A stretch of DNA of 54,299 nt. It comes from Candidatus Eisenbacteria bacterium (GTDB taxonomy: Bacteria > Eisenbacteria > RBG-16-71-46 > SZUA-252). Where the stretch lies: positions 1 to 54,299 of the forward strand of contig VBOW01000024.1 in NCBI GenBank assembly GCA_005893275.1, in the 5' to 3' direction. This document shows positions 1 through 54,299 of the stretch, in pieces. Position 1 is the first letter of the stretch. Every line of letters begins with the position of its first letter. The notes under the pieces are model-generated. The model saw only the letters and a program-made list of their open reading frames with translations. It was not told where the DNA came from and searched no databases. The translations under genes and the position numbers were made by a program.

Positions 1-1791
1 CTCCAGAATTCCCGCGAACACGCGGAACATCTTCGCGGCGTATTCCTCGTAGCGTTCGTCGCCGGTCATGAGCCAGAGCCGCACGAGCACCCGCGCGGCC
101 ATCCCGTTCCCGGAGGGGACGGCCTGATCGAACACCTCCTTCGTGCGGGCGATGAGCGATTCGTGATCGCTTGCGACGAAGAAGAACCCTCCCTCGTCGG
201 GGTCCCAGAATCGTTCGATCATCGAGTCGGTCAGGGCGCGCGCCTGGTCGAGCCAGGTACCGTCCCCGCTCACCTCGTGGAGATCCAAGAGGCCCCACGC
301 CAAGAACGCATGGTCCTCCAAGTATCCGGGCAGCCGCGATTCTCCGGCGCGCCAGGAGCGCAGCAGCCGCCCGCCGCGGCGCATCGCCGTCCACACGAAG
401 CTCGCGGCGCGCGCCGCCGTATCCACGAAGTCCCGGCGCCCGAAAACGCGACCCGCCCTGGCGAAGGCTCCGATCATGAGGCCGTTCCACGCCGCGACCA
501 CCTTGTCGTCCCGCCCCGGCGCCGGCCGCTGGAGCCGAGCCAGGAGCAACCGTGCCCGCGCGCGATCCATCTTCGCGCGCAGGGCCTCCACGGGAATCTC
601 CTCCGCGCGCGCCAGCTCGGGCCACGAGCGCTTCCTATGGACGATATTTCCGGGCTCCTCGCCGGTAACGGGATCCACGAAATTCCCGGTTTCCTCGATC
701 CCGTACACACGCGCGAACAAATCCCCGACTTCCCGACCGAGCACGTCGGTGATTTCCTTCAACGACCAGAGGTAGTACGCGCCCTCGCCTCCCTCTGAGT
801 CCGCATCGAGCGCGGAATAAAACCCGCCTTCCTCGGCGGTCATCTCGCGCGTGACCCAGGCGAGCGTCTCCTCGGCGGCGCTGCGATACTCGGGATCTCC
901 CCAGCGGGCGAACGCTTCGGCGTAGACCGACGCGAGCTGCGCGTTGTCGTAGAGCATCTTCTCGAAGTGAGGGACGAGCCAGGTCGCGTCGGTGGCGTAG
1001 CGGTGGAATCCTCCTCCGACGTGGTCGCGGATGCCGCCCATCGCCATGCCGTCGAGGGTTCCGCGCACGATGGCCTCGAGATCCTCGCGCGGCGAGGCGG
1101 CGGTCGCATGGAGGAGCAGCTCCAGCGCGCCGTGCGGCGGGAACTTCGGCGCGCCGCCGAAGCCGCCGTAATGGCGGTCGTAACTCGCGGCCAGCTCGTC
1201 GACCGCGCGCCCGGATACGGCGGGATCGAGCGGACCCGACGCGACGAACTGGCGTCCGCCCTCCATCTGGCGGAGCGCGCTGGCCAGGCGGTCCGCCGCG
1301 CTCTCGACCTCCTCGCGGCGTGTCGCGAAGGTCTCGGCCAGGGCGGCGAGGACCGACGCGAATCCGGGATGCCCGCCGCGGTCGTCGGGCGGGAAGTAGG
1401 TCCCGCCCCAGAACGGCTTTTGGTCCGGGGTGAGGAATACGGACATCGGCCACCCGCCCGACCCCGTCAGGAGCTGCACGGCCCGCATGTAGATCTCATC
1501 CACGTCGGGCCTCTCTTCGCGATCCACCTTGATCGAGACGAATTTCTCGTTCAGAAGCTTCGCGATCGTCTCGCTCTCGAAAGACTCGCGCTCCATCACG
1601 TGACACCAGTGGCAGGAGCTGTAGCCGATCGAGAGAAAGACGGGTTTGTTCTCGCGCCGCGCCTTCTCGAAGGCTTCGGATCCCCAGGGGTACCAATCCA
1701 CGGGGTTCCACTGGTGCTGGAGAAGGTAGGGGCTCTGCTCTTTCGCGAGACGGTTTGGAGAGCGATCGCGGACGTGCGCCGGGGCGGTCAT
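1..1791 (-). CDS. Thioredoxin-fold DUF255 protein (YyaL/SPATA20 family), 3' end outside window
   Basis: The gene reads leftward out of the window, so 597 residues of an expected 670-700 are present. The N-terminus has the family signature around residues 18-36 ([19 protein letters not shown]) and a CHWC redox motif at Cys60/Cys63, followed by the invariant HVMERESF stretch. The rest is the all-alpha six-hairpin-glycosidase-like part usual in this family. The ATG at 1791 overlaps the stop of the upstream regulator gene by four bases (ATGA), so the two are probably translated together. YyaL-type proteins are widespread and their biochemical role is unsettled; a thiol-disulfide or sugar-processing role is suggested only by fold. 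Family call is secure, function is not. Confidence 0.9.
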
Positions 1792-2459
1792 CGCCGCTTC
1801 CTGCGGCGGACGATCACGAGGTTCGCCAGGTCGGCGCCGACGACGTGGCGGCGGTTTCCGACGACCACCGTCAGGGGACCGCGGAAAGGCGCCCGCTCCG
1901 CCACCTCGATCCGCGCGCCCGGAAGGAGCCCCAGCGATACGAGATAGCGGAGCTTCTCGGGATTGCGGTCGCTCACGCGGGCCACGATGGCGTGGGTTCC
2001 CTTTTCGAGCTGCCCGAGCGCTATTCCCTCCACGGGTGCCAATGCGCCGGTCTTCGTGGGAATCGGATCCCCGTGGGGATCGTGGGTTGGGTCGCCGAGA
2101 TTCCGCGTAAGAAGCTCCTCCATGTCGTCGCTCAGCACGTGCTCGAGCCGCTCCGCCTCGCCATCCACGCGCTCGAGCGGAACCCCCAGCCGCATATAGA
2201 GATAGAGCTCCCAAAGTCTGTGGTGGCGGACGATCTCCAGGGCGATCTTCCGGCCGCGGGGGGTGAGAGTCACCCCTCCGTAGCGCTCGTAGTTCAGAAG
2301 GCGCATGGTCTTGAGCTTCCGGACCATGCTCGTCACCGAGGGCGCGGACACGTTGAGCTCCGTGGCGATGTCCCCCACGGAGACCCGCTCACCCCCTTCA
2401 TGGCTCAGGCGCCAGATCGCCTTGAGGTAATCCTCTACGGCCTGGGTGACGGAGGGCAT
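1788..2459 (-). CDS. mntR: DtxR/MntR-family metal-dependent transcriptional regulator with FeoA/SH3 domain
   Basis: The 223-residue protein has the three-part DtxR layout: winged helix near residues 1-65, a metal-binding and dimerisation helical domain with the conserved H-H-R-L-W-E stretch near residue 80, and a C-terminal SH3/FeoA-like domain. Such proteins bind Mn2+ or Fe2+ and repress metal uptake genes. I place the start at the ATG at 2459 because M-P-S then aligns with family N-termini; a TTG at 2471 would add four residues. No Shine-Dalgarno is visible, so translation may be leaderless. It is coupled to the DUF255 gene and divergent from the cupredoxin-oxidase-ZIP operon, its likely target. 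The symbol marks family only; IdeR-like iron sensing is equally possible. Confidence 0.85.
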
Positions 2460-2464
2460 AGGAG

Positions 2465-2493
2465 TTGACAATTAGAGTACCCTAAAGCAGAAT
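2465..2493 (+). promoter_or_regulatory. Sigma-70-like promoter of the cupredoxin-oxidase-ZIP operon
   Basis: A perfect TTGACA (-35) at 2465-2470 is followed by a 17 bp spacer and CAGAAT at 2488-2493, which matches the -10 consensus at four of six bases. Transcription would begin near 2500, about 30 bases before the GTG at 2532. One DtxR-like palindrome fills the spacer and another covers the predicted start site, so a bound repressor would block polymerase. Confidence 0.6.
2472..2485. promoter_or_regulatory. DtxR/MntR-like operator, site 1
   Basis: TTAGAGTACCCTAA is a palindrome with six of seven half-site bases paired. It resembles the TTAGG...CCTAA core recognised by DtxR-type repressors. 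It lies in the spacer of the rightward promoter and 13 bp upstream of the regulator's ATG, so it could also serve autoregulation. Confidence 0.6.
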
Positions 2494-2506
2494 TAGGTAT
2501 GGCTAA
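2493..2506. promoter_or_regulatory. DtxR/MntR-like operator, site 2
   Basis: TTAGGTATGGCTAA pairs at five of seven half-site positions and shares the TTAG/CTAA ends with site 1. The centres of the two sites are 21 bp apart, two helical turns, so two dimers could bind the same DNA face. It overlaps the likely transcription start. Confidence 0.5.
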
Positions 2507-2531
2507 CATTTTCCGTCTTGGAGGATCGCTC

Positions 2532-2906
2532 GTGAAACGTGTCTTCTTCCCCGTATTCCTGATACTCGCTCTGGCGGGCGTGGCGCTCGCGTTCGTGGGA
2601 CGGCGCCCTCCGTCCGGGCCCGCCCGAACGGTCGTGCTCAGCATGAACGATTATACGTTCAACGGGACGAATCCGACGCTCGCATTCGATCCGGGCGAGC
2701 GCATCCGTTTTGTCATCCGAAACGACGAGAACTCACCGATACGCCACAACTTCCGCGTCGTCGGACTGAACGTGCCGTGCGAGAGGGAACTCCAACCCGG
2801 CGAAACCCGCGAGGTCACGGTCACGCTGCCTCGCTCCGGTGAGTTCGCGTACACATGCTGCACCCATCCGGGGATGGGCGGGAAGATGGTGATCGAGGGC
2901 CGCTAG
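2532..2906 (+). CDS. Exported cupredoxin (plastocyanin-like copper protein)
   Basis: This is a small blue-copper-type protein of 124 residues. I choose the GTG at 2532 because GGAGG lies seven bases upstream and the product opens with a classic signal peptide (K-R, then a hydrophobic run to about residue 19). An upstream ATG at 2499 sits inside the operator and has no ribosome binding site. Copper ligands are visible: the His of SPIRHNF and the C-terminal C-C-T-H-P-G-M loop supplying Cys, His and Met. It would carry electrons or copper outside the cytoplasmic membrane. Its gene overlaps the multicopper oxidase gene, suggesting it delivers copper to, or shuttles electrons with, that oxidase. 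Confidence 0.85.
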   Translation: MKRVFFPVFLILALAGVALAFVGRRPPSGPARTVVLSMNDYTFNGTNPTLAFDPGERIRFVIRNDENSPIRHNFRVVGLNVPCERELQPGETREVTVTLPRSGEFAYTCCTHPGMGGKMVIEGR

Positions 2907-3892
2907 CCCGCGATCGCCGGTTCCCGCCTCCATCCCTCCTCATCGGTCTCCTGCTCCTCGGGCTCGCGGCCGCCCTCATGCTTTCGCTGCTTCCCGGCTT
3001 CTCCAAGGCCCAGCGCTCCGCGCACGCGGCGCGAAGGACCGACCCGATGGCCGAGGCGGCGAAGGAGCACGCGATCCGCACGCTCACGGAATTCGACACC
3101 GGCAAGGTGACCCGGCTCCCGGGGGGCCGGGTCCTCCGGGAGTATTGGATCGAGGCCCTCAACAAGGAAATCGAGGTCGCGCCCGGCGTGCGGTATGCCG
3201 CCTGGACGTTCAACGGCGCCGTGCCCGGACCGACGCTCCGGTGCACCGAGGGGGACTCCATCCTCGTGCATTTCACCAACAAGGCAGCGATGCCCCACTC
3301 GATGCACTTCCACGGGATCCACGCCGCGGGCATGGACGGGGTCTTCGAGCAGGTGCCGCCGGGATCGAGCTTCGACTACGCGTTTACGGCGAGGCCCTTT
3401 GGGCTCCATCTCTACCACTGCCACACGATGCCGGTGAAGATGCACATCGCGCGCGGTCTCTACGGGGTGTTTCTGGTCGACCCGAAAACGCCGCGGCCCA
3501 AGGCGCGCGAGATGGTCATGGTGATGAACGGGTTCGACACGGACCTGAACGGGGAGGACAACGAGTTCTATACCGTGAACGGTTTCGCCAACGTGTTCTT
3601 CCGGGACTACCCCATTCCGATCAAGCAGGGGGAGCTGCAGCGAGTCTATCTCGTGAACATGACCGAGTTCGATCTTTTGAACTCGATGCATACCCACGCG
3701 ACCTTTTTCCATGTCTATCCGACAGGGACATCGATGACGCCCACGATCTACACGGACACGATCTCGATGGGCCAGGGAGAGCGCGCGATTCTCGAGTTCC
3801 GCTACGATTATCCTGGACGGTTCCTCTTCCACGCGCATCAGAATGAGTTCGCGGAGCTGGGCTGGCTGGGTCAGTTCGAGGTGAAGCCGTGA
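2855..3892 (+). CDS. Two-domain multicopper oxidase, type 1 site in domain 1 (type C-like)
   Basis: The 345-residue protein has an N-terminal hydrophobic segment (residues 27-46) and two cupredoxin domains. All eight histidines for a type 2/3 trinuclear cluster are visible in four pairs: H151/H153, H188/H190, H279/H281 and H326/H328. The type 1 site is only in domain 1: H148, C189 and H197. The axial position matching NirK Met150 is Leu202, as in laccases and Fet3. Domain 2 has no such Cys. The family oxidises metals, phenols or copper with O2; metal oxidation is suggested by the ZIP and DtxR neighbours. ATG 2855 is the only good start upstream of the membrane segment, although it overlaps the cupredoxin gene by 52 bases. 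Confidence 0.85.
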   Translation: MLHPSGDGREDGDRGPLARDRRFPPPSLLIGLLLLGLAAALMLSLLPGFSKAQRSAHAARRTDPMAEAAKEHAIRTLTEFDTGKVTRLPGGRVLREYWIEALNKEIEVAPGVRYAAWTFNGAVPGPTLRCTEGDSILVHFTNKAAMPHSMHFHGIHAAGMDGVFEQVPPGSSFDYAFTARPFGLHLYHCHTMPVKMHIARGLYGVFLVDPKTPRPKAREMVMVMNGFDTDLNGEDNEFYTVNGFANVFFRDYPIPIKQGELQRVYLVNMTEFDLLNSMHTHATFFHVYPTGTSMTPTIYTDTISMGQGERAILEFRYDYPGRFLFHAHQNEFAELGWLGQFEVKP

Positions 3893-5142
3893 CGGTTCAG
3901 GACGAGCGCGGGCCCGCGCCCGCCACACGGGCCGGCGCCACGCGGGCCGGCGCCGCGGCCCGTTCGAGCGCGCTCCGGGTCGTCGTATCCGGGTTTGCCC
4001 CGCTCCTGCTCGTGGCGCTCATGGCCTGGTGGTTTCTCCGCTTCGGCGTCGACTACGTGAGGCTCGGGCCCGCCCCCGTCGAGAAGCTCGCGATCGAACG
4101 GGTGATCTTCCGGCCCCAGGAGATCACGCTCCTCGTGCGCAACGAAGGGCCCGGCCCGCTCACGGTGGCGCAGCTTCTCGTGAACCAGGCCATGTGGGAT
4201 TTCTCGATCACGCCCGGACGCGAGCTGGCCAGGCTTCAGAGCGCGCGAATCTCGGTCCCGTTCGATTGGATCGAAGGCGACCCCTACGTCTTCGATGTGA
4301 TCACCGGCACGGGAATCCGCCACGTGCGCAAGGTCGAGGTCGCGACCGCGACTCCGAGCGTGAGCCCGCGGGCGCTCAGCATTTTCGGGCTGCTCGGCGT
4401 CTATGTCGGAGTGATTCCGGTCTTCCTGGGCTTGCTCTGGCTTCCCTTCCTCCGCTCGATGCCCCGAAGCTGGATGGATTTCTGGATTTCCCTTACCGCC
4501 GGGCTCCTCGCCTTTCTCGCGATCGACACCTTCCGCGAATCGTTCGAGGTCATGGGCCGTGTTCCCGAGTTTCTGAACGGTTTGATGCTCGTGGCGCTGG
4601 GGGCGATCGGAGCGTTTCTCGCGCTCACGGGCATCGACACGATCCTGAGGCGCGGCAGCGAAAGCCGGCCTGCACCCGCGCGCGGCATGGCCCTCGCGAT
4701 GATGATCGCGATCGGGATCGGCCTTCACAATTTGGGCGAGGGGTTGGCGATCGGCGCGGCCTACACCCTGGGCGAAGTGGCGCTCGGCTCGTTTCTCATC
4801 CTCGGGTTCACGCTCCACAACACGACGGAGGGGCTGGCGATCCTGTCGCCGATCGTCCAGGAAGAGGTCTCGTGGCGCGATCTGGCGCTGCTCGGCTTCG
4901 TGGGCGGCGGGCCCACGATCGTGGGGGCCTGGACGGGCGCGTTCACCTACTCGGATCCTCTGTCTCTGGTCTTTCTCGGGATCGGCGGCGGCGCCATTCT
5001 CCAGGTGATCCGCGTCCTCGTCCGCGCGAGAGCGGAATCCGGCGAATCCGCGGTCGAGGCCCTCGCGAAGCCGAGGAACATCGCCGGCCTCCTGGTCGGC
5101 TTCCTTCTCATGTACCTCACGGGACTGCTCGTGGCGGGTTAG
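3889..5142 (+). CDS. ZIP-family metal transporter with an extra N-terminal extracytoplasmic domain
   Basis: The C-terminal part (residues ~155-417) is a ZIP permease: H-N-L-G-E-G in TM4 and H-N-T-T-E-G in TM5 are the paired metal-binding motifs for Zn, Fe or Mn. Unlike the usual 250-310 residue bacterial ZupT/GufA proteins, this one starts with a membrane segment at about residues 32-52. Roughly 100 mostly beta-predicted residues follow before TM1 of the ZIP core. The GTG start at 3889 overlaps the oxidase stop by four bases, coupling the two genes. The extension could dock with the oxidase or cupredoxin, which is inference. Transport direction and metal cannot be read from the sequence. Confidence 0.85.
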   Translation: MTVQDERGPAPATRAGATRAGAAARSSALRVVVSGFAPLLLVALMAWWFLRFGVDYVRLGPAPVEKLAIERVIFRPQEITLLVRNEGPGPLTVAQLLVNQAMWDFSITPGRELARLQSARISVPFDWIEGDPYVFDVITGTGIRHVRKVEVATATPSVSPRALSIFGLLGVYVGVIPVFLGLLWLPFLRSMPRSWMDFWISLTAGLLAFLAIDTFRESFEVMGRVPEFLNGLMLVALGAIGAFLALTGIDTILRRGSESRPAPARGMALAMMIAIGIGLHNLGEGLAIGAAYTLGEVALGSFLILGFTLHNTTEGLAILSPIVQEEVSWRDLALLGFVGGGPTIVGAWTGAFTYSDPLSLVFLGIGGGAILQVIRVLVRARAESGESAVEALAKPRNIAGLLVGFLLMYLTGLLVAG

Positions 5143-5151
5143 AATCCCCGA

Positions 5152-6066
5152 ATGAAGCCGGCGGCCATCATCGCGCGCGAGCTCACCAAGCGGTACGGAG
5201 AGCTCGAAGCGGTTCGGGGCGTTTCTTTCGAGGTCGGGAGCGGCGAGGTCGTCGGCTTCCTCGGTCCGAACGGCGCCGGCAAGACCACGACGGTGCGCAT
5301 GCTCTCCTGCTTTCTTCCCCCCACCGCCGGAACGGCGAGCATCCACGGCCTCGACGTCCGCGAACGACCCCGCGACGTGAAGCGGCTCATCGGGGTGTGC
5401 CCGCAGGAGGACAACCTCGACCCCGATTTCAACGTCCTGAAAAACCTCCTCGTGTACGGGCGCTACTTCGGGCTCCCCAGCCGGACCGTGCGCGGCCGCG
5501 CGCTCGAGCTCCTCGAGTTCGTCGCCCTTTCGGACAAAAGCCGCGCCCCCATCCAGGCTCTCTCGGGCGGGATGAAGCGGCGGCTGATCCTGGCGCGCGC
5601 GCTTCTGAACGAACCGCGCGTCCTGATTCTCGACGAGCCCACCACGGGCCTCGATCCGCAGGCTCGCCACGCGATCTGGACGCGGGTCCGCGGCCTCCGA
5701 GCCCACGGCACGACGGTCCTTCTCACGACCCACTACATGGAAGAAGCCACGCAGCTTTGCGACCGGGTCGTGGTCATGGACGACGGGCAGATCCTCCTCG
5801 AAGGGGCGCCCCTCGCGCTGGTGGAACGCGAGGTGGGACGCACGGTGGTGGAGGCGTGGAATTACGGCGAGGAATTCATGGAATTCATGCGCGCGCTGAA
5901 GGGCCGGCTCGAGGAAGTCGGGGACCGGTTGTACTTCTATCCCCAGGAAGGGGACCACATCGAACGGTTGCTCGAGGAGCGCTTTCCGCAGCAGGAACGC
6001 CTCATCCGGCGCGCGACGCTGGAGGATGTCTTCCTGAAACTGACGGGCCGGGCGCTCCGGGACTGA
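5152..6066 (+). CDS. ABC-2 type exporter, ATP-binding subunit (NodI/DrrA-like)
   Basis: The 304-residue ATPase has Walker A GPNGAGKTT at about residues 39-47, a Q-loop (C-P-Q-E-D-N), signature L-S-G-G-M-K-R-R, Walker B L-I-L-D-E-P and the H-loop T-T-H-Y-M-E-E-A. The C-terminal 80 residues form the accessory domain usual in drug or polysaccharide exporters. It begins nine bases after the ZIP stop and is followed four bases later by its permease gene. The pair could be co-transcribed with the metal operon, but its fold fits export of a drug, lipid or glycan. The substrate is unknown. Confidence 0.92.
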   Translation: MKPAAIIARELTKRYGELEAVRGVSFEVGSGEVVGFLGPNGAGKTTTVRMLSCFLPPTAGTASIHGLDVRERPRDVKRLIGVCPQEDNLDPDFNVLKNLLVYGRYFGLPSRTVRGRALELLEFVALSDKSRAPIQALSGGMKRRLILARALLNEPRVLILDEPTTGLDPQARHAIWTRVRGLRAHGTTVLLTTHYMEEATQLCDRVVVMDDGQILLEGAPLALVEREVGRTVVEAWNYGEEFMEFMRALKGRLEEVGDRLYFYPQEGDHIERLLEERFPQQERLIRRATLEDVFLKLTGRALRD

Positions 6067-6070
6067 GGCC

Positions 6071-6862
6071 GTGCGCTCCATCCTACATAATGCATCGCTC
6101 CGGTCGTTCCGCGTGTGGCAGCGGGACCTGGACGTGTATCTCACCAACTGGAGGACGGAGTTCCTCCCGCCTCTATCGGAGCCGGTCCTCTACGTGTTCG
6201 CGTTCGGCTTCGGGCTGGGCTCCCTGATCCACAACGTCCACTACCAGGGTCGGGAGCTTTCGTATCTGCGCTTCATGGCGCCGGGGATCGTCGCGGTCGC
6301 GATCATGTTCTGGAGCTACTTCGAGACGACCTACTCCTCGTTCGTGCGGATGTACTACCAGAGGACCTTCGACGCGATCCTCGCGACGCCGCTCCTCGTG
6401 GAGGACGTCATCCTGGGCGAGCTGCTCTGGGGAGCGACGAAGGCGGTGATCGCGAGCACCATCATGCTCTGCATGCTCGCGCTTCTGGGGCTCGTGACGT
6501 GGCCCTCCGCCCTCTGGGTGATTCCTCTCTCCGGGATCGCGGGGGTTCTTTTCTCGGCGCTGGGGCTCGTCGTCACGTCGGTCACGAGGAACATCTCATC
6601 GTTCAACCTGCCGATGTTCCTCATGATCATGCCGATGTTCATGTTCAGCGGCACGTTCTTCCCGGTGAGCATTCTTCCCAAGTGGGCGCTCGCGATCGCG
6701 TGGTGCCTGCCTCTCACCCACGTCTCTCACCTCGTCCGCGCCGCGGTGCTGGGCTGGCCTCGGGGACCGCTCCTGGCCGCGAGCGTCCTGTATGTCGTGC
6801 TCCTCGCGGCGGTCCTGTCGGCGCTCGCGCTCAAGCTGATGAAGCGGCGGTTGATCCAGTAG
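6071..6862 (+). CDS. ABC-2 type exporter, permease subunit (NodJ-like)
   Basis: This 263-residue membrane protein has about six hydrophobic segments and the ABC-2 signature near residues 175-205 (N-L-P-M-F-L-M, then M-F-S-G-T-F-F-P). It starts at a GTG four bases after the ATPase gene and forms the transport channel with it. It ends in a short convergent junction with the anti-sigma gene. Substrate unknown. Confidence 0.9.
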   Translation: MRSILHNASLRSFRVWQRDLDVYLTNWRTEFLPPLSEPVLYVFAFGFGLGSLIHNVHYQGRELSYLRFMAPGIVAVAIMFWSYFETTYSSFVRMYYQRTFDAILATPLLVEDVILGELLWGATKAVIASTIMLCMLALLGLVTWPSALWVIPLSGIAGVLFSALGLVVTSVTRNISSFNLPMFLMIMPMFMFSGTFFPVSILPKWALAIAWCLPLTHVSHLVRAAVLGWPRGPLLAASVLYVVLLAAVLSALALKLMKRRLIQ

Positions 6863-6877
6863 GAGCGCGCTACCGCG

Positions 6878-7999
6878 TTACCGCGGGAGCGTCCGGAGCC
6901 TCGCCTCGGCGACGCGCGCCGCCTCGGGATCGGAGCGGCCGAGCGCGATCGCGCGGCGATAATGGTGCACGATGCCTTCGTAGAGCATGTAGTCCCCGGG
7001 TGTGTATCGCAGCCGCATCGCCTCGGCGAGGTAGAGGCGTATCCGCGCCGAATCCGCGCCCGCCCGGCCTGAAACATAGAGGGCTCGAAGATCGGGCTCG
7101 GCACGCTCCAGCGCTTCGGGCGACACGGTTTCGTCCCACACGGGCGGGAGCCCGAACCGCCGCAGCACCGCCTCGTATTCGCCGCCGGTCGGGGATGACT
7201 CCTCGGCGCGGAACCGTGATGCGGCCGCTCGACCCTCCTCGGCCGATTCCGGCGCGGCAAGAGCGGCGGCTCTCCCGGGCTGTTCGGGCTCCGGCTCCAT
7301 CGGCTGCTCGTCCGAGGGAACAAGGATGACCTTCGACGCCTGATCGGCCGCCTCGTTGCGGGCTTTTTGCTCGCGCTTCGCGAGCCGATCCTTCGCGCGC
7401 GCCTCCTTCGCCGCATCGCGCATGGCGAGGTTCTCGACGCCTCCGACCGCCCCCGATTCCCCCGGCGCGCTCCCCACCGGGGCCTCGTTTACCCTCGTCG
7501 GAAGGAGAGGCGCACGCGGGTAGCCCCCCTGTTTCACGAGAATCACGACGACCGCCAGGACCGCGGCCGCGGCGCCGGCCGTGGAGAGAACCGCGGGCCA
7601 GGGCAGGCGCGGAGCATCCCGGACGCGCCGATCCTCGCCGGCCTGGTCCTCATCGAAGACGCCGCGGCGGCCACGACCCGAGCCGGCGTCGCGGCCCACA
7701 CGAACGCCTCCGGCAGGCACACCCTTCTCCGTCCCCACCGTGCCCGTCTCCACCTCGCCACCCGCCGCCGCGATCCGTGCGCGGACGCTCTCGTGCAGGT
7801 GCTCCAGATATTCGGCCGGGGATCGATCCGGGGACCGGCGAAGCTCGGCTTCGAGCGAGGAGACCTGATCGATCAGCATCCGGCACGCACTGCAACCGAT
7901 CACGTGGGCCTCGATGACCCCCCGCTTCTCCGGTGGCAACTCGCCGTCCCGGTAGGCGAAGAGGTCTTCGGAGCGAGGGTGTGTCGTATCGTCTCTCAT
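6878..7999 (-). CDS. Membrane anti-sigma factor with zinc-finger (zf-HC2) domain
   Basis: The 373-residue protein has an N-terminal zinc-binding anti-sigma domain (H-V-I-G-C-S-A-C near residue 31). One membrane helix follows around residues 150-172 (VLSTAGAAAAVLAVVVILV). About 200 residues of Ala/Glu-rich linker and C-terminal sensor region lie beyond the membrane. The ATG overlaps the sigma-factor stop by four bases, the usual arrangement for a cognate pair. It should hold the ECF sigma factor at the membrane until a signal releases it. The C-terminal part matches no domain I recognise. Confidence 0.82.
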   Translation of the reverse strand: MRDDTTHPRSEDLFAYRDGELPPEKRGVIEAHVIGCSACRMLIDQVSSLEAELRRSPDRSPAEYLEHLHESVRARIAAAGGEVETGTVGTEKGVPAGGVRVGRDAGSGRGRRGVFDEDQAGEDRRVRDAPRLPWPAVLSTAGAAAAVLAVVVILVKQGGYPRAPLLPTRVNEAPVGSAPGESGAVGGVENLAMRDAAKEARAKDRLAKREQKARNEAADQASKVILVPSDEQPMEPEPEQPGRAAALAAPESAEEGRAAASRFRAEESSPTGGEYEAVLRRFGLPPVWDETVSPEALERAEPDLRALYVSGRAGADSARIRLYLAEAMRLRYTPGDYMLYEGIVHHYRRAIALGRSDPEAARVAEARLRTLPR

Positions 8000-8592
8000 C
8001 GGCGGAACCTCGACGCTCGGATCCTCTCCACTTCCTCGAGCAAGGCCTCGCGCGCGCGGGCCAATCGGGACATGACGGTGCCTATCGGGATATCCAACGC
8101 GCTTGCGATCTCGGCGTACGGCAGATCCCCCTCCACGCGAAGGGCGAGAATCGAACGATGCTCTTCGGAGAGCCGCTCCAGAGCTTGCTCCACGTCGAGC
8201 AGGTTCTGCCGCCCGGCCGGGTCCAGTGTAGCGTCGGGCAGCCGTTCCGCGAGCGTCATTCCCTCGTTCCCCGGCTCATCGAGCGGAACCGTTGCCCGGC
8301 GGGCGCCCTGGCGGATCTGGCTCAACGCCGTCCTCGCGACGATCGTGAGGAACCACGGCCCGAACGCGCAGCCCGCGTCGAAGCGTGGGAGCGCGCGGTA
8401 GGCTTTGACATAGCTGTCCTGGACCACGTCGTCGGCGTCCTCGTGGTTGCGCGTGATCCTGCGTGCCAGTCGATAGGCGGGGCGCCGCGTGCGGCGCACG
8501 AGCTCGTCGAATGCGTCGATCTCGCCGGCCAGCACGAGCTGGACGATCTCGGCGTCCGGAACCGCCGTGCGGTCGGGCTTTATCGAACCCAT
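7996..8592 (-). CDS. ECF-type RNA polymerase sigma factor
   Basis: The 198-residue protein contains sigma region 2 (D-A-D-D-V-V-Q-D-S-Y-V-K-A near residues 50-62) and region 4 with a helix-turn-helix (Y-A-E-I-A-S-A-L-D-I-P-I-G-T-V near residues 160-175). Regions 1 and 3 are absent, as expected for the ECF class. It is translationally coupled to the zinc-finger anti-sigma gene downstream. Its targets cannot be told from this window. Confidence 0.92.
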   Translation of the reverse strand: MGSIKPDRTAVPDAEIVQLVLAGEIDAFDELVRRTRRPAYRLARRITRNHEDADDVVQDSYVKAYRALPRFDAGCAFGPWFLTIVARTALSQIRQGARRATVPLDEPGNEGMTLAERLPDATLDPAGRQNLLDVEQALERLSEEHRSILALRVEGDLPYAEIASALDIPIGTVMSRLARAREALLEEVERIRASRFRR

Positions 8593-8654
8593 GGGACGCG
8601 GACTGTACTACGCGCGTTGCGCAGCGTGTATTCCAAACAAAACGGGTGTGCCGA

Positions 8655-8683
8655 TTGAACTTTGCGGCCCAAGCACATAGGAT
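8655..8683 (+). promoter_or_regulatory. Possible sigma-70 promoter for the M20 peptidase gene
   Basis: TTGAAC at 8655-8660, 17 bp spacing and TAGGAT at 8678-8683 each match consensus at four of six bases. The site lies 52 bases before the ATG in the divergent gap with the sigma gene. Confidence 0.35.
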
Positions 8684-8734
8684 GATTCGATTCGGCCGGG
8701 CAAACCGCGTGTCCAGTCCTCCAGAGGAGCCGCC

Positions 8735-10129
8735 ATGAATTTGAGCGCCGCATTCGATTTCATCCAGAAGAACGAGAAGCGCTACATCGACGAGCTGATC
8801 CAATTCCTCCGCATTCCGAGCATCAGCGCCCACAAGGAGCACGATAAGGACGTGCAGGCGGCGCTCGAGTTCGACAAGAAGAAGCTCGAGTCCCTGGGAT
8901 TCAGGACCGAGGTGTGGCCCACGCGCTCGCACGCCGGGCTTTTCGCCGAGCGGATCGTGGACCCCGCGGCCCCGACGGTGCTGATCTACGGACACGTCGA
9001 CGTGCAGCCGGTGGACCCCATCGAGCTGTGGGAAAGCCCTCCCTTCGAGCCGCGGATCAAGGATGGAGCCATCTGGGCCCGAGGAGCCGATGACAACAAG
9101 GGGCAGCATTACGCCCAGATCGCCGGGGTCGAATCGGTCATCCAGGGGGGCGGCGGGCTCCCGGTGAACGTGAAGTTCATCATCGAGAGCGACGAGGAAT
9201 TCGACGGCGAAGCGATGGCCGAGGTGGCCCCCCGGCACAAAGAGAAGCTCCGTTGCGACGTGTTCGTGGTCTCCGACTCGAGCTTTCCGGACATCGACCA
9301 CCCCGCGATCACGGTCTCCCTGCGCGGGATTCAGACGGTGGAGATCACGATCCGGGGGCCGGCAGGCGACAAGCACTCGGGGGAGTGGGGCGGTATGCTC
9401 TACGAGCCGATCGACGTGCTGCGCTGGGTGCTTCAGCACTTGAAGGATTTCAAGACCGGCCGGGTGCTCGTCCCTGGGTTTTACGACGATGTCCAGGAGG
9501 TGAGCGCCGAGGACCGGAGGGCGATCGGTGCCGTGCCGTGGAACGACGCCTCACGGGCGAAATCGATCGGCGCAAAGCGGCTCTTCCACGAAGAAGGCTT
9601 CTCCGCGCTCGAATCGGCCACGATCCGTCCGACGCTGCAGGTTAACGGCGTGATCGGGGGCTACACCGGAGAGGGCTTCAAGACCGTCATCGGCTCCTGG
9701 GTGCGCGCGAAGATCAGCATGCGCCTTGTCCACAATCAGGATCCGGAGCGGATCTACCACCTTTTCGAGCGGTACGTGCGCGAGCTGGTCGGCGACATGG
9801 GAACGGTGGAGTTTCGGAAGTTCGGCGCGGGCCGTCCGGTTCGGGCCGAGGTATCCAACCCCTTCGTCCAGGCCGGGTTACGCGCCCTGGAGGCCGGCTT
9901 CGAGAAGCCCCCGATCGCCATGGGCCAGGGAGGTTCCATACCGATCGTCGCCCCCATGGTCGCGATCACGGGGGCCCCGTGCGTCCTCATGGGCTTCGGA
10001 CTTCCGGAGGACAACCTCCACGCGCCCAACGAGCATTTCGCGATCCGCTGTTTCCTCGGGGGGGCGCGCTCGGCGGCGGCTTACTTGAACGAGGTTTCGA
10101 GCAGGGTTGGAGCAGGCGCCAGACGGTGA
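8735..10129 (+). CDS. M20-family dipeptidase / metallopeptidase
   Basis: The 464-residue protein is an M20 peptidase of the carnosine-dipeptidase-like group. Visible motifs are the first metal ligand site Y-G-H-V-D-V-Q-P (residues ~88-95), bridging Asp in A-R-G-A-D-D-N-K-G, and the catalytic Glu pair I-E-S-D-E-E. A late H-A-P-N-E-H supplies the last His. A dimerisation domain lies between. It probably hydrolyses dipeptides in the cytoplasm, as no signal peptide is seen. It stands alone, with a purine-rich ribosome binding site before the ATG. Confidence 0.92.
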   Translation: MNLSAAFDFIQKNEKRYIDELIQFLRIPSISAHKEHDKDVQAALEFDKKKLESLGFRTEVWPTRSHAGLFAERIVDPAAPTVLIYGHVDVQPVDPIELWESPPFEPRIKDGAIWARGADDNKGQHYAQIAGVESVIQGGGGLPVNVKFIIESDEEFDGEAMAEVAPRHKEKLRCDVFVVSDSSFPDIDHPAITVSLRGIQTVEITIRGPAGDKHSGEWGGMLYEPIDVLRWVLQHLKDFKTGRVLVPGFYDDVQEVSAEDRRAIGAVPWNDASRAKSIGAKRLFHEEGFSALESATIRPTLQVNGVIGGYTGEGFKTVIGSWVRAKISMRLVHNQDPERIYHLFERYVRELVGDMGTVEFRKFGAGRPVRAEVSNPFVQAGLRALEAGFEKPPIAMGQGGSIPIVAPMVAITGAPCVLMGFGLPEDNLHAPNEHFAIRCFLGGARSAAAYLNEVSSRVGAGARR

Positions 10130-10383
10130 TCGGGTGGGGTCGCGCGCGGGTTACGATCGAATCGACTTTTCGCGATGCCGCATCTGGTAGTATGTAGTAT
10201 ATAGGGAGGAGCGGCCAGGGATGGCCTGAGCCTTGTGCCCACGTCACGGAAGGCGGGGCGCGTACGGCGATTGAGTGTGAGTTCGCGGTTCTCACCGGCA
10301 CCCGACTCATGCCCGACCGTGTCGGCGCGCCCCTCTTGCCAACTGGGCCGGGCCCCCGGCAGGCGCCCCGCTCGGCCCTTCGA
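10130..10383. other. Intergenic region, no gene seen
   Basis: This 254-base gap lies between convergent genes. It holds a short repeated stretch around 10190-10202 (TAGTATG then TAGTATA), a GGAGG at 10205-10209 before a two-codon ORF, and small inverted repeats. I see no T-tract and no recognisable RNA. Confidence 0.5.
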
Positions 10384-11079
10384 TCAGCGCGCCGTGGCGG
10401 TCAGATCCGCGAAGTCCACGAGCGTATCGTCTTCCGTCCACACCCCCACGTTCCCCTGGGAAAATCGATCGTCGCGGAGCCTCAGCACTTCCTTTCCGTC
10501 GTAGGATGCCCGCGTCACCGATTTTCGCCTCGAGATCGCGAGCGTGTGCCAGGTGCCCGGCTCGATGGGACCGATCTTGGCGAATTTGACATCGCGCCGC
10601 TTCCCGTAGAGAAGATAGTGGAACGCCAGCTCGCCGGTTTTCGCGCTGACCCGCACCAGGTATCCGCTCGTTCCTTTCGGGTCCATCTGGAAGAGGAGCC
10701 CGGCCGAGGGATCGATCTCGCCCGACCGGATCCGGAAGCGCACCGACGCGTCCAGATCCCCCAGCAAAGGCCGCGTGAACGTGAGGTAATGCCAGGTGAT
10801 CCCGTCATCATCCTCGGACTGGCTGAGGATGCGACTCGCCGGAGACGCCGATCCTGTCGAGTCCTCGGACACCTGCCAGACCCCGCCGAACGCCATGGAG
10901 TGGGCGGGCTTTTGCCCGAGCGTGTCCGCTTCAAAGCTCCACGTATACGTCTTCCCCGCCGCGGGAAGCCTCACCGTGGCAGCCCCGCCCGAGGGGGCGG
11001 CCCCGAGCGCTCCCGCGACCGCCCAGCCGAGGAAAAGCACCGCACGCGTCCGCCCCGAAGCTCCACCGATTCTTCTCAT
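10384..11079 (-). CDS. Exported concanavalin A-like/lectin-fold protein
   Basis: The 231-residue product has a signal peptide (R-R, hydrophobic run to about residue 34). Beyond it is a single beta-rich domain resembling the DUF1080/laminin-G-like fold: a Y-T-W-S-F-E opening, G-L-L-F-Q-M mid-strand and V-G-V-W-T-E-D near the end. Such domains bind or cleave sugars; no catalytic residues can be assigned. The ATG at 11079 is preceded by GGGAGGG and overlaps the upstream DUF2779 stop by four bases. The pairing of an exported sugar-type domain with a cytoplasmic nuclease has no obvious reason. Confidence 0.7.
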   Translation of the reverse strand: MRRIGGASGRTRAVLFLGWAVAGALGAAPSGGAATVRLPAAGKTYTWSFEADTLGQKPAHSMAFGGVWQVSEDSTGSASPASRILSQSEDDDGITWHYLTFTRPLLGDLDASVRFRIRSGEIDPSAGLLFQMDPKGTSGYLVRVSAKTGELAFHYLLYGKRRDVKFAKIGPIEPGTWHTLAISRRKSVTRASYDGKEVLRLRDDRFSQGNVGVWTEDDTLVDFADLTATAR

Positions 11080-12602
11080 CCACCCTCCCTGAGCTTGTGG
11101 AAAAGCCGCACCATGGCTTCGGTGTCCCGGCGGCAGTAGGCGCGGAGCGCCTGAACGAGCTCGCGCCGCCGTCCCTCGGAGGTGCCCGCATCGATCATCT
11201 GCACGAACGCGACCGCCGCCTGGCCCCCCTCCCGGATTTCGAGATCCTCGTAATCGAGGTCGTCGATCAGGGCGGGCAGCACTTCCTTGATGGAGAAAGA
11301 GCCCCTGAAGCCCGGGTGATAGTAGTGAGACCGGATCAGCTCGAGTAGATCCACCATCCGGGACTCCACGATCGCGAGCAGAGCCTCTCTCCACTCCTCG
11401 AGCTCTTCCGCCAGAGACCGCATGATCCGCTCCTCGAATCCGGAGTAGACCACGATGGGACCCTCGTCGCCGAGCGACTCGATGAGCGAAGCGGCCAGAG
11501 CCCGGCGCGGGTCGGTCGGCTCCGTGTGGAGGTATTCGCGGTGCTCGAGCGATCCGTCTTTCAGGAGCACGTGATCGGACCATTGGAAAGGCACTTGCTG
11601 AAACGGCCTCGTTCCGACGAAGAGAGGAAGGGCCGGATTGCATGTCTCGAAGTCGAGGAAATGGATCGGCGTCTCGAGCGCGCCGAGTGCGCGTTTCAGC
11701 TCGGGGTCGGAATGGACGCTCCCCGTGATCACGCAGGCCCGAATCCTCCGATGGAGGTCGCTCAAGCCATCGAAATCCTCGGGAATGTCGCGGATGTCCT
11801 CGATATCGGCATCGCGGAGGGCGCGAAGGAGCTTCGGGCTCATGCGGGGCAGATGCTCGAGCGGATACTCGGGCCCGTGGAGGTGGCAACGCGTGTAGAA
11901 GGGACACACATAGGGCCGCTTGCAGTGCGGCCCGACAAGAATGGCCGGCGGCTCCATCTCCCACAGCGGAGCGCGCATCGCTTCAAGCTGCGAGACCAGG
12001 ATGGGCCTGACGTCGCGGGCCTGGGCCGTGATGTCTCGAAGCGCGAAGAGCTGGTCGAGGACGTATGGACCCCCTTGGTACACGTATTGATTGTTCACGT
12101 GGAGGATGCAGGCGCGGCGGACCGGAACCCCGGCTCCCTCGAGCACGTAGAGCTGGATTCCCACGTCGGGGAGGTATTCCTCCTTGTAACCGGCGCTGGA
12201 CTTGACCTCGACCAGGTCCCAGGTCCCGTCGCCAGCGGGAGCGAGAATGTCCACGCGGATTCGCACGTCGTGGTGCTTGAATGCGGCTTCATAAATCGGC
12301 CTGGTGGCCGATTGCGCGAGCGCGGACGCGGTGCTTCGTGTCGCGTCGTCATGATGGGAGTCCCCGGGAATGCGCACACCGCCCGCGAAGAGCTCTTGCG
12401 CCGCCGCTCCTACGCGCGCGCCCGTCTCGAAGAGCGCCTTCGTGGTGGGATCGAGAGGGTCGCGCAGGTCGGGGTCGTAGCATTCGTAATAGAGTCGCTT
12501 GTGGCACTGGAGCCCCGCCACGAAGCGCGACTTGGAGAGAAGCGGGATCGATGTGCGAACGGACGGGGCAGAAGGAGTACCCCAGAGGGGAAGCTGTTCC
12601 AT
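11076..12602 (-). CDS. DUF2779 protein: Cas4/RecB-like nuclease fused to a DEDD exonuclease-like domain
   Basis: The 508-residue protein has two nuclease-like halves. The first has PD-(D/E)xK residues D118, E132-x-K134 and the Q150-L-Y motif, plus four Cys placed as in Cas4/AddB iron-sulfur nucleases (C33, C227, C233, C239). The second, from about residue 310, is RNase H-like: D317-x-E319 in F-L-D-F-E-T and a late Y-C-R-R-D. Family knowledge ties DUF2779 proteins to putative DNA processing, without a defined pathway. No cas genes are nearby. It is coupled to the lectin-fold gene downstream. Confidence 0.8.
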   Translation of the reverse strand: MEQLPLWGTPSAPSVRTSIPLLSKSRFVAGLQCHKRLYYECYDPDLRDPLDPTTKALFETGARVGAAAQELFAGGVRIPGDSHHDDATRSTASALAQSATRPIYEAAFKHHDVRIRVDILAPAGDGTWDLVEVKSSAGYKEEYLPDVGIQLYVLEGAGVPVRRACILHVNNQYVYQGGPYVLDQLFALRDITAQARDVRPILVSQLEAMRAPLWEMEPPAILVGPHCKRPYVCPFYTRCHLHGPEYPLEHLPRMSPKLLRALRDADIEDIRDIPEDFDGLSDLHRRIRACVITGSVHSDPELKRALGALETPIHFLDFETCNPALPLFVGTRPFQQVPFQWSDHVLLKDGSLEHREYLHTEPTDPRRALAASLIESLGDEGPIVVYSGFEERIMRSLAEELEEWREALLAIVESRMVDLLELIRSHYYHPGFRGSFSIKEVLPALIDDLDYEDLEIREGGQAAVAFVQMIDAGTSEGRRRELVQALRAYCRRDTEAMVRLFHKLREGG

Positions 12603-12841
12603 TGACCCGACGTTACCTCACACCCCCCAAGCTGAATATGTCACAAAGAGTTAGGGCCGAGCGCGGTCGGGCCCGGGCGAACTAGGCGAGATGCTGAGTG
12701 GACCCGATGCGTCGGCCCGGTGGGAGTATAGCGCGGCACGATCGGTTTGCGACTGTTGTAATATTGCCCAAGCGGCCGGGCACCGCCGCGTCGATATCCC
12801 TCGAGCGTTTCCGCGTCACCCTGATCCGGAGGATCGCAACG

Positions 12842-15019
12842 ATGTGTCGTCTCCTCACCGCCGCCTTGGTAGCGCTCCTCCTCGCCCCGCAAGCATCGGC
12901 GTTGGCCAAGCTTCCCTCCCAGCCGAAAGCCCCGAAACGCCCGACGTTCAATCTCTACTGGGGGGAGAGGGTCGAGGATGACTATCAATATCTGGAACAT
13001 GTGGCCGACCCGGCCGTCGCGAAATGGGCGAAAGCACAGAACAGCTACACGCGCGCGTGGTTGGATAACCATCCCGAGCGGAAAGCGATCCTGGAACGAG
13101 TTGTGGAGCTCACCCACTCCGAATCGCCGGATTACTACGGCGGGAGCTATCGAAACGGAACCTACTTCTTCATGAAAGATCAGCCTCCGAAGCAGCAACC
13201 CTTCTTGGTCGCGTTGACTTCCGTGATGGACACGAAGACGGAGAGGGCGGTCGTGGACCCCAACGCGATCGATTCCACGGGGGGAACCTCGATCGATTTC
13301 TACGCTCCTTCGCTCGACGGGAAGTACGTCGCCGTGTCGCTCTCGAAGAACGGCACCGAGGACGGGGTCCTCTTCATCTACGAGACCGCAACCGGCAGGC
13401 GTCTGGACGACACGATCCCCAAGGTGAACGGCGGCACGGCGGGCGGCAGCGCGGCCTGGAACGCGGACGCGAGCGGAATCTACTACACCCGCTATCCGCA
13501 CGAAGGAGAACGCCGGACGGAAGATCTCCCCTTCTACCAACAGGTCTATTACCACAAGATCGGAACGCCGACCGCCGAGGATGCCTACGTCCTCGGAAAG
13601 GAATTCCCGAAGATCGCCGAGGTCGAATTGAGCACGAGCCCCGACGGGCAGTACCTGCTCGCGGACGTGAGTCATGGAGACGGCGGGGAGCACGCGTACT
13701 GGCTTCGCTCCGCGGGCGCTGGGTGGACCCAGGTCGCGCGTTTCGAAGATAAGATCGTGGACATGAAGTTCGGGATGGACGGCGCCCTGTACCTGCTCTC
13801 GCGAGCGGACGCGCCCCACAAAAAGATCCTCCGCCTTCCGCTCGCGTACCCCGATCTGAACCACGCGGGCGTGATCATCCCGGATACCGAGAATACGATC
13901 GAGGACTACACCCCCACGGCGACGAGGATTTACGTGACGGAGATGGTCGGAGGCCCGACCCAGATGCGGGTCTACGACTTGAAGGGACGCGCGCTCAGCC
14001 TCGCCGCGATGTCCGAGGTCTCGCTGATCGGGACCGCCGTTCGCACGTCCGGGGACGAGGTGCTCGTGCGCAGCCAGAGCTACACGCGCCCTCCCGCCTA
14101 TTACCGCTACGGCTTGGGCAGCGCCGAGCTTCAGGAAACCGCGCTCGCACAGACCTCCCCCGCCGACTTCAGTGACTGCGAGGTGCGTCGCGAGTTCGCG
14201 ACGGCATCCGACGGCACGAAGCTGCCCGTCAACATCATCATGCGGAAGAGCACGAAGCTCGACGGGGAGGCGCCGACCCTTCTCTACGGCTACGGCAGCT
14301 ATGGGCTGAGCGAGCAGCCCTATTTCCAGCCGGACCTCAAGGTCTGGCTCGAGCAGGGCGGCATCTACGTGGACGCGAGCGTCCGCGGAGGCGGCGAGTT
14401 CGGCGACGACTGGCACAAGGCCGCACGGCTCGGAACGAAGAAGGTCTCGATGGATGATTTCGCCGTCTGCGCGCGCTACCTCGTCGAGAGAGGCTATACG
14501 AGGACGGGGCGGCTCGCGATCGAAGGGGGAAGCGCAGGCGGCCTCTTGGTCTACGGCACGCTGGTCCACTACCCCGATTTCATGCACGCCGCGGTCGCCC
14601 ACGTCGGCTACGGCGACGCGCTGCGAACCGAGCTATCGCCGAACGGCGAATTCAACACCACCGAGTTCGGAACCGTGAAGGACTCGATCCAATTCCGCGG
14701 GATGTACGGCTACTCGCCCTACCATCACGTGAAGGACCCGAAGACCTACCCCTCCGTGCTCGCGCTCACGGGGGTCAACGATCCGCGGGTGCCCGCCTGG
14801 GAAACCTTCAAGATGGTCGCGAGGCTCCAGGCGACCAAGTCCCCGAACCCGGTGCTCATGAGGGTGAGCTATGGCTCCGGGCACGGCGGCGGTACCGCGC
14901 TCTCGGAACGCGACCAGCAGAAGGCGGATGTGCTGATGTTTCTCTTCGACCGTCTCGGCGTGAAGTACCGTCCCGTCCAGCGCGAGGGAAAATCCGGAAA
15001 GACGGTCCCGAGCCTGTGA
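12842..15019 (+). CDS. Exported prolyl oligopeptidase (S9A family)
   Basis: The 725-residue serine peptidase opens with a signal peptide (M-C-R-L-L, hydrophobic to about residue 22) after GGAGG nine bases upstream of the ATG at 12842. A seven-bladed propeller comes first and an alpha/beta hydrolase domain last. The nucleophile is in E-G-G-S-A-G-G, the acid in N-D-P-R-V-P and the His in S-G-H-G-G-G. The family cleaves proline-containing peptides of up to about 30 residues. Export suggests periplasmic peptide scavenging. It is coupled to pdxH through a GTGA overlap. An in-frame ATG at 12698 exists but lacks a ribosome binding site and would bury the signal peptide. Confidence 0.92.
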   Translation: MCRLLTAALVALLLAPQASALAKLPSQPKAPKRPTFNLYWGERVEDDYQYLEHVADPAVAKWAKAQNSYTRAWLDNHPERKAILERVVELTHSESPDYYGGSYRNGTYFFMKDQPPKQQPFLVALTSVMDTKTERAVVDPNAIDSTGGTSIDFYAPSLDGKYVAVSLSKNGTEDGVLFIYETATGRRLDDTIPKVNGGTAGGSAAWNADASGIYYTRYPHEGERRTEDLPFYQQVYYHKIGTPTAEDAYVLGKEFPKIAEVELSTSPDGQYLLADVSHGDGGEHAYWLRSAGAGWTQVARFEDKIVDMKFGMDGALYLLSRADAPHKKILRLPLAYPDLNHAGVIIPDTENTIEDYTPTATRIYVTEMVGGPTQMRVYDLKGRALSLAAMSEVSLIGTAVRTSGDEVLVRSQSYTRPPAYYRYGLGSAELQETALAQTSPADFSDCEVRREFATASDGTKLPVNIIMRKSTKLDGEAPTLLYGYGSYGLSEQPYFQPDLKVWLEQGGIYVDASVRGGGEFGDDWHKAARLGTKKVSMDDFAVCARYLVERGYTRTGRLAIEGGSAGGLLVYGTLVHYPDFMHAAVAHVGYGDALRTELSPNGEFNTTEFGTVKDSIQFRGMYGYSPYHHVKDPKTYPSVLALTGVNDPRVPAWETFKMVARLQATKSPNPVLMRVSYGSGHGGGTALSERDQQKADVLMFLFDRLGVKYRPVQREGKSGKTVPSL

Positions 15020-15612
15020 CCGAGGCGCCCGATCCGATCGCGCTGTTTCGGGAATGGGCGGCGCTCGCCAGACGTCCGGATATTCTGGAACCCGACGCGG
15101 CCGCGCTCGCGACGGTCGGTCCCGACGGAAAACCGTCCGTCCGCATGGTGTTGGTCCGCGCCGTGGATGACCGGGGATTCGTCTTCTACACCAACCTCGG
15201 GAGCCGAAAGGGGTCGGAGCTTCTGAGCGGCGGCGGCGAGGGCGCTCCGGCCGCGCTCTGCTTCTGGTGGCCCCCTCTCGCGAAACAGGTGCGCGTCGAA
15301 GGCACGGCCAGGACCGTATCCGACGCCGAGGCGGACGAGTACTGGGCGGGCCGCGCCCGCGACTCGCAGGTCGGCGCCTGGGCGTCCCGCCAGAGCGCCG
15401 AGCTTCCCGGGGGACGCGGGGAGCTCACGGCCCGGTTCGCGGAGCTTGACAGGAGTCTGCCGGAGAAGGTGCCGCGGCCGCGCTTCTGGAGCGGCTTCCG
15501 GATTGAGCCGCGGCGAATCGAGTTCTGGGAAGGCCGTCCCATGAGGCTCCACCACCGCGTGCTCTACACGCGCGAGGGACGTGGATGGGCCGCGAAAATC
15601 CTGAGCCCCTGA
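15016..15612 (+). CDS. pdxH: Pyridoxamine/pyridoxine 5'-phosphate oxidase
   Basis: The 198-residue protein matches PdxH over its length. It has the FMN-binding R-M-V-L-V-R and Y-T-N-x-x-S-R-K stretches, the F-W-W-x-x-L-x-x-Q-V-R-V motif, and the C-terminal G-F-R-I-E-P-R-R-I-E-F-W with R-L-H-H-R. It oxidises PNP or PMP to pyridoxal phosphate with O2 in the cytoplasm. The GTG start overlaps the peptidase stop by four bases. Confidence 0.96.
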   Translation: MTEAPDPIALFREWAALARRPDILEPDAAALATVGPDGKPSVRMVLVRAVDDRGFVFYTNLGSRKGSELLSGGGEGAPAALCFWWPPLAKQVRVEGTARTVSDAEADEYWAGRARDSQVGAWASRQSAELPGGRGELTARFAELDRSLPEKVPRPRFWSGFRIEPRRIEFWEGRPMRLHHRVLYTREGRGWAAKILSP

Positions 15613-16370
15613 CGCGGCACGCGCCGCCTGTCGAGTCGAGGCTCGGCTGGCTCGGGATCGCGTTCGCGGCGCTCTACTTGGGCTCGGTCACCATCAAGAC
15701 CCCCGTCCTGCGCCCGGGTCTGACCCTGGGCGACTTCATCGACGTGGCGACACCTTTCATTCTCGTATTTCTCTACACGCTGGTCGGGCGCGCGCTCTTC
15801 GTCGGGTCGCGGGGCGCACGCCCGGACTCCTCCGGGGCCCCGGATTTGGGTCCGCGGATGCTTCTCATCCTCGGTGGGTTCGCGCTCGTGCTGGGGCATG
15901 GAATGCACGTCGCGGCGAACTCCATCCATGATGCGATCACGCGGGCGCGGCTTCCCGATCCGCTCGGCCTCGCCGATTGGTGGGACGAACGGGTATCGCA
16001 CTACCTCATCGATTCCTCCAAGGTCGCTATCTGCGTCGGCCTCACCCTTCTCGAGCGGCGGGTGCACGCGCCCTCCGAGCCCGCGTCAAAGGCGAAAACC
16101 CGAGGCGGGCGGATCACGATCGGCGCCGCCGCCTATGGATTCATCTACTTCGCGGCGGGGGTCGAGGGGCAGACGGTTCCGCTCCTCCTTCCCTTCGCCG
16201 TAGCCTATCTGGCCTGGGCGCTCACGCCGGCGCGACCCATCCGCCCGGTGCGGCGCTTCTTCGGCGTCGGGGCGGCCGTATCGATTCTGCTTTTTGCCGT
16301 CTGGGGAATCTGGCACAGGGGGTTCCCCGAGTTCAGCGCGGTCGGAATGATTCCGCGGAACGGACCCTAA
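15585..16370 (+). CDS. Multi-pass membrane protein, unknown function
   Basis: The 261-residue protein has about seven hydrophobic segments and no family I recognise. A His-rich G-H-G-M-H-V-A-A-N-S-I-H stretch in the third helix region and H-Y-L-I-D-S-S-K in the fourth could bind metal or heme. The ATG overlaps the pdxH 3' end by 28 bases and has GAGGG seven bases upstream, so the genes form an operon with the next membrane protein. Confidence 0.75.
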   Translation: MGRENPEPLTRHAPPVESRLGWLGIAFAALYLGSVTIKTPVLRPGLTLGDFIDVATPFILVFLYTLVGRALFVGSRGARPDSSGAPDLGPRMLLILGGFALVLGHGMHVAANSIHDAITRARLPDPLGLADWWDERVSHYLIDSSKVAICVGLTLLERRVHAPSEPASKAKTRGGRITIGAAAYGFIYFAAGVEGQTVPLLLPFAVAYLAWALTPARPIRPVRRFFGVGAAVSILLFAVWGIWHRGFPEFSAVGMIPRNGP

Positions 16371-16386
16371 CGATCGGAGTGGCGAG

Positions 16387-16884
16387 ATGAGCCCGCATCT
16401 CTATCTTGGCTTCAAGCTTCTCCATGTGCTCGCGGTGGCGCTCTTTCTCGGAAACATCACCACCGGGATTTTCTGGAAGGCGCACGCGGACCGCTCCCGC
16501 AACCCGATCATCATCGGGCACATGCTCGAGGGGATCATCCAGGCGGACCGGCTGTTCACGATGCCTCCGATCATCTTCATCCTGATCGGCGGCTTCGGGG
16601 CCGCGATCGGCGGAAACTACCCGATCCTCGGAACGGGATGGATCTTCTGGTCCATCGTTCTCTTCTCGATCTCCGGCTTCGCGTTCGGGAGTCAGGTGGC
16701 CCCGCTGCAGAGGAAGATGCTGGCGCTCGTGAGGAGAAGCGGCGATGCCCTGGATTGGGCGGCCTATCGATCGCTTTCCCGGCGGTGGGAGCTTTGGGGC
16801 GCGGTGGCGCTCGTCACACCCGCGATCGCCGCCGGGCTCATGATCATGAAGCCCGCGCTGCCTGGCCTCAGGGACCTGCTCTAG
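16387..16884 (+). CDS. DUF2269-like integral membrane protein
   Basis: This 165-residue protein has four hydrophobic helices and the family opening K-L-L-H-V-L-A-V-A-L-F-L-G. DUF2269 proteins are predicted membrane proteins of unknown role. It closes the four-gene run after the prolyl oligopeptidase and ends just before a hairpin. Confidence 0.72.
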   Translation: MSPHLYLGFKLLHVLAVALFLGNITTGIFWKAHADRSRNPIIIGHMLEGIIQADRLFTMPPIIFILIGGFGAAIGGNYPILGTGWIFWSIVLFSISGFAFGSQVAPLQRKMLALVRRSGDALDWAAYRSLSRRWELWGAVALVTPAIAAGLMIMKPALPGLRDLL

Positions 16885-16903
16885 GGGAGCCTCGGAAAAG
16901 ACG

Positions 16904-16931
16904 GGACCCGGCCCCTCCCGGGACCGGGTCC
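16904..16931. terminator. Bidirectional hairpin between convergent genes
   Basis: GGACCCGG at 16904-16911 and CCGGGTCC at 16924-16931 form an 8 bp GC stem with a 12-base loop. Read on the minus strand the stem is followed by CGTCTTTTCC, so termination of the DUF4331 gene is the better-supported use. Confidence 0.55.
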
Positions 16932-16955
16932 TTGCGAGGCGGGCTCGCTCGCCGC

Positions 16956-18692
16956 TCAGTTCAAGACCACCTTCTTCTCGGTCGATTCGCCTCCCGCCGT
17001 AAATCGCGCGAAGTAGATTCCCTTGGCCACCTGCGACCCGTCCGTCGCGCGGCCGTCCCAGTGGGCGGTGAAGGAGCCCGGGGCCGCGTCCTGGTCGACG
17101 AGAGTTCGAACGAGTCGCCCCTGCGCGTCGTAGAGCCGGAGCGAGACGTGGCCCGCCTTGGGGACCGTGAACTCGAGCCTGCTCGAGGACGAGGGATTTT
17201 CCCCCGCAAGCCGCAACGAGAGCTTCGGCGCGCCCACGGGCTCCCCGGTCGTGGCGCCCGCCCCCGTCCCCGGGGTGGCGGACGCGGGATGGATCGGCTC
17301 CTCGCGATGGTGCTCGTGGGTGAACGGCGAGTGCGGAGGAGCGACGTAGGGGAAGTACGGCAGGAAGGGGAGGTCGTTTTCGTCCACGCCGTCCCCCAGC
17401 GCGTTCGCGGGCGCGGTGTTGAAGCCGGGCGTCAAGACATATCCCCCCGCGGCGGCGCGCTCCTCGACGTCCACGACATCATCCGAGAGCCTGCGCCCAT
17501 TCGGGAATCCCGCGGCATCCCCCGCGATCACCCCGAGCCGGTTGGGGTTCGTGGTGTTGGGCGCGATCGCCATGTTGAGCCGGAGCATCTCGCAGGGCAC
17601 CTGCCTCGCGTTCGCCGGCTTGTTCACGCCGGGAATGCCGGTCAGGAACACCGTCACGAGATCGTTTCGAGGGGTGGTCGGAATCGGGAGCCCATAGAGA
17701 AGGTTGAAGAGCTTCGGAAGCTCGGGGTCGGTGACGTAGCTCAGAAACGCGGCGTCCCCCGTCGGCTTCGTGTGATTGAACTTGTCCTTGGCGGCGAGCG
17801 GGATCACGACCTCGTTCACGAGCGGCATGCCGAGGCGCGAGACCTGGATATCGGGCCCGATGTTCAGGACGGTTCCGTCCTCTTTCAGCACGCGCACCTT
17901 CGAACGCTCCGCGGAGTCATAGATCCCGATCACGGAGTTGCGTTCGTTCGGGGCCGACCCGTCCTTCGTGAGCCTCGCCATAGGGGCCTGGATCGCGATC
18001 GTCATCACGTTGAATCCGCCGACGCCGTCGACACCGCCCCCCGTGTTTCCAGGGACGCGCCGAATCGTGAGTAGGTCAAAAACCGCGCCCAAGTCCACGA
18101 AGAACGGATCGTCCCTGGGACCGACGAAGATCTTCGTGCCGTCGGGAAGCGTCTTGACGGCGGCTTGAGCCAGGTCGTTGTAGCTCGGCATGGAGGCGGG
18201 GCCGACGTTATTCGGTGCGACCACACCGTCCCTCACGAGGACCGTCGGCGAGCCGTCGTCGAACCGGGTCAGCGTGTAGGTCTGGCGAACGTTGAGATCC
18301 GGATCATCGAGCGACGTCACCACGCCGGTGTTGTAGAGGAAGGTCGCCGGATTCCTCCGGGTCGTCTTGAACTTGAATTGGTAGCGGATGTGATCGAGGC
18401 AGTCTCCGGCATTGTCGATGTTGATGTAGTACTCGACGTCATCGTCGAAGGTGTAGAAATTGGGCCCCCCGTTCGGCTCGAGGAGCGGAATCCAATCCCC
18501 GACGATCGTGACCTTGTCCGCGGCGTCGGGCGCCACGAATGCGTAAAGATCGGTGTCGTCGGCCAGACGATCTTTGGCGGTCCCCGGCGCCTCGCTGTGG
18601 CTCGACGCGCGCGCCTTGGCCGGCATGGCCAGCGCGAGCGCCAGTGCCACGAGCGTGAACGCCGCCCCCTTGATGAATCGAAGATGCCTCAT
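16956..18692 (-). CDS. Exported DUF4331 protein with C-terminal FlgD-like/sorting domain
   Basis: The 578-residue protein starts at the ATG at 18692 (AAGGGGG upstream) with a signal peptide to about residue 29. The DUF4331 core begins at once with S-S-H-S-E-A-P-G and the D-D-T-D-L-Y-A-F-V motif. An H-E-H-H-R stretch precedes a linker. The last ~85 residues are a FlgD-type Ig fold (S-L-R-L-Y-D-A-Q-G-R-L-V-R-T-L; G-I-Y-F-A-R-F) typical of Por-like cell-surface sorting in FCB bacteria. DUF4331 function is unknown. It is divergent from a DUF4198-HupE pair, and similar gene mixes recur in other bacteria, suggesting a shared role. Confidence 0.85.
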   Translation of the reverse strand: MRHLRFIKGAAFTLVALALALAMPAKARASSHSEAPGTAKDRLADDTDLYAFVAPDAADKVTIVGDWIPLLEPNGGPNFYTFDDDVEYYINIDNAGDCLDHIRYQFKFKTTRRNPATFLYNTGVVTSLDDPDLNVRQTYTLTRFDDGSPTVLVRDGVVAPNNVGPASMPSYNDLAQAAVKTLPDGTKIFVGPRDDPFFVDLGAVFDLLTIRRVPGNTGGGVDGVGGFNVMTIAIQAPMARLTKDGSAPNERNSVIGIYDSAERSKVRVLKEDGTVLNIGPDIQVSRLGMPLVNEVVIPLAAKDKFNHTKPTGDAAFLSYVTDPELPKLFNLLYGLPIPTTPRNDLVTVFLTGIPGVNKPANARQVPCEMLRLNMAIAPNTTNPNRLGVIAGDAAGFPNGRRLSDDVVDVEERAAAGGYVLTPGFNTAPANALGDGVDENDLPFLPYFPYVAPPHSPFTHEHHREEPIHPASATPGTGAGATTGEPVGAPKLSLRLAGENPSSSSRLEFTVPKAGHVSLRLYDAQGRLVRTLVDQDAAPGSFTAHWDGRATDGSQVAKGIYFARFTAGGESTEKKVVLN

Positions 18693-18925
18693 TCGAAACC
18701 CCCTTGTGGCGCCTGAAGCGCGGCTATAAGTGAACGCGGCCCGGAAGGCCCGGACCGACACCTCCACTACGGCGCCCCCCGGTCGCCGGATGAGCGGTGA
18801 GGAAGAAAATCGGCGGTGGCAGGTCAGGCCGCCCCGCGAAAAAAACATCGCCCGCTCATCCGCGACGGGCCCGGCTCCGTATACGAGGCGTTCCGGCAGG
18901 CGGCGAACGGCGCACGAGGGCTTCC

Positions 18926-19786
18926 ATGACACGAACGCTTCGGGGATGGGCGATTCAAGGAGTGGCGCTGGCCGCGGCCCTATGCGCCGCGGGCCGCCCG
19001 GGAGTCGCCGGTGCGCACGAGTTTTGGCTCTCTCCCTCGAGCTACCGCCAGACGAAGGGAGACACCCTCGAGATCGCGGCCTTCGTGGGAACAGGTTTCC
19101 GCGGGGAGAGATGCCCGTACGCCGCGACCCGTACCCGCTCCTTCGAGCTTCTCGGCGCGAAGCGGCTCGACCTGGCGCCCGCCACGGTGAACGGCGAGCT
19201 CGTCTACGCGCGATTCATCGGGGCGGACGCCGGTGGCTCGCTCGCAGCCTACGAATCCGGATTCACACCGCTCACCCTTCCTGCCCCGGATTTCGATCGC
19301 TACCTCGCGCTCGAGGGGCTGGCCCTGGCTCGCGCCGCGCGGGCGAAGTTGGGTGCGGGGGCGGGAGAGGGGCGAGAGCGGTACGCCCGGTGCGCCAAGA
19401 CGTGGATCGCCGGGACCGACCGGGCGCGCGCGCTCCGCGCGGCCGGGCTCACGCTCGAGATCCTGCCGCTCAGCGCTCCCGTGGAGGGAGCACCGCTTCG
19501 CGTTCGCGTGCTCTTTCGAAAGAAGCCGCTCGCGGGCGCGCTCGTGCGCACCTGGAGCGCCCCTCTCGGGCATGGCTTTGCGCCGCGCTCCGAAGCCCAC
19601 CGGGATTCGGTGGGGCCCGTGGCCGAGGCGCGGAGCGACCCAGGGGGCGTCGCGACCATCCCCGTTTCAGGCGCGGGTGAATGGCTCGTCGGCGTCGTCC
19701 ACATGGTGCCCTGTCGGGAACGCGAGGTCGCGGACTGGGAAAGCTACTGGGCCTCGCTCACGTTCGTCCCGGAGCCGCGGCGGTGA
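18926..19786 (+). CDS. Exported DUF4198 (NikM-like) protein
   Basis: The 286-residue product has a signal peptide of about 33 residues and then A-H-E-F-W-L, the hallmark of DUF4198 mature N-termini. An N-terminal His in such proteins can bind metal. The family includes periplasmic parts of Ni/Co uptake systems. I chose the ATG at 18926 because GAGGG lies five bases upstream. The stop overlaps the HupE GTG by four bases. Confidence 0.8.
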   Translation: MTRTLRGWAIQGVALAAALCAAGRPGVAGAHEFWLSPSSYRQTKGDTLEIAAFVGTGFRGERCPYAATRTRSFELLGAKRLDLAPATVNGELVYARFIGADAGGSLAAYESGFTPLTLPAPDFDRYLALEGLALARAARAKLGAGAGEGRERYARCAKTWIAGTDRARALRAAGLTLEILPLSAPVEGAPLRVRVLFRKKPLAGALVRTWSAPLGHGFAPRSEAHRDSVGPVAEARSDPGGVATIPVSGAGEWLVGVVHMVPCREREVADWESYWASLTFVPEPRR

Positions 19787-20901
19787 GGGGCGCTCTTGCC
19801 CGCGTGGGCGCGCGGCCCGCGGAGCCGGCGAGGGCGCTCGCCGTGCTGCTCCTCATCGCCGCCCCGCTCCATCCTTCCCACGTCCTCGCCCACAATCAGC
19901 CCTATAGCTTCATCGATCTCCGTCTGGACGAGCGCGGGCTCCAAGGGAGCGCCGCGGCGCACGTCGTCGATCTCGCGCACGAAATGGGCGCCGAGGCTCC
20001 CGATTCCCTGCTTCGCCCGGAGATTCTCGACCGGTACGGAGCGAGGATCGAAACGCTGCTCTCAGGCGGCTTCACGATTCGCGTGGATGGCGTCGGGCTG
20101 AGGCCGCGTTGGACGGGAATCGAAGCGATACCCGACCGCCGGAACATCGTCGCGCGGTTCGAGGCTCCCTGGGAGCGTATCCCCGGGAAGCTCCGCCTCA
20201 CCTGCAGGCTCTTTCTCTATGACCCGCAGCACATCACCTATCTCAACGTCTACGAAGGGGGGCGCCTCCGCCATCAGGACCTTCTCGATCGAACCCGATC
20301 GGAGGTGGACTACTTCTCGGGCGGCGGGCAGGGACGGCTGGCTCTGATCGGCACGTTCGTGGGCGAGGGCATACGCCACATCTTCATCGGCCCGGATCAC
20401 ATGCTCTTCATCGTCGGTCTCCTGCTCCTGGGCGGGAAGGTGCGGCGGCTCCTCAAGATCGTCACCGCCTTCACGGTCGCCCACAGCATCACGCTCGCGC
20501 TCGCGGCCCTCGGCATCCTCAACCCCTCTCCGAGAGTCATCGAGCCCGCGATCGCGCTGACCATCGCCTGCATCGGCGTGGAGAACCTCCTCGCGTCCCG
20601 CAACGGCCGCGACCTTCGGGCCCTGATCGCCTTCGGCTTCGGATTGATCCACGGCTTCGGGTTCGCCGGCGTTCTCGGCGAGCTGGGACTGCCCGCCGGG
20701 GCCCGCGCCTGGGCGCTCTTCTCCTTCAATGGCGGAGTCGAGGCGGCGCAAGCCGTAATCGTGCTCTCGGTCACACCCCTCCTCGCCCTGCTGAAAGCCT
20801 CGAGCGAGGCCTGGTCGCGCCGCGTCGTCGCGATGGGGTCCTGGTGTGTGATCCTGGCGGGAGCGATCTGGTTCTTCCAGCGAATGCTCTCGGCGAGCTA
20901 A
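19783..20901 (+). CDS. HupE/UreJ-family membrane protein with N-terminal extracytoplasmic domain
   Basis: The 372-residue protein has a signal peptide, about 150 residues of extracytoplasmic sequence, and then the HupE/UreJ core of six helices. The diagnostic motif G-I-R-H-I-F-I-G-P-D-H-M-L-F lies near residue 196, followed by a second His helix (I-H-G-F-G-F-A). HupE/UreJ proteins are linked to nickel or cobalt permeation in hydrogenase and urease clusters. No such enzyme is encoded in this window. The GTG at 19783 overlaps the DUF4198 stop (GTGA), so the proteins are made together and may cooperate in metal uptake. Confidence 0.83.
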   Translation: MRGALARVGARPAEPARALAVLLLIAAPLHPSHVLAHNQPYSFIDLRLDERGLQGSAAAHVVDLAHEMGAEAPDSLLRPEILDRYGARIETLLSGGFTIRVDGVGLRPRWTGIEAIPDRRNIVARFEAPWERIPGKLRLTCRLFLYDPQHITYLNVYEGGRLRHQDLLDRTRSEVDYFSGGGQGRLALIGTFVGEGIRHIFIGPDHMLFIVGLLLLGGKVRRLLKIVTAFTVAHSITLALAALGILNPSPRVIEPAIALTIACIGVENLLASRNGRDLRALIAFGFGLIHGFGFAGVLGELGLPAGARAWALFSFNGGVEAAQAVIVLSVTPLLALLKASSEAWSRRVVAMGSWCVILAGAIWFFQRMLSAS

Positions 20902-20939
20902 AAAACTGGCCCCGGTCGCGCGAGCGTGGCGCCGGGGCC
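20900..20939 (-). terminator. Intrinsic terminator for the minus-strand membrane gene
   Basis: GGCCCCGG (20908-20915) and CCGGGGCC (20932-20939) form an 8 bp stem. On the minus strand it is followed two bases later by six U residues (A20900-20905 on the plus strand). It may also slow plus-strand transcription from hupE. Confidence 0.7.
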
Positions 20940-20970
20940 GCAGACAAGACCAGCCGCTTCTAATTTGCCC

Positions 20971-21555
20971 CTATTTCACCACGACTCGAGCAGGCCGGCG
21001 ATCCTCGGCCGGGGCGGTGCGCACCTGGCGCCAAGACGTAGCCGCGTCGCTCTGGCGGAGACGGGTTGTCTCCAAAATCGAGTGAATCGCGAACGCGATC
21101 CCGCAACCGGTCACGATCCCCGCGTAGAGCTCGCCACGCGGCGCCGCGGGCGCGAAGAGCCACGCGAACACGATCGCGGCCAGGACAACCACGTTCGCCA
21201 GCGACGTCGCAAGCCAGTCACTCATGGACGGGCTGAAGCCGGGTACGGTCTCGAGGTGCGCGAGGCGCGTGAACCACTGCGGGCCGGTGTCGCGCCCTTC
21301 GAAGAATTCCTTCACATAGCCCGCGATCAACCGGGTTTGCTGCCGTCCGTGCATGGTCGTATAGAAGCCGTAGGCGACGGCAAAGACCACCGGCAGCATG
21401 GGGGCGGGCCTCCGGGCGGCGATGGCCCAGGACATGAGAACCGTGGCGGCGATACCGGAAGCGATCCAGCAGAAGTGGCTGGTGCGCTCCGCGTCGCGCC
21501 CGCGGCTCATCAGGGCGGCGTATTCCGTGCGCTCGTTTTCGCTCAGGGAAGCCAT
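20971..21555 (-). CDS. Membrane protein, unknown function
   Basis: The 194-residue protein has about four hydrophobic segments in two pairs, separated by a soluble stretch near residues 68-108, and a charged C-terminal tail. A strong AAGGAG precedes the ATG by seven bases. I do not recognise the family. It is a single gene with its own terminator and is divergent from the zinc-knuckle protein gene. Confidence 0.7.
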   Translation of the reverse strand: MASLSENERTEYAALMSRGRDAERTSHFCWIASGIAATVLMSWAIAARRPAPMLPVVFAVAYGFYTTMHGRQQTRLIAGYVKEFFEGRDTGPQWFTRLAHLETVPGFSPSMSDWLATSLANVVVLAAIVFAWLFAPAAPRGELYAGIVTGCGIAFAIHSILETTRLRQSDAATSWRQVRTAPAEDRRPARVVVK

Positions 21556-21657
21556 GGACTGACTCCTTTGGTTTGGTTAAGCGAGAGGGCACCGACCCCG
21601 TCCGGCGCTCGTCTTTCTATCGGCAGAGGGGGTCGCGCGGTTGAGCCTAGGAGAGGT

Positions 21658-21692
21658 GTGACGGAACCGCAACCGTGGTTTCAGTCCGTCAC
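21658..21692. repeat. Inverted repeat in divergent promoter region
   Basis: GTGACGGA (21658-21665) is perfectly inverted as TCCGTCAC (21685-21692) around a 19-base loop. It sits mid-way in the 289-base gap between divergent genes and could be an operator or a hairpin; no T-tract follows. Confidence 0.4.
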
Positions 21693-21802
21693 GCCCCGGG
21701 CAGGAAAATGGCGGCGATCATATGGTGCACCTTACTCACCGACAATTACTTATGCCTTGCGCTCTAACTGGGCACGCAGGTTGCTTTTTCTCCTACCCGG
21801 AC

Positions 21803-21836
21803 GCGTTGGGGAAGCTCCCCACACGCTGGAAAGGAG
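21803..21836 (+). promoter_or_regulatory. Leader hairpin directly upstream of the ribosome binding site
   Basis: GCGT-TGGGGA at 21803-21812 pairs with TCCCCA-C-ACGC at 21816-21826 (10 bp, AGC loop, one bulge). The Shine-Dalgarno AAAGGAG is at 21830-21836, only three bases after the stem, and the ATG is at 21845. Such placement can tune translation. Confidence 0.45.
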
Positions 21837-21844
21837 TGGTTCTC

Positions 21845-22459
21845 ATGGTCGGAAGCACACGATGTCGAATCCGGAAAGCCCTCGTGAGCTCCCTCGGCGT
21901 CACGATTCTGCTGGGGGCCCCCCTCCCCGCCCAAGCCGATCAGGGCAAGTGGTGGAACCCTAAGGAAGGGGGCCGGCGGGTCGAAACGCGGGAGCATGAG
22001 CGCGAGTGGAACGGTCGGGGGTCGTGGGGCGGCTGGAGCGGTCGGGGCTCTCGGGGCGGCTACCGTTCGTGGCGCGGGATTCCGGTTCGCCGGGACGTGA
22101 TCGTGATCCGTGACCACCGCTATGGCCGTTCCTTCCGCGCCCGGCGGATCTTCGTCGAGCCGAGATTCCACGGCGGCTGCCTCTACGTCCGGCCGGTCCG
22201 CTATTTCATTGCCGCGGACGCGTGCATCGGTGGCTTCAACATCCGCGCCCGGATCGTGCGCCCGCATTACCTGTACGGCTGTAATTTCTGCGATGCCCGG
22301 TTCGATTCCTACGACGCCTACGCGGCGCACGTGGTGCACTGCGATCATGGGCCGGACGGATACGCGGTTCACGCGAGCAACTGGGACGACGGGTACGACA
22401 TGGACTGGGACGGCCCCTACCATGCCGACGACGAGAATGACCAAGACTACGACGGGTAA
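21845..22459 (+). CDS. Exported protein with a C2H2-like zinc knuckle
   Basis: The 204-residue product has a signal peptide cleaved near A-Q-A-D, a Gly/Arg/Trp-rich segment (~residues 50-80), and a C-terminal Asp/Tyr-rich tail. Around residues 142-165 lies C-N-F-C, then 12 residues, then H-V-V-H-C-D-H. This matches C-x2-C-x3-F-x8-H-x3-C spacing. Eukaryote-like zinc fingers are unusual in exported bacterial proteins. AAAGGAG eight bases upstream supports the start. Function unknown; metal binding or adhesion are possible. Confidence 0.7.
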   Translation: MVGSTRCRIRKALVSSLGVTILLGAPLPAQADQGKWWNPKEGGRRVETREHEREWNGRGSWGGWSGRGSRGGYRSWRGIPVRRDVIVIRDHRYGRSFRARRIFVEPRFHGGCLYVRPVRYFIAADACIGGFNIRARIVRPHYLYGCNFCDARFDSYDAYAAHVVHCDHGPDGYAVHASNWDDGYDMDWDGPYHADDENDQDYDG

Positions 22460-22495
22460 GACTACGAACCTCTACGGAATGGCATTCACCGTGCC

Positions 22496-22528
22496 AAGGG
22501 GCAGAGGAGTATCGGGCGCCTGCCCCTT
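22496..22528 (+). terminator. Hairpin downstream of the zinc-knuckle gene
   Basis: AAGGGGCAG (22496-22504) pairs with CTGCCCCTT (22520-22528), a 9 bp stem with a 15-base loop 36 bases after the stop codon. No U-tract follows, so it may be a stabilising hairpin. Confidence 0.4.
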
Positions 22529-22677
22529 GCTTCGACTCGCGATCGGAATATCGTTATGAGTAGTCGGCGGAAGTATCGGGCCGACATCGCCCCCGAAGAG
22601 GGGCCGGGACTGCCGGGAACGATCCCGGGGGCGAAGGCGCCCTAGGATCCCAAGGAATCCCGACATCCCACGTCGTG

Positions 22678-22719
22678 CGGCCAGCGCGGCTCCATACGGA
22701 GCGCTGGCCGATTTATTTC
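22678..22719 (+). terminator. Strong hairpin with AU-rich tail before sdhC
   Basis: CGGCCAGCGC (22678-22687) is inverted as GCGCTGGCCG (22701-22710), with an alternative inner pairing GCTCC/GGAGC around ATAC. ATTTATTT follows. It should end transcription from the left. The rest of 22460-22790 holds no gene that I can see. Confidence 0.6.
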
Positions 22720-22790
22720 ACGGGAGGCCCGTGGTAGACTCGCCCGCTCGACCGTCTTTGTTCGACTAGCATGATCAGATGGAGGCCTGA

Positions 22791-23543
22791 ATGGCGGAAA
22801 CCGCACACGCGGCCTCGCGTGAGCGCTTCGGGTCCACGAGCCGGGGGGATTCGTGGTGGCTCGCGCCGGGGTCGGTCGCCCTTGGTCTTCTCCTGCTCGG
22901 GGGCTACGCGACCTGGGCGGCACTGCAAGGCGCCCATTTCGAGTCCGGCAACTACCTCTCGCCCCTTTACTCGCCGAGGATCCACGCTCCCTGGTGGCCC
23001 CTTTCTCCCGCGCTTCTCATTCTGATCCCGCCGATCCTCTTCCGCGCAACGTGTTACTACTACCGGAAGGCCTATTACCGCGCCTTCTTCCTGGATCCCG
23101 TGGCCTGCGCGGTCGGGGAGTTGCACCGGGGCAAGTACACCGGCGAAACCAGGTTTCCCTTCGTGCTCCAGAACCTCCACCGCTTCGCCTTCTACCTCGC
23201 GTTCCTCTGGCTCTTTTTTCTCTGGCACGATGTCTGGCGTGCGCTCTGGTTCGATGGACGGCTCGGGATCGGCCTCGGGACGCTCGCGATCCTCGCGAGC
23301 ACAGGGACGCTGACCCTCTACACGTTTTCCTGCCATTCCTTCCGGCACCTGGTCGGCGGAAAGCTCGACTGCTTTTCCTGCACCGCCGCCGCGCGCGGGC
23401 GTCACGGCGCCTGGCTGCGCGTCTCGGCCCTGAACGAGCATCACATGGGGTTCGCGTGGATCTCGCTCGTGGCCGTCTGCTTTGCGGACGTGTACGTCCG
23501 CCTTGTCTCGATGGGAATCTTCCATGACGTGAGGCTCCTGTGA
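22791..23543 (+). CDS. sdhC: Succinate dehydrogenase cytochrome b-type membrane anchor
   Basis: The 250-residue protein has five hydrophobic segments and several membrane-embedded His (N-L-H-R-F, L-W-H-D-V, C-H-S-F-R-H, E-H-H-M-G). It resembles the single-subunit diheme anchor of mycobacterial Sdh1-type enzymes. A GGAGG lies six bases before the ATG. It overlaps sdhA by four bases and no sdhD is present, consistent with a one-subunit anchor passing electrons to quinone. Confidence 0.85.
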   Translation: MAETAHAASRERFGSTSRGDSWWLAPGSVALGLLLLGGYATWAALQGAHFESGNYLSPLYSPRIHAPWWPLSPALLILIPPILFRATCYYYRKAYYRAFFLDPVACAVGELHRGKYTGETRFPFVLQNLHRFAFYLAFLWLFFLWHDVWRALWFDGRLGIGLGTLAILASTGTLTLYTFSCHSFRHLVGGKLDCFSCTAAARGRHGAWLRVSALNEHHMGFAWISLVAVCFADVYVRLVSMGIFHDVRLL

Positions 23544-25276
23544 GCGAGCGCTACGAATCACACGACGTCGACGTGCTCGTGATCGGCGCCGGAGGCGCGG
23601 GGCTCCGCGCGGCGATCGAGGCCTCGGCGCAGGGCGCGCGGGTGGGCGTGGTCTGCAAATCGCTGCTCGGCAAGGCCCACACGGTCATGGCCGAGGGAGG
23701 CGTTGCCGCGGCGCTCGCGCACGTCGATCCGAGCGACTCGTGGAAAGTCCACTTCAAGGACACCATGCTCGGCGGAAAGATGCTCAACAACTGGCGCATG
23801 GCTCAGCTCCACGCGCAGGAGGCGCCCGATCGCGTCCGCGAGCTCGAGCGATGGGGCGCCGTGTTCGACCGGACCGAGGACGGCCGGATCCTCCAGCGAA
23901 ATTTCGGCGGGCACTCCTCGCCGCGTCTCGCGCACGTCGGCGACCGCACGGGGCTCGAGATGATCCGAACGCTCCAGGATTTCGGGGTGCACCAGGGCCT
24001 CGAGGTCTACATGGAGTGCACCGTCACGAAGCTCTTGAAGCAGGATTCCCGCGTCGTGGGAGCCTTCGCGTATTGGCGGGAGACCGGACGCTTCGTCCTG
24101 TTCCGCGCGAAATCCGTCGTCCTGGCCACCGGGGGGATCGGAAAAGCCTACACGATCACCACGAACTCGTGGGAGTACACCGGGGACGGCCACGCGCTCG
24201 CGCTGGGCGCCGGAGCCGAGCTGATCGACATGGAGTTCGTCCAGTTCCATCCGACCGGGATGGTGTGGCCCCCGGGGGTGCAGGGGCTCCTGGTCACCGA
24301 AGCGGTGCGCGGCGAGGGGGGAGTACTCCGGAACGCCACCGGCGAGCGTTTCATGGAGCGATACGATCCGAAGCGAATGGACCTTTCCACGCGCGACATG
24401 GTGGCGCGGGCCATCTACATGGAAGTCAAGGAAGGCCGCGGGAGCCCCCACGGCGGCGCCTTCCTGGACATTTCCCACAAACCCGCCGAGGTGGTGAAGA
24501 AGAAGCTTCCGTCGATGTACCACCAGTTCATGGAATTCGCGAACATCGACATCACGAAGGGTCCGATGGAGGTCGGGCCGACGGTGCACTACATCATGGG
24601 AGGCGTCCGCGTGGATGCCGACACGGGGGCCGCGACGGTTCCGGGGCTCTTCGCGGCGGGCGAGGCTTCGGGGGGCATGCACGGCGCGAACCGGCTCGGG
24701 GGGAACTCGCTTTCCGATCTCCTCGTGTTCGGCAGGCGGGCGGGCGCGGGCGCCGCGGCCCACGCGGCGAAAGCTCCCGGGCACGCGGCGGTCGATCCGG
24801 CACAGGTCGCCGCCGCCGAGCGCGAGCTGCTCGAGCCGTTCGAGCGCGCGGACGGACCGGACCCCTACTCGATCCACAGGAAATTGCAGAAGTCCATGCA
24901 ATCGCTCGTGGGAATCTTCCGCACCGAGGAGGATCTCTCGAGTGGGATCGAGGAGATCCGGAAGCTCAAGGCCGAAGCGGGCACCGTCCGGGTGGAGGGC
25001 TCCCGGGCTTTCAATCCGGGCTGGCACCTGGCGCACGACCTCAAGAACATGCTGACGGTCAGCGACGCGATCGCCCGGTGCGCGCTTCAGCGCCGGGAGA
25101 GCCGCGGCGCTCACGCGAGACTCGATTATCCGAACCTCAACCCCGAGCTGGGCAACGTGAACAGCGTCGCGACGCAGGACGGCGAAAACGTGCGCGTCTC
25201 CCAGTCTCCCCTACCCCGGATGCCCGACGAGCTCCGCGCGCTTTTTGAGGCGGAGCCCGCGGGCGTCAAGTCCTGA
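23540..25276 (+). CDS. sdhA: Succinate dehydrogenase / fumarate reductase flavoprotein subunit
   Basis: The 578-residue subunit opens with the Rossmann FAD motif G-A-G-G-A-G-L-R-A-A and S-L-L-G-K-A-H-T-V, with His for covalent FAD. It has the active-site stretches Q-F-H-P-T-G, R-G-E-G-G and a C-terminal capping and helical domain. It oxidises succinate in the TCA cycle. The GTG start overlaps the sdhC stop. Sequence features do not decide between succinate oxidation and fumarate reduction, but the aerobic setting favours the former. Confidence 0.95.
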   Translation: MSERYESHDVDVLVIGAGGAGLRAAIEASAQGARVGVVCKSLLGKAHTVMAEGGVAAALAHVDPSDSWKVHFKDTMLGGKMLNNWRMAQLHAQEAPDRVRELERWGAVFDRTEDGRILQRNFGGHSSPRLAHVGDRTGLEMIRTLQDFGVHQGLEVYMECTVTKLLKQDSRVVGAFAYWRETGRFVLFRAKSVVLATGGIGKAYTITTNSWEYTGDGHALALGAGAELIDMEFVQFHPTGMVWPPGVQGLLVTEAVRGEGGVLRNATGERFMERYDPKRMDLSTRDMVARAIYMEVKEGRGSPHGGAFLDISHKPAEVVKKKLPSMYHQFMEFANIDITKGPMEVGPTVHYIMGGVRVDADTGAATVPGLFAAGEASGGMHGANRLGGNSLSDLLVFGRRAGAGAAAHAAKAPGHAAVDPAQVAAAERELLEPFERADGPDPYSIHRKLQKSMQSLVGIFRTEEDLSSGIEEIRKLKAEAGTVRVEGSRAFNPGWHLAHDLKNMLTVSDAIARCALQRRESRGAHARLDYPNLNPELGNVNSVATQDGENVRVSQSPLPRMPDELRALFEAEPAGVKS

Positions 25277-25287
25277 TCGGAGGCAGC

Positions 25288-26031
25288 GTGGCGGAAGCGG
25301 TTCTGCACGTCTATCGCGGCGACGCCTCGGGCGGCGGGCTCAAGGAGTACCGCGTGCCGCTCGAGGAGGGCATGGTCGTGCTCGACGCCATTCACCACAT
25401 CCAGGGACATCAGGCGCCGGACCTCGCGGTGCGGTGGAACTGCAAGGCGGCGAAATGCGGATCGTGCAGCGCGGAGGTGAACGGGAAGCCGAAGCTCCTG
25501 TGCAAGACGCGGATGGACGCGCTCCCGCCCGGCAAGCCGGTGGTCGTGCAGCCGCTGAAGGCGTTCCCGATCGTCAAGGACCTCGTGACGGACGTAAAAT
25601 GGAACTACGAGGTGAACAAGAAGATCCCGCCCTTCACGCCGAAACAGGACGCCGAATGGCGGTGGAAACAGGAAGACATCGACCGCGTGCAGGAGTTCCG
25701 TAAGTGCATCGAATGCTTCCTCTGCCAGGACGTCTGCCACGTGCTCCGCTCGCACGGCCGCACCGACGCCTTCGCGGGCCCGCGCTTCCTGGTGCGCGTG
25801 GCGGGGCTCGAAATGCACCCGATCGACGCGCTCAACCGCACGAAGTTCCTGAAACAGGGTGCGGGAATCGGGCTGTGCAATATCACCAAGTGCTGCACCG
25901 AGGTATGCCCCGAGGACATCATGATCACCGACAACGCGATCATTCCGCTCAAGGAGCGTGTGGTCGACGATCATTACGATCCTGTTCGAATGCTCGTCCG
26001 CCTCGTAACGGGAAAAAAGAAGGACGAATAG
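25288..26031 (+). CDS. sdhB: Succinate dehydrogenase iron-sulfur subunit
   Basis: The 247-residue subunit has the N-terminal [2Fe-2S] ligands in C-K-A-A-K-C-G-S-C and a later L-L-C. The C-terminal cluster motifs are C-I-E-C-F-L-C-Q-D-V-C and C-N-I-T-K-C-C-T-E-V-C-P. It starts 11 bases after sdhA at a GTG preceded by GGAGG and passes electrons from FAD to the membrane anchor. Confidence 0.95.
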   Translation: MAEAVLHVYRGDASGGGLKEYRVPLEEGMVVLDAIHHIQGHQAPDLAVRWNCKAAKCGSCSAEVNGKPKLLCKTRMDALPPGKPVVVQPLKAFPIVKDLVTDVKWNYEVNKKIPPFTPKQDAEWRWKQEDIDRVQEFRKCIECFLCQDVCHVLRSHGRTDAFAGPRFLVRVAGLEMHPIDALNRTKFLKQGAGIGLCNITKCCTEVCPEDIMITDNAIIPLKERVVDDHYDPVRMLVRLVTGKKKDE

Positions 26032-26045
26032 TCACGGCGCCCCGG

Positions 26046-27239
26046 GTGGCTCAACGCCGCGTCGCGAGGCCGCACCGCGTCCTCCTCCTCTCCCTGATCG
26101 TCCTCGTGGCATCGTGCGGCGGAAAGCGGCAGACGTCGGTGCCTGGACCTCCGGCAAACGGCGGCGCGCCGATCCAAGCCCTCCTCGTCGTAGCCGGCCT
26201 CTCCGGGCCCCTGGGGCTCGAGACGGCGCCCGGCGACAGCACGCGGCTTTTCATCGTCGAGAAGCCGGGAACGATTCAGATTCTCAGGAACGGCGCGCTC
26301 GACCCCCGACCCTTCCTCGACATTTCCTCCCGCGTCAGTAACGGAAGTGAGCAAGGACTCCTGGGGCTTGCGTTTCATCCGCAGTATGCGGCGAACGGCA
26401 AGTTCTATGTGGACTACACCGACCGGGCCGGCGATACGCATGTCGTGGAGTTCCTGGTGTCCGCCAATCCGGACAGCGCGTCCGCGACCGAGCGCGAGAT
26501 CCTCTTTGTCGATCAGCCCGCGTCGAACCACAACGGCGGGCAGATCACATTCGGTCCGGATGGATTTCTCTACGTGGCCCTCGGAGACGGCGGCGGAGCC
26601 GGAGACACGTACCAGAATGGGCAGAACCTCGGGTCGCTCCTGGCGAAGATTCTGCGCCTGGACGTCGACTCCGGGTCGCCCTACTCGATTCCGGCGGACA
26701 ATCCCTTTGTCGGACGCACGGGCGCGCGAGGGGAGACCTGGGACTACGGATTGAGGAACCCTTGGCGTTTCTCTTTCGACCGCCACACCGGCGATCTCTA
26801 CATCGCGGACGTGGGGCAGAACCTCTGGGAAGAGGTGGACTACGAGCCTCATCGCGCGGGAGGGAAGAACTACGGCTGGAGCATCATGGAAGGCCTGCAC
26901 TGCTTCGCGAGGCCGAACTGTAATCCAACCGGGCTCGTGCGCCCTGTCGTTGAATACCCGCACCGGGACGGATGCTCCATCACGGGTGGATACGTCTATC
27001 GAGGCCGTGAGATCCCCGAGCTGGACGGCGTCTACTTCTACGGGGATTACTGCACGGGCATCATCCGCAGCTTCCGGATCGACCGAGGCACCGCCAGCGG
27101 TCAGGCAGACTGGACGTCGGCCCTGCGCACCCAGGCCGGCGGTCCGATGGCGGGTTTGAGCTCGTTTGGGCAGGACGCGCGAGGCGAGCTCTACATGGTT
27201 CTGCTCAGCGGCGAGGTGTACCGGATCGCGAGGAAGTAG
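26046..27239 (+). CDS. PQQ-dependent sugar dehydrogenase-like lipoprotein (GSDH family)
   Basis: The 397-residue protein begins with a lipoprotein signal (R-V-L-L-L-S-L-I-V-L-V-A-S-C, lipobox V-A-S-C at residue ~24). A six-bladed propeller follows, of the soluble glucose/sorbosone dehydrogenase family. The catalytic-type N-H-N-G-G-Q-I-T-F-G-P-D-G and L-G-D-G-G stretches are intact, as is R-N-P-W-R-F. The GTG at 26046 lies 14 bases after sdhB, so co-transcription is plausible. Members oxidise aldoses with PQQ, although many act on unknown substrates. No PQQ synthesis genes are in view. Confidence 0.88.
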   Translation: MAQRRVARPHRVLLLSLIVLVASCGGKRQTSVPGPPANGGAPIQALLVVAGLSGPLGLETAPGDSTRLFIVEKPGTIQILRNGALDPRPFLDISSRVSNGSEQGLLGLAFHPQYAANGKFYVDYTDRAGDTHVVEFLVSANPDSASATEREILFVDQPASNHNGGQITFGPDGFLYVALGDGGGAGDTYQNGQNLGSLLAKILRLDVDSGSPYSIPADNPFVGRTGARGETWDYGLRNPWRFSFDRHTGDLYIADVGQNLWEEVDYEPHRAGGKNYGWSIMEGLHCFARPNCNPTGLVRPVVEYPHRDGCSITGGYVYRGREIPELDGVYFYGDYCTGIIRSFRIDRGTASGQADWTSALRTQAGGPMAGLSSFGQDARGELYMVLLSGEVYRIARK

Positions 27240-27275
27240 GGACCGCCCAAGGGAAGGCGCGGCCGCCCGGAGCGC

Positions 27276-27794
27276 CTACTTTCCTTTCACGAACTTGAGC
27301 GACGCCGAGTTGATGCAGTAGCGGAGCCCGGTCGGCTTCGGTCCGTCGTCGAACACGTGCCCCAGGTGGGCGTCGCAGCGCGCGCAGAGAACCTCGTCCC
27401 GGTTCACGAACATCGACTTGTCCACCGCGCTCCGCACGTTTTCCGGCGCGATCGGCGCGGTGAAGCTCGGCCATCCCGTGCCGGACTCGAACTTCGCCTC
27501 CGACTTGAAGAGATCGTTCCCGCAGCAGACGCACCGATAGACGCCGTGCTGGTGGTGGTTCCAGTAGGCGCCCGTGAACGCCCGCTCCGTCCCTTTTTGC
27601 CGGGTGACGTTGTACTGCTCCGGCGTGAGGCCCTTCTTCCATTCCGCGTCGGTTTTCTGCACGCGATCCACCATGACGTATTTCCCCTTGTCGGCCGAGA
27701 AGATCTTGATCTGTTTCGCGACGGGGCCGGCGAACGCGGAAGCTCCGAGGATCGCCGCCGTCAAAAGGAGCGCCGCCACAGTTCCTCGTCTCAC
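27276..27794 (-). CDS. msrB: Exported methionine-R-sulfoxide reductase
   Basis: The 172-residue MsrB has a signal peptide of about 20 residues. It has zinc-binding Cys in C-V-C-C-G and C-A-R-C, the G-T-G-W-P-S-F motif and catalytic Cys in R-Y-C-I-N-S-A-S-L. It reduces methionine-R-sulfoxide in periplasmic proteins. The GTG at 27794 overlaps the potassium-channel stop by four bases. Confidence 0.93.
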
Positions 27795-28759
27795 GACACC
27801 CCGGTCGCGGAAAGCTCCTCGATCGCGTGGATCTTGCCGACGTCGATCGCCAGAGGGCCACCGTCCCGCCGCCGCTGAAAAATGTCCATGAATCTCGCGT
27901 TCCACACGATCTCCTCGGGCTTGTACGAGGACCGGGCCAACACCGTCTGAGAAAACGCTTCGTCGATTCCGGTGAGCAGGATCAAGACCTCCGCGTCGGC
28001 GCCCGCCAGATCCTCGGGCGTGAGACCGTGAAGAGGGCTCGCCGCATCGATCGGATGCACGACGGTCCAACTCAACGGAAAGAATACGACCTTGTGGCGT
28101 TCCAGTGACAGGTCGTAAAACCGCCGCACGCGCTTTCCGTTCCGGGACTCGAGGCGGGAGAAGAGAACCTGGGCGCCCAGCTCGAGCAATTGGTTGTTGC
28201 GCCGGTTGGCGATCCGGAACTCGAAGGCTCGTTGTCCCCGGTAGGGGGCGATGACCGCGTTCCGGCTGAAGACGATGTCCGCCACGGGGCGCGAAAAGCG
28301 CGCGAAGAGGAGCCCGGTGGCCAAAGCGAACCCCAGGAGGCCCACGAGCGATTCCAGCGTCACGAGCACGTTGGCCGCTATTCCCACCGGGGCGATCCTC
28401 CCGTAGCCGATGGTGGCCAGGGTCTGAACGCTGAAGAAATACGCCTCGGGGAAGGTCGCCATGTGCGGCCCCGCGATCTCCAGGGCGCCAGGGCCACAGA
28501 GGGTATACGCCGCCGCGAACAGCGTATTCACGAGGAGATAGGCGGCGATCACGAGCGCGAAATAGAGCCGCCAGGGCATCGTGAGGAGCGCGTGGTAAGG
28601 ACTGGTGGAGGCGAAAAATCCTCGTCCGTGGCGGACGACGTTGAAGGTGCCGTCCTTGTTCAAGAGCCGCTGGCGGCTCTCGCTGGCGACGAACGAGCCG
28701 AATCCTAGATCGCGAAGCTCGTCCTCACTCAGGAGACCGGGCTCGGGTCGTGCGCTCAC
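27791..28759 (-). CDS. Inward-rectifier K+ channel (KirBac family)
   Basis: The 322-residue protein has a short N-terminal slide region, two membrane helices and the K+ filter T-I-G-Y-G-R (~residue 119) with pore helix F-F-S-V-Q-T-L-A. An immunoglobulin-like cytoplasmic Kir domain of about 160 residues follows ([13 protein letters not shown]). It starts at a GTG overlapping the rhodanese stop and runs into msrB the same way. Confidence 0.93.
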
Positions 28760-29610
28760 CGAGATCCCGGCGCTCCCGCGTGCTCCCGGCCCTGCTTCAG
28801 CGTCTCGACGGATCCGGCGAAGAAGGACACGTTATGGAACGCGTTCCTCGCGATCTCCTCCGCCGCGGCTGCGGCCTCGGTCTCGTCCTTGCCGATCACG
28901 AAGATACGGGTGTTGTGGTCGAGCATGGGGAGACGCCCGTCGTCCTTCGCCTTCGCCACCTCACCGGACCGGACGCTTCGCGCCCCCGGGAGGCTGCCCG
29001 ATTGGAACGCGCCCGCCTCCCGAGCGTCGATGACGACGGCGGTGCGGTCCTTGTCGAGCGTCGACCAAATCGCCCCCGCTTCGACCTGGGTCGCGTGGCC
29101 GAGCGCCCGCCACACCGGGATGCCGAGCTGATAGCGGCGGACGTCGGTGTATCCCGCGGCGAGGAGGTCGGCCGCGAGGCGCTGGCTCTTGCCGCAGAAG
29201 GGTCCGTTGCAGTAGAGAATGACCGGTGTGCTCTTGTTGCCGCGGGCGATCTTGTCGATCTCGCCGACGTCGGAGGTGTACTGCGACATCGGGAGCCCCG
29301 GCTTGGGCGCGGTGTTGACCGACCCCGGGATGTGGCTCACCGCGAACTCATCGTAAGGACGAACGTCGATCACGAGGCGCGACCGGGCCGCGAGGAAGCG
29401 CACCATCTTGTCGGTCGAGATCTCCGGGGTGGGCTGCCCCACCTCGCCGAGGATCGCCTGGGCAATCGGGCAGGCGATCCCCGGGGCCGTCGGATCCGCG
29501 CCGGAGGCCGGGACCCGGCCCAGGGCCAGCGTCGCCGCCACGAGGAGCAGGAAAGCGGCGCGCCCCACGGCCGCGCCACGGCCTCCGAGTTTCCTGGTAT
29601 TGTCTCGCAT
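28756..29610 (-). CDS. Exported tandem rhodanese-domain protein
   Basis: The 284-residue protein has a signal peptide and two rhodanese folds. The first carries the active-site-type loop Y-C-N-G-P-F-C; the second (I-F-V-I-G-K-D-E) lacks Cys and is probably structural. It may carry sulfane sulfur or sense redox in the periplasm. The ATG at 29610 has GAGGAAG upstream; a GTG at 29628 is the alternative. First gene of an operon with KirBac and MsrB. Confidence 0.85.
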   Translation of the reverse strand: MRDNTRKLGGRGAAVGRAAFLLLVAATLALGRVPASGADPTAPGIACPIAQAILGEVGQPTPEISTDKMVRFLAARSRLVIDVRPYDEFAVSHIPGSVNTAPKPGLPMSQYTSDVGEIDKIARGNKSTPVILYCNGPFCGKSQRLAADLLAAGYTDVRRYQLGIPVWRALGHATQVEAGAIWSTLDKDRTAVVIDAREAGAFQSGSLPGARSVRSGEVAKAKDDGRLPMLDHNTRIFVIGKDETEAAAAAEEIARNAFHNVSFFAGSVETLKQGREHAGAPGSR

Positions 29611-29705
29611 TCTCTTCCTCGCTTTCACAGGGGAGCCACGATGCTAGGCGGCATCGTTCGGGCCTTTCAAGGGCAATTCGAGGCTCTCCGGAACGGGACA
29701 CGATC

Positions 29706-29735
29706 GAGCCATGATGGAGCGAGCCATGATGGAGC
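29706..29735 (+). repeat. 15 bp perfect tandem duplication over a start codon
   Basis: GAGCCATGATGGAGC occurs twice back to back (29706-29720 and 29721-29735). Each copy holds ATGATGGAG, and the GGAG of the first copy serves as a Shine-Dalgarno for the ATG in the second. Confidence 0.85.
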
Positions 29736-30232
29736 TCACGCTCAAGCAATGCTCGGTGCGGGACTGGCGGCCGACCGACGCCGATTCGCTCGCCCAGCAG
29801 GCGAACAACATCAAGGTTTGGCGGAACCTCCACGACGCCTTTCCCCTTCCCTATACCCGCGCGGATGCGGAGAGCTGGATCCAGCAGGCCGCGCCGAACC
29901 ACTTCGCAATCGCCGTGGACGGGAAGGCAGTCGGCGGGATCGGGCTTCATCCCGGAACGGACGTTCACCGGCGCACCGCCGCCATCGGATACTGGCTGGG
30001 CGAAGCCTTCTGGGGACGCGGCATCGCGACCGAGGCGGTGCGGGCCGTGACCCAGTACGCATTCGCGAGCTTCGATTTCGTCCGCCTGGAGGCGCACGTC
30101 TTCGAATGGAACCTGGCGTCGGCGCGCGTTCTCGAGAAGGCAGGTTTTTCGCGTGAGGCGCGGCTCCGCAAACGAGTCACGAAGGAGGGCCGGACGGTGG
30201 ACTCCTTCCTCTACGCCCTCATCCGCGAATGA
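29726..30232 (+). CDS. GNAT acetyltransferase (RimJ/RimL-like)
   Basis: The 168-residue protein shows the RimL-type GNAT fold, with Y-W-L-G-E-A-F-W-G-R-G-I-A-T-E-A as the acetyl-CoA loop and N-L-A-S-A-R-V-L-E-K-A-G-F near the end. It would acetylate an N-terminal amine or small molecule. I prefer the ATG at 29726 (GGAG six bases upstream); ATG 29711 would add five residues from the duplicated copy. Its stop overlaps the EamA start (ATGA). Confidence 0.87.
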   Translation: MMELTLKQCSVRDWRPTDADSLAQQANNIKVWRNLHDAFPLPYTRADAESWIQQAAPNHFAIAVDGKAVGGIGLHPGTDVHRRTAAIGYWLGEAFWGRGIATEAVRAVTQYAFASFDFVRLEAHVFEWNLASARVLEKAGFSREARLRKRVTKEGRTVDSFLYALIRE

Positions 30233-31116
30233 GCGTTTCCACCGCCGGTGCGCGGCTTCGCGTTCTCGCCGCCGCGTTGACGTTCTCGATCGGCGGCGCG
30301 GGGATCAAGGCGTGCGAGCTTACGAGCTGGCAGGTGGCCAGCTTCCGATCGGGGATCGCCGCCGTCACGCTCCTGATCCTCCTGCCCGAAGCGCGACGGG
30401 GCTGGAACGCGCGCGCCGCGCTCGTCGGAATCGCGTACGCAGCGACCGTGACGCTCTTCGTGCTGGCGAACAAGCTCACGACCTCGGCGAACACGATCTT
30501 CCTCCAATCGACCGCCCCGCTCTACATTCTGCTCCTCTCCCCGTGGCTTTTGCGCGAGGCCATCCGAGGGCGCGATGTCGCGGTGATGGCCGTCGTGGGG
30601 ATCGGGATGGCGCTCCTCTTCGTGGGCACCGAGCGCCGCTATGCAACCGCGCCCGATCCCTTCCACGGCAACATCCTCGCGACGCTGAGCGGTCTCTCCT
30701 GGGCCTTGACGTTGATGGGGCTGCGATGGATGGGGCGGCGCGAGGGGGCGGGCTCCGCCGTTCCCGCCGTCGTGATCGGAAATCTGATCGCCTTCTTCGT
30801 GGGTCTGCCCTTCGCGCTGCCTGTCATCGGCGCGAGGCCGCTCGACTGGGCGATCGTAGGTGGGCTCGGCACGATCCAGATCGGGATCGCCTACGTGTTC
30901 CTCACATCCGGGATGCGCCACGTACGGGCGCTCGAAACGTCGATGCTCCTTCTGCTCGAGCCCGTGCTGAACCCCGTCTGGTCCTGGCTCATCCACGGCG
31001 AGAAACCGCGTGCATGGTCGCTGGTAGGCGGCGCGATTATTCTCGGGGGGACGCTGGTGAAGACCTGGCTCGATTCGCGGGGGACGTCAGCGACGGAGGC
31101 TACGACGGCCGCTTAG
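30229..31116 (+). CDS. EamA-family (DMT) transporter
   Basis: The 295-residue protein has ten hydrophobic helices in two EamA repeats (residues ~5-135 and ~145-285), with the late L-L-L-E-P-V-L-N-P-V motif. The family exports amino acids or metabolites. It is coupled to the acetyltransferase, so it might export an acetylated or related compound. Its 3' end overlaps the convergent diiron-protein gene by 17 bases. Confidence 0.9.
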   Translation: MSVSTAGARLRVLAAALTFSIGGAGIKACELTSWQVASFRSGIAAVTLLILLPEARRGWNARAALVGIAYAATVTLFVLANKLTTSANTIFLQSTAPLYILLLSPWLLREAIRGRDVAVMAVVGIGMALLFVGTERRYATAPDPFHGNILATLSGLSWALTLMGLRWMGRREGAGSAVPAVVIGNLIAFFVGLPFALPVIGARPLDWAIVGGLGTIQIGIAYVFLTSGMRHVRALETSMLLLLEPVLNPVWSWLIHGEKPRAWSLVGGAIILGGTLVKTWLDSRGTSATEATTAA

Positions 31117-32422
31117 CTCCGGCGTCCTCCACCACCCAGCGGACCGACTTCGAGCAGGGACACGCCCCGCCGACCCGCTTCAGCGAGGGCACTTTCCGGA
31201 TCGCCTGCTCCAGGGTGATGGTGCCGGCGTGGACTTGGCGCAAGGTCTCCACGTAGTGCTTCATGTCGCGGCTCGCGAGATAGGGCTCCGGCAGGTGGGC
31301 CGCCAGATGCCTCACATACTCCTCCACGTCGGTGAAGGACTCTCCCGCGAACCCGACCATGGTGAACGCGGCGTCCCCCTTGCGCCGGAAGAACCCCTTC
31401 GCCGGCAGCACGATCAGGTCCTCGTGGCTGACCCCGTCGTGGCGTCCGCGGTCGCTCAGCAGGCGCTCCGCCAGCGCTTCGGCCTCCGGCGGGGAAAGCT
31501 TCGGCAGCCGCTCGCGGATGTACCGCTGGTTCAGGTCCGCGATCATGCGCTTGCATTCCTCGTAGTAGAGCCCCTGCGCTTCCGCGTTTTTCATGTTCTT
31601 GAAGCCGAACCGGATATTCGATTCGCCACCCTTCTCGTGCCCGAACATCTCGAGCCCGCGTGGCATCCACTTGTTGAAGGCCTTCTGGATGGCCGACGTC
31701 GTGATGAGGGCGTTCCCCTGGGCGGCCCGCTGCACCCACCGCCGCAGCGGGATCACACCCGCGGCGAGATGGAACGCCTCCTCCCGGAGCATCGGGGGCA
31801 TCGAGGCCGCGAAGGGCTTGTAGGAGCAGACGCGCTGCATGGAGAGCTGGTACTTGCCCACGCGGTCGATCACCGCGGCGAAGACGACGTTGTCCACGAA
31901 GGAGTCGTACTCGAGGTTGAACGCGTCCAGGACGTGCGATCCGGTCTGCATGGAGAGGATCTCCTCGACCATCTCCTCCGCCTTCTGCCCCGATACGCCG
32001 CTCCAGTCCTGGGAAACGAGGAGGTGGAACATCTGGTACCCGTGGCGCAGCTCCTCGGCCATCACGCGGAGCACCCAGAATCGGTCCTCGTCGTCCTGCG
32101 CGCGGGCGAGTGTGCCTTCGTGCTGCTGGATCGACCCGAACTCGGTCGAGGCCTGGGCTCGGATGATGGCGAGCAGGTGTTTCGCGGGTTCCTCGCCCAG
32201 CTCCTCGGGCTTCACGCGGCGCTTCGCCCCCTTGGCGTCCCCGACCTCCACCTCGTCCCCCATACCGAGCTCCATCTTGGCGCAGAGACAGAATTCGGGA
32301 TCGCTCGGGAAGTATTTCTGCCAGTTCTCGGGGAGAAGACCGTAATCCGGAAAGTTGTGGCGCTGCCAGTGCAGCACGGCGTCGTGGTATTTCTTGGGAA
32401 GGGTGGTTTGCTCGACGTTCAT
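31100..32422 (-). CDS. PaaA/BoxB-type ferritin-like diiron oxygenase subunit
   Basis: The 440-residue protein has a complete ferritin-like diiron set: E94, E124-x-x-H127, D177, and E215-x-x-H218. It belongs to the phenylacetyl-CoA/benzoyl-CoA epoxidase group. A C-terminal A-C-P-C-S pair is unusual. No partner subunits (PaaB-E, BoxA) or ring-CoA ligase are in the window; only an acetyltransferase is upstream. Catalysis of an O2-dependent step on an unknown CoA ester or other substrate is inference. Confidence 0.8.
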   Translation of the reverse strand: MNVEQTTLPKKYHDAVLHWQRHNFPDYGLLPENWQKYFPSDPEFCLCAKMELGMGDEVEVGDAKGAKRRVKPEELGEEPAKHLLAIIRAQASTEFGSIQQHEGTLARAQDDEDRFWVLRVMAEELRHGYQMFHLLVSQDWSGVSGQKAEEMVEEILSMQTGSHVLDAFNLEYDSFVDNVVFAAVIDRVGKYQLSMQRVCSYKPFAASMPPMLREEAFHLAAGVIPLRRWVQRAAQGNALITTSAIQKAFNKWMPRGLEMFGHEKGGESNIRFGFKNMKNAEAQGLYYEECKRMIADLNQRYIRERLPKLSPPEAEALAERLLSDRGRHDGVSHEDLIVLPAKGFFRRKGDAAFTMVGFAGESFTDVEEYVRHLAAHLPEPYLASRDMKHYVETLRQVHAGTITLEQAIRKVPSLKRVGGACPCSKSVRWVVEDAGAKRPS

Positions 32423-32447
32423 GGGTTGCCCGATTCCGCGGAGGCCC

Positions 32448-32900
32448 TCACCCGATCTTCATCTCGAGCGCTACGAGCGGGGCGTTCTTGAATCCGACGG
32501 CTCGCAAGAACGATGCGAGATCGGAATCGTTCTGCTCTACCAGCGTGCGCACGGTCGTCGCGCCCAGCCGCTTGTGATGCTCCACGACGGCTTCGAAAAG
32601 ACGCCGGCCGATGGAACGCCCCTGATAATCCGGGTCGACTCCGAAACGCTCGATCCAGCCGCTCGTCTCCTCGAGGCCGAACTCCCCACCTCTCAAGTCC
32701 GAGAGCATGAATCCGACCTGCTTGCCGCCCAGTTCCGCGACCTGGCTCGCGTCGGGATCGCGCCTCAAATAGTACATGACCCGGCGCTCCCACACATCCG
32801 GCCGATACACGCCGGTGAGCCGCTCGTCGATCGCGATGATGCGGGCGATATCGAGCTCGGAGAGGGAGCGGATGCGGACCTGCTCGGCGATCGCGCTCAT
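32448..32900 (-). CDS. GNAT acetyltransferase
   Basis: The 150-residue protein has the GNAT core: I-I-A-I-D-E-R near residue 22, Q-V-G-F-M-L-S in strand 4, and the acetyl-CoA loop D-Y-Q-G-R-S-I-G-R-R-L-F near residues 94-105. It lies 25 bases upstream of the diiron gene in the same direction and probably shares its mRNA. Substrate unknown. Confidence 0.87.
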   Translation of the reverse strand: MSAIAEQVRIRSLSELDIARIIAIDERLTGVYRPDVWERRVMYYLRRDPDASQVAELGGKQVGFMLSDLRGGEFGLEETSGWIERFGVDPDYQGRSIGRRLFEAVVEHHKRLGATTVRTLVEQNDSDLASFLRAVGFKNAPLVALEMKIG

Positions 32901-32966
32901 GGGCTGAGAGTATCACATCCCGTCCTTCATGAGCCGCTCCACCCGCCCAGGCGCCCGCAAGGTGCG

Positions 32967-33016
32967 GACCCGTCCCCGCGCGGCCCGCGCCGCGATTTTC
33001 TCGGGCGGGACGGGTC
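32967..33016 (+). repeat. Long inverted repeat upstream of the OmpA gene
   Basis: GACCCGTCCC (32967-32976) is perfectly inverted as GGGACGGGTC (33007-33016) with a 30-base loop. A second weaker hairpin follows near 33029-33062. Both would lie in the 5' leader of the OmpA gene if transcription starts upstream. Confidence 0.45.
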
Positions 33017-33105
33017 GCCGAAAAGCTGCTTGCGTCGGGCGCCCTGCTTTTCGTAGGCTGCGCCGACTGCTGAAAGGGGGGCATACCAAAGATGGCTCAC
33101 CCCAG

Positions 33106-34563
33106 ATGATCTTCACCAAGCGCGGCGCCGTCTGGCGGGGTCTCTTCCTCGTGCTCGCCATCCTCTGCCCGATCCCGCGAACGGCCGTTGCCGACCAGAC
33201 CTTTTGGGTCGTTCCCGGCGGGGGCGTCGCCTGGATCCCCAATGAGTTTCTCGTAAAGGCCAGCCGCCCGCAATTCGGCGCGATTGTCGGCACCCGCCTG
33301 TCCCCCCAATTGGCCTTCGAGGTCCATGCGAGCTTCATCAAGTCGAGCGGTATCCAGGCGGGAGTTCCCTCGCTCAGCCTGTCTCACTTCGATGGAAATC
33401 TGACGTGGTTTGCCGCGAGCGATCGCATGGTCTCCCCTTATGTGACGGTGGGGACCGGGCTCGTCTCGTTCCAAAGGGACGGCTCCGGGAGCGGGACAGG
33501 ACGCCTCATCCTCGGCGGCGGCATGGGCCTCAACGTGGCCGTGAGCGAGAGGACATCCCTGCGGGTCGAAGGGCGGGATATGAGATACAAGGCCATCTTC
33601 TACTACCCGGGCCGCCCCGAGGGATATCGCCAGCATACCGAGGTATTCGCGGGCGTTTCCTTCGCCTTTGGAGGAACCCCCAGGGACCAGGATGGTGACG
33701 GGGTTCCGGACAGGCTGGATCGCTGCCCCGGGACGCCCGCCGGCGCGCGCGTGGATGCCAACGGTTGCGCGATCGACAGCGACGGCGACGGGGTCGTTGA
33801 TGGGATCGACGCGTGCAACAACACACCGCCAGGCGCGATCGTGGATGCGCGCGGCTGCCCCATCGACAGCGACGGCGACGGCGTCCCGGACGGGCTCGAC
33901 AGGTGCGCGGGGACACCCGCCGGCGCGATCGTGGACGCGAACGGCTGTCCGCGCGATTCGGACGAGGACAAGGTCTACGACGGCATCGACCAGTGCCCCG
34001 GCACTCCCAAAGGATGCATCGTGAACAGCAACGGTTGCCCGACCGACGCCGACCAGGATGGCGTCTGCGATGGGCTGGACGAGTGTCCGGAAACCCCGGC
34101 CAACGCCAAGGTGGATCGGGTGGGTTGCCCGATCATCGTGAGCGACAAGGAAACCGAGCTGCTCGAAACCGGGATGATCCGTCTTCAAGACATCAATTTC
34201 ACTACCGGCAGCGCGGATATCCGGCCGGATTCACGGGCGGCGCTCGACGAGGTCGGGAACATCCTGGCACGGTGGCCCGATCTCCGGATCGAGATCGGGG
34301 GCCACACCGATTCGCGGGGCTCGGCGGCGCAGAACCTCAAACTCAGCAAGGGGCGCGCCCAGGCGGTGCTCCGATACATCACGGACAAGTTCCTCGAGCT
34401 GGATCCCGAGCAGTTCACCGCCGTCGGATATGGCGCGTCGCGCCCGATTTCCGACAACTCGACGGAGCTGGGTCGCGCCAAGAACCGCCGGGTCGAGTTC
34501 AAGGTCCTGAACAAAGACGTGCTCAGGCGCGAGAAGACGCAGCAGCGGCTGCTGCCGAAATAG
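33106..34563 (+). CDS. OmpA-family outer-membrane protein with thrombospondin type 3 repeats
   Basis: The 485-residue protein has a signal peptide (~29 residues), a beta-barrel-like N-terminal part of about 165 residues and five exact 30-residue TSP3-type calcium repeats (D-x-D-x-D-G-V-x-D-G-x-D-x-C). A C-terminal OmpA peptidoglycan-binding domain ends it (I-E-I-G-G-H-T-D-S-R-G; N-R-R-V-E-F). It links outer membrane and cell wall. The ATG at 33106 is the only good start before the signal peptide, but lacks its own Shine-Dalgarno; a five-codon leader ORF with a strong one ends on it. Confidence 0.93.
   Translation: MIFTKRGAVWRGLFLVLAILCPIPRTAVADQTFWVVPGGGVAWIPNEFLVKASRPQFGAIVGTRLSPQLAFEVHASFIKSSGIQAGVPSLSLSHFDGNLTWFAASDRMVSPYVTVGTGLVSFQRDGSGSGTGRLILGGGMGLNVAVSERTSLRVEGRDMRYKAIFYYPGRPEGYRQHTEVFAGVSFAFGGTPRDQDGDGVPDRLDRCPGTPAGARVDANGCAIDSDGDGVVDGIDACNNTPPGAIVDARGCPIDSDGDGVPDGLDRCAGTPAGAIVDANGCPRDSDEDKVYDGIDQCPGTPKGCIVNSNGCPTDADQDGVCDGLDECPETPANAKVDRVGCPIIVSDKETELLETGMIRLQDINFTTGSADIRPDSRAALDEVGNILARWPDLRIEIGGHTDSRGSAAQNLKLSKGRAQAVLRYITDKFLELDPEQFTAVGYGASRPISDNSTELGRAKNRRVEFKVLNKDVLRREKTQQRLLPK
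33685..34134 (+). repeat. Five 90 bp tandem repeats encoding TSP3 modules
   Basis: Five in-frame units of exactly 90 bp, each encoding 30 residues with two Cys and an Asp-rich calcium loop. The fourth unit is the most divergent. Confidence 0.85.
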
Positions 34564-34738
34564 GTCCAGGCTGCGCCGGGCGAGCCCGGCTACGGCACTC
34601 CTGGGCCCGGAATTCTACGTAGTCAATTTTGCGCTCATGATCGCGGAGGAGCCTACCGATATGGTCCGTATGCCTATCCCCGCGCGGTGAAAAAGCGCAG
34701 GGAGGGATACCTTGCCAGGGAAGGCGGGGGGTTAGGAG

Positions 34739-34774
34739 CGGGGATCGCGGGAACGCGGTCCCCGTTGATTTTTT
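34739..34774 (+). terminator. Intrinsic terminator after the OmpA gene
   Basis: CGGGGA-T-CGCG (34739-34749) pairs with CGCG-G-TCCCCG (34754-34764), 11 pairs with one G-U, closed by a GGAA tetraloop. TTGATTTTTT follows. It lies about 175 bases after the stop at 34563; this stretch holds an earlier GCCGGGC/GCCCGGC hairpin near 34577 and no convincing gene. A further 150 bases separate it from the M43 gene. Confidence 0.8.
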
Positions 34775-34923
34775 CCCCCGGCGTCCGGGGCTCGGGCGTG
34801 GCCGACGCCCTCTCGCCGCTCCGCCGATTCCATGCGTCAACATCCGGCCGCGATCCTCCTCGTAAGCTCCCCGTTCAGATTCCTCCCTCGTCCCCGATCG
34901 TATCGTCGAACAAAGGAGGTCCC

Positions 34924-36189
34924 ATGAATCGGAGTCGTCTCGCGCTTCTGACTCTGGCCGCGATCCTGCTTTTCTGTCTCCTGGGGCTCGGCATCGCCGC
35001 AGCCGAAAAGCCCGATGCGGGTCAGGGGCTGACGGACGCGCGCCAGCAGGCGGACAATGGGCAAACCGTCTTCCGATGCGGCACCGTCGATCGTGGCAAG
35101 CCGAAAACCTCCCCCGACTTCGACCAAATCCAGCGCTGGATCACGGAGAACCGCGTTCAGGCTGGGGGCGTGATTCCGGTCCACTTCCACGTGATCTACT
35201 CGGGGAGCACAGGGAACATCCCGCAGTCGCAGATCGATGCGCAGATACTCGTCCTGAACCGGAACTACGCCGGCCAGGACTACAACGGCAACCCCGTCAC
35301 GGGCGCCCGGAACACCGGCTACACCTTCGTGCTCGCGAGCGTGGACCGCACGAACAACCGCAAGTGGTTTGGGATGACCCCGGGGTCGTCGCGCGAGGCT
35401 CAGGCGAAAAACGCGCTCGCGATCGACCAGAATGCCTCCTTGAACCTCTACACCGCCGCGCCGGGACAGAACCTCCTCGGCTGGGCCACCTTCCCCTGGG
35501 ACTTGCAGACGAACGGCAAGCGGGACGGCGTCGTGATCCACTACGGCTCGGTGCCTGGCGGATACCTCTCGCCCTACAACCTCGGAGGGACCGCCTCGCA
35601 CGAAGTAGGTCATTGGGTGGGGCTCTACCACACATTCCAGGGCGGCTGCGACACCGGCTCGTGCAGCTCGAGCGGCGATCTTGTGTGCGATACGCCGGCT
35701 GAGGCCACGGCGACTTCCGGCTGTCCGACCGGCAAGGACACATGCCCTGCCGCGGGGCTCGATCCGATCCACAACTACATGGATTACTCGACGGACCTTT
35801 GTTACAACAACTTCACCACCGGGCAGGACGCGCGCGCCGACTTCATGATGTCCACCTACCGCCCGCTCATCGGCTCCGCGAGGATCGCGAGCAAGACCGG
35901 TTCGATCCAGGCCGCGAAGGGCGCCGAGGCGTTCGGGCTCCGCGTGAATCCGAATCCGTTCAATCCCCGCACGAAAGTCGAGTTCTCGATGCGGCGTGAA
36001 GCCCACGCCTTGGTGCGCGTGTACGACATCCAGGGCCGGACGGTCGCCACGATCGTGAACGGCAGGCTGCCGCAGGGAGCGCACCGGTTCGATTTCGACG
36101 GGGACCGTCTCGCGAGCGGAATCTACCTGCTGCAGCTCCGCGTCGATGGAAGACCGGTGGACGTACGCCGGATTTCTCTGCTGAAGTAA
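34924..36189 (+). CDS. Secreted M43-family zinc metalloprotease with C-terminal sorting domain
   Basis: The 421-residue protein has a signal peptide to about residue 27 and the metzincin motif H-E-V-G-H-W-V-G-L-Y-H-T-F. The Met-turn is N-Y-M-D-Y-S. Many Cys pairs lie around the active site, as in cytophagalysins. The last ~80 residues are a type A sorting domain (N-P-N-P-F-N-P-R-T; V-Y-D-I-Q-G-R; S-G-I-Y-L-L-Q-L). It would be secreted and cell-anchored through a Por-like route. AAAGGAGG precedes the ATG at 34924. Confidence 0.93.
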   Translation: MNRSRLALLTLAAILLFCLLGLGIAAAEKPDAGQGLTDARQQADNGQTVFRCGTVDRGKPKTSPDFDQIQRWITENRVQAGGVIPVHFHVIYSGSTGNIPQSQIDAQILVLNRNYAGQDYNGNPVTGARNTGYTFVLASVDRTNNRKWFGMTPGSSREAQAKNALAIDQNASLNLYTAAPGQNLLGWATFPWDLQTNGKRDGVVIHYGSVPGGYLSPYNLGGTASHEVGHWVGLYHTFQGGCDTGSCSSSGDLVCDTPAEATATSGCPTGKDTCPAAGLDPIHNYMDYSTDLCYNNFTTGQDARADFMMSTYRPLIGSARIASKTGSIQAAKGAEAFGLRVNPNPFNPRTKVEFSMRREAHALVRVYDIQGRTVATIVNGRLPQGAHRFDFDGDRLASGIYLLQLRVDGRPVDVRRISLLK

Positions 36190-36217
36190 CCCAGCCGGAC
36201 CGCCAAGGTCCGTCGTG

Positions 36218-36253
36218 AAAAAAGGGGCCGGTCTCCGGACCGGCCCCTGATTC
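36218..36253. terminator. Bidirectional intrinsic terminator
   Basis: GGGGCCGGTC (36224-36233), loop TCCG, GACCGGCCCC (36238-36247). Six A residues at 36218-36223 give a U-tract on the minus strand, ending the TPR gene; on the plus strand TGATTCTT follows. Confidence 0.82.
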
Positions 36254-36283
36254 TTGCGCCCCGCAGGGCGAGTTCTCGCCGCG

Positions 36284-36964
36284 TTACTTCTCCGCCTTCT
36301 CCTCCTTTTCTTTCCCTTCTTCCTTCTTATCCCCGTCTTCCTTCTCGGCGGCCGACGCCTTCTCCACCGCCGCCGCCCCACCCTTTTCGAACGCGTCGAT
36401 CTTCTCCGAGAGCTCCTCCGCCTCTTCCGACTTGCGGGAAAGGAGCCACGCAAGCTGCTCCTTCGCCTTCGCGCGGTCGCCGCTCATGAGATAGGCCTCG
36501 CCGAGGTACTCGTGCGCTTCCGCGTATTCGGGCTCGATCGAAAGGCATTTCTGATACGCCTCGAACGCGCGCTTGAGATCTCCCGATTTCCGGGAGCAGA
36601 AGCCCACCATGTTCCAGGCTTGGTAGTACGAAGGGTCGATCTGCGCGGCTTCGTCGAATTTCTTGAGCGCCTTGCCGAATCGCTTCTTCGCCGAATCGGT
36701 CTTTCCCGCGGCGAGCTCCTTCTTGGCCTCCTGAACCATGTCCCAGCCCTTCGCGTAGATCTTTTCCGCTTCGACCCGGCCCGGCTTCGCCGCGGCATCC
36801 GCGGGCGCGACCGGGGACGCGGGGTTCACCTCCGGCGGGGGCGGCTGGCGCGGCGGCGGCGAGGTCCCGGAAGCGTGGGCGCCCGCCGTAAGGCCGAACG
36901 CGACGAGGAGAGCGGGAAGGAAGCTCCATGAAAGAGAAAAACGCATGCTGTGGGACTGACGCAT
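36284..36964 (-). CDS. Exported TPR protein with Lys/Glu-rich tail
   Basis: The 226-residue product has a signal peptide, a Pro-rich linker (residues ~33-55) and about three TPR units (A-W-N-M-V-G-F; A-F-E-A-Y-Q-K-C-L; A-H-E-Y-L-G-E-A-Y). The tail is made almost only of Lys, Glu, Asp and Gly. AGGAGG seven bases before the ATG at 36964 fixes the start. It is probably a periplasmic scaffold; partner unknown. Confidence 0.82.
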   Translation of the reverse strand: MRQSHSMRFSLSWSFLPALLVAFGLTAGAHASGTSPPPRQPPPPEVNPASPVAPADAAAKPGRVEAEKIYAKGWDMVQEAKKELAAGKTDSAKKRFGKALKKFDEAAQIDPSYYQAWNMVGFCSRKSGDLKRAFEAYQKCLSIEPEYAEAHEYLGEAYLMSGDRAKAKEQLAWLLSRKSEEAEELSEKIDAFEKGGAAAVEKASAAEKEDGDKKEEGKEKEEKAEK

Positions 36965-37078
36965 TCTGATTCCTCCTGGGCAGGCCGGATTCCGGCCGCC
37001 GGGGGAGCCGCCGGATCCCTCGAATTTCTCGCCCTCCAGCCTACCAGATCGACCTCGATCCAGGTATCCTCGCCCGCC

Positions 37079-38347
37079 ATGCACGATCCGATCACGCCGC
37101 TCCTGATCCGGCTCGCGATTCTCCTCGGCGCGGCGAAGCTCGCCGGATGGGTCGCGCTCAAAGCCCGCCAGCCGGCGGTTCTCGGGGAGATCGTGATCGG
37201 CATCCTCCTCGGGAACCTCACGCTCCTGGGCTTTCGCGGCTTCGAGCCGATGAAGACCGATCCGATTCTGGCGATTCTGGCCTCCCTCGGCGTCATCCTT
37301 CTCCTTTTCGAGGTGGGGCTCCAGTCGACGATCCAAGAGATGCTGCGGGTCGGGCCCTCGTCCGTCCTCGTCGCCACGCTGGGGGTCGTGACCCCGTTCG
37401 CTCTCGGGTGGGCGGTCGGCGCGTGGCTTCTGCCGGGAGAATCCGTGTACGTTCATGCTTTTCTGGGAGCCGTCCTGACCGCGACGAGCGTGGGAATTAC
37501 CGCCCGCGTGCTCCGCGATCTGGACAGGTCGCGGACCGTCGAGGCGAGGATCATTCTGGGCGCGGCCGTCTTCGACGACGTGCTCGGGCTGGTGATTCTC
37601 GCGGCCCTCTCGGGAATCATCTCGGCGGCGGATCATGGTCCCGGCGGCCTCAAGGCTCTCGAGGTGGCGTGGATCTCGATCAGGGCGCTCGGCTTTCTCG
37701 TCGCGTCCATACTGATCGGGCTCTGGCTCACGCCGAAAGCGCTGGCTCTGGCCTCCCGCGTGAGGGTCACGGGGATTCTGCTCACGAGCGGACTCGTCTT
37801 CTGCTTCGTGCTTGCCTACCTGGGAACCCTGGCCGGGCTTTCGCCCATCGTCGGCGCGTTCGCCGCGGGCCTCATCCTCGAACCCGGCCATTTCCAGGGC
37901 TTCGAGGAAAGCCGAGAATCAAGCATCGAGTCGCTCCTCCATCCGATCTCCACGTTCCTCGTCCCGATCTTTTTCGTGCTCACCGGGCTCAAGGTGGAGC
38001 TCGACTCGTTCGCGGACGGCCGTATCGTCGTGCTCGCGCTGGCCCTGACGCTCGCGGCGTGGATCGGGAAACAGGCGTGCTCGCTCGGCGTGCTCGAGCG
38101 GGGCGCGAACCGGCTCGCGGTAGGTCTGGGCATGGTGCCGCGCGGGGAGGTGGGGCTCATCTTCGCGAACGTGGGCGCCACGCTCTCGATCGCCGGACAG
38201 CCTGTCATCACGCCGGAGCTTTACTCGGCGGTGGTGATCGTGGTGATCCTGACGACGGTCGTCACCCCGGCGGCCCTCCAGTGGAGCCTCGGGCGAACGC
38301 CCGTGAGGCCGCCCGCGAATCGGGCCCCGGGGGCGGTTTCGTCATGA
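37079..38347 (+). CDS. CPA2-type cation:proton antiporter (KefB/NhaS-like core)
   Basis: The 422-residue protein has about 12-13 helices of the Na+/H+ exchanger fold. The ion-binding helix carries A-A-V-F-D-D-V-L-G (adjacent Asp), and R-G-E-V-G-L-I-F lies near the end. It lacks the C-terminal TrkA-N domain of Kef proteins. I start at ATG 37079, where M-H-D-P-I-T leads straight into TM1. The gene overlaps mvaB by six bases at its 3' end. Confidence 0.9.
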   Translation: MHDPITPLLIRLAILLGAAKLAGWVALKARQPAVLGEIVIGILLGNLTLLGFRGFEPMKTDPILAILASLGVILLLFEVGLQSTIQEMLRVGPSSVLVATLGVVTPFALGWAVGAWLLPGESVYVHAFLGAVLTATSVGITARVLRDLDRSRTVEARIILGAAVFDDVLGLVILAALSGIISAADHGPGGLKALEVAWISIRALGFLVASILIGLWLTPKALALASRVRVTGILLTSGLVFCFVLAYLGTLAGLSPIVGAFAAGLILEPGHFQGFEESRESSIESLLHPISTFLVPIFFVLTGLKVELDSFADGRIVVLALALTLAAWIGKQACSLGVLERGANRLAVGLGMVPRGEVGLIFANVGATLSIAGQPVITPELYSAVVIVVILTTVVTPAALQWSLGRTPVRPPANRAPGAVSS

Positions 38348-39205
38348 AGAGCGCAGGGGCCGGCCCAGCACCGAGGAAAGCAGGTCGGAGGCGGCCCGCA
38401 CCCGCTCGAGGTCGGGGGAGAGCGAGGCGCCGCTCCGCGTGAGGGCACGGATCAGATCCTCCGTGGCGACGTTTCCCGCAGCGCCCGGCGCGAACGGACA
38501 TCCGCCCACGCCCCCGGCGGAGGAGTCGAACACGGCGATCCCCCGCTCGTAGGAGGCAAGGACGTTCGCGATCGCGTTCCCGTAGGTATCGTGGAAATGC
38601 ATGGCGAGCCGGTCCTGGTCGACGTGATCGAGGAGGAGGTCGAGCAGGACGTGCACTTCCCCCGGGACGGCCTTGCCGATCGTGTCGCCGATCGAAATCT
38701 CGTCGACGCCGAGATCCAGCAGCTGCCGCGCGACCCCCACGACCGCCTCGGCCCCGATCCTCCCTTCGTACGGGCACCAGAACGCGGTGGAAACGTAGCC
38801 TCGCACCGGGAGTTTTTCCCGGCGGGCGCCGGCCACGACCGGGCGGAACCGCTCGATCGATTCCTGAATCGAGGCGTTGACGTTCTTGCGGTTGAAGGTC
38901 TCGGAGGCCGCCGTGAAGACCGCCACTTTCCTCACCTTCGCGCTCAGCGCGCGCTCGAGCCCCCGCTCGTTCGGCACGAGGGCCGAGTAGACGGTGGTCT
39001 CGCGTCGGCGGATGCGCGCGAACACCTCCTCCGCGTCGGCGAGCTGCGGCACCCATTGGGGCGACACAAACGCACTGGCTTCGATCTCCTCGTAACCCGC
39101 GTCCGAGAGCGCGTCCACGAAGGCCACCTTGAGGTCGGTCGGAACCGTCTTCGGCTCGTTTTGGAGCCCGTCCCTCGGCCCCACTTCGACCACGCGTACT
39201 TTCAC
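38342..39205 (-). CDS. mvaB: Hydroxymethylglutaryl-CoA lyase
   Basis: The 287-residue TIM-barrel enzyme has the opening E-V-G-P-R-D-G-L-Q-N-E, metal ligand set in M-H-F-H-D-T-Y-G and the catalytic Cys loop G-G-C-P-F-A-P-G-A-A-G-N. It cleaves HMG-CoA to acetyl-CoA and acetoacetate, the last step of leucine degradation. Its ATG overlaps the stop of the biotin-carrier gene, placing it last in the leucine operon. Confidence 0.96.
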   Translation of the reverse strand: MKVRVVEVGPRDGLQNEPKTVPTDLKVAFVDALSDAGYEEIEASAFVSPQWVPQLADAEEVFARIRRRETTVYSALVPNERGLERALSAKVRKVAVFTAASETFNRKNVNASIQESIERFRPVVAGARREKLPVRGYVSTAFWCPYEGRIGAEAVVGVARQLLDLGVDEISIGDTIGKAVPGEVHVLLDLLLDHVDQDRLAMHFHDTYGNAIANVLASYERGIAVFDSSAGGVGGCPFAPGAAGNVATEDLIRALTRSGASLSPDLERVRAASDLLSSVLGRPLRSS

Positions 39206-39732
39206 GGGCGTCTCTCTGGATCGGCAGGGGGGCCGCCGCCTTCCGCCGCCGGCTCGAGGACGACGAGCAGGTCGCCGAGCTCGACGCGCTCCCCCTCACG
39301 GCACCGCACTTGGGCGACCCTACCGTCCTCGGGCGCGACCAGGCGGAATTCCATCTTCATCGCCTCGATCGTCACGAGGAGCTCTCCTTCGCGCACGTGG
39401 CCGCCCTCCGAGGCCGCCACCTCGACGACGCGCCCGGTCATGGGCGCGCGAAGCTCATCCGCCGAGAGCGCGGCCTTGGCCTGAGCTTCCGGACGGTCGT
39501 GCTCGAAGAGATAGGACCTCCCTTCGCAGGAAACCCAAACGCCGCGCCGGCCCGGCGCCACGGCGCAGCGGGTCGACTTCCCGCGCGAGCGCACGTGGAA
39601 CCAGGAGCCCTCGCGGCTCGCATCCGCCTCGACCCTTCGCCCGTCCGTCTCGAGCACGATGCGTCCGTCCTTCTGCTCGTAGACGAGAGGGAGGGGGTTC
39701 CCGCCATGGCGCAGGAGGAGGCGGCGGCTCAC
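39202..39732 (-). CDS. Biotin carboxyl carrier (BT-BCCP) part of methylcrotonyl-CoA carboxylase alpha
   Basis: The 176-residue product ends in a biotinyl domain (E-A-M-K-M-E-F around residue 129, biotin on the Lys), preceded by beta strands that look like the rest of the BT domain. In usual MccA proteins this is the C-terminal third of one ~660-690 residue chain. Here it is a separate frame starting at GTG 39732, overlapping the carboxylase stop by GTGA. Either reinitiation makes a split enzyme, or the junction is a one-base sequence error. Confidence 0.85.
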   Translation of the reverse strand: MSRRLLLRHGGNPLPLVYEQKDGRIVLETDGRRVEADASREGSWFHVRSRGKSTRCAVAPGRRGVWVSCEGRSYLFEHDRPEAQAKAALSADELRAPMTGRVVEVAASEGGHVREGELLVTIEAMKMEFRLVAPEDGRVAQVRCREGERVELGDLLVVLEPAAEGGGPPADPERRP

Positions 39733-41273
39733 GGCGTCCTGCCCCAGGCCCCGAGGCGCCGCCACGGCGAGTAGCGGTCGGTCTCCTCCTCGCCGCCGCC
39801 GCGCGCGACCCTTGGAGCGGCCAAGAACGCCGCCGCGGCGACGAGCGCCGCATCGGGGATCTCCTTCGGAGCCTGCCATTCGCGCGATTCGACCGTGTCC
39901 GTCGACGTCTCTCCGCGCCGGAATGCCGCGTCCTCGAGCAGGTCGATCAGGAACGATTGGTTCGTGATCACCCCGAGCAGCGCGGTCCCGCGCAGCGCGA
40001 GCAGGAGCTTCGCTCTCGCGTCCTCGCGGTCGCGCCCGTGCGCGACCACTTTGGCCAGGAGCGAATCGTAATAAGGATGGAGCGTCTGCCCCTCCGCGAT
40101 GCCGGAGTCGACCCGCAATCCTTCGACATCCGGCCAGGCGAGAAGGAGGATCCTCCCCGTCTGCGGAAGCCAACCGTGATAGGGATCCTCCGCGCAGAGG
40201 CGCGCCTCGATCGCATGCCCGCGCAGCTCGGGCTCGGGCCCACCCAGCGACTCCCCGACCGGGCGGCCCGCCGCGATCAGGACTTGCGCGCGGACGAGGT
40301 CGAGCCCGCTCCGCATTTCGGTCACCGTGTGCTCCACTTGTAACCGCGTGTTCACCTCGAGAAAATAGAACGCCCCGTCGGCGCCCATCAGAAACTCGAC
40401 CGTCATCGCTCCGGCGTACGAGGCGGCGCGAGCGAGCGAGGCCGCTGCGCGCTGCATCGCGTCGCGGATTTCGGGCGTCACCGCGACGGACGGGGACTCT
40501 TCGATCAGTTTCTGGTGTCGCCGCTGAAGGCTGCATTCGCGCTCCCCCAGCGGGACGACCTGGCGGCCATCGGCGAGAACCTGAATCTCGATGTGGCGCG
40601 CCGGATGGATGTATTTCTCGAGGAGGAGCCGCCCGTCACCGAAGGCCGATTTCGCCTCGCGCCGCGCCGCTTCGAGCGCGGCCGGCATCTCGTCACGCGC
40701 CTGCACGAGGCGCATGCCGCGGCCGCCGCCTCCGCCCGACGCCTTGAGCAGCACGGGATATCCGACCCGTTCGGCCGCCGCGAGCGCCCGCTCCACGGAG
40801 TCGATCCCCTCCGCCCCCGGGACGCACGGCACGCCGCACTCGGCCGCGGTCCGGCGCGCGGCGGCTTTGTCCCCGAGGCGTGCCATGCTCTCCGGCGAGG
40901 GGCCGATGAAGACGAGCCCCGCGTCGCGGCATTGCCCGGCAAAGGTCGCGCTCTCCGAGAGGAATCCGTAGCCCGGATGAATCGCGTCCGCTCCCGCGCG
41001 ACGCGCCGCCTCGAGAATTGCCTGCGCGTTGAGGTAGCTTTGGGCGGGAGGAGCGGGGCCGATCGCGACCGACTCGTCCCCCGAGCGCGCGTGCGGCGCG
41101 CCGCGGTCCGCGTCGGAGTACACGGTGGCCGACGGGATCCCCATCTCCTTGAGCGTACGGCAGACGCGAACCGCGATCTCACCCCGGTTCGCGACCAGGA
41201 CCTTTCGGAACGCGCGCTCTCTCTCGCCCGCCTCGCGGCCGCGCGTCGCGAAATCCGCGCGCGCCGGACTCAC
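39729..41273 (-). CDS. mccA: Methylcrotonyl-CoA carboxylase biotin carboxylase part
   Basis: The 514-residue protein contains the ATP-grasp biotin carboxylase: K-V-L-V-A-N-R-G-E-I-A at the N-terminus, glycine loop K-A-S-G-G-G-G-G-R-G-M, and E-V-N-T-R-L-Q-V-E-H-T-V-T-E. After about residue 450 it runs into the start of a BT domain (S-P-W-R-R-L-G-A-W) and stops. It carboxylates the biotin on its partner. Context (mccB, AUH-type hydratase, mvaB) makes methylcrotonyl-CoA the likely substrate. Confidence 0.92.
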   Translation of the reverse strand: MSPARADFATRGREAGERERAFRKVLVANRGEIAVRVCRTLKEMGIPSATVYSDADRGAPHARSGDESVAIGPAPPAQSYLNAQAILEAARRAGADAIHPGYGFLSESATFAGQCRDAGLVFIGPSPESMARLGDKAAARRTAAECGVPCVPGAEGIDSVERALAAAERVGYPVLLKASGGGGGRGMRLVQARDEMPAALEAARREAKSAFGDGRLLLEKYIHPARHIEIQVLADGRQVVPLGERECSLQRRHQKLIEESPSVAVTPEIRDAMQRAAASLARAASYAGAMTVEFLMGADGAFYFLEVNTRLQVEHTVTEMRSGLDLVRAQVLIAAGRPVGESLGGPEPELRGHAIEARLCAEDPYHGWLPQTGRILLLAWPDVEGLRVDSGIAEGQTLHPYYDSLLAKVVAHGRDREDARAKLLLALRGTALLGVITNQSFLIDLLEDAAFRRGETSTDTVESREWQAPKEIPDAALVAAAAFLAAPRVARGGGEEETDRYSPWRRLGAWGRTP

Positions 41274-42073
41274 AGCTTCCAGGAAGGAGGGCGCTTCTCG
41301 AGAAAGGCGCCGAGTCCTTCCTGCCCCTCGGGCGAGGCGCGCAGCCCGGCGATCGCGCGGATCGCGTTCTCGAGCGCGTCGTCCCGATTCCGGGCGAGCG
41401 CCTCTCGAATGAGCCGTTTCGCCGCGGAGACCGCGCGCGGACCGTTTTCCGCGAGGGCGGCGACGAGCCGGTCCACGGCTTGATCCAGCTCACCGGCCGG
41501 AACGATCTCATGCACGAGGCCGATCTCCTTCGCCTGGACCGCGCCGAAGATCTCCGCGGTGAGAAAATAGCGGCGTGCTGCGGACCCGCCGATTTTCGGG
41601 AGCACGAAGGGCGAGATCACCGCGGGGGCGATCCCGAGCCGCGCCTCGGTGAAGCCGAATTGCGCCGTATCGACCGCGACCGCCATATCGCAGCACGCGA
41701 GAAGCCCCATCCCGCCCCCGAGCGAGGTGCCGTGCACGCGCGCGATCGTCGGAATGGGAAGCTCATCGAGCGTTCGATACATGGCCGCCATCCGCCGCGC
41801 GTCCGCTTCGTTCTCGGACTGGGTGTAGGCGACGCTCCGGCGCATCCAGTTCATATCGGCCCCCGCGCAGAAGACGGCCCCTTCCCCGGCAAGGACGAGG
41901 GCGCGCGGCGACCGTTCCGGCGCCGCCTCGTAGGATGCGCGCAGCTCCTCGAGCGCCCGTGTCAGCTCCGCAATGAGCACGTCGTCGAAGGCGTTTCGCA
42001 CCTCGGGCCGCGCGAGCGTGAGCCGCGCGGCGGACGGCTTGATCTCGAGCTTGAGCCGTGAGAACTGGGTCAT
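41270..42073 (-). CDS. liuC: Enoyl-CoA hydratase, probable methylglutaconyl-CoA hydratase
   Basis: The 267-residue crotonase-fold protein has the oxyanion-hole strands A-G-A-D-M-N-W-M and S-L-G-G-G-M-G-L-L-A. The catalytic Glu sits in F-T-E-A-R-L-G-I-A-P. Its place between mccB and mccA points to 3-methylglutaconyl-CoA hydration. Its stop overlaps the mccA GTG by four bases. Substrate call rests on context. Confidence 0.87.
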   Translation of the reverse strand: MTQFSRLKLEIKPSAARLTLARPEVRNAFDDVLIAELTRALEELRASYEAAPERSPRALVLAGEGAVFCAGADMNWMRRSVAYTQSENEADARRMAAMYRTLDELPIPTIARVHGTSLGGGMGLLACCDMAVAVDTAQFGFTEARLGIAPAVISPFVLPKIGGSAARRYFLTAEIFGAVQAKEIGLVHEIVPAGELDQAVDRLVAALAENGPRAVSAAKRLIREALARNRDDALENAIRAIAGLRASPEGQEGLGAFLEKRPPSWKL

Positions 42074-42117
42074 GGGTGCCGGGAGCGGAACGGGGGCGGA
42101 GGGAACACGTCGGCCGT

Positions 42118-43725
42118 TTACATCCGATACACCGGCGCCGGGCCGCGCGTGATCGGGGCGCAGAGCGCGGCGGAGAGGGCGAGCCCTACCGCTTCGCGCG
42201 TCTGAGCGGGATCGATCACGCCGTCGTCCCAGAGATGGCCGGTGGCGAAATAGGGGCTACCCTCTTCCTCGTATTTCGCGAGCACGGGATCGGCGATCGC
42301 CTTCGCCTCCTCGTGCGACAGCGTCTTCCCGTCGCGCGCGAGCTGCTCGCGCTTCACCTGGACGAGGACCTCCGCCGCCTGCTGCCCCCCCATGACCGAA
42401 ATTCTCGAGTTGGGCCACGTGAAAAGAAAGCGCGGACGGTACCCGCGCCCGCACATCGCGTAGTTTCCCGCTCCGTGCGAGGCCCCGATCAGGACCGTGA
42501 TCCGCGGGACCTGCGCGGTCGCGACGGCCTGGACCATCTTGGCGCCGTCTTTCGCGATCCCCCCCGCTTCGTACTTCTTCCCGACCATGAAGCCGGTGAT
42601 GTTTTGCAGGAACAGGAGCGGAACCCGACGCTGCACGCAAAGCTCGATGAAGTGGGTTCCCTTGAGAGCGCTTTCCGAGAAGAGCACGCCGTTGTTGGCG
42701 ACGACGCCTACCGGATATCCCATCCAGCGACCGAAGCCGCAGACCAGCGTGGTCCCATAGCTCGCCTTGAATTCGTGGAATCGGCTCCCGTCCAGGAGCC
42801 GCGCCAGCACTTCCCGGACGTCGTACGGCTGCTTCAAATCGGTCGGCAGCAGGCCGTAAATCTCGTCGCACGGATAGACCGGGTCCTCGGGCTCCTCGAG
42901 GTCGAGGTCGACGCGCTTTACACCGTTTAGGTTCGCCATGATGCTCCGGACGATCTGGAGCGCGTCCGCCTCATTCGACGCCATGTGGTCCACCACGCCG
43001 CTCACGCGGGCATGAACCTCGGCTCCTCCCAAATCTTCCGGCGTGACCTCCTCGCCGGTGGCGGCCTTCACGAGCGGCGGCCCCCCCAGGTAAATCGTCC
43101 CGGCTCCCTTCACGATGACGTTCTCGTCGGACATCGCGGGCACGTAGGCCCCTCCCGCGGTGCACATGCCGAGAACGGCGGCAACTTGAGGGATGGCCTC
43201 GGAAGACATGACCGCCTGGTTGTAGAAGATACGGCCAAAATGCTCCTTGTCGGGAAACACCTCAGCCTGCAACGGAAGAAACACTCCACCCGAATCGACC
43301 AGGTAGACGGCCGGGAGCCGGTTTTCGAGCGCGATTTCCTGGGCGCGGATGTGTTTCTTGATCGTAATCGGATAGTAGGTGCCGCCCTTGACGGTCGCAT
43401 CGTTCGCCACGATCACGCATTCGCGGCCGGAAATGACGCCGATGCCGGTGACGATGCCGGCGGCCGGGATTTCGTCGTTATAGAGGCCGGTGGCCGCGAG
43501 GGGGCTCAATTCGAGAAAGGGCGTATCGGGATCGAGCAGCCGCTCGATCCGCTCTCGCACCAGGAGCTTCCCTCGGTCTCGGTGGAGCTTCACGACATGA
43601 GGCGGCGCCGCGTTCGCGACCGCCTGGAGGCGCCGGCGCAGGTCCGCGACGAGCCCCTCGTGATGCGCGCGATTGCGCTGGAATTCGGCCGACCCTGTCT
43701 TGACGTGGCTTCTCAATGTGTCCAT
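42118..43725 (-). CDS. mccB: Methylcrotonyl-CoA carboxylase carboxyltransferase subunit
   Basis: The 535-residue protein from ATG 43725 has the normal MCC-beta length and both crotonase-like carboxyltransferase halves ([24 protein letters not shown]). It transfers CO2 from biotin to 3-methylcrotonyl-CoA. No Shine-Dalgarno precedes this ATG; the frame stays open to 43845. It is the first gene of the leucine operon and divergent from the sensor gene. Confidence 0.94.
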
Positions 43726-43857
43726 GGGACCCGAACACTCTAATCGCTGATCCTCCAAAGGGAAAGAGGGAGAATCGGTCCCCGTTCCGGCTTCAGATGC
43801 GCCCCCCGCTGCCGATGAACCTCCTGACCCGCTGCCCATTCTCACACGGAGGATCTC

Positions 43858-45462
43858 GTGTCCAGGAGCAAGGCCAGCCTAGCCCAGAAGCAGGCGGATC
43901 ACAGGACATGGGCCCTCTTGGGTCTCGTCATCCTCGTGCTGCTGGGATTCGTCTTCACCGTTCAGACGCTCTGGGTGTCGATCGTACGGTCCGGATTCCT
44001 GGGCGACAACCTGCCGGCGAACGGGTGGATGCTCCTCGTGGGGCTCGTGGGGCTCACGGTTCTCTTCTGCTTGTACATCGTGCACCAGCAGACCAAGATC
44101 AACCAGTTTCGGGCGCGGCTCCTGAACGATCAGATGGAGTTGGAGCAATCACGGGGGCGGCTGGCCGAGCTCACGTCGTTGTTCCAACTCGGCAACAGCC
44201 TGCACATGGATCTCCCGCTGGACACGATCCTCGAAATCACCGTCCGCCGCGTGGCCAGCACGCTTCACTCGCACGATGTCGCGCTCTTTCTCTTCGAGCC
44301 GGATCGCAAGGCGCTCAAGTGCCGCGCGCGTTTCGGGCTCACGCCCAAGGAGCCGGAGTCCGAGGTTCGGGTGGGCGAAGGCGCGGTCGGATGGGCGGCG
44401 CGGCACCGCGAGCCCGTTATGATGGGCGCGACGGATCGGGAGGCGCGGTTCGCGGAGCACTTCATGGCGCACCCGGACGCGGGCTCCGCTCTCATCCTTC
44501 CGGTCAATTTCGAGAATCGTTGCGTGGCCGTTTTGCAGGTGCATCGGGCGGCGAAGGCCGAGACTTTCCGGCTCGAGCACCGCGACATCGGCCAGTTATT
44601 CGCGGACAACGTCGCCGGAGTCATCGATCGTGCGCTGGTCGTGCGTCACCTGGAACAGCGGGCCACCGATCTCAAGCCGAGCGCCAAGGGGGGGCCGGAG
44701 GCGCAGGGCGTGACTCCGTTCCAGGACTCCTTTCTCTCGTCCGCGGAGAACGAGCTCAAGGCCCCGCTCACCACCATCCTGGCCTACTCCGAGGTGCTGG
44801 ACCAGAACGACAAGCGAATGACGACGTCGATGCGCCGGGAATTCACGGCCCGGCTGCGCGGCGAGGCACAGCGTCTCATGAACCTCGTGGACGACGTGCT
44901 CGATCTGGCCCGGCTCGAGACGGGACGTTTCCTCCTCGATCTTCGCAAGGACAACGTGAACGCGATCTCACGCGCGGCGGTCGAGACCGTGCGGACCAGC
45001 GCGGCGGGCAAGCAGATCGATCTCGAGATGAAGCTCGACGAGAAGATCCCGGATCAGCACGTGGACGCGGCGAAGGTCCGGCAGGCGATCCTGCACCTCC
45101 TGCAGAACGGCATACGCTTCTCCCCCGCGAAGGGGCGCGTGACCCTCACCACGTGGCTCGGCGACGATCACATCCGGATCGAAGTTCGGGATTCCGGCCC
45201 GGCGGTCGAACCGGAGGTCGCGCCGCTGGTCTTCGACATCGAGGCCCAGGGAACGGAGGTCTCGAAGCGCATGAAGGATGGGCTGGGATTCGGGCTCCAC
45301 TTGACCAAACGATTCGTGGAGCTTCACGGAGGAACGGTGGGTGTGGGGGCGAGCCCGAGCGGCACGGGCGCCACCTTCTGGATCCGCCTCCCCAAAGGGG
45401 ACGGACTCGAGAGCGTGATCGGCCGCGATCCGTTCCTGGAACAGCTCTGGGAGAACCCCTAG
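43858..45462 (+). CDS. GAF-domain histidine-kinase-like membrane sensor lacking the acceptor His
   Basis: The 534-residue protein has two membrane helices (~18-42 and ~56-77), a short coiled coil and a GAF domain (~110-260). A HisKA-type helix pair and HATPase domain follow. At the H-box the family has S-H-E-L-R-T-P-L; here it reads E-N-E-L-K-A-P-L with Asn298 (codon AAC at 44749) for His. The N-box Asn is kept (L-L-Q-N-G-I-R-F) and the lid has G-L-G-F-G-L, but the D-box is D-S-G-P-A. It is probably a pseudokinase or modulator. No response regulator is adjacent. GTG start with GGAGG five bases upstream. Confidence 0.85.
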
Positions 45463-45475
45463 AGGCCCGGATCGG

Positions 45476-46579
45476 TCACGCGGGCCCGATCTTCGATCCG
45501 CCGCCGAGCGCGGCCTGAACCATCGCGAACTCCCCTACGTTTTCGAGCGTCACCATCCCGACGATCCCGCGCCCCGGCTCCACGACGGGGACGGCGGGAC
45601 ACCCGCTCTCCTGCATTCTCCGGAAGACGTCCTCGAGCATCTCCCCCGGCTGAGCCAGGCCGCAATTCCGGCGCGCCACATCCGCCACCTTCGTGTCGGT
45701 CCGGCCCCCCGCGAGCGCTTTCAAGAGATCCGACCGCGCCAGGATTCCCACCGGAGGGTCACGATCCGCGATCCCCAGGACGGGAAAATCTTGCTGATGC
45801 CCGTCCAGCAACAGCTCCACGGCCCGTGAAAGAGGATCCTCGGGACGCAGGGCGCGGAAATCGCGAATCATCGCGCGCGAAACCGGGATGCCGTCGAACG
45901 CAGAGCGCATCTGAACGAACGCCGACTCCTGCCCGGCACCGATGAAGACGAACACCGCGATGAAAAGGAGCATCGGGTTTCCGAAGAGCCCCAGGAGAGC
46001 GAAGAGCAGCGCGATCGCCTGGCCGACATTGGCCGCGACCCGGGTCGCCCGGACGTACTCCAGGCGCGTCGCGAGCAGCGCCCGGAGCACGCGCCCCCCA
46101 TCCATCGGGAAGGCGGGAATCAGATTGAAAACGGCCACGACGACGTTGAAGGAGAAGAGGCGCGCCAGGAAGCTTCGCTCGAGCAAGACGGGGTCGCCGA
46201 AGTTCTCGGATGAGGCTTGCATGAAGAGGAAAAGCACCCCGGCGATCAGCACGTTGACGAAAGGCCCCGCGAGCGCGATGGCCAACTCCTGAAGCGGCTT
46301 CTGGGGGATGCGGTCGAGGCGCGCCACTCCCCCGATGGGGAGCAGCGTGATGTCCCGGGTCACAACGCCGTAGCGCCGCCCCATCAGCGCGTGCCCCAGC
46401 TCGTGGAGCAACACGCAGCCGAAGGCCGAGAGGATGAATCCGACGCCCCGCGCCGCCTGTAGGGTGCCGCCCCCTCGGGCATAGCTCGCCCAGAAGAGCC
46501 ACACGAGAAAGAGCAGGAACGTCGCGTGGATCCGGATCGGAATCCCGGCCACGTTCGCGATCCTCCAGGACCAGCGCAT
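45476..46579 (-). CDS. Site-2-type M50 membrane metalloprotease with two CBS domains
   Basis: The 367-residue protein has zinc motif H59-E-L-G-H63 in the first helices and F-P-M-D-G-G-R-V-L-R in a later one. Two CBS domains fill residues ~230-365. This is the SpoIVFB-like group III site-2 protease layout. CBS domains usually sense adenine nucleotides. It may cleave membrane regulators such as anti-sigma factors; no target is adjacent. Confidence 0.92.
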   Translation of the reverse strand: MRWSWRIANVAGIPIRIHATFLLFLVWLFWASYARGGGTLQAARGVGFILSAFGCVLLHELGHALMGRRYGVVTRDITLLPIGGVARLDRIPQKPLQELAIALAGPFVNVLIAGVLFLFMQASSENFGDPVLLERSFLARLFSFNVVVAVFNLIPAFPMDGGRVLRALLATRLEYVRATRVAANVGQAIALLFALLGLFGNPMLLFIAVFVFIGAGQESAFVQMRSAFDGIPVSRAMIRDFRALRPEDPLSRAVELLLDGHQQDFPVLGIADRDPPVGILARSDLLKALAGGRTDTKVADVARRNCGLAQPGEMLEDVFRRMQESGCPAVPVVEPGRGIVGMVTLENVGEFAMVQAALGGGSKIGPA

Positions 46580-46617
46580 GGCGGATCAGCGGGCGGGCAG
46601 CCCGGCGCGGGTTGCGC

Positions 46618-47268
46618 TCACGCGGCGGGTGCCGGCTTCAGCCGGATCGCGACCGGAGCCGTGAGGGTGACCTTGAGCTTCTGGCCGGCCGGCAACACGA
46701 TCTGGTCTCCCTTGGTCGCGACGGCCACCCCTGTTCCGAGCACCGCGCCAACCGCCGCACCCTTCACGATGCTCTTCTTTCCACCCAGGATCCCGCCCAC
46801 GATCCCTCCGGCCACGGCGCCGCCGCCGATCTCCTTGGCGCTCTCCTTCGCCTGCCCCTTGCCTTTGAGCCGGAAGGGCTCACAGGAGATCGCGTAGCTC
46901 GTGCCGTCGCTCATCGCGAGCTCCGTGAAACGGAGCGTGAGCTCCGCGCCGCCCGCAATCCGACCCGCGGGATCGATGTGGGTGACCTGTCCCTGAATTG
47001 TCGCGCCGGCCGGAACGATGGTCTTTTCGTTGACTCGGACCGGCTCGAGGGTGCGCAGGGTGACCGGATCCCCGACTTTGTTCCTGCCGGTGTCGATCGT
47101 GTTCTGCAACGCGCCCACGAAGGCGGTCCCGGCGGTCAGCGTCTCCTCCTTTTCCTTCTCGGCGACCGCGGCGTTCCGGCCGCAGCCTCCGGCCGATGCG
47201 AGAAGGAACGCAAGCGCGGACGCGAGCGCGGCGGGTCGGTGGAGCCGCACGGCGAGGGATGGTTTCAT
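46618..47268 (-). CDS. Lipoprotein with glycine-zipper segment
   Basis: The 216-residue product starts at ATG 47268 (AGGAGGG five bases upstream). It has a lipoprotein signal ending A-S-A-G-G-C. A beta-rich middle part resembles conjugal TrbI/YMF-like 'V-P-A-G-A' folds. A Gly/Ala zipper (G-G-A-V-A-G-G-I-V-G-G-I-L-G-G) near residues 150-165 could insert in a membrane. Function unknown. Confidence 0.75.
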   Translation of the reverse strand: MKPSLAVRLHRPAALASALAFLLASAGGCGRNAAVAEKEKEETLTAGTAFVGALQNTIDTGRNKVGDPVTLRTLEPVRVNEKTIVPAGATIQGQVTHIDPAGRIAGGAELTLRFTELAMSDGTSYAISCEPFRLKGKGQAKESAKEIGGGAVAGGIVGGILGGKKSIVKGAAVGAVLGTGVAVATKGDQIVLPAGQKLKVTLTAPVAIRLKPAPAA

Positions 47269-47392
47269 GTGAGCCCTCCTGGCTTCTTGCCGGCGACCCA
47301 ACGGCCGCCGGCCGGGTGAGAAACTCCTTCACACGTCTTCGCGTGAACCCATGATGCCCCAGAGATCGCTGAAATGCATCCTTCCGGCGCGG

Positions 47393-49468
47393 CTACTGCG
47401 AGAGGTGGCGCTTGAGCCAGGCGTGGACTTCGCGGTTCCAGACGAGGGAGTTCTGCGGTTTCAAGATCCAGTGATTCTCGTCGGGGAAGAACACGAGGCG
47501 CGCTTCCAGCCCCTTGGCCTTGTAGATATTGAAGACCGCAAGCGCCTGCGTGTGCGGGACGCGGTAGTCGCGCTCGCCGTGGATCACGAGCATCGGGGAG
47601 CTGAACCCACGCGCGAAGCGAGCCGGGTTCCACCGGTCGATCGCGTCGAGATTGTCCCACGGCTCGCCACCGTAGGACTTGTGGCGTCCCTGGGTGATAT
47701 CGCTCGCGTATTCGGCGAGAAGGTCGAAGACCCCCGCATGGTTGATGAGGCACGCGAACCGGTCGGTGTTTCCCGCGATCCAGCAGACGAGGTACCCGCC
47801 GTAGCTCCCGCCGGCCGCGCCCATGCGCTTCTCGTCGATGAATCCCGATTCGAGAAGCACGTCGGTGGCACGCATGATGTCCGTGAACGGCTTATCGCCA
47901 TGCCCCCCTTGGATGCAGGCCGCAAAGTCCTGCCCCCACGAAGTGGAGCCGTGGAAATTGACGCAGGCGACGACGTAACCGGGAGCCGCGAATGCCTGCG
48001 GGTTCCAGCGGAAGTGAAAATTGTCCCCGGCAATCCCATGCGGCCCACCGTGGATGACGTGGACGAGCGGCCATTTCCGCGCGGGATCGAAACCCGGCGG
48101 AAGCACGACGAACATCTGCACGCGATCGCCCCCCGCGCCTGCGAACTCGACCTCGCGCACCTCGCCCAGGGCGACCTCGTTCATCAGCGCGTCGTTGAAG
48201 TGCGTCAGCTTCCGGAATCCGCCTCCGTCGAGCTTGCACGACGCCGCCTCGGGCGGTGAGGAGAGCGACTGCACGGTGAAGTAGACCCGTCCATCCCGCC
48301 CGATGCGGAGCCCCGAGATCGTCCCGGCTTCGAGCAGGGGCTTCGGGGATCCACCACCCCTTCCCAGCACGTACAGGAGGACGCGTCCGCGATCCTCCGC
48401 CTCGAGGAGCAGGGTGCCGTCGGGCGCATGCTCCCATGCGGCCGGCGACCGGTCCCAGTCTTCGGTGAGCACGGTGTGCGTTCCCGCCGCGCGGTCGTAC
48501 CGCACGATCCGCACCTTATCGGCGTAGAAGTAGGGGTCGCGCTGCATGCCGTAGACGATCGATTTTCCATCCGGTGAGTATCGCGGCCGAATGCAATCGG
48601 CCGAATTGGCGGGAGCCCCTTCCGGGGTCAGACACCGGACCGGGCCCTTCCCCGTCGCCGCCACGGTGTAGACCGCCCAGCGGAGGAGGTGGTGCGGCGG
48701 GAGGCTCGAGTTCGCGGAAAAGGCGATCTCCGTCCCGTCGGGAGAAATATCGTACTGCCCGGCGGGCTCCATGAGATCGAACCAGCCGGTTCCGGAGGGC
48801 GTGAGGTCAGTCAGCTGGCGGGTCAGCAGATCGAACACGAAAAGATGCGGCCGTTCCCCGTCCAGGAGCCACCGATCCCAGTACCGGTAGACCCGGTCCT
48901 CGGTGACGTGGACCTTGACCGGATCTTTCCCGCGCTTCTCGAGCAGCTCCTTCGTCCCCTCCGGAGTCGGAGCTTCCTCGAGGAGCATCGCAAGGAACGC
49001 GATCCTTTTCCCATCCGGAAACCATTTCGGGTCGAGGACGCCGAGCGGAAGATCGGTCAGGCGCTCGGCCTCCCCCCCGTCGAGCGGCATGATGTGGAGC
49101 TGCGGCTTCTCCTCCCCCCGGACCCGCGTGAAGGAGATCCACTGGCCGTCCGGAGACACGGAGGGATCGGAGCTGGCGTACTCCTCCGAGGTGAGCGGGC
49201 GCTGCTCGGCCCCGTCCGTGGGAACCAGCCACAGGCGGGGCTTCCCCTTGTTGGCCTCGACATCGAAGGTCGTGACGGAAACGATGATCCCGTCGCCGTC
49301 CGGCGTTGGTTGCGGCGCGCCCACGCGGGCGATCTTCCAAAGATCCTCGGGGGTGAGCCTGTGCTTGGCCGGATTGCCGGCGGGGTAGAGGAGGGTGGTC
49401 TGGCTGTCGGCGACGTGCACATGACCTCCGGCGGGGACCGGGAGCCCCGAATGCGGGGAGAGGTTCAA
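47393..49468 (-). CDS. S9C-type peptidase (acylaminoacyl/dipeptidyl peptidase-like)
   Basis: The 691-residue protein has a WD40-like beta-propeller (repeated S-P-D-G and T-P-D-G units) and a C-terminal hydrolase: nucleophile in G-G-S-Y-G-G-Y, acid in H-G-E-R-D-Y-R-V-P, His in E-N-H-W. No signal peptide is evident, so it likely trims peptides in the cytoplasm. It starts 15 bases after pncA and could be the last gene of the NAD-salvage run. A weak GC hairpin (47289-47312) lies downstream. Confidence 0.92.
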   Translation of the reverse strand: MNLSPHSGLPVPAGGHVHVADSQTTLLYPAGNPAKHRLTPEDLWKIARVGAPQPTPDGDGIIVSVTTFDVEANKGKPRLWLVPTDGAEQRPLTSEEYASSDPSVSPDGQWISFTRVRGEEKPQLHIMPLDGGEAERLTDLPLGVLDPKWFPDGKRIAFLAMLLEEAPTPEGTKELLEKRGKDPVKVHVTEDRVYRYWDRWLLDGERPHLFVFDLLTRQLTDLTPSGTGWFDLMEPAGQYDISPDGTEIAFSANSSLPPHHLLRWAVYTVAATGKGPVRCLTPEGAPANSADCIRPRYSPDGKSIVYGMQRDPYFYADKVRIVRYDRAAGTHTVLTEDWDRSPAAWEHAPDGTLLLEAEDRGRVLLYVLGRGGGSPKPLLEAGTISGLRIGRDGRVYFTVQSLSSPPEAASCKLDGGGFRKLTHFNDALMNEVALGEVREVEFAGAGGDRVQMFVVLPPGFDPARKWPLVHVIHGGPHGIAGDNFHFRWNPQAFAAPGYVVACVNFHGSTSWGQDFAACIQGGHGDKPFTDIMRATDVLLESGFIDEKRMGAAGGSYGGYLVCWIAGNTDRFACLINHAGVFDLLAEYASDITQGRHKSYGGEPWDNLDAIDRWNPARFARGFSSPMLVIHGERDYRVPHTQALAVFNIYKAKGLEARLVFFPDENHWILKPQNSLVWNREVHAWLKRHLSQ

Positions 49469-49483
49469 GACACTCGGAATCCC

Positions 49484-50140
49484 TTACTCTAGCGCGGTCG
49501 CTTGCACAATTCCAGCCCGCACTTCACCAGACTGGACCAAGTGGATCCGAGCCTGGGCCAGCTCGCGAAGGGCTTCGGTGCCCGTCTGCCGGTCCACCGG
49601 GCGCGTGGCGTCCACGATCACGAAGACCAGGGCCTCGGGCAGGAGACGGCGCGCGTCGAGCGAGCTCCACCGGACGCAATAATCCAGGGCCAGGCCGGCC
49701 AGGTAGATCCGGGTGACTTCGCGCGCGCGCAAGTAACCGTCGAGGCCCGTCGGGTTTCGACCGGCGTTGTCCGAGAACCCGGAGTAGCTGTCGACCAGGG
49801 GGTCGTATCCCTTCCGGATCACGGCCTGGATTCGCGTCTGGTCCAGGCCCGGATGCAGCTCCGCGCCGCGGGTTCCCTGGACGCAGTGGTCGGGCCAGAA
49901 GGTCTGGGGGAGCCCTCCCAGGACCCCCCGATCGAAGGGCTTCTTGCCCGGGTGCTGGCTCGCGAAGCTCAGGTGGTCCTTGGGATGCCAGTCCTGGGTC
50001 GCTACCCGGATCGCAAAGAGCGGCATCAACGCGTTGATGATCGGCACGACCTCCGCGCCCCCCGGGACGGGAAGCTCATCGGCCTCTGAGATGAATCCGT
50101 TTTGAACGTCGACGACGACAAGCGCTGAATTCTCGCTCAT
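49484..50140 (-). CDS. pncA: Nicotinamidase
   Basis: The 218-residue isochorismatase-fold hydrolase has the catalytic triad D11, K110 and C155 (A-L-D-Y-C-V-R-W). The metal site is D50-W-H52-x-x-D-H56. It deamidates nicotinamide to nicotinate, the substrate of PncB encoded just upstream. ATG 50140 overlaps the pncB stop by four bases. Confidence 0.94.
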   Translation of the reverse strand: MSENSALVVVDVQNGFISEADELPVPGGAEVVPIINALMPLFAIRVATQDWHPKDHLSFASQHPGKKPFDRGVLGGLPQTFWPDHCVQGTRGAELHPGLDQTRIQAVIRKGYDPLVDSYSGFSDNAGRNPTGLDGYLRAREVTRIYLAGLALDYCVRWSSLDARRLLPEALVFVIVDATRPVDRQTGTEALRELAQARIHLVQSGEVRAGIVQATALE

Positions 50141-51558
50141 TCCGCTCTCGCCTCCTCGGTGAGCCTGAGCCTCAGCTCGTGGAGCTTTGGACTCAACGAA
50201 ACCCGATATCGGTGCGGGTTCATCAAACGAAGGCATCCCTCGGGGAGGCACCGGAGCTCTTTTCCAGCCCGCTTCGCGAGCGCGGGAAGCGCCGCGGGAC
50301 CGCACGTCCGCGAGCCGCGATCCATCGCCACCGTGCGGAGATCCTCAAGCCGCGTACCGCTCGGAATCGGAGCGTGGCGAAGCGGGTGACTCGGATCGAA
50401 AACTTGAGCGCCGGGACCAATCGTCTCTCCCTCCAGCGCGATCACGTCCATTTCGAACCCACCGTCCGGGCGGATCACGCGCCACAAGCGCTTCTTCCCG
50501 GGAATGGTGCCCTTCGAAGGATCGCCGCTCACCTTGACTTTGGGTTGGCCTCCGATTTCCACAAGCTTGTAGATGCCGCCGAGCGCCCCGCCCCCTTCCC
50601 CGGCTCCGGTCACGAGCCGGGTCCCCACACCGTAGAGATCCACCCGCCCGCCTTCCGAGCGGATGGATTGGATCACGTGCTCGTCCAGCTCGTTCGAGGC
50701 GAGGATCTTCACATGGTGAAGCCCCGCTTCGTCGAGGAGCCGCCGCGATTCCCGGCTCAGATAGGCGAGATCTCCCGAATCGAGCCGCACCCCCGACAGC
50801 TGGTGCCCATTCGCGGCCAGCTCTCTTGCGACCGTGATCGCGTTCGGGATCCCGCTCCGGAGCGTGTCGTAGGTATCCACGAGCAGCACGCAGGCGTCCG
50901 GGAATGCGGTCGCGTACGCGCGAAACGCCTCCAGCTCGCTTGGGAACGACATCACCCAGCTGTGCGCCTGGGTTCCCGCCACGGGAAGACCGAACGCCTT
51001 CCCCGCGGCGAGACTACTGGTCGTGAGCACGCCGCCGACCGCGGCGGCGCGTGTCGCCGATATCGCGCCGTCCGGCCCCTGCGCGCGCCTCGTTCCGAAC
51101 TCCACGACCTTGGCGGGCGCCGCGGCCCGCACCACGCGCGAGGCCTTGGTCGCGATCAGGGTTTGAAAATTGACGATATTCAAGAGCGCGGTTTCAACGA
51201 CCTGGACTTCCGCCAGCGCCCCTTCCACGGTGAGGATCGGCTCGTGCGGAAAGACCGCCGTCCCCTCGGGCACGGCGGTGACGGTTCCCTTGAAGCGGAG
51301 CGACGAGAGATACGCGAGGAAGGGACCGCGGAACAGGCCGATCGACTCGACGTAGTCCAGATCGTCTTCGCGGAACTTCAACGATTGCAGGAATTCGAGC
51401 GCCGGGTCCAGACCGGCCATCACCGCGTATCCGCCCTGGAACGGGAGCTCGCGGAAGAACAGATCGAATGTCGCGGGAAGCTGGTGCATGTCTTGCTCGA
51501 AATATCCCGCGAGCATCGTCAGCTCGTAGAGATCCGTCAGCAGGGCGGGCGGCGCCAC
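50137..51558 (-). CDS. pncB: Nicotinate phosphoribosyltransferase
   Basis: The 473-residue enzyme has the family opening [10 protein letters not shown]. It has the E-F-G-T-R-R-A and G-T-x-A-H-S-W-V-M-S-F stretches (the latter with the phosphorylated His) and the PRPP region L-D-S-G-D-L. It makes nicotinate mononucleotide. The start is GTG 51558, with GGGGGAG upstream, 19 bases after the BaeRF3-like gene. Confidence 0.94.
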
Positions 51559-51577
51559 GGCGTCTCCCCCTCGGGGG

Positions 51578-52717
51578 TCAGAAACGGAATAGGGCCGCGA
51601 TCGGTCCCGAACCGGGCATCGAAGCGCGCGGGACCACGTACACTTCTCCGCCACGTCGGAGCGATTCTTCGGCGACGTCGTCCAGCACGTCGGCGTCGTC
51701 CGCGTCCATCTGCCGCTGGTGAATCTGGATCGATCCCGTCTTGCGGTCGAGAAGCCCCCACACCGATTCCTCTTCGGCAACCAAGAGGCACTGCACGCGC
51801 CCGGTCACCGCGGCCGCGGCGATCTCCTCGAGCCGCTCCGACGCGCGGCCCGTTCCGACCCGCTCGCGGTACCGCGCCACCCAGGTATCGATACGGCTTT
51901 GAAACACCCGGCTCACGAGCGGCCACGCTTCCGCGTGGATCTCGTCGGGGTTCGCGCGCTCGTAGTTTCCCTCGAGCCCGACCTCGAGAAGGTCGGGGTA
52001 GCGGTTCACCTGCCTGTAGATCGGGTGGTAGTACTTGACGGCAGCGATCAGGAGCGGCACCCGCTCGTCGCGGAGATACTCGTGGAGACCCCGGTCGATG
52101 GCGTTGAAGAAACGAACCAGCGTTTCCTTTTTGCGCTCCTTGCCGGGCCCCCTGCCGTGAAACACGCCTCCCTGGGCCCACCCGCCGGCGGCGGAGAAGG
52201 ACCGGTCGTAATCGGGAACCCCGAGCGCCTCGCGGAGGCTCGACGGAACCCCGTGCAGGTTCACGGCTCCCGCGCCGAATGGGCTTCCCTCATAGAGGCT
52301 CACCGCCTTTTGGCTGACCGCGAGGACGAGATACCGGCGGTTCGAGTGGAGGAACTTGAGCAGAGGCTTCGTGTGATACGTGTCCGCGACGACGACGAGC
52401 TCCGGAACGGGGATCGGGAGACGGTACGCGGCCGTCGAATTCTCCGACCGAAAGAGCGCGAGGCCGTCGAGCGAATACTCCCAGTGCCGATCGCCCTCGA
52501 GCCGGCGCAGAGGCTCCAGAAACGCCTTCGCGTCGCGGCTCTTGTACCGCGTGCCGAGAAGCTCCCCCGCCTGATGGAGCAGCGCGCGGAAGCGCACCGG
52601 ATCCTGCTTCCATTCCGGATGACGGCGATGCGTCGGAAGGTAGAGCGACAGGCGCGGCCCCGGGCCGTCGGCCACCAGCAGACGTTGCAGCTCTTCGGCC
52701 CGGAAGGACTGGATCAT
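51578..52717 (-). CDS. Bacterial archaeo-eukaryotic release factor-like protein (BaeRF family 3)
   Basis: The 379-residue protein opens with P-R-L-S-L-Y-L-P-T-H-R and ends with A-E-E-S-L-R-R-G-G-E-V-Y-V-V-P, both typical of BaeRF3-type proteins related to eRF1/Vms1. The middle domain is RNase H-like; the C-terminal one resembles the L7Ae fold. The family is predicted to act on ribosomes or stalled tRNA, but no activity is established. It shares an operon with NAD-salvage genes and a CDGSH protein. Confidence 0.8.
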   Translation of the reverse strand: MIQSFRAEELQRLLVADGPGPRLSLYLPTHRRHPEWKQDPVRFRALLHQAGELLGTRYKSRDAKAFLEPLRRLEGDRHWEYSLDGLALFRSENSTAAYRLPIPVPELVVVADTYHTKPLLKFLHSNRRYLVLAVSQKAVSLYEGSPFGAGAVNLHGVPSSLREALGVPDYDRSFSAAGGWAQGGVFHGRGPGKERKKETLVRFFNAIDRGLHEYLRDERVPLLIAAVKYYHPIYRQVNRYPDLLEVGLEGNYERANPDEIHAEAWPLVSRVFQSRIDTWVARYRERVGTGRASERLEEIAAAAVTGRVQCLLVAEEESVWGLLDRKTGSIQIHQRQMDADDADVLDDVAEESLRRGGEVYVVPRASMPGSGPIAALFRF

Positions 52718-52746
52718 GGCCCTTTACGGAGAAGATCTCCCAGCGG

Positions 52747-52983
52747 TTACGCGGGCTTCGGCGCGGGCGGCGGGAGCGCGCGTGCCTCGACGATGGACGC
52801 AAAACCGCATGTCTTATGGGTGCTGTCGCAAAACGGCTTGTTCGAGGACTGACCACACCGACATAAGGAGATCATCGTGCGCCCGGCCAGATCGAACGGC
52901 CTCCCTTCCTGATCGACGATCGTGAAATCCCCCTCGACTCGGATCGAGCCATTGTTTCGAATCGTGATGGTGGCTCCCGGCAT
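52747..52983 (-). CDS. CDGSH iron-sulfur domain protein
   Basis: The 78-residue protein has the CDGSH 3Cys-1His cluster site: C41-R-C43, S46, P50, C52 and H56. The usual Gly after Cys-Asp is Ser (C-D-S-T-H). It would bind one redox-active or transferable [2Fe-2S] cluster. It is 29 bases upstream of the BaeRF3-like gene and heads that operon. Confidence 0.9.
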   Translation of the reverse strand: MPGATITIRNNGSIRVEGDFTIVDQEGRPFDLAGRTMISLCRCGQSSNKPFCDSTHKTCGFASIVEARALPPPAPKPA

Positions 52984-53068
52984 GAATCCTCCTGGTCGTG
53001 CGCGCGATCCCGGGGGCGGGTGACCGCCGCCACGGGGAATGGATTCAGTATAAACGCTTTCGGGAGTA

Positions 53069-53201
53069 GTTCGTCTGGTTTCGCATGGGCTCGCGTAGGT
53101 TCGTGCAGTTCCCCTAGACGCGCCCGGGCCAGCGGGTTCCCGAAGCTACCGGGGGGGCGACGTGGTTCGCTCAGGTTCGTCAGGTTTCGCCCTAGGTTCG
53201 C
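53069..53201. repeat. Two clusters of GGTTCG-like sites at 10 bp spacing
   Basis: Cluster 1 has TTCG (once CTCG) at 53070, 53080, 53090 and 53100, exactly 10 bp apart. Cluster 2 has TTCG at 53166, 53176, 53186 and 53197. Most are preceded by GG or AG. The clusters start 96 bp apart in the divergent gap 52984-53421, which also holds TTATATCC near 53255 and AAAGGAG at 53266. No gene is seen in the gap. Confidence 0.75.
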
Positions 53202-53421
53202 CCAGGAAAGCTCTCGGTTAAGCAGTCGATTTCGAGATTTCTGATGCCCGAACGGTTATATCCTTAAAGGAGTTTCTGAGGCGCATTGCGCCCACGAGCT
53301 CCAATCGCTCGCTTTTCCCCGATCTCCCCGTTGTTGCGTTCGTGGGAGGGTCGGCGGACGGCATTCTCCTATCCGTCCCCCATCGGGGAAACGGGGCGAG
53401 TCTTCATGGGAGGGTCGTCCG

Positions 53422-54299
53422 ATGTATGCCCGAATTCCGGTCGCCCTGGCTATTCTTTTGCTCTTCATCCTCGCAGGGGCCACGAATTCGGAAGCAGCAC
53501 CGTCCGCCGCGGATCGAGCAAACGAGGTCACGCTCGCGCAGAGTCCCTCGGAGCGCGCGCGAGCCGTGAGCGCCCCGGTCCTGTTCGCGCCCGCGCCGAT
53601 GTCCGTTCCGCAAGGGACGACCGCGGACCAGTACCTCTACGCGACGGACGGGGACGGAGACCCGATCACCTTTTCCAAGACCTTCGGCCCGTCCTACATG
53701 ACCGTAACCACGATCTATCCGAGCCACGGCTACGCCACGGGAAACGTGCACCTCGCGCCCTCCTTCGATGACGTGGGCACGGCAACCGGGGGGATCGCGG
53801 CGAGCGACGGGTCCTCCACCTCTACCGCGACGCTGGACATCACGGTGACCCCCAACAGGGCGCCGATCCTGGACCAGCCGTCCCCGATGAGCGGAGGGGC
53901 GGGCCAGACGATCGAGCAGACCCTGACCGCGAGCGATCCCGACCGGAATCTCCTCTCCTTTTCCAAGGTATCCGGCCCCGCGTATATGTCGGTCCAGACG
54001 CTCGAAGCCTCGCCGAGCGGGGCGACGGGTCTCGTTCGTCTGTCCCCTAGCGCCTCGGATATTGGATCGAGCACGGGGACGGTGGGGGTAAGCGACGGAA
54101 TACTGATGGATCAGAAGTCGTTCTCGATCGCGATCCGGACGAACACGGCTCCGCAGATCGAGTCCATCGACACGCTCTTCGTGACCCCGGGGTCGACCGT
54201 CGACCGTTCGGTATTCGCGAGCGACGCGGACGGAGACCCGATCACCTTTTCCAAGGTCTTCGGTCCCGCCTGGATGACCGTTTCCACGGCGAGTCCGGG
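53422..54299 (+). CDS. Secreted cadherin/Ig-like repeat protein, 3' end outside window
   Basis: The first 292 residues are present. GGGAGGG seven bases before the ATG at 53422 and a signal peptide (A-L-A-I-L-L-L-F-I-L-A-G) set the start. After about residue 60 come beta-sandwich modules with period 96 residues, each with A-S-D-x-D-x-x-x-x-x-F-S-K and a G-P-x-x-M-T-V stretch, as in bacterial cadherin-like or 'tandem-95' adhesins. Probably a large surface or secreted protein. Confidence 0.82.
   Translation, partial: MYARIPVALAILLLFILAGATNSEAAPSAADRANEVTLAQSPSERARAVSAPVLFAPAPMSVPQGTTADQYLYATDGDGDPITFSKTFGPSYMTVTTIYPSHGYATGNVHLAPSFDDVGTATGGIAASDGSSTSTATLDITVTPNRAPILDQPSPMSGGAGQTIEQTLTASDPDRNLLSFSKVSGPAYMSVQTLEASPSGATGLVRLSPSASDIGSSTGTVGVSDGILMDQKSFSIAIRTNTAPQIESIDTLFVTPGSTVDRSVFASDADGDPITFSKVFGPAWMTVSTASP
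53653..54255 (+). repeat. 288 bp coding repeats
   Basis: TTTTCCAAG recurs at an exact 288-base step (ending 53679, 53967, 54255). Units 1 and 3 share a perfect 27-base stretch at 53653-53679 and 54229-54255, while unit 2 has diverged, suggesting a two-module duplication. Confidence 0.8.

Follow-up and report, generated by a model that had tools for sequence, protein, structure and literature searches.

The window analysed here, a stretch of 54,299 nucleotides, makes up the whole of contig C24 in the draft genome, assembled in 95 contigs, of a Candidatus Eisenbacteria bacterium. Its last part carries, in order, a gene for a CDGSH iron-sulphur protein (52747-52983, minus strand; PF09360, E 7.5e-19), a short attL-like sequence, TTCAGTATAAAC (53044-53055, plus strand), a segment that lacks homology in relatives (53056-53244), a leader common to other adhesin gene copies (53245-53421, plus strand) and the N-terminal part of a secreted, adhesin-like repeat protein (53422-54299, plus strand) with Big_9 and Cadherin_4 domains, where the contig end cuts the gene. 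The two named loci closest to the CDGSH protein (79% and 70% identity) are both from Candidatus Eisenbacteria. Of interest is the segment without homology, as it contains an array of TTCG sites spaced by about one turn of the DNA helix.

Geometry of the TTCG array

The sites lie on the plus strand in two clusters. Cluster A (53059-53103) consists of five YTCG sites, at 53059, 53070, 53080, 53090 (CTCG) and 53100, and is followed by a degenerate TTCC at 53110; cluster B (53166-53200) has four TTCG sites, at 53166, 53176, 53186 and 53197. The initial annotation had described two clusters of four sites about 10 bp apart, with starts separated by 96 bp (53070 and 53166). The spacing and the distance are correct and cluster B has four sites, but the site at 53059 had been overlooked in cluster A. 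The unit consensus is about aGGTTCGyny. The best-fit period is about 10.2 bp inside one cluster, and 9.7 or 10.6-10.7 bp for both clusters jointly, so that the proposed placement of the sites on one face of the DNA is approximate.

How unusual is such an array? Exact TTCG is present eight times in 53056-53206, where 1.03 are expected (Poisson 1.2e-5, uncorrected), and no other 151 bp of the whole window, on either strand, reaches this density. Chains of at least four YTCG sites at 9-11 bp are found in the window only in the array, and two such chains 40-150 bp apart appeared in none of 100 dinucleotide shuffles, nor does the window have a comparable pair elsewhere. Single TTCG-N6-TTCG pairs, on the other hand, are ordinary (three matches vs 3.9 expected). 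When the genome was scanned with TTCGN{5,7}TTCGN{5,8}TTCG, 28 matches were obtained, three of them from the array; 24 of the other 25 fall inside open reading frames of at least 80 codons, and a YTCG chain of four is also present at three of these 25 loci. A single chain can thus occur by chance, and it is the pairing of clusters that is unusual.

Similar arrays were looked for more widely. The idea of a common regulatory array was rejected, as a strict threefold GGTTCG was found in four out of 47 genomes from the phylum, and most of these cases are the GGTTCG hexamer microsatellites that are scattered over many places and several contigs of one genome (G014). Two GGTTCG units plus GGTT were found in two of nine genomes of the family, the present one and G005, where the single match falls within a gene that looks, by eye, like a P-type ATPase. 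A pattern scan of viral contigs gave 23 stretches, most with GGTTCGGTTA units, and six listed contigs with these units have the array beside a long open reading frame, primase-like by eye. The viral arrays were treated as unrelated, because most share the GGTTCGGTTA units and a simple integrase motif was present in none of the 23 stretches. Several viral contigs (L155, L156, L158, L163, L168, L170, L171 and similar ones) have 10-bp arrays of three AGGTTCGGTT units, non-coding or in short open reading frames and in several cases next to a primase-like long frame (by eye); these are possibly operator or origin repeats.

Two other candidates were discarded. tRNA T-loops read TTCRA, and A follows none of the nine array sites, which speaks against a T-loop decoy. 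An RNA element was rejected as well, as 53056-53244 folds no better than its shuffles (z +0.89); an Rfam search of 52940-53600 returned one match, at chance level (E 3.9).

The CDGSH/ABC-F junction and its duplicated core

Orthologues of the CDGSH gene are present in seven of the eight relatives searched. In each of the six that have both genes (G001, G003, G004, G005, G006 and G007), it is divergently oriented to an ABC-F gene with the Pfam domains ABC_tran and ABC_tran_Xtn, which we take to be EttA-like; at the thresholds used, G002 has neither gene and G008 has the CDGSH gene only, at a contig end. The array had been placed in a divergent promoter region between the CDGSH and adhesin genes, a setting that is not upheld by the relatives, where the divergent partner is the ABC-F gene. 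All six orthologous CDGSH/ABC-F sites are without the array, and the relatives lack the entire segment that bears it. Each of the six intergenic regions has one GTATATAC motif. In several relatives this is a palindrome, GAGTATATACTC, whose sequence suggests an operator or a pair of divergent -10 elements that overlap.

In the genome studied here the two genes are separated, and the sole ABC-F match is on contig C82. The order there, toward the ABC-F gene, is an adhesin C-terminus, the C-terminus of a tyrosine recombinase that ends 42 bp before the right core, TTCAGTATATACTCC and then the ABC-F gene. The core copy that precedes the ABC-F gene, TTCAGTATATAC, is identical to TTCAGTATAAAC at 11 of 12 bases. 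The adhesin C-terminus on C82 has the orientation of the window adhesin, and C24 and C82, on which the two ends of the putative element lie, both run into adhesin sequence.

The left joint was defined by comparing 52950-53500 with 39 genomes, own genome counted. One block of homology, on the CDGSH side (52950-53055), is shared with G003 and G001 and stops, in the junction alignment, at the left core; a second, from 53245 onward, is shared with adhesin leaders in G003 and on contig C17 of the same genome. The array sits exactly between these two breaks, at 53055 and 53245. Besides itself, 53056-53225 had no match below E 0.008 in the 39 genomes, and blastn of 53040-53250 against plasmid and phage collections gave none. 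The presence of the core at both joints, where relatives have one copy, points to site-specific integration as opposed to a simple break, with the CDGSH gene as the left host flank.

The adhesin genes form a family in this genome. A paralogue of 1195 amino acids on C17 has FG-GAP, PKD and FlgD_ig domains, and at C17:68864-78593 adhesin copies (FG-GAP, Big_9, PKD, FlgD-like) occur in both head-to-head and tandem arrangement; the leaders they share start at CCCGAACGG. It seems that members of the family spread and recombine in this genome.

The integrase remnant and related elements

The recombinase fragment on C82 matches Phage_integrase (PF00589) with an E of 5e-4, below the curated cut-off, as would be expected of a fragment. 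Among 46 further genomes of the phylum, 15 have integrases that it matches at 36-47% identity. No complete integrase of the type was detected in this genome, and no sequence closely related to the remnant turned up in genome or viral contigs. Another C-terminal piece of an integrase, a 79-amino-acid open frame at 47196-47345 of contig C29, is 39% identical to the one on C82 and lies near an HNH-like frame.

Where do the related integrases reside? Eighteen of 24 loci in relatives were fetched, and in 11 of the 18 a tRNA gene is found beyond the 3' end of the integrase gene (nine tRNA-Leu, two tRNA-Glu), at about 1 kb in the case of L145. The interval between the two genes holds tandem repeats spaced 11-12 bp, e.g. 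TGTGCTTGTTC twice or AACTGGGCGGG twice. With a score for tandem repeats at 10-12 bp spacing, nine of the 11 tRNA loci have a best value of at least 7 in the first 130 bp, vs 5.6% of 2200 random segments; those below are L136 (score 6, though an 8-mer recurs there unchanged after 12 bp) and L147 (score 4). At L140 the top-scoring place differs from the tandem pair seen in the repeat listing. An ungapped lag scan of the 600 bp past the relatives' integrase stops gave no consistent array; it took anchoring on the tRNA end to bring out the tandem pairs. On C82, tandem repeats are absent from the integrase-side arm (score 1), and its sole link to the window segment is a 9-base inverted match, CGGGTTCCC, which can be chance.

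Ten of the 11 tRNA loci (all except L138) were searched, over the available sequence, for a repeat of the tRNA end, and one complete element was found, at a tRNA-Leu gene (G040:C482; L204:350-10410). About 50 bp of the 3' part of the tRNA gene are repeated some 10 kb away, and the element of about 10 kb so delimited encodes an integrase (47% identity over the C82 remnant), an AAA_25 protein and a fusion of capsid protein and prohead protease; no further structural gene was recognised in it. It may resemble a capsid-encoding phage satellite. Just inside its far end are a TGTCCGGTT pair, the same as near its integrase, and three CGGCAGA units at exactly 10 bp, the only site in the 269534 bases of these loci at which a 6-mer is tripled at 10 or 11 bp. 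The G040 element is similar to the one proposed for the window in its related integrase and in the 10-bp phasing of repeats just within its far end, a comparison based on this one element. It differs in its tRNA target, another repeat unit, the tandem pair on both arms and a complete integrase.

Possible origins of the array

Taken together, the array borders DNA that seems to have been inserted and is most likely a leftover binding array from a mobile element, not a switch of the flanking genes. Integration is argued for by the adjacency of the CDGSH and ABC-F genes in all six relatives and their separation here, by the end of left homology at the core just before the array and the second core at the right joint, by the integrase C-terminus so close to that core, and by the common direction of the adhesin pieces on C82 and in the window. 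An empty site in relatives, a core at both junctions and an integrase beside one end, the last as a C-terminal remnant, are the marks by which such elements are recognised. Against insertion, C24 and C82 are separate contigs, and C17 is a further contig with an adhesin C-terminus at its end.

The segment 53056-53244 is accordingly proposed as the inner left end of the element, and the array is, with somewhat better than even confidence, its attL-side arm, an orphaned set of binding sites for a directionality factor or for the integrase. The tandem repeats on the tRNA side in relatives and the triple at the far end of the G040 element support phased arms; the repeat unit of the window, which differs from those of the relatives, counts against them. 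In the mechanism envisaged, an integrative element would have entered the short CDGSH/ABC-F promoter region by site-specific recombination at TTCAGTATA(A/T)AC, in what we infer was a single insertion. The repeats might be operators for a small recombination directionality factor (Xis/Cox/Apl-like) or arm sites of the integrase; one protomer would bind per helical turn, head to tail, and the DNA would be bent so that the ends synapse for excision. The element would then have decayed, with the C-terminal piece of the integrase alone remaining at the other junction and the adhesin gene filling the known interior, so that the array would now be orphaned and probably without function.

Known systems were compared for both presumed binders. 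Integrase arm-type sites occur as related sites on both arms, a pattern that the C82 arm does not have. For directionality-factor operators, the typical form is a run of short direct repeats at an attachment site with a spacing near one helical turn, and this is what is found here if integration is correct. Directionality factors are described as cooperative binders of direct repeats at one-turn spacing that bend the DNA; lambda Xis binds tandem repeats one turn apart head-to-tail, and both lambda Xis and P2 Cox bend att DNA strongly (PMC7498355). Apl of phage 186 has 6-bp operators, direct repeats 10-11 bp apart with five at attP, to which it binds cooperatively with bending (PMC7498355). The array thus has the form of the Apl operators, short direct repeats about 10 bp apart and several in a row, and, if integration is right, their place at an attachment site; the likeness to Xis and Cox is one of published description, in the case of Xis of tandem repeats one turn apart. 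The array departs from the Apl operators in its sequence and in its division into one cluster of five sites and one of four; a protein resembling Apl was not found, and the element seems to be decayed. The search of the genome for a cognate directionality factor covered the HTH_17 family and had no match. In ICEMlSym-R7A, IntS has five arm-type motifs, TGKTGGTATC, in a 283-bp attP, and RdfS binds the attL region beside one of them (PMC11963761). Several short motifs near att are thus a common trait; motif and spacing differ, and ICEMlSym-R7A is a live conjugative element. The earlier view that the geometry suits a cooperative, DNA-bending protein is borne out, in that short direct repeats one turn apart match a known protein class.

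Could the repeats be the product of slippage? A unit of about 10 bp (aGGTTCGyny) might have multiplied in a non-coding insert and then diverged, the helical spacing being incidental and no protein being bound. This possibility, of rather low probability, is in accord with a Tandem Repeats Finder call (53164-53206, period 10, 4.2 copies, 80% matches), with spacer bases partly common between units, with a 16-base stretch repeated 106 bp off at 94% and with the microsatellites of G014. A decayed minisatellite accounts less readily for a TCG that is constant in all nine units while the bases 3' of it vary, a site-like pattern as far as sequence can tell, for the maintenance of two distinct clusters and for phased repeats with another unit at the end of the related G040 element.

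An unlikely alternative is that the array is live and that a cooperative host regulator, BldC-like or a nucleoid protein, controls the adhesin gene, perhaps in replacement of a lost -35 element, or the CDGSH gene. The array does lie 5' of the adhesin leader. In G003 this leader has, by eye, TTGACA, 16 bases and TATATC; the window leader keeps the -10-like TATATC and has other bases at the -35 position, and no sigma-70-like pair was found in 52980-53430. BldC of Streptomyces forms cooperative multimers on direct repeats (PMC5859096; PMC11963761), and on a longer target bound molecules are one DNA turn apart (PMC11963761). The one-turn spacing is shared with the array; BldC acts at chromosomal developmental promoters, and no HTH_17 protein was found in the present genome. 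Nor did the array recur at a second promoter among the three-site matches of the genome that have open reading frame context. The initial annotation had the array controlling the adhesin or CDGSH gene, but a conserved operator of these promoters is contradicted by its absence upstream of the four other adhesin copies examined, as well as from the six orthologous CDGSH sites.

Even less probable is a misassembly or a rearrangement, in which the array would mark a wrong or recombined joint of unrelated contigs and no integration took place. The window spans an entire contig in a draft of 95, adhesin copies are repetitive and pieces of them lie at several contig ends, and C82 includes a run of N; on the other side, a core at both joints is unlike a simple break, the orientation of all pieces is consistent across C24 and C82, and the array stretch is unique sequence and not a misjoin-prone repeat. 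Very improbable is co-option, whereby the orphaned directionality-factor array would recruit a host DNA-bending protein to its phased sites and drive expression of an adhesin gene with a lost -35, the same insertion having uncoupled CDGSH from ABC-F.

The initial interpretation is partly supported overall, and the best explanation of the array is that it forms one end of a mobile element that integrated here and decayed, which makes it a further case of a familiar type. A limited literature search brought up no paper on an Eisenbacteria integrase or mobile genetic element. The loci described here give a first sketch of the att sites of one Candidatus Eisenbacteria integrase group, in which the integrase gene points with its 3' end to a tRNA gene, tandem sites are 11-12 bp apart and, at the far end of one complete element, a triple is phased at 10 bp. 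They also illustrate that synteny can account for a conspicuous array of phased sites in a draft assembly, where it marks the end of an element and not an inherited promoter.
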